From contig LKUE01000191.1 in the NCBI GenBank assembly GCA_001412365.1, positions 1 to 23,775 on the forward strand: a DNA stretch of 23,775 nt, written 5' to 3'. The position numbers were made by a program, and so were the translations under genes. Positions 1 through 23,775 of the stretch are shown piece after piece; position 1 is the first letter of the stretch, and each line of letters opens with the position of its first letter. Source of the DNA: Desulfuromonas sp. SDB. Its GTDB lineage: Bacteria > SDB-A. The notes under the pieces are model-generated. The model saw nothing but the letters and a program-made list of their open reading frames with translations. It had not been told where the DNA came from and did not search any database.

Positions 1-318
1 CTTCAAAAAAGTGCGTTTAAAAAAGTGGTGGTAGTTGAATATCCCCGACATGGATGTTATAGTATTGCTTTTTTAACCAATACTTCCACTTGGGTGGAGG
101 GTTATAATAAAGACAAGGAATTGGTGAAATTTTATTCAATATTTGTTCCCACTACTCCTAATCCCACTTCAGGATATTACTTGGTGTTGCCAGATGACGA
201 ATTTTATATGACCGATTTGACCATTGAGGAAGGATTGAGAGTAATCATCTCCGGAGGAACGGTGCTTCCCCGGAGAACATTGAAAATGGACAATAACAAG
301 GATAGAGGAGATGTCTGA
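1..318 (+). CDS. DUF502 family membrane protein, C-terminal part (5' end outside window)
   Basis: The reading frame is open from the first base, so the gene is cut by the window edge and only about 105 C-terminal residues are visible; an in-frame GTG at 25 is therefore probably internal. The visible part has the DUF502 signature: a KKVVVVEYPRHG stretch, then FVPTTPNPTSGYYLVLP, then a 'TIEEGLRVIISGG' block. DUF502 proteins are small membrane proteins of unknown function whose transmembrane segments lie in the N-terminal part, which is not seen here. The tail after the ISGG block is short and polar (about 20 residues, ending NNKDRGDV). The last 8 bases overlap the start of the next gene, so the two are probably translated from one message. 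Family assignment is firm; function is unknown. Confidence 0.85.
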   Translation, partial: LQKSAFKKVVVVEYPRHGCYSIAFLTNTSTWVEGYNKDKELVKFYSIFVPTTPNPTSGYYLVLPDDEFYMTDLTIEEGLRVIISGGTVLPRRTLKMDNNKDRGDV

Positions 319-1156
319 AGAAGTTAATAAAACTAAAGGATTTAAGTATTTCTTTCAGGAATTATTTGGAAGTAAAACTGATTTCTCTTCCCGGGAAGCT
401 GATTCAATTATTAAAAAAGGACAGGAAGATGGCTTGCTGTCCGAAAGTGAAGCGGAAATATTAAAAGGGGTTTTCTATCTGGAAACCACCCGGGTTGATG
501 AAATTATGGTTCCCCGGGTAGATATGGTTTTTCTTTCAGCATTAGCTTCAGTTGAAGAAATTGTGGAGACTTATACTGCTAACCGTTATGGTAAAATGCC
601 CCTGTATGGAGATAATGTTGATGATGTGGTGGGGATTTTAAATGTCAAAGATATACTTCCCTTCTGGAATATTTTAAAAAACACTGATGTTTCATACCGG
701 GCAATTGATTTTGCCAGCCTGCCTCATTTTATCCCCGAAAGTAAAACGGTGATGGAAACTATCCGGGACCTGCAGAAACGTCATATATCAGTAGCCATGG
801 TGGTTGATGAGTACGGGGGGATTTGCGGGATGGTTACCATAGAAGATCTGGTGGAAGAAATTGTTGGAGAAATACAGGATTCCCGTGACCTGGAAGAAGA
901 AGACTACATCGTTGAATCTCCCGGGGTGTTTGTAGTGAATGCCCGGATGGAAATAGCAGATTTTAACGAATTATTTAATCTGGATATTCAATCTGAGGAT
1001 TACCATACGGTGGGGGGCTATGTTTTAAATCACCAGGAAAAGATCCCCAAAAAAGGGGATCAATTTATAATTGACTATTTGAAATTTGAAGTTATTGATG
1101 CTACCAGGCAGAGAATTGTTAAGTTAAAAATACAGTCCATTGCTGAGGATAACTAA
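311..1156 (+). CDS. CorC/HlyC-type CBS-domain protein (soluble, no DUF21 membrane domain)
   Basis: A 281-residue protein of the CorC/YbeX (formerly 'hemolysin-like') family, often linked to magnesium/cobalt efflux although the direct activity is not settled. Residues about 60-195 carry two CBS domains: the first begins at the MVPRVDM motif typical of the family, the second contains MVVDEYGG followed by GMVTIEDLVEEIVGEI. Residues about 200-280 form the CorC_HlyC domain (VNARMEIADFNELF, then YHTVGGYVL). There is no N-terminal DUF21/CNNM membrane region, so it resembles the short cytosolic E. coli CorC in length and layout. The ATG at 311 directly follows GAGGAG, and an AAGGA at 297-301 gives a more usual 9-base spacing. 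It overlaps the upstream gene by 8 bases and is 40 bases from the preferred start of dnaE. Confidence 0.85.
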   Translation: MSEEVNKTKGFKYFFQELFGSKTDFSSREADSIIKKGQEDGLLSESEAEILKGVFYLETTRVDEIMVPRVDMVFLSALASVEEIVETYTANRYGKMPLYGDNVDDVVGILNVKDILPFWNILKNTDVSYRAIDFASLPHFIPESKTVMETIRDLQKRHISVAMVVDEYGGICGMVTIEDLVEEIVGEIQDSRDLEEEDYIVESPGVFVVNARMEIADFNELFNLDIQSEDYHTVGGYVLNHQEKIPKKGDQFIIDYLKFEVIDATRQRIVKLKIQSIAEDN

Positions 1157-1184
1157 TTTATCTTCACCTAGATGAGAGACAATT

Positions 1185-1190
1185 GAGGAG
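1185..1190 (+). promoter_or_regulatory. dnaE Shine-Dalgarno, ahead of three tandem TTG codons
   Basis: GAGGAG is followed immediately by TTG TTG TTG (1191, 1194, 1197). Only the third TTG has a normal spacing (6 bases), so 1197 is the preferred start. The family's usual N-terminus, a few residues before the HLHxH motif, fits any of the three. Confidence 0.6.
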
Positions 1191-1196
1191 TTGTTG

Positions 1197-4100
1197 TTGA
1201 AACCTTTTGTTCACCTGCATCTCCATTCAGATTATAGCTGGTTGGATGGAGCGGTTTCCATACCAAAATTAATCCCCCGGATTAAACAGTATCAAATGAA
1301 TGCGGTGGCTTTGACTGATCACGGGCATATGGCGGGAGCGATTGATTTTTATAAAAACTGCAAACGGCATGGAATCAAGCCCATTGTAGGTATGGAGAGT
1401 TACCTGGCTCCTAACGGAATTAAGGAAAAGGGACATGTATCCGAATTCAGGCACTTAACTTTACTGGCTAAGGATTATCATGGGTATAAAAATCTGATTA
1501 AACTTTCCACCTATGGGTATATAAAAGGAATGCACTGGGGCAGGGCGAGAATTGATTTGGATTTATTGGAAAAATACAGTAAAGGATTGGTTGGTTTAGG
1601 AGGATGTTTAAGCGGAGAAATACCTAGACGCATAATGGGCAAGGATGAAAAAGGAGCACTTAACTTTGCGGGAATATACAAAGATATTTTCAACGGTGAT
1701 TTTTATCTGGAGTTAATGCAAATTGGAATTCCTGAAAATGAAATAGTCAACAAAAAGCAGATTGAAATTGCCCGCAAAACCGGAGTGGGATTAGTCGCAA
1801 CCAATGATGTTCATTTTATCAATGCCGAAGATCATGAAGCCCACAATGCGTTGCTTTGTATAAATACAAAATCTACATTCAAAGACCAAAAATTATCTAG
1901 TCCTCCCGGCATCTATCTGCGTTCTCCTGAAGAAATGTGGGAGTTGTTTGGGGACATTCCCGAAGCCCTGTTGAATACCCAGAAAATAGCGGATAGCTGC
2001 AATTTAGAGATAAAATTAAATCCCAGTCAGCCGGAATTGCCTGATTTCGATATACCTTCTGAATATAAAACAATTGAAGAGTATATTGAACATCTAACCA
2101 TGACCGGAGCTAAGCTGAAGTATGGAAAAAAATTATCAGATAAAATAATTCAGAGGATTAAGTATGAATTAGATGTGATTTTTAAAACCGGTTATACCGG
2201 ATATTTTTTGATTATAAGGGATATGGTTCAATTTGCCCGAAAAAATAAGATTAGAGTTGGTCCGGGGAGAGGATCAGCAGTAAGCAGTGTGGTCTTATAT
2301 TCACTGGATATAACCAATGTTGATCCGTTGAAATACGATCTGCTTTTTGAAAGATTTTTAAATCCTGAAAGAATCAGCGCTCCTGATATTGATTTGGATT
2401 TTTCTGATGATCAGAGGGATAGAATATTCAATTATGTAGTGGAAAAATACGGATCTAATGCGGTTTCCCATATCGGAACCAGCAATACCCTCAAGGTAAG
2501 GCAGGTGGTAAGAGATGTGGCTAGAGTATTGGGATTGAGTCCCAAAGAAATTGATAAATTAGCAGTTCATGTCCCCCATCAATTTAAAATTGACAAACCT
2601 AAAGATGATCCCCGCTCATCGGTGGAATGGGTTTACGACAATTTCAGTAATTTCAAGCAGGCGGTGAATAGAGATTCCCGCTTGAAGAAATTAATTTCGA
2701 TTTCTTCAAAATTAGAGGGGCTGAGGAGACAACCGGGCATACATGCGGCAGGACTTTTAATTGCCCCCGGAGAATTAACCGATTTCGTTCCTCTGCGCAA
2801 AGACAAAAACAATTTAATTGTAAGTCAATATGATGGGGAAGCGGTAAGTGAAGTTGGTTTGATAAAAGTTGATGTTCTAGGTCTTACTACCTTGACCATT
2901 ATTGATAAGAGTTTAGATATAATCAAACAAAACCGGGGAAAAGAAATTGACATAGATCAACTTCCCCTGGATGATAAAAAAACATTCAACCTTTTATCCA
3001 AGGGTAACACCACTGGAGTTTTTCAGCTGGAATCAACCGGAATGAGAAAACTTTGCTCACGGTTCAAGCCTAAATCTATGGAAGATATAATCGCCATTGT
3101 CGCTTTGTACAGACCGGGTCCCATGGATCATATTGACAAGTTCATACAATGCAAGAATGGAAAGAAGAAGATTAAATACCTCCACCCCACCCTGGAGCCG
3201 ATCCTGAATGAAACTTACGGTATCCCCATATATCAGGAACAGATCATGGAAATTGCCAATGCAGTGGCTGGTTACAATCTGGGTCAAGCGGATATTCTTC
3301 GAAGGGCTATGGGAAAAAAGAAGATGGATATTATGTCCAGAGAAAAAGATAATTTTTTCAATGAAGCGGTTAACCGGGATATCCCTAAAAAAACTGCAAA
3401 AAAAATATGGGACTTAATCGAACCTTTTGCCGGTTACGGTTTTAATAAATCTCACGGAGCCGGGTATGCTTATCTGGCTTATTTTACCGCTTATCTGAAA
3501 GCCCATTACCCGGTTGAATTTCTCACTGCCACTTTATCCAGTGAAATTTCCAATGTGGATAAGTTGTTGATATTCGTGGATGAAGCAAGGAATTCAGGGA
3601 TAAAGATTTTGCCTCCCTCCATAAATGAATCAGAAGCGGATTTCAAGGTGGAAAAAAATAAAAAGATCAGATATGCCCTGGGAGCCATAAAGAATGTAGG
3701 AATTAAAGCTGCACAGTCCATAGTTAAGGAAAGAGAAGAAAATGGCAAATTTAAAGGGATTGATGATTTTATGCAGAGGCTGGATTACAGGGTTATAAAT
3801 AAACGGGCTATCGAATTTCTGATTAAAGCAGGTAGCTTGGATGAATTTGAAAAAAACAGGGGTTTATTGCTGGAAAGTCTGGAGCAGACCCAGGAAAGAG
3901 CAGTTCAGAAGCAGAAAGATAGTCAAAGAGGGCAGCTGGCACTGTTTGACGATGAACAGCTGAAGAACAATCATAATGGCAAGGAGCATTATGATATAGT
4001 TTCCTGGAGTTTTCGGGAACAGTTAAATTCTGAATTAGAAGCCTTTGGATTTTATTTCAGCGCTCATCCCCTGGAAGAATATCTCCATTATATTAAGCTC

Positions 4101-4634
4101 CAGGGATTGGAGACAATTTCCAATGTAAAAAAATTCCGCTCTTCCTCCAATCTGGTAGCGGGACTGGTCACTGATCTGGAAAATACCGATTACGGTTGTT
4201 TTCTAAGATTAGAAGATAATAACTCTGAAATTGGCATTAATATTCCTAAGGGAATTGTTGATCGAACTGATAAGATTCAAGTAGGATCGGTATTCGCCCT
4301 GGAGGGGAAGGTTAAGAATTTACAGGGGACTCCCACTTTCATCGCGGATAAACTGTTTAAGCTTGAAGATATAATTAAAAATAACATTGTGAATTTGCAT
4401 ATAAAAATCCCTCAGGAAAAAATGGATGAAGAAACTTTAAAAAAGTTGAAAAATTTGCTTGATTACAACAAGGGTAAATATAATGTTCTGTTGGAAGTAA
4501 AAACGGAAAGAGGCGAAAGTGTGGATTTAATCAGCAATTTAAAAGTTAACTTTGAAAAAGATCTGCCTTTGGAAATTTCCGCAATATTGGAAAGGAATGG
4601 GCAAGCTTATTATCAAGTTAACATAAATAGTTAG
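1197..4634 (+). CDS. dnaE: DNA polymerase III alpha subunit (replicative polymerase, DnaE type)
   Basis: About 1145 residues, close to the usual DnaE length. Order: PHP domain (1-270) opening with FVHLHLHSDYSWLDG; palm/catalytic core with GPGRGSA, then PDIDLDF (D399 and D401, the metal-binding pair, numbered from the 1197 TTG), KVDVLGL (D559, third catalytic aspartate) and YRPGPM; fingers with DILRRAMGKKK and GYGFNKSHGAGYA; a helix-hairpin-helix region (about 800-870); a QLALF motif at 913-917 that fits the sliding-clamp binding consensus; an OB-fold (about 985-1060); and a C-terminal tau-binding-like tail. The PHP metal ligands that can be recognised (HLH, TDHG, the Glu of GMES, RHL, GGC, NDVH) all look present, unlike E. 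coli where several are lost, so a PHP-based 3'-5' proofreading activity is possible. TTG start; no ATG or GTG is suitably placed near the N-terminus. Fully intact. Confidence 0.97.
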   Translation: MKPFVHLHLHSDYSWLDGAVSIPKLIPRIKQYQMNAVALTDHGHMAGAIDFYKNCKRHGIKPIVGMESYLAPNGIKEKGHVSEFRHLTLLAKDYHGYKNLIKLSTYGYIKGMHWGRARIDLDLLEKYSKGLVGLGGCLSGEIPRRIMGKDEKGALNFAGIYKDIFNGDFYLELMQIGIPENEIVNKKQIEIARKTGVGLVATNDVHFINAEDHEAHNALLCINTKSTFKDQKLSSPPGIYLRSPEEMWELFGDIPEALLNTQKIADSCNLEIKLNPSQPELPDFDIPSEYKTIEEYIEHLTMTGAKLKYGKKLSDKIIQRIKYELDVIFKTGYTGYFLIIRDMVQFARKNKIRVGPGRGSAVSSVVLYSLDITNVDPLKYDLLFERFLNPERISAPDIDLDFSDDQRDRIFNYVVEKYGSNAVSHIGTSNTLKVRQVVRDVARVLGLSPKEIDKLAVHVPHQFKIDKPKDDPRSSVEWVYDNFSNFKQAVNRDSRLKKLISISSKLEGLRRQPGIHAAGLLIAPGELTDFVPLRKDKNNLIVSQYDGEAVSEVGLIKVDVLGLTTLTIIDKSLDIIKQNRGKEIDIDQLPLDDKKTFNLLSKGNTTGVFQLESTGMRKLCSRFKPKSMEDIIAIVALYRPGPMDHIDKFIQCKNGKKKIKYLHPTLEPILNETYGIPIYQEQIMEIANAVAGYNLGQADILRRAMGKKKMDIMSREKDNFFNEAVNRDIPKKTAKKIWDLIEPFAGYGFNKSHGAGYAYLAYFTAYLKAHYPVEFLTATLSSEISNVDKLLIFVDEARNSGIKILPPSINESEADFKVEKNKKIRYALGAIKNVGIKAAQSIVKEREENGKFKGIDDFMQRLDYRVINKRAIEFLIKAGSLDEFEKNRGLLLESLEQTQERAVQKQKDSQRGQLALFDDEQLKNNHNGKEHYDIVSWSFREQLNSELEAFGFYFSAHPLEEYLHYIKLQGLETISNVKKFRSSSNLVAGLVTDLENTDYGCFLRLEDNNSEIGINIPKGIVDRTDKIQVGSVFALEGKVKNLQGTPTFIADKLFKLEDIIKNNIVNLHIKIPQEKMDEETLKKLKNLLDYNKGKYNVLLEVKTERGESVDLISNLKVNFEKDLPLEISAILERNGQAYYQVNINS

Positions 4635-4657
4635 ATATATTTTCAGGAGGAGCTAAT

Positions 4658-5410
4658 ATGAAGGTAACCATAGTGATATTGTCAGTGATAATCATTGCAG
4701 GCACCGTTTGGGGGAGTTTTCAACCTTTAAAATTAATTGAGACCCCCACTGCGGGAATTCCACCTCATGGTGGTTATTTGTTTGGAATCAGGCAGGATGG
4801 GCAGGGAAGATTAACTGGTTATACTGGGTACGGGTTCTCCGGCAGATTTTTTGTTTCAGTCGGTTATGGAGGGGGAAATATTTTAGGTAAAGGAGAACCG
4901 GATTGGAATCCTTACCCTTTTGTTGAAGCGCGTTTTAGAATTATTGATGAATCCATTTTAATTCCGGCAGTAGCTATAGGTTTTTCTTCTTTTGGCTACG
5001 ATGAATACATAAGAGCTGACAACCGGCATTTGCGCAAACCAACAAATTTCTATGTTGTGGGCAGTAAGGCTTTTCAGTTAATTGACTTGGTATGTATTCA
5101 TGGAGGAGTTTGTTTTGAACCCAATCCCGACAGTACTGAAAACCCAGTGGATCTAATGGTGGGAGGTGAATTTGTATTTAACGATATGTTTGAAATTATT
5201 GCGGATTACAGAGCGGGATTAAATGATATGGAGAAGGATGATCAATATGGGGAAGGACGGGGATATTTAAATTCAGGGTTTAGAGTGTATCCATTTCCCT
5301 CCATCGGTATTTCTTTTTATTTTTCCAACCTTCTGGAAAACGGCAGTTTACAGACTGATGCAGGAAAGATTTCCCGAAGTATGGAAATTACTTATGAAGG
5401 CATTTTTTAA
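4658..5410 (+). CDS. Exported small beta-barrel protein, YjbH-like
   Basis: 250 residues starting with a clear Sec signal peptide (Lys at position 2, hydrophobic core to about residue 17, probable cleavage after VWG or nearby). The mature protein is rich in alternating aromatic/hydrophobic residues and Gly (GRFFVSVGYGGGNILG, AVAIGFSSFGYDEY, VDLMVGGEFVFNDMFEIIADY) and ends in an aromatic residue (Phe), as outer-membrane barrels do. The 'WNPYPFVEARFRIIDES' followed by 'PAVAIGFSS' pattern recalls YjbH/DUF940-type barrel proteins, which in some bacteria go with exopolysaccharide export; at 250 residues it would be only the barrel part. A strong AGGAGG lies 8 bases before ATG. It sits 23 bases after dnaE and 19 bases before the butyrate kinase gene. 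Barrel nature is likely; the specific role is unknown. Confidence 0.6.
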   Translation: MKVTIVILSVIIIAGTVWGSFQPLKLIETPTAGIPPHGGYLFGIRQDGQGRLTGYTGYGFSGRFFVSVGYGGGNILGKGEPDWNPYPFVEARFRIIDESILIPAVAIGFSSFGYDEYIRADNRHLRKPTNFYVVGSKAFQLIDLVCIHGGVCFEPNPDSTENPVDLMVGGEFVFNDMFEIIADYRAGLNDMEKDDQYGEGRGYLNSGFRVYPFPSIGISFYFSNLLENGSLQTDAGKISRSMEITYEGIF

Positions 5411-5429
5411 TTAATCTAAAGGAGAAGAC

Positions 5430-6575
5430 ATGTGTGGAATTTTTGTAATTAATCCAGGCTCCACTAGCGATGAATTAAGCTTTTATAAAGATGATCAGCT
5501 GGTTCTTCATGATGTGTCCAGATATAGTCCTGATCAACTGGCTCCTTACGAACATCAATCTGTGCTATCTCAACTTGATTTCAGATTTAAATTGATTGTT
5601 GAAACTATTGAAAAAAATCAGATTAATTTAAATGATATTGATGGAATCATCGGACGGGGAGGTCTGCTCCATCCCATCCCCAGCGGCACCTATTTAGTTG
5701 ATGAAAAAATGCTGGAGGATTTAAGACAAGGATTGATGGGAGATCATCCTTCCAATTTGGGAGGTATATTAGCAGTTATGCTGGCTCAACTGGTAGAATC
5801 TTCCACGGAGAAATCCATCCCTGCCTTTATCGCAGATCCGGTGGTGGTAGATGAAATGTGGGAGTGGTCCCGCTATTCAGGAATGCCTGAAAATCCGAGA
5901 ATTTCAATTTTTCACGCCCTAAATCAGAAAAGAGTGGCTCGAAATGTTGCTGAGAAAATTGGTAAACCTTATCAGGAGTTAATATTAATTGTCATTCACG
6001 GGGGGGGAGGAATCTCAGTGGGACTTCATTACAAGGGAAAAGTGGTGGATGTGAATAATGCCCTGGACGGGGAAGGACCCTTCACTCCTCAGAGAAGTGG
6101 AGGAGTTCCTGCAGGGAGGTTGGCCAGAATGTGTTTTTCAGGAAAATACAAGTTAGATGAGATCAAGTTGAAAATCAAAGGAAGAGGAGGATTGGTTTCT
6201 TATGTGGGAACTTCTGATCTGGTTTTACTGGAGAATTACATTAAGGGTCAGCCAGTTGATTTATTCCAGCAGAAACAAATTAAACCTGAAATTACTCCTC
6301 AAAAAGCAGCAAAGATTGTGGAGGCAATGTCCTATCAAATAGTTAAAGAAGTAGGCAGCTTAGCTGCTGCGGCTGGAGTTGCTCCTGATGGAATAGTGTT
6401 CTCAGGAGGAATTGCCTACTGTGATTTGGTCGTTGATTTTATCAGGGAAAAATTGTCCTGGATTTCAGAGATATTTGTAATACCGGGAGGCGATGAAATG
6501 TCCGCACTTAATGACGCTGCCAGAAGAGTTTTATCCGGGGCAGAAAAAAGCAAGTGCTATAGTGATTATATTTAA
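5430..6575 (+). CDS. buk: Butyrate kinase family (ASKHA acyl kinase)
   Basis: 381 residues, somewhat longer than the ~355 of clostridial butyrate kinase. Family blocks appear in order: INPGSTS near the N-terminus, GRGGLLHPIPSGTY, the DPVVVDE block, a PRISIFHALNQK block, VIHGGGGISVG (phosphate-binding loop), NNALDGEGPFTPQRSGGVP, KGRGGLVSYVGT, and SGGIAYCDL near the C-terminus. The enzyme interconverts butyryl-phosphate plus ADP and butyrate plus ATP; related enzymes also use branched-chain acids. Two differences stand out: the usual NPGSTSTK carries Asp-Glu in place of Thr-Lys, and the usual HMGGGTSVG reads HGGGGISVG. No phosphotransbutyrylase gene is visible next to it. It is the last gene of the plus-strand cluster, with a good SD (AAAGGAGAAGAC before ATG). 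Family is certain; the substrate and full activity are not. Confidence 0.85.
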   Translation: MCGIFVINPGSTSDELSFYKDDQLVLHDVSRYSPDQLAPYEHQSVLSQLDFRFKLIVETIEKNQINLNDIDGIIGRGGLLHPIPSGTYLVDEKMLEDLRQGLMGDHPSNLGGILAVMLAQLVESSTEKSIPAFIADPVVVDEMWEWSRYSGMPENPRISIFHALNQKRVARNVAEKIGKPYQELILIVIHGGGGISVGLHYKGKVVDVNNALDGEGPFTPQRSGGVPAGRLARMCFSGKYKLDEIKLKIKGRGGLVSYVGTSDLVLLENYIKGQPVDLFQQKQIKPEITPQKAAKIVEAMSYQIVKEVGSLAAAAGVAPDGIVFSGGIAYCDLVVDFIREKLSWISEIFVIPGGDEMSALNDAARRVLSGAEKSKCYSDYI

Positions 6576-6641
6576 TCTAAAATCAGCTTTTTTGCTTCAA
6601 GCCGGGACATAAACCGGAGTTTCAGTACATAATATTATTGG

Positions 6642-6669
6642 AAAATTTCAGGTTCCAGGTAAAATTTCA
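6642..6669 (+). repeat. Two 9-base direct repeats (AAAATTTCA)
   Basis: AAAATTTCA occurs at 6642-6650 and again at 6661-6669, 19 bases apart, with CAGGT also doubled between and beside the copies. The repeats lie about 80 bases upstream of the nrdR promoter. They could be an operator, but AT-rich 9-mers recur by chance. Confidence 0.3.
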
Positions 6670-6738
6670 TATACATTTTTCAAAAGCATGAAAATCGCTT
6701 TTATAAACTATATTATAACGTAGTTTTAATTTTTTTTA

Positions 6739-6754
6739 ATACAATTTCTTGACA
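6739..6754 (+). promoter_or_regulatory. Distal NrdR box
   Basis: The site ATACAATTTCTTGACA matches the NrdR-box consensus (acaCwAtATaTwGtgt) at about 10 of 16 positions, 8 of 10 in the core. It ends on the -35 element and begins exactly 31 bases before the better proximal site, leaving a 15-base spacer. That is the spacing known for paired NrdR boxes, where NrdR binds on one face of the helix. Confidence 0.55.
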
Positions 6755-6778
6755 TTAATGATTATCTAAACACAAAAT
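6749..6778 (+). promoter_or_regulatory. Sigma-70-type promoter of the nrdR-nrdD-nrdG operon
   Basis: A perfect TTGACA at 6749-6754 is followed after 18 bases by CAAAAT at 6773-6778 (four of six to TATAAT). Both hexamers are overlapped by NrdR-box-like sites, so repressor binding would directly exclude RNA polymerase. Confidence 0.5.
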
Positions 6779-6785
6779 ATGGTGA
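6770..6785 (+). promoter_or_regulatory. Proximal NrdR box
   Basis: The site ACACAAAATATGGTGA matches the NrdR-box consensus at about 13 of 16 positions, including ACAC on the left and GTG on the right. It covers the -10 region about 115 bases upstream of nrdR itself, which fits autoregulation together with control of the anaerobic reductase genes. Confidence 0.7.
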
Positions 6786-6898
6786 TTTTTGTCATGTTTT
6801 TAATTAAACTCTGAACTTACTTTCGAGAAATGAAACGTGAATAATAATTTATATTAATTTGATATTCCAGTAAACCAGGATAGGGAATAGGAGGAGAT

Positions 6899-7363
6899 AT
6901 GAGATGCCCTTTTTGTGGAAGTGAAGAAAATAAAGTTGTTGATTCAAGACCGAGCAGGGAAGGGCAGGCAGTTAGAAGAAGAAGAGAGTGCTTGTCCTGT
7001 AAGAAAAGATTTACCACTTACGAATATGTTGAAAGATTTCCACTCATGGTAATTAAATCAGATGGTCGGAGAGAGCCCTTTAGCAGGGATAAATTGATGG
7101 GGGGCATCGAGTTGTCCTGTAAAAAAAGACCAATTTCTATGGATCAGATAGAGTCAATGGTTAATGATATTGAAACTAATGTCAGCAGTTTATCAAAAAT
7201 GGAAGTTCCCTCCAATAAGATCGGAGAAATGGTTATGGAATCTCTTAAAAAACTAGATGATGTCAGTTACGTACGTTTTGCTTCAGTATACCGGCAATTT
7301 AAAGATAAAAAGGAATTTCTTGAAGAGCTCATGAACATGTTTGAACAGGAAAGAGAGGTATAA
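6899..7363 (+). CDS. nrdR: Transcriptional repressor NrdR of ribonucleotide reductase genes
   Basis: 154 residues, the standard NrdR length. An N-terminal zinc ribbon has Cys3, Cys6, Cys31 and Cys34 (MRCPFC and CLSC), followed by an ATP-cone domain from about residue 46 to 136 (KSDGRREPFSRDKL at its start, YVRFASVYRQF near its end). NrdR senses ATP/dATP through the cone and binds paired NrdR boxes in RNR promoters when dATP is plentiful. Here such boxes lie in its own promoter, and the reductase genes follow directly (3-base gap to nrdD), so repression would act on the whole operon. The start is set by AGGAGG four bases before ATG and by the conserved Met-Arg/Lys-Cys-Pro N-terminus. Confidence 0.97.
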   Translation: MRCPFCGSEENKVVDSRPSREGQAVRRRRECLSCKKRFTTYEYVERFPLMVIKSDGRREPFSRDKLMGGIELSCKKRPISMDQIESMVNDIETNVSSLSKMEVPSNKIGEMVMESLKKLDDVSYVRFASVYRQFKDKKEFLEELMNMFEQEREV

Positions 7364-7366
7364 GTA

Positions 7367-9505
7367 ATGCCCAGAGATACTAGTTATATTAGAAAACGCG
7401 ACGGAAGAGTTGAAAAATTCGATATCAATAGGATAAAAAATGCAATTTTAAAAGCGCTACAAGCGGTGGACCGGTCTGATGAAACTCTGGCTCAGTTATG
7501 TGCCCGGGAAGTTGTTGAAGAACTTAAATCCAAACCTCTCAATTACTATCCGGAAGTAGAAGAAACCCAGGATATTGTGGAAACTGTATTATTTAAGTAT
7601 GACCAATATGATGCCGCTAAAGCTTATATCTTGTACAGAGCGCAGCATAAAAATATTAGAGATGTCAAAAATGCTTTTTTGGATGTGGTGGAAATTTTAG
7701 ACAGCTATGTTTATCAGGATGACTGGAGGGTTCGGGAAAACTCTAATTCAGATTATTCATTTTCCGGACTCTTACTTCATGCCGCCGGAAGCATGGTTGC
7801 CAATTATACCTTGAATAAAATTTATCCCCCTGAAATTGCCTATGCCCATAAGCACGGTGACCTTCATGTACATGACCTGTCCATGGGTATTGCCGGATAT
7901 TGTGCCGGCTGGTCAATTAGAGAGTTGTTGCTGAGTGGATTCGGAGGAGTATCCGGAAAAGTTTCAGCAAAACCACCTCAGCATTTAACTACTGCTCTCG
8001 GTCAAATTGTTAATTTTTTAGGCACAATGCAGAATGAATGGGCGGGAGCGCAAGCATTTAATTCTTTTGACACTTACCTGGCTCCCTTTATCCGTCATGA
8101 TCAGCTTGACTACAACTCAGTAAAGCAAGCTATCCAGTCATTTATATTCAATCTTAATGTCGCTTCCCGGTGGGGAGGGCAAACTCCTTTTACCAATTTG
8201 ACCTTTGACTGGGTTGTTCCCGGAGATCTAAAAGAGCAGCCAGTTATCATCGGAGGAGAATTTAAAGAAACTGTTTACAGTGATTATCAGGAGGAGATGG
8301 ATATTATCAACCGGGCTTTTTTACAAGTTATGGCTGAGGGAGACAGCACTGGTAGGATTTTTACTTTTCCCATTCCCACCTACAACATTACTGAAGATTT
8401 TAACTGGGATAGTGAAAATGCCCAGATTTTATTTGAGATAACCGCAAAATATGGAATCCCCTATTTTCAAAATTTTATAAACAGTGAATTAAATCCCTCC
8501 GATGTAAGATCAATGTGTTGCCGGCTGCAACTGGATCTGAGGAAACTGAGAAACAAAACAGGAGGACTGTTCGGCAGTGGAGAAAAAACAGGTTCCATTG
8601 GAGTGGTAACCATTAATCTGCCCAGGATTGGTTATCTGGCAAGAGATGAGGAAGATTTCTTCAACCGTCTGGGTAAAGCTATGGATTTAGCCAAACAAAG
8701 CCTGGAAATCAAACGTAAAATAGTTCAAAAAAATATGGATCGAGGTCTTTTTCCCTACAGTAAAATCTATTTGGGCACTCTGGAACATCATTTTTCCACT
8801 ATAGGGTTAGTGGGGATGAATGAAGCAGTGGAGAACTTCTTCAATGGTCAACACAATATAGTTACAGACCAAGGAAAGAAATTTAGTGTGGAAGTACTGG
8901 AATTCATGAGAGAGAGATTGAAAAATTATCAAGAGGAAACGGAAAATATATACAATTTAGAAGCAACTCCCGCTGAGGGAACCTCTTATCGATTGGCCCG
9001 AATTGATAAGAAATTATTTAACAACATCATTACCGCAGGAGAAAATGAACCTTATTACACCAACTCCTCTCTTCTGCCGGTGGGCTATACCGATGATGTG
9101 TTCTGGGCTTTGCAGCACCAGGACAGTTTACAGACAAAATATACGGGGGGGACAGTTCTCCACATATTTTTAGGCGAAAAGCTGGAAAGCATTGGGGCTA
9201 CCCGGAAATTAATTGAAAAAGTTGCCCATAATTTCCATCTACCTTATTTCACCCTTTCCCCGACCTTTTCGGTATGCTCTGAGCACGGCTACCTTGCCGG
9301 GGAGCAATATCAGTGTCCTTACTGCAGCAACAAGACTGAAGTTTACAGCAGAATTGTCGGTTATTATCGCCCGGTGAATAACTGGAACCAGGGTAAAAAA
9401 GAAGAATTTTCCCAACGTCAGGTTTATAAGATTTATGATAATAAACCGGAGATTACTGCGGAGCAACAAAAAATTTCCACCACTTCTGGCGTATCCGCTG
9501 AATAG
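7367..9505 (+). CDS. nrdD: Anaerobic (class III) ribonucleoside-triphosphate reductase
   Basis: 712 residues. It reduces ribonucleoside triphosphates to deoxyribonucleotides with a glycyl radical. An N-terminal ATP-cone (about 3-95, RKRDGRVEKFDINRIKNAI) provides allosteric control. The catalytic barrel contains FNLNVASRWGGQTPFTN, a SMCCRLQLDLRKL block with adjacent cysteines, and the SIGVVTINLPRIGYLA block. The C-terminus has a zinc site (Cys637, Cys650, Cys653, with His640 where some enzymes have a fourth Cys) and the glycyl radical loop RIVGYYRPVNNWNQGK, with Gly665 as the predicted radical site. The SD is GAGAGG ten bases before ATG. It is followed by its activase 27 bases on, so radical generation is locally encoded. 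Nothing is truncated. Which external reductant it uses (formate or thiol) I cannot tell. Confidence 0.97.
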   Translation: MPRDTSYIRKRDGRVEKFDINRIKNAILKALQAVDRSDETLAQLCAREVVEELKSKPLNYYPEVEETQDIVETVLFKYDQYDAAKAYILYRAQHKNIRDVKNAFLDVVEILDSYVYQDDWRVRENSNSDYSFSGLLLHAAGSMVANYTLNKIYPPEIAYAHKHGDLHVHDLSMGIAGYCAGWSIRELLLSGFGGVSGKVSAKPPQHLTTALGQIVNFLGTMQNEWAGAQAFNSFDTYLAPFIRHDQLDYNSVKQAIQSFIFNLNVASRWGGQTPFTNLTFDWVVPGDLKEQPVIIGGEFKETVYSDYQEEMDIINRAFLQVMAEGDSTGRIFTFPIPTYNITEDFNWDSENAQILFEITAKYGIPYFQNFINSELNPSDVRSMCCRLQLDLRKLRNKTGGLFGSGEKTGSIGVVTINLPRIGYLARDEEDFFNRLGKAMDLAKQSLEIKRKIVQKNMDRGLFPYSKIYLGTLEHHFSTIGLVGMNEAVENFFNGQHNIVTDQGKKFSVEVLEFMRERLKNYQEETENIYNLEATPAEGTSYRLARIDKKLFNNIITAGENEPYYTNSSLLPVGYTDDVFWALQHQDSLQTKYTGGTVLHIFLGEKLESIGATRKLIEKVAHNFHLPYFTLSPTFSVCSEHGYLAGEQYQCPYCSNKTEVYSRIVGYYRPVNNWNQGKKEEFSQRQVYKIYDNKPEITAEQQKISTTSGVSAE

Positions 9506-9532
9506 GGGATAACTTACTGATTGTAGTACAAT

Positions 9533-10237
9533 ATGTTATTCGGAGGATTGTTAAAGTTTTCTGCATTAGATTATCCCGGTCATCTAAGTGCAGTGGTATT
9601 TACCCAAGGTTGTAACTGGAGATGCCCTTTTTGCCATAACCCTGAATTAATACCCCTGAACTGCTCAAATCCGATAAGTAATGAGAAGATTTTTAATTTT
9701 TTAAAAACCCGTCTGGGATTGCTGGAAGGAGTATGCATCACCGGAGGGGAACCAACTATCCAAAATGGTCTGATTGATTTTATCCAGGAAGTTAAACAGC
9801 TGGGGTACAAGGTGAAATTAGATACTAATGGTTCCCACCAAGATGCAGTGGAAAAAATAATTTATCAAGCCCGTCCGGATATGTTAGCTATGGATATTAA
9901 AACCAGTTGGTCTGGTTATTGTAAAGCCACTGGGGTTAAATTAAAGCAAAATTTTTTTGACCGTTTTAAACAACTGGTAGAATTTACCGAAGATAATGAT
10001 GTTGATTTGGAACTTAGAACAACAGTGGTGCCAGGATTAGTGGATAAGGAAGATATAAAAAAAATTGGAGAATGGCTGGGAGGAACCAGAAAGTATGTAT
10101 TACAACAATTCCGACCGGAGGTCACCTATAATCCGAATTTCATTGGTCTTTCTCCTTATTCTTCAGAACAGGTTAAAGAAATGGCCAAGTTAGCCCAGCA
10201 GTTTTTCAACCGGGTAATTGTACGAGGAGTTGATTAA
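9533..10237 (+). CDS. nrdG: Anaerobic RNR activating protein, radical SAM (NrdG2 type)
   Basis: 234 residues. The radical-SAM cluster motif CxxxCxxC is at Cys27, Cys31 and Cys34 (GCNWRCPFCHNPE), preceded by the family's N-terminal signature GGLLKFSALDYPG; a GGEPT motif for SAM binding follows near residue 72. It would use a 4Fe-4S cluster and SAM to place the glycyl radical on NrdD, whose gene is directly upstream. Length and sequence fit the longer activase subfamily (sometimes listed as NrdG2 or a pyruvate-formate-lyase-activase-like protein) rather than the ~155-residue enteric NrdG. No good SD precedes the ATG at 9533, so expression may lean on coupling to nrdD. The last 8 bases overlap the next gene. 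Confidence 0.92.
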   Translation: MLFGGLLKFSALDYPGHLSAVVFTQGCNWRCPFCHNPELIPLNCSNPISNEKIFNFLKTRLGLLEGVCITGGEPTIQNGLIDFIQEVKQLGYKVKLDTNGSHQDAVEKIIYQARPDMLAMDIKTSWSGYCKATGVKLKQNFFDRFKQLVEFTEDNDVDLELRTTVVPGLVDKEDIKKIGEWLGGTRKYVLQQFRPEVTYNPNFIGLSPYSSEQVKEMAKLAQQFFNRVIVRGVD

Positions 10238-12326
10238 AATTAGTAAAAGCGCTAATGTCAGAAAAAATAAAAAATTGTTGAATATTGAAAAAATCTTTAT
10301 TTATTTTATTTTAGTTCTGACCCTGTGGGGATGGTCAGTTAAATATCCCCGCATTCCCCTGACTGATCTGAATTTTCTGCTGATAGTAGCCCAGTCCGCC
10401 GGATTGATTTATGCGTATTCACGTAACCGGATTATCACTAAAACTCAATTGTTAATATCGGGTATGTTCCTGCTTATCTCACTGGGGCTTTGCTTATTAG
10501 TGTGGAATTGGAGCAAATTCACTCCCTTAACCATGGTGTTATTACCGGTTATGACTGTTCATTTGGGGATGGTCTATCCGCAGATAAAATCGTGGTATCG
10601 TCACTACGGTTTTTTTGGTTTAAAGGTATTATACCTGTTAGGTTTATTAATATTGATTGCGGAATTTCTAGTGGTTGTCGGTGTGTTGAAAACCTCCCTT
10701 ACCCCAATGAACCTGGGTACCTTGAATTTAAGTTGTTGGGGTTTGGTGTTGCTAGTTTTGACAGGAGGATGGTTTTTTCAGTATTTTAGAAATAAAGCTG
10801 TTCTCTTCCGCCGCAAGCTGCAGTACTTGCTGTGGGGGTTGTTGCTTTCAACAGCTGCTGGTTTGACAATTTATCTTTGGGAAAAATTTGAGTGGAGTTG
10901 GATAATTTTTATACCAGGATTTTACTTTGCATATTTGGCCACTTCTCCTGGTCATCAATCAAGTCCCACCAGGTCAATATTGGTTAAGCTGTTATCGGGA
11001 ATTCTGACTTTCCTGATCAGCTTATCCTTGTGTTTAATTCCGGTTAAATTGTATTCCCTTCCTCTGATCATTGTATTTCTGTACGGTGCTTTATTTGCCT
11101 CCATGATTGTTTTCTTTTACCCCCAGGTAGAAAATTTCTTTGACCGTTTGTTGTTTGGACCGAGAAGGCAAAGAGTGACTAAAGTGGCGGAGTTTATTGA
11201 TGAACTGTACCACTATACAGAATTTTCCAGGTTGACCGGGCAATTTACTTCGACCATCAGAAAATTTACAGATGCTCAGTACTGTATTTTGTTGCTGAGA
11301 AAACAAGATGATTTTGAAGTGCAAATCAGTGATGGAGAAGTGAGCATACCTTCTCAATTCAGTTTTAACTGCCATCAACCCCAGGGAATAATTAATTATA
11401 TTGAAAGTGTGGCCAGGACAGTGATCATTGACCAGGAAGACTTCAATGTCGGATTTAGAGAAATCTCGGTTGAAGATAAAGTGTATCTTTCCAAAATTAA
11501 TACCCAATGGATTTTTCCCCTCTATCTGGGAAAAACATTGTGGGGTTTAGTTCTGGGGGCAGGGATGAATAAGCCCCTGGACAAATGGTATCAGGACAAG
11601 CTGATTCAACTGGCATGTTTAGTTGTTCCCATGATGAATTTGCTAAAGGAAAGCCAAGTGAGATTACAAACTCAGGTTGAACTTCAGCAAAAAGAATACC
11701 AGCGGTATCTTATTTCCAAAGTTGAGCAAATGAATAAAGCGGTAAAATTTAAAAATTTAATATTTCAAAAAGTAACTTTAATCGGGGCCGACCCCGGTAA
11801 CCTTGTCAATATTGTTCAAATTTCTGATGGGAATTTTATTGCCGGCAACCTGCATGGGAAAGATGGCATGGATAGCATTATACAGATTCTTGGTCTGAAT
11901 AATTTATTAGATAAAACTTTTGATTTTTCCCAGTTCAATCCCCTTGAACTGTTCAAATCTGAAAAATTAGTTTTAGATGATTACGCTTTAGTTGCCGGAG
12001 ATGAGAGCGGATTTAAACTTTGGTCATCAGGGCAGGGATGTTGTTTTGGTATTTATTCCCACGGTGTTGAAAAAATCGAAGGAAAATGGTATCAATTCAA
12101 TTCCCGGTTGAACAAATTAGTTTTATTCAGCAAAGAAGTTTACCATTTGAAAAATGTAAGACATCAAAACCTGTCTGATGATATCATTTATTCAGGGCTG
12201 GTTGAGATAAACTGGAAAGATAGGAAGCCAATTGAAAAAATAAGGGAATTATTATTAAACTTCACTGCAAATTCAAATGTTGAGAGTGATGTTAAGATTT
12301 TAACTATTACACTATGCCAAAATTAG
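10230..12326 (+). CDS. Multi-TM protein with GAF-like and degenerate SpoIIE/PP2C-like domains
   Basis: About 698 residues. The first ~300 contain some ten hydrophobic segments, ending in PQVENFFDRLLFG, the basic/aromatic exit helix common in 7TM-type sensor kinases and RsbU-like phosphatases. A GAF-like region follows (about 320-475, with DAQYCILLLRK and FPLYLGKTLWGLVLGAG), then a helical linker (to about 512), then a C-terminal domain that follows the SpoIIE/PP2C fold: ADPGNLVNIV for ADxGGDFYDV, AGNLHGKDG for GDVSGKG, KLVLFSKEV for LLLYTDGV, and SDVKILTIT at the end for DDITLLV. In all these places the metal-binding aspartates are missing or replaced, so it is probably a pseudophosphatase. 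The start is ambiguous: TTG at 10230 follows GAGGAG directly and gives an 8-base overlap with nrdG; TTG at 10218 is also possible. The domain call is my own alignment from memory. Confidence 0.6.
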   Translation: MIKISKSANVRKNKKLLNIEKIFIYFILVLTLWGWSVKYPRIPLTDLNFLLIVAQSAGLIYAYSRNRIITKTQLLISGMFLLISLGLCLLVWNWSKFTPLTMVLLPVMTVHLGMVYPQIKSWYRHYGFFGLKVLYLLGLLILIAEFLVVVGVLKTSLTPMNLGTLNLSCWGLVLLVLTGGWFFQYFRNKAVLFRRKLQYLLWGLLLSTAAGLTIYLWEKFEWSWIIFIPGFYFAYLATSPGHQSSPTRSILVKLLSGILTFLISLSLCLIPVKLYSLPLIIVFLYGALFASMIVFFYPQVENFFDRLLFGPRRQRVTKVAEFIDELYHYTEFSRLTGQFTSTIRKFTDAQYCILLLRKQDDFEVQISDGEVSIPSQFSFNCHQPQGIINYIESVARTVIIDQEDFNVGFREISVEDKVYLSKINTQWIFPLYLGKTLWGLVLGAGMNKPLDKWYQDKLIQLACLVVPMMNLLKESQVRLQTQVELQQKEYQRYLISKVEQMNKAVKFKNLIFQKVTLIGADPGNLVNIVQISDGNFIAGNLHGKDGMDSIIQILGLNNLLDKTFDFSQFNPLELFKSEKLVLDDYALVAGDESGFKLWSSGQGCCFGIYSHGVEKIEGKWYQFNSRLNKLVLFSKEVYHLKNVRHQNLSDDIIYSGLVEINWKDRKPIEKIRELLLNFTANSNVESDVKILTITLCQN

Positions 12327-13309
12327 CTTATTATGTAACTTCACACGGATACGGTCATTTTCTTAGAACTTTGGAGATTATTAAAGACTTCAAGGGCTGG
12401 GAAATATGGATTTTAACTGATTTCAATAAAATTGATATCACTGAGTTCCATGATGAAGTATCCTTTCAAACCCGCCATTCAGTTATTGATGTAGGGGTTG
12501 TACAGCATGATGCCCTGGAAATTGATATAGAGCAGACCTTGGAAAAGAATTTAGAGTTGGAACAACAGGAAAAACAGATATTACAAAGAGAAGTTGACTT
12601 CATTCACTCTGAAAATATTGATATAATTTTTAGTGATATACCTCCCCTGGCATTTAAAATAGCCCAACTTGCAGGTATTCCCTGTTATGGAGTCAGTAAT
12701 TTTTCTTGGGATTGGATTTATGACGGTCTTGCCCATTATCACCGGGACTATCTCAGGTTTTCGGTAAAATTTTATAATTTTTATCAAATGGCTGCAGGTT
12801 TGTTTCAATTGCCCTTTGCTGGTCCGATGAGGGCATTTAAAAAAATTTATCGGATGGGACTGGTAAGAAGATCCCCGGCAATTAAATCACCCCAACAAAT
12901 CAGGAAATTATTGAATATTCCCCAAGATGCAAAAGTTATGTTACTGACTTTTGGAGGACAGGAATATCTGCCTCCTTTGAGAAAAATTGAAGGTCTGTTG
13001 TATTTAGTCCCGGGAAAAGTAGATCGCAGGATGAGAGATAGCTATATTGAAGTTTCCACCAAAAATTTTTCTCATCCGGATTTAATTGTAGCTTCGGATA
13101 TTATTTTTTCAAAACCGGGATATGGAATTTTATCGGAAATTTGGGACTTGCCCAAATTATTTATCTACACTGACCGGGGACCTTTTAGGGAATATGAAGT
13201 ACTTAAGAAATATATTGAAAAACATATTCCTTCCAGTATTTACATCCCCTCCAGCGCGGTTAGAGATGGCAGCTGGTTGAGTATGGTGAAAAGTAAAATA
13301 TTTTATTAG
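12314..13309 (+). CDS. GT-B-fold protein similar to the N-terminal domain of L-arabinokinase
   Basis: 331 residues. The N-terminus, AYYVTSHGYGHFLRTLEII, carries the glycine/histidine loop of MurG-like glycosyltransferases (GT-B fold). The middle has IFSDIPPLAFKIAQLAGIP followed by GVSNFSWDWIYDGL, and the C-terminal half has LIVASDIIFSKPGYGILSEI followed by a YTDRGPFREYE block. These motifs closely recall the glycosyltransferase-like N-terminal domain of plant L-arabinokinase, but no GHMP kinase domain follows; the protein ends soon after. No signal peptide is seen. It overlaps the preceding membrane-protein gene by 13 bases with no clear SD, so translation is probably coupled. A strong hairpin starts right after its stop. 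A role in sugar transfer is inferred; donor and acceptor are unknown. Confidence 0.65.
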   Translation: MPKLAYYVTSHGYGHFLRTLEIIKDFKGWEIWILTDFNKIDITEFHDEVSFQTRHSVIDVGVVQHDALEIDIEQTLEKNLELEQQEKQILQREVDFIHSENIDIIFSDIPPLAFKIAQLAGIPCYGVSNFSWDWIYDGLAHYHRDYLRFSVKFYNFYQMAAGLFQLPFAGPMRAFKKIYRMGLVRRSPAIKSPQQIRKLLNIPQDAKVMLLTFGGQEYLPPLRKIEGLLYLVPGKVDRRMRDSYIEVSTKNFSHPDLIVASDIIFSKPGYGILSEIWDLPKLFIYTDRGPFREYEVLKKYIEKHIPSSIYIPSSAVRDGSWLSMVKSKIFY

Positions 13310-13311
13310 GG

Positions 13312-13338
13312 AGAGGAGGGAGTTTTACTCCCTCCTTT
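13312..13338. terminator. Shared hairpin terminator between convergent units
   Basis: GGAGGGAGT at 13315-13323 and ACTCCCTCC at 13327-13335 form a perfect nine-base stem around a TTT loop, extendable by an A-T pair. It starts 5 bases after the glycosyltransferase-like gene and lies just beyond the stop of the convergent lipoprotein gene. The following T run on the plus strand is short (TTT), so efficiency is uncertain, but the place and stem strength make a bidirectional terminator the best reading. Confidence 0.65.
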
Positions 13339-13350
13339 AAAACAGTTTAA

Positions 13351-14856
13351 CTATTCAAATAAACTGAGAATATCCTCCATGACATTTCCGGTACCATTGA
13401 TTACTACATATCCCCATGCTTCCTTGCCTTCAATTTTACTCACTGAAACAATTGTGCCCAACCAATCCATTTTATCTGCTACTTTAGGAGCAAACATCCT
13501 AATGGTGGGGGTAACTTTTTCCATATCCACGAAAAAGATAAAAGGATATTGGTCAGGATTATCAATACCTGCTTGTTCTAATACTTCCGCCATGGAGATA
13601 TCCTGAGCGGTTAAATCATCCATGTTTAGGGTTACCAGTACATTGTCATCGGAAATTTCAATTTCAATTTCATTATTGCCTTCGGTCATGGTGTAGAGGT
13701 TTCCTTCTCCCTGAAGTTTACCCTCAGTGGCAGCCTGGACCAAGGTCATAAGTTTGCCTATTGCTTTACTATCGTTGATGCCCATTACTCCACCAGCTTG
13801 GGGAGCCATGAAATTCACATTGGCTAGCAGTATTTGGAAGTCACCTTTCAGCATCCCCCAACATTCATCTTCAGTGAAACCAAATTGCTCGTAGCTGAAT
13901 TCCTGTTGATCCTCCATGAACGGACTGATAAGATTTTTCAGCCCTTCCATATTGATAACCATTCTCATATAGGCAATGACATCTCCGGAAATTTCATTTA
14001 GGGAATAAGCACCCGAAGGTATTTCATTGGCTAAGTATAGAGAAAGTAAAGAATTTTCTTTCAACTCTTCAGCATAGCTGGCATAACTCTTTATGGCAAT
14101 TCTGCTTTCTTCTATTTCTCCTGCAATTATAGCGTAATTCATTTCAGGTAAGTCAAAGAAACCTTCAGGCAGTTCATCGGTATCTGCATCCTCCATCGCC
14201 TCTTCTATCATCTGGTTGTAGAATTCTCCGTTGATGAAACCGATAATGGCGGGATCATTAACTTCAATTTGCCCCATTGCATTCTGGAAAGATTCATTTC
14301 CAGCCATGGACTGATCTTCCGGTAAATTTTCCAGAGTTTCAATTAATTCCTTGGCATCTTCACCTACCGCGAAAGCCAGATTTTCACCTATTCCTTTGAA
14401 GTACAATTCTTCGTCCTCGGTTTTCACCGTGATCAGTCCATCCTCTCTGGTTATTTCAGCTTCCTGCTCATTTTCTTCTGCCATTTCATTGACGAAATCA
14501 AAGGTTTTCTCCGGATTGGTGGAAGGAATGAGGATGACGATGGTGGGAATTTTTTCAGCATCGGGATCAAAATTAAAATCAGTTATCATGAAGGCCAATT
14601 TGCCCTCAGGATTAAATCCGGCTTCCTTGAATTTTTCGTAATCGAAATCCTCGGAATTGGCAAAAGCCTTGGTCATGATCTGATCCATATTGATTGCCTT
14701 CATGTCCAGATAGAAAAACATGGGCATGTCCGCGGGTACCATTTTGGCTAGTTCAATTTTTTCAGGAGTAACCTGCTCCGGTCCTTTAGAACAGCCGCTA
14801 ACTGCTATCAGCATCATTAAAACTAACAACATAGTGGGGGCGATTATTTTTTTCAT
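13351..14856 (-). CDS. Predicted lipoprotein, DUF3352-like
   Basis: 501 residues. The N-terminus is a lipoprotein signal (Lys2-Lys3, hydrophobic core, lipobox AVSGC with the modified Cys at about residue 22), so it should be lipid-anchored to the inner or outer membrane facing the periplasm. The mature part is acidic and opens with a MVPADMPMFFYLDM block, the 'P-A-D ... F/L ... D' opening seen in DUF3352-type proteins. Two halves look alike (each has a 'G-x-A/F-x-I/L-x-x' strand followed by a helix and an IxVxxxDxxL strand), suggesting an internal duplication, which is my inference. It follows the MltD-like gene by 57 bases on the same strand and has a strong SD (AAGGAGG before ATG). I do not recognise a specific function. 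Confidence 0.7.
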   Translation of the reverse strand: MKKIIAPTMLLVLMMLIAVSGCSKGPEQVTPEKIELAKMVPADMPMFFYLDMKAINMDQIMTKAFANSEDFDYEKFKEAGFNPEGKLAFMITDFNFDPDAEKIPTIVILIPSTNPEKTFDFVNEMAEENEQEAEITREDGLITVKTEDEELYFKGIGENLAFAVGEDAKELIETLENLPEDQSMAGNESFQNAMGQIEVNDPAIIGFINGEFYNQMIEEAMEDADTDELPEGFFDLPEMNYAIIAGEIEESRIAIKSYASYAEELKENSLLSLYLANEIPSGAYSLNEISGDVIAYMRMVINMEGLKNLISPFMEDQQEFSYEQFGFTEDECWGMLKGDFQILLANVNFMAPQAGGVMGINDSKAIGKLMTLVQAATEGKLQGEGNLYTMTEGNNEIEIEISDDNVLVTLNMDDLTAQDISMAEVLEQAGIDNPDQYPFIFFVDMEKVTPTIRMFAPKVADKMDWLGTIVSVSKIEGKEAWGYVVINGTGNVMEDILSLFE

Positions 14857-14913
14857 CCTTCCTCCTTGTTGACTTTTCCCAGAAATTTATTGGTTGTTAA
14901 TCTCATTATTTAC

Positions 14914-16296
14914 TTATCTTGATCTATATCTAAGGGTGCTGCCTACCGACAGATAGCGTTCTCTTACGGAGGGATTCCATCTTTTCAGATCTTCTACAGT
15001 TACCCCTAATCTGCTGGCTATCCGGGTAAGAGTGTCTCCTTCCCTGATTGTATAGGTTCGGTATTGAGGGGGAGGGGGTGCAGTTAAAGAAGAAATGGTG
15101 GATTGAGAAAGATATTTTTCAGATTCAGGAAGAGGATCAAAGTTTACATGGAACAATTCGTTGGTGTTGGGGGGGATTCTTACTAGATATAAGGTTTCAC
15201 CGGGAGGAGTGAATGATTGCAGCAGCTGGGGATTTAATTCTTTTATATCATCTTTAGTGGAACCAACAGAATTGGCAATCAAGCTTAAATTTACCGGTCC
15301 GTGAACGTAAACAGTATCATACTGCCAAGGTTCTTCGTAATTTACAGACATGCCGTAAATTTCAGGTTCCCTGGCAATTAGCATTACTGCTAATGCTGCT
15401 GGAACATACCCCATGGTCTCATTGGGAAGAGAAAGTCTCCAGTAATCATCTGTTCCTGCTGAATTAATTGCCCTTTCCACACCATGTTCACCGCAGTTAT
15501 ATCCAGCCAGAGCTAAATTCCAGTCTCCAAACCTCTCGTAAAGAGAGGACAGATATCGGGCAGCGGCGATAGTTGATTTATAAGGATCCCTGCGCTCATC
15601 AACATAACTGTTGATTTTTAAACCGAAGGTCCGGGCGGTAGATGGAATAAACTGCCAAATTCCGGCTGCTGAAGCAGGGGATATGGCATTGGGGGAATAG
15701 CCGCTTTCAATTATGGGCAGATAGGCAATATCATGGGGAAGATTGTAATCTTCCAGTATGTCCTCAATCATGGGCAGATACTTTCCGCTTCTCCGGAGAT
15801 AAGTCATCATGGAACTGCGTCCACCTCCGGTATAGTAATTCATAATTTGTTCAATCCGGTCATTCACCGATATGTTGATTAAAAGCTGTTCAGTGGTTTC
15901 CATCACCGGATATCCCCATAATCCGTTAGCGGCGCGTATCTGGGCAGAAGATATCCTCCGGAGATTGAGATTGTAACGGCTTACGATGAATGAATCGTAA
16001 ACTTCTTCAATAGGAATATCCAGCAGATACCGCATGCCGTCACTGGCAATTTGATGGGCTAAATTATAATTTTCATTTTTAAGAGCTTCATTTGCCTCGG
16101 TGAAATGTTCTTCTGCTAATGTTAACAGTAAATTTGCCAAAGTATCCGGGGACACTGCTTGAATATAACCGGTTTCATATTCTGAGTCATCAGTGGTAAA
16201 TCCAGTTTCTCCGGTTCTTGGTGCGCATTGTCCCATAAATAAACTTAAAACCAGAATTGATAAATATAAAAATATCCCGACTTTTTTCATATTCAT
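14914..16296 (-). CDS. MltD-like membrane-bound lytic murein transglycosylase with LysM
   Basis: 460 residues. After an N-terminal signal sequence (MNMKKVGIFL, then a hydrophobic core) comes a helical region (about 50-160) and a lysozyme-like SLT domain (about 175-325). The catalytic glutamate is Glu197 in the PIIESGYSPNA block; the following SASAAGIWQF-type block (PASAAGIWQFIPSTARTFGL) and ALAGYNCGEHGV match family 1D transglycosylases. The C-terminus has a complete LysM domain (TYTIREGDTLTRIASRLGVT to the end, about 412-457) and a weaker LysM-like repeat just before it (about 325-375). It would cleave peptidoglycan glycan strands to 1,6-anhydromuropeptides in the periplasm. The possible lipobox, FMGQC, has Gln just before the Cys, which is not canonical. 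SD AAAGGTG lies upstream of the ATG. It is the first gene of its unit. Confidence 0.92.
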   Translation of the reverse strand: MNMKKVGIFLYLSILVLSLFMGQCAPRTGETGFTTDDSEYETGYIQAVSPDTLANLLLTLAEEHFTEANEALKNENYNLAHQIASDGMRYLLDIPIEEVYDSFIVSRYNLNLRRISSAQIRAANGLWGYPVMETTEQLLINISVNDRIEQIMNYYTGGGRSSMMTYLRRSGKYLPMIEDILEDYNLPHDIAYLPIIESGYSPNAISPASAAGIWQFIPSTARTFGLKINSYVDERRDPYKSTIAAARYLSSLYERFGDWNLALAGYNCGEHGVERAINSAGTDDYWRLSLPNETMGYVPAALAVMLIAREPEIYGMSVNYEEPWQYDTVYVHGPVNLSLIANSVGSTKDDIKELNPQLLQSFTPPGETLYLVRIPPNTNELFHVNFDPLPESEKYLSQSTISSLTAPPPPQYRTYTIREGDTLTRIASRLGVTVEDLKRWNPSVRERYLSVGSTLRYRSR

Positions 16297-16409
16297 ACTA
16301 AATACACCTTTTTTATTTATGTTTAAACAATTTATGATATTGCTTTAGATTAGTCTGCGACAAATCAGACACCCCTCTATATCTTTTGAAATCTATCACT
16401 TAGATTAAA

Positions 16410-16438
16410 TTTCTAACTTAAAACCGGCTAATTGTCAA
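16410..16438 (-). promoter_or_regulatory. Sigma-70-type promoter for the mltD-like operon
   Basis: On the minus strand a perfect TTGACA (plus-strand 16433-16438) is followed, after exactly 17 bases, by TAGAAA (16410-16415; four of six). Transcription would start near 16403 and leave a leader of about 107 bases. Confidence 0.5.
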
Positions 16439-16478
16439 CAGATAAAACTAGATCATTTATACATAATTCCCAGGGTGA

Positions 16479-16507
16479 TTGTAAAGTTTTTTATTAATGA
16501 GTATAAT
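16479..16507 (+). promoter_or_regulatory. Sigma-70-type promoter for purD
   Basis: TTGTAA at 16479-16484 and a perfect TATAAT at 16502-16507 are 17 bases apart. The expected start is near 16514, leaving a leader of about 65 bases. It lies 40 bases from the divergent promoter on the minus strand. Confidence 0.6.
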
Positions 16508-16579
16508 CTGGTAAATTTTATGCAATTATAAATTATTTTTTGCAAACCTATTCAGATAAAGGTATTTTGGAGGTGTAAT

Positions 16580-17857
16580 ATGATTATAGCAGTAGTTGGT
16601 TCTGGGGGAAGAGAATATGCTTTAGCTAGGTATTTGGGGGGTGAACATCAATCCAACCAAATTTATGTCCTTCCTGGAAATCCGGGAACAGATTTGTTTG
16701 CCGAAAATATTCAGGTGGATGTAAATGACTTGGATTCAACTGCTGCTGCTATTCGAAATATTAATCCTGATTTAATTGTGGTCGGTCCGGAAAATCCTTT
16801 GGCCGAAGGGATTACTGACCGGCTGAGTTATGATGGATTTAAAGTATTTGGTCCTATTGCCCAGGGAGCCAGAATTGAAAGCGATAAACTGTGGGCAAAA
16901 CAGATTATGATGGAAACAGATATTCCTACTTCTAAATGGTTGCCGGTTGATAAATTGGAAAATTTATCCCCGGTGATAGAAAGCTTTGAATTACCCGTGG
17001 TGATTAAAGCTAGCGGTCTTGCCGGGGGAAAAGGAGTTTTCATTGTAAAAGATAAAGAAAGTGCGGAGAAAATTGGAAAATCCCTGCTGGAAGAAAAAAA
17101 ACTGGGATCAGCGGGAAAGCAGATAGTAGTTGAAGAATGTTTGGTCGGTTCGGAAGCCTCGTTTTTCTTTATTACTGATGGACGCAATTATCAGTGGTTG
17201 TGTCCTGCTCAGGATTACAAAAGGGCTTTGGACAATGATCAAGGACCTAATACCGGAGGAATGGGGGCAGTTGCTCCGGTGAAGACTGAATTGATTTATG
17301 AAGTAGAACAGCGGATAGTGCTACCTTTGCTTGATTATCTCCGGTATAAAAAAATCGAGTACCGAGGAGTAATTTACATCGGTACCATGATCGTGGATGG
17401 ACATCCCAAGGTGCTTGAATTTAACTGCCGGTTTGGAGATCCGGAAACCCAGGTCATTTTACCGTTGGTGGCAGAAGGACTTACCACATCGCTGCTTTCT
17501 GCTGCAGCGGGGAAATTGGAACCTAGTTTGAAATTTAAGACCATTCCTGATTCTGATGAAATTATGAAATCGTTGGGAGTAGTTATTGCTTCAGAAGGAT
17601 ATCCCCACAAAGCAGAGACTGGTTTTGAGATCACCGGTGTTGATGAACTTAAAAAATCTGATCTCATTGTTCATTATGCCGGAGTAAAAAAACAACAAGA
17701 TCATATTATCAATGGGGGGGGAAGAGTATTCACTGTCACCGGAATTGGAAATAATTTTAAATCAATCCGGGAAAATCTCTATACTAATATTAACCGGATT
17801 AAATTCAAGGGAGCTTGGTATAGAAAGGATATCGGCAAGGAATTTTCTTCCAGCTAG
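16580..17857 (+). CDS. purD: Phosphoribosylamine--glycine ligase (GAR synthetase)
   Basis: 425 residues, the usual PurD length. It joins 5-phosphoribosylamine and glycine with ATP in the second step of purine synthesis. The N-domain opens IIAVVGSGGREYALARYL (family norm GGREHAL, His to Tyr here) and has VVGPENPLAEGI. The ATP-grasp region (about 100-290) has VVIKASGLAGGKGV, the QDYKRALDNDQGPNTGGMGA block and EFNCRFGDPETQVIL with the metal-binding Glu and Asn. The C-domain follows to the end. The start is set by GGAGG six bases before ATG. It stands alone: no other pur gene is in the window, and the neighbour downstream is convergent. Confidence 0.97.
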   Translation: MIIAVVGSGGREYALARYLGGEHQSNQIYVLPGNPGTDLFAENIQVDVNDLDSTAAAIRNINPDLIVVGPENPLAEGITDRLSYDGFKVFGPIAQGARIESDKLWAKQIMMETDIPTSKWLPVDKLENLSPVIESFELPVVIKASGLAGGKGVFIVKDKESAEKIGKSLLEEKKLGSAGKQIVVEECLVGSEASFFFITDGRNYQWLCPAQDYKRALDNDQGPNTGGMGAVAPVKTELIYEVEQRIVLPLLDYLRYKKIEYRGVIYIGTMIVDGHPKVLEFNCRFGDPETQVILPLVAEGLTTSLLSAAAGKLEPSLKFKTIPDSDEIMKSLGVVIASEGYPHKAETGFEITGVDELKKSDLIVHYAGVKKQQDHIINGGGRVFTVTGIGNNFKSIRENLYTNINRIKFKGAWYRKDIGKEFSSS

Positions 17858-17884
17858 TATTTCTCCGGAAAATTATCTGGATGG

Positions 17885-18139
17885 TTAAATGCTGTCTGAG
17901 TAAAGGGATTGTAATTTTATCAGTTTTTTTTGAACATCCTGAAGATGCCAGTTCACGCAGTCCACACTGTCTTCCAAAGAGAGAATTCTTAATTGAAGGG
18001 TCTTTAAGGTGTCCGCGGGAATGGGGGGAGGAGGTTTCCTGGCCAATACAAATCTTCCTAAGACAATTCCTATCAGCAGTAATACCAATCCCCAGAAAAC
18101 ACCGGCAAAGATGGATAATTTAGGTTCGGAAGGAAGCAT
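17885..18139 (-). CDS. Small one-TM protein with a coiled-coil tail
   Basis: 84 residues, unrecognised. A single transmembrane segment (about 9-30, IFAGVFWGLVLLLIGIVLGR) is followed by a basic and proline-rich hinge (LARKPPPPIP) and a C-terminal amphipathic helix (about 43-80) with a heptad-like spacing (TLQLRILSLEDSV, VQKKLIKLQ). The layout, short N-terminus, TM, Pro hinge, coil, makes this strand much more protein-like than the antisense frame. No SD precedes the ATG. A TTTACA/TAAATT promoter-like pair ends only five bases upstream, so a leaderless transcript is possible. It is convergent with purD (27-base gap) and divergent from the histidine kinase. I would not assign a function. Confidence 0.5.
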   Translation of the reverse strand: MLPSEPKLSIFAGVFWGLVLLLIGIVLGRFVLARKPPPPIPADTLKTLQLRILSLEDSVDCVNWHLQDVQKKLIKLQSLYSDSI

Positions 18140-18144
18140 GGTTA

Positions 18145-18173
18145 AATTTATTACATCATTATTTAATTGTAAA
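18145..18173 (-). promoter_or_regulatory. Possible promoter for a leaderless transcript of the small TM protein
   Basis: On the minus strand TTTACA (18168-18173) and TAAATT (18145-18150) are 17 bases apart. The predicted transcript start (about 18138-18139) falls on the ATG of the small gene, which has no SD. Confidence 0.3.
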
Positions 18174-18229
18174 GAACTGAATTTAATATCCTTGAAGTTC
18201 TGAATTAATTAAAATTTAAAGATGATCAG

Positions 18230-18258
18230 TTAAAATATTACCAATAAACATTTATAAT
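18230..18258 (+). promoter_or_regulatory. Sigma-70-type promoter for the kinase-activator-lptD operon
   Basis: TTAAAA at 18230-18235 (four of six) and a perfect TATAAT at 18253-18258 with a 17-base spacer. This leaves a leader of about 68 bases before the kinase gene. I see no sigma-54 GG-N10-GC element in this gap. Confidence 0.45.
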
Positions 18259-18332
18259 GATTTTTTAAACAAGCTGTGATTTTATTTAATAACTGATATC
18301 ACCGAATACAAACATGAGGATTAAATTTAATT

Positions 18333-20339
18333 ATGAACGTAAAATTTAAAAAAATAGTTCCAATTTCTACATTGTTGGTAATTATATGGGTGGTAATAGT
18401 TATCACCGTATTGATGATCTGGTTGGCGATCATGCTTCTGCACAATGGAGAAACAGCAATAAATGATATGTACGAAAGAAATTTAATGGCTCTGGCTACC
18501 AGCTACACTCAGAGTTTTCAGCAGCTGTATGCTGCCCAGCAAATGGAAGAAAAACTACTTAAACTAAATTCATTATCCATTGCCCATATGATTGATCATT
18601 TAGATAATATTTCTGATCCTTTACTGGCTCGTATTGCCCTGGAAAATAATTTAGCCAGAATAGATAAAATTGACCAGAATGGAAAAGTGGTAGCCACCTC
18701 TTCTCCCCACTTGGAAGTTCCCTATTATCCTGGACTGAAATTCCTGATAAGCGGCAGAAGAGAAGAAATAATTATTTGGGCAACTGAAATGGTAGACACT
18801 ACAATAGGTATTCCTTTTAGGAATTACAAAGTGGCTGCAGTGAGATCGGAAGACGGGGGAGCAATAGTAGTGTACCTTGATGAAAGTTTTGTAAGTTCAG
18901 TTTTATTTTATGCTTCAGTGTCAAGGCTGGTAAAAGAAGCAGGGACAACTCCGGGAATGGCTTATTTGGCTATGCAGAATTTTGAAGGGATTGTATCCGC
19001 ATCGGGTAAAGTGGAACATTTAACCAGAATTGAAAATGATTTGTTTATACAGGATGTTCTCACTGAGCAGATTCCATTAACCAGGAAGACAAATTTTAAG
19101 GGAACTGAAATTTACGAGGTTATTGCTCCGTTGATTTATGAGGGTTATCCTTGGGGGGTATTGAGGATCGGGGTTTATGTTGACGATTATCGAAGTCTGT
19201 TAACCGGATATCAACGCCGTATCTTCTTAATGTTCTTCTTTTCCTGGATTGCTTTGTTGCTGGCAGTGGCAATAGGAATTTTAGGATATCACTATTTCTC
19301 CCTGAAGAGACAATTATCTTCAACAGAAACTATTACCAGTAATTTAGTGGATTCTGCCAACTATGGAATATTTGTGGTAAATAGAGACCTTGCCTTTATT
19401 AGAGTTAATCAATACGGGCGTAATTTATTTGGATTGGGTGATATTAAAATTAAACATAGTTCATATAAAAATGTATTTCCCCAAGATGAAATCTTTATAG
19501 AAAGAACCCGGGAATCGGGAAGAGAATTAAAAGATTCACTGCAAATTCTTAGTTTTCCGGGGGGTAGGCAAGAGGAATTTTTAATAGACACCGTAATCCT
19601 GCGAGAGCAGGGTATCCCCCTGGGAATAGTAGCTTTTGTAAAGGAATTCAAGCAGATACGCAAGGAAAGGGAATTGGAAAGTGAAAAGAAGAAGCTGAAG
19701 GAAATTTCTCAGATCATGTCTTCAATTGCCCATGAATTGAGAAATCCCCTGAATGGTATTTCCTTGGCTGTTCAGAGAATAAACAAGGAATTTAACTTGG
19801 AAAACAATGCTGAGCTGGAATCACTGGTTAAGCTGCTATCTTCAGAGGTAGGCAAGCTGGAAAACAAGTTAAGTAATTTCATATTATTTGCCCAACCCAT
19901 CACCCCAGGACAGGGCAGGGTGAATCTGATGGAGATAGTGAATGATTTAGAAAAAATTTCTTCCTGTCCGATTTCAATAAAGTCCGATGTTTCAGAAATT
20001 ATGATCCCCGGGCAGAGATCATTCCTCTACCGGATGTTTGAAAATTTAATTGACAATTCCCTTAAAGCCAAGGCTACCAATGTTGATATTGAAGTGATAA
20101 ATAAATCTGACCAGGTTATTGTAACAATAGCGGATAATGGGGAAGGAATCCCTTCTTCCTACCTCCAGGATATCTTTAAACCTTATTTTTCCACTTCTCC
20201 ATCCGGAACCGGTTTGGGCTTGTATATAGTTAACCAGATTGTCCAAAATTACCAAGGGAGTATTGAAGTGGAAAGTACTCCCGGGGAGGGCACCATTTTT
20301 AAAATTAATCTAAGAAAAACCAATGAACAAAAAGAATAA
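18333..20339 (+). CDS. Membrane sensor histidine kinase with PAS domain
   Basis: 668 residues. Order: TM1 (about 12-37), a periplasmic sensor region (about 38-290) of unassigned fold, possibly Cache-like (it contains IDKIDQNGKVVATSSP), TM2 (about 295-320), a PAS domain (about 335-445, beginning LVDSANYGIFVVNRDLAFIR), a short coil, HisKA with the phospho-acceptor His467 in SSIAHELRNPLNGIS, and a HATPase_c domain: N box NLIDNSLKAKATN (about 571-583), G1 DNGEGIP, F box IFKPYFSTSPSG, and G2 GTGLGLYIVNQIV. It is NtrB/ZraS-like and complete. It ends 17 bases inside the next gene, a sigma-54 activator, which is therefore its likely partner. The SD is weak (GAGGA, about 13 bases before ATG). Confidence 0.92.
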   Translation: MNVKFKKIVPISTLLVIIWVVIVITVLMIWLAIMLLHNGETAINDMYERNLMALATSYTQSFQQLYAAQQMEEKLLKLNSLSIAHMIDHLDNISDPLLARIALENNLARIDKIDQNGKVVATSSPHLEVPYYPGLKFLISGRREEIIIWATEMVDTTIGIPFRNYKVAAVRSEDGGAIVVYLDESFVSSVLFYASVSRLVKEAGTTPGMAYLAMQNFEGIVSASGKVEHLTRIENDLFIQDVLTEQIPLTRKTNFKGTEIYEVIAPLIYEGYPWGVLRIGVYVDDYRSLLTGYQRRIFLMFFFSWIALLLAVAIGILGYHYFSLKRQLSSTETITSNLVDSANYGIFVVNRDLAFIRVNQYGRNLFGLGDIKIKHSSYKNVFPQDEIFIERTRESGRELKDSLQILSFPGGRQEEFLIDTVILREQGIPLGIVAFVKEFKQIRKERELESEKKKLKEISQIMSSIAHELRNPLNGISLAVQRINKEFNLENNAELESLVKLLSSEVGKLENKLSNFILFAQPITPGQGRVNLMEIVNDLEKISSCPISIKSDVSEIMIPGQRSFLYRMFENLIDNSLKAKATNVDIEVINKSDQVIVTIADNGEGIPSSYLQDIFKPYFSTSPSGTGLGLYIVNQIVQNYQGSIEVESTPGEGTIFKINLRKTNEQKE

Positions 20340-21663
20340 CTATAAACACAGTATTTTAGTAGTGGATGATGAGATTTCGCAACGCGAACTTTTAACCGGA
20401 GCTTTGGTTAAAGAAGGATATGAGGTTATACAGTGCGGGGATGTTGAGAAAGCAAAGCAGGCTTTTCTGAATAATTTGATTGATGTGGTCATTACCGATC
20501 AAAAACTGGACAAAAACCAGGAAGGAATTGATTTACTAAAATGCTGCAAAAAAATAAACCCGGAAATTCCGGTAGTGCTGATTACTGCTTATGGTGATAT
20601 TGAAAATGCAGTATCCGCGATGAAATTGGGGGCTTTTTATTATCTGACCAAGCCCATAGAGCTTAATGAATTATTGACCATCATTAACAAGGCTATTCAA
20701 GATCTAAATATTATCAGGGAAAGCAGATTGATTCAGGATAAATATTTAATGAATTTAAAAGAATATCCAGTGGTGGCGGAAAGTTTGGAGATGAAAAATA
20801 TATTATCCATTATCTCCAGGATTGCTCCTTATCCAATTTCAGTATTGATTACCGGGGAAAGCGGGGTGGGCAAAGAAGTGGTGGCCAGGTTAATTCACGG
20901 TACTTCTCCCCGAAGTAAAAATCCTTTTATTGCAGTTAACTGTTCGGCAATTCCGGAAACTTTGCTGGAAGCTGAATTGTTCGGAGCAGAAAAAGGGGCG
21001 TACACAGGAGCTCATACTTCCCGCAAAGGCAGGTTTGAACTGGCTGATCAGGGAACTATATTTTTAGATGAAATTGGAGATGTCTCTCCTGCCATTCAGG
21101 TTAAACTGTTAAGGGTGCTGGCGGAAAAGAGTTTTGTAAGATTAGGAGGAGAAAAGGTTGTCAAAGTGGATGTCAAGGTAATAGCGGCGACCAATCAAGA
21201 TCTTGAAGAAAAAATAAAACTTGGCTGTTTTCGTGAAGACTTATTTTACCGTTTAAATGTGGTGGCAATAAATATACCTCCGTTGAGAGAGAGGAAGGAG
21301 GATATTGTACCGCTCACTGAGCAGATCATGAATTCACTGCGGAGTAAAATGCCGGAAAAGAAAGAAATAAAAATATCCTGGGAAACCCAGAAGATATTAA
21401 TTAAACATCATTGGAAAGGCAATATCCGGGAATTGGAAAACGTGCTTCATCGCGCTTTTGTATTATGCCGGGGAAACCTGATAGAGCCACAGGATCTAAA
21501 CCTTCATCCTCCCACCGGAGATCTTTCTTTGGAAGAAGTGGAAAAAAATCATATTTCCAGAGTATTGAACATGACTGGAGGTAATATTCAGAAAGCTTCA
21601 GATTTACTTAAAATCCACCGGAATACTCTCAGGGATAAAATCAATAAATACGGTTTGAATTGA
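20323..21663 (+). CDS. Sigma-54-dependent response regulator (NtrC family)
   Basis: 446 residues. A receiver domain (about 8-125) starts with ILVVDDE and has the predicted phosphorylation site Asp59 in VVITDQKL. The central AAA+ domain (about 145-375) has Walker A GESGVGKE, the sigma-54 contact loop read as GAYTGA (Tyr in place of the usual Phe of GAFTGA), Walker B GTIFLDEIGD, and the REDLFYRLNVV region with arginine fingers. A Fis-type helix-turn-helix ends the protein (GGNIQKASDLLKIHRNTLRDK). Phosphorylated by the upstream kinase, it would hydrolyse ATP to open sigma-54 promoters. The gene overlaps the kinase by 17 bases and lptD by one base. Its target sites are not known, and I find no clear sigma-54 promoter for this operon itself. 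Confidence 0.95.
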   Translation: MNKKNNYKHSILVVDDEISQRELLTGALVKEGYEVIQCGDVEKAKQAFLNNLIDVVITDQKLDKNQEGIDLLKCCKKINPEIPVVLITAYGDIENAVSAMKLGAFYYLTKPIELNELLTIINKAIQDLNIIRESRLIQDKYLMNLKEYPVVAESLEMKNILSIISRIAPYPISVLITGESGVGKEVVARLIHGTSPRSKNPFIAVNCSAIPETLLEAELFGAEKGAYTGAHTSRKGRFELADQGTIFLDEIGDVSPAIQVKLLRVLAEKSFVRLGGEKVVKVDVKVIAATNQDLEEKIKLGCFREDLFYRLNVVAINIPPLRERKEDIVPLTEQIMNSLRSKMPEKKEIKISWETQKILIKHHWKGNIRELENVLHRAFVLCRGNLIEPQDLNLHPPTGDLSLEEVEKNHISRVLNMTGGNIQKASDLLKIHRNTLRDKINKYGLN

Positions 21664-23738
21664 TGTTTGTACTCTGGTGTATAATTTTAAGCATGTCTAA
21701 TGAACCAGTTTCTTACCAAGCTGGGTATATGTCCTATGACTGGTTAAATAAAACAGTAATTTTGAGAGATTCCGCGCAGGTAGTATATCAGGACATCATT
21801 TTAAGTGGAGATACCATATATTATTATCCGGAAAGAGAAATTATTGAAGTAAGAGGCAATATGAAACTGGTGCAGGGAGGGGAGGAGCTGTTTGGCGACG
21901 AACTGATCTTTAATCTATCCACCAGTTACGGAATTGTGGATAGGGGAAAAACTCATATTCCCGAAGGATACTTTACTGGCGAACAAGTATACCAGCTCAA
22001 TGATAAACTGTGGTTAGTTAGCAATGGTACCTTTACCACCTGTGAACAGGATGATTATCATTTTTGGGGCAGCAGGATGGTGATTGAACATGATAATATG
22101 CTGATTGCAGAACCGGTAATTTTATATATTGGCAATGTCCCCGTGGCTGCTCTCCCCTGGTGGTTTTATCCTATTAAAAAAGGGCGTCACAGCGGCTTTT
22201 TATTTCCTCAATTTGGGAATAGCTCTACCGAAGGCCGTTATGTAAAAAAACTGGCTTATTATTGGGTGATTAATGATTATGCTGATATAACTTACTACCT
22301 GGATATCATGGAGAAAAAGGGAATAAGATTTAATGGAGAGGGAATTTATTTAATTAAACCTTACTTGTCGGGATCAATATCCGGAAGTTATATCAGGGAA
22401 ATTGATACGGGGATTGAACGCTGGAGAATTGAAGGAAATCACCGTCACCAGATCAGTCCCACTCTTAATTTATTTGGACAAGCGGACTGGCAAAGTGACC
22501 GCAGGTATCGTCTGGACTATCAGGAAGATATTCTGGTGGATTTAAATAAACAAACTTCTTCCTTTCTATCCCTGTCCAAGAGATGGAATTCTTTTGCTTT
22601 ACAAATTTTATTATTAAGACAGGAAAATTTATTGAATAATACGGTTACTGCAAAAATACCTGAATTATCCTATTCCATTCCTTCCCGTAAGTTTTTCAGC
22701 AGGGGTTTCTTATCTTCTGCTTACTATTCCTTTTCCGGTAATTTTTACATTAATTCATTTTCTGACAGCGTAAATAATTACAAAACATATTATACCAGTA
22801 ATAATTTTTCTTTGCAGAATCCTGTTAGTTTAGGGGGGATATTGATTTTAACTCCTTCCTGGAGCGGCAATTTTAGCATTTACCATACTGATACCAGTTC
22901 TTCCTGGTATCATCAGCGGGATTGGAATTTTTCCATTTCTGCTTTGACTCACCTCTACGGTATGTCTCAATGGGGAATTTGGAAAATAACCAGGTTTAGG
23001 CATGTAATTACACCGTCTATAGCATATAGATATTCCCCCCCCACCAGGGCAGGAGTTATAGGCGACACAGTTTTCAATTATAACTTGGGAGATGAGACTT
23101 CTGAGTTGAATTTAAATCTCAATCAGGCAATTCAGGTTAAATGGAGATCGGGAGAGGAGGAGAGAAAATTTGAATTGTTTTCCCTGAACACTACAACAAA
23201 TTATTACTTTCATAACCCCAGTAAGCCCTGGTCAAATGTAAATTTTTACTTTGATTTTAAACCGGTAAATAATGTCAATTTCAGCGCCAACCTGGTTTAT
23301 GATCCGTACAGCTGGGACCGGATTAGTTCCAGCTATCAGTTGAATTCCAATTTTTCATATAAGCTTGATAATTTATTTTCAGGTCAACATCAACTCTACA
23401 GATTGTATACTGACAACCAGGAACACTACATGCGTGCAAATTTATCTTATTCCTATACCAAAAATCAAAACTTTAAAAATCAACAAATATGGGGTTCGAT
23501 TTCCTTAGATCCCACTGATAATTGGACCTTAACCTATTCCGCCAGATGGGACCTGGAAAAAGGAAGCATGGTTAATCAAAGTCTGTCCCTTTACCGGGAT
23601 ATGCATTGTTGGGAAGCATTTTTTTCCTGGCAAAAATTTGGAACAAGATGGACTTATTCTTTTACCATCAGGATAAAAGACATCCATGATATCAGAATAA
23701 AAAGAGATATGATCAATTTGTTTGTGCCCAGGATTTAA
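21663..23738 (+). CDS. lptD: LptD-like LPS transport/assembly outer-membrane protein
   Basis: About 691 residues. An N-terminal OstA/LptA-like beta-jellyroll (about 15-150: SYDWLNKTVILRDSAQVVY, then GDTIYYYPEREIIEVRG and GEELFGDELIFN) is followed by a large barrel rich in aromatic, Asn and Ser residues to the C-terminus, with the LptD-typical link GRHSGFLFPQFGNSS and a Cys in TFTTCEQDDYHFW. It would insert LPS or related lipids into the outer leaflet with an LptE-like partner that is not seen here. The start: the ATG at 21663 overlaps the activator's stop as TGATG, pointing to translational coupling; TTG at 21660 is the alternative. The hydrophobic N-terminus (FVLWCIILSM) works as a signal but lacks any basic residue before it. 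The start is short, the rest complete. Confidence 0.85.
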   Translation: MFVLWCIILSMSNEPVSYQAGYMSYDWLNKTVILRDSAQVVYQDIILSGDTIYYYPEREIIEVRGNMKLVQGGEELFGDELIFNLSTSYGIVDRGKTHIPEGYFTGEQVYQLNDKLWLVSNGTFTTCEQDDYHFWGSRMVIEHDNMLIAEPVILYIGNVPVAALPWWFYPIKKGRHSGFLFPQFGNSSTEGRYVKKLAYYWVINDYADITYYLDIMEKKGIRFNGEGIYLIKPYLSGSISGSYIREIDTGIERWRIEGNHRHQISPTLNLFGQADWQSDRRYRLDYQEDILVDLNKQTSSFLSLSKRWNSFALQILLLRQENLLNNTVTAKIPELSYSIPSRKFFSRGFLSSAYYSFSGNFYINSFSDSVNNYKTYYTSNNFSLQNPVSLGGILILTPSWSGNFSIYHTDTSSSWYHQRDWNFSISALTHLYGMSQWGIWKITRFRHVITPSIAYRYSPPTRAGVIGDTVFNYNLGDETSELNLNLNQAIQVKWRSGEEERKFELFSLNTTTNYYFHNPSKPWSNVNFYFDFKPVNNVNFSANLVYDPYSWDRISSSYQLNSNFSYKLDNLFSGQHQLYRLYTDNQEHYMRANLSYSYTKNQNFKNQQIWGSISLDPTDNWTLTYSARWDLEKGSMVNQSLSLYRDMHCWEAFFSWQKFGTRWTYSFTIRIKDIHDIRIKRDMINLFVPRI

Positions 23739-23775
23739 TAAATTTTTTAAATCATTTCAATTCTTATTGTTAAAA

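Follow-up and report, generated by a model that had tools for sequence, protein, structure and literature searches.

A membrane-anchored GAF sensor with a degenerate SpoIIE-type output domain, probably a non-catalytic protein-binding switch, in an uncultured bacterial phylum

The question raised by this locus is whether a protein laid out like an RsbU/SpoIIE-type sensor phosphatase, in which metal-ligand aspartates have been replaced, still removes phosphate or acts in some other way. The gene lies in the window, by which we mean the whole stretch of 23,775 nucleotides analysed here, from a rare, uncultured bacterial phylum. A single open reading frame (10218-12326, plus strand) encodes the sensor, as the initial annotation (10230-12326) had held. 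The first in-frame ATG occurs only at codon 83, and the candidate starts, TTG codons at 10218, 10230 (the start in that annotation), 10272, and 10275, coincide with the end of nrdG or lie close to it. When the window protein alone was compared with Pfam, no family was matched, PF07228 included; a single-sequence NCBIfam scan gave no relevant match, and searching PDB sequences with the family profile yielded one match, insignificant and unrelated.

Among 60 genomes searched, orthologues were found only in three other examined genomes of the host phylum (G001, G002, and G003, together referred to as genus 2), and these three proteins and the window protein make up the ortholog set. Identity is about 20% between genera and 30-50% within. 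A first scan of contigs gave no match, a second scan that used the alignment matched G002 only, and a plasmid search gave no match. The reading frame is unbroken in all four phylum genomes despite the low identity, and a decaying pseudogene was rejected on that ground.

Table 1. Coordinates of the sensor gene, its predicted domains and key residues, and of the genes discussed with it
Feature	Position	Strand	Basis or remark
Putative sensor pseudophosphatase CDS	10218..12326	+	702 aa, start codon uncertain; orthologues in 4/4 examined phylum genomes
Membrane domain, ~8-10 segments, residues ~20-318	10275..11171	+	Hydropathy; homologous to L011/L016 membrane part
GAF-like sensor domain, residues ~325-485	11190..11672	+	hhalign Prob 69, E 4.5e-5
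Helical linker, residues ~486-519	11673..11774	+	Helix predicted in both low-confidence models
N-terminal part of degenerate PPM domain, residues ~520-631	11775..12110	+	No significant alignment
C-terminal part of SpoIIE-type PPM domain, residues ~632-702	12111..12323	+	hhalign Prob 97, E 1.2e-10; controls; hmmsearch
K639, TDG metal aspartate position (SpoIIE D746 equivalent)	12132..12134	+	Orthologues S/T/S; ligand numbering PMC5468089
S690, first D of DDxT motif (SpoIIE D795 equivalent)	12285..12287	+	Orthologues S/K/T
Glycosyltransferase-like gene, weakly PF13528	12314..13309	+	Overlaps sensor gene by 13 bp
STAS gene	L055 4271-4597; L056 4024-4317; L057 4190-4516; L058 4476-4769		Between mraZ and rsmH

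A SpoIIE/PP2C-like domain had been proposed for the C-terminus, and profile comparisons agreed with this over its last part. In 290 genomes, positions ~620-688 of a profile built from the four orthologues matched the C-terminal end of SpoIIE phosphatases, about 20 proteins in which the GGD, DVSGKG, TDG, and DD motifs are intact. When the C-terminus of the family was compared with 22 SpoIIE domains in an HMM-HMM alignment, the match reached Prob 97 (E 1.2e-10), and the controls, ten column shuffles and a reversed profile, all stayed at Prob < 1. Significant similarity was confined to the last ~70 residues, over which profile similarity places the sensor in the SpoIIE/PPM superfamily by descent. 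Moreover, the membrane/GAF part of the family profile matched L011 and L016, intact TM-GAF-SpoIIE proteins from the 290 genomes, the former being 845 aa long with an intact SpoIIE domain. Because both the C-terminus and the membrane/GAF part have such matches, we infer that the sensor is descended from an active TM-GAF-SpoIIE sensor phosphatase. In G012, the active TM-GAF-SpoIIE relative (L079 7823-12172) has a second SpoIIE gene as its tandem neighbour, and glycolysis-like genes lie nearby.

The remaining architecture was largely as first described. Against the GAF regions of SpoIIE proteins, the GAF region of the family scored Prob 69 (E 4.5e-5), compared with at most 0.3 for shuffled profiles, and an identity table showed this domain to be the best conserved part of the sensor overall. 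Ten membrane segments had been proposed; the protein is indeed multi-spanning, with 8 segments by hydropathy in the window protein and 8-10 across the family. A helix at the proposed linker was predicted in both structure models, each of low confidence: the whole protein modelled alone had a pLDDT of 38, and an orthologue C-terminal domain, with that of the window as the second row, a pLDDT of 45. Fold searches with the latter model found no significant match and no PPM match, which at such low confidence says little. Of the checks proposed at the outset, the profile search thus returned SpoIIE for the last ~70 residues and nothing for the N-terminal part of the domain, and the structure comparison was of little weight either way.

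The metal ligands of SpoIIE are D628, the carbonyl of G629, D746, and D795 (PMC5468089). As shown in Table 1, two of these aspartates can be placed securely in the sensor, and both are replaced. The TDG motif reads SKE in the window protein and TSE, STD, and TSD in the orthologues, so that the D746 position holds K in the window protein, S in G003, T in G001, and S in G002; the D795 position holds S, S, K, and T in the same order. Neither aspartate is present in any of the four orthologues; each of the 22 active relatives has both. None of the four proteins therefore has the TDG and DD aspartates that mark an active SpoIIE/RsbU-type phosphatase, and in the proposed check for conservation of the substitutions in homologues it is the loss itself that is conserved, the replacing residues being variable.

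The evidence was of another kind for the first part of the domain. Most active relatives have ~22-27 more residues than the sensor between the GD and TDG positions. Compared alone with the SpoIIE profile, the N-terminal part of the domain gave no match (Prob 0.2), and neither the D628 region nor the region of the PPM switch helices could be aligned to SpoIIE. A scan of the window protein for a DVSGKG-like motif, the site of D628-G629, found nothing significant (p = 0.29 against shuffles) within this region, in which alignment is not confident. In the orthologue L003, a stretch scored p = 0.004 but lay elsewhere in the alignment and lacked the motif aspartate. MAFFT pairs ADPGNLVNIV and AGNLHGKDG of the window protein with the GGD and DVSGKG motifs, and their equivalence is plausible but unproven because the D628 region cannot be placed. 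Of the initial claim that aspartates are replaced at every metal-ligand block, the block LVLFSKEV was thus upheld, and the two blocks before it depend on that pairing.

Two other readings of the domain were weighed against a PPM domain that has lost its catalysis. The sensor might be a chimera in which only the C-terminal subdomain comes from SpoIIE and the first part has been replaced, as the absent profile match (Prob 0.2) and the reduced length of the N-terminal part would allow; however, the order of strands and helices in the low-confidence model is compatible with PPM, and a domain that has lost its active site would be expected to lose precisely the motifs of the DVSGKG region, which leaves the chimera unlikely. 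Alternatively, the protein could still be a metal-dependent phosphatase whose ligands have shifted by one residue. An acidic residue is conserved in all four orthologues one place after each lost aspartate (D or E at the glycine of TDG, and D691), and these neighbours may retain some metal binding. Shifted catalysis is nevertheless decidedly improbable, given that none of the 22 active relatives examined has lost [T/S]DG or the first D of DD, that the domain is shortened, and that the window protein has no significant DVSGKG-like motif.

The reading that we favour, at a probability of roughly 65%, is that of a membrane-anchored GAF sensor whose output is a catalytically dead PPM domain derived from SpoIIE/RsbU, predicted from sequence and by analogy to bind a protein partner in the manner of RssB. 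A signal sensed by the membrane/GAF part would be relayed by the helical linker and bring about a conformational change in the degenerate PPM domain, which would then bind or release a partner protein without dephosphorylating it. Both the loss of phosphatase activity and signal-dependent binding are what we infer here; given the lost aspartates, the sensor probably works through partner binding and not through removal of phosphate.

The neighbourhood of the gene was examined for a possible partner. Upstream lie nrdR and NrdD-like and NrdG-like genes (the latter two named from their translations), and downstream the glycosyltransferase-like gene is followed by a convergent DUF3352 gene. No partner-switching gene is among these neighbours, as had been noted, and the reported coupling to the glycosyltransferase-like gene was seen as a 13-bp overlap. 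A match to PF19838 (E 1.3e-45) marks the product of 21660-23738, elsewhere in the window, as an LptD-like outer-membrane protein, a hint that the envelope has two membranes. The sensor might control the overlapping glycosyltransferase-like protein and so make the synthesis of envelope glycans respond to a membrane signal, and in each of the four genomes the one gene abuts the other or overlaps it. However, the sensor gene lies between ribonucleotide reductase genes and the glycosyltransferase-like gene in all four as part of a whole syntenic block (nrdR, nrdD, nrdG, sensor, glycosyltransferase, DUF3352, with acetate-kinase-like and purD genes further out), so that adjacency is unspecific. Moreover, in G003 the glycosyltransferase-like gene (L063, about 6091-7086) is interrupted, with two overlapping matches and stops inside the second, possibly an assembly error, while the sensor frame is intact. 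In neighbourhoods of such glycosyltransferases from other genomes (14, with the gene located in 13), none of the genes beside it gave a match to the sensor profiles. Because of the block-wide synteny, the break in G003, and the lack of a sensor-like neighbour elsewhere, the glycosyltransferase-like protein is probably not an obligate partner, and its control by the sensor is an improbable reading.

A STAS protein is the stronger candidate; SpoIIE-type domains dock STAS proteins (PMC11418112). A single STAS protein passes the Pfam cut-off in each of the four genomes (a weak second match falls below it in G000). The gene for this protein always lies between mraZ and rsmH (names from translations) in a division/cell-wall cluster unlinked to the sensor gene, and in the protein a serine or threonine precedes the conserved glycine at the usual phospho-site. 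This one clear STAS protein of the genome is the first partner candidate. In a variant of partner switching, the dead SpoIIE domain would dock this protein and sequester or release it according to the membrane signal. Against such docking stand the unlinked gene, the absence of an RsbW-like kinase over the Pfam cut-off from the three genus-2 genomes, and the β7-β8 flap, one of three substrate-docking loops, which by eye appears trimmed; we regard it as tentative and rather doubtful. RsbW-like matches over the cut-off were found in G000 only, two of the four among hydrogenase-/ferredoxin-like genes by their translations. Two RsbW-like ATPase-domain proteins of G000, at L059 849-1352 and L060 2195-2884, stand beside DRTGG-like and ferredoxin/hydrogenase-like genes (also from translations). 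PF07228 matched once per genome, a PP2C protein by Pfam in the window's genome and frames of the same size in the other three, and no second SpoIIE-type match was found in any of the four. A STAS protein, an RsbW-like kinase, and a SpoIIE-type phosphatase were not found together in one genome, and the classical partner-switching circuit looks incomplete in the host phylum, because three of four genomes have no RsbW-like kinase over the Pfam cut-off and none has a second SpoIIE-type match. The initial annotation had envisaged a pseudophosphatase that could sequester an anti-sigma antagonist; the degenerate SpoIIE domain and the conserved loss of aspartates speak for the former, and with the circuit apparently incomplete the sequestering is no more than a possibility. 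That the GAF pseudophosphatase and the STAS protein form a phylum-wide pair, controlling envelope growth by sequestration without kinase, phosphatase, or sigma factor, is very improbable.

From eukaryotes, PPM pseudophosphatases are well known. Two of them, PHLPP2 and TAB1, likewise have a diverged active site, and with their unrelated architecture they are remote parallels only. Active RsbU/SpoIIE-type phosphatases, among them L011, L016, and Bacillus subtilis SpoIIE, share with the sensor the order of membrane part, sensor part, linker, and C-terminal PPM domain; the membrane/GAF part is homologous in L011 and L016, and the last ~70 domain residues in the type as a whole. In contrast to them, the sensor family has no equivalents of D746 and D795, an unrecognisable DVSGKG region, and a shortened domain. 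RssB is a PPM-fold adaptor without active-site residues that retains linker/switch regulation (PMC5468089, PMC7226468, PMC12143880). As judged from sequence, the sensor would resemble RssB of Escherichia coli in principle, as a regulated, non-catalytic, PPM-derived protein-binding domain; the residue loss that defines this kind is seen, and the PPM fold is putative, both structure models being of low confidence (pLDDT 38 and 45). RssB differs in being soluble, with a receiver domain in place of the membrane/GAF part, and in delivering σS to ClpXP; moreover, the last PPM strand is absent from E. coli RssB, whereas its sequence is recognisable in the sensor.

In searches of the openly available literature for bacterial SpoIIE pseudophosphatases, RssB was the sole case found. 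Interest in the present case is moderate, since the bacteria have not been cultured and the function is predicted. If our reading is true, a conserved membrane-sensor version would provide, alongside RssB, another independent example of a sensor phosphatase that became a non-catalytic switch, and it would allow a test, in another setting, of whether the PPM switch can govern binding in place of catalysis.
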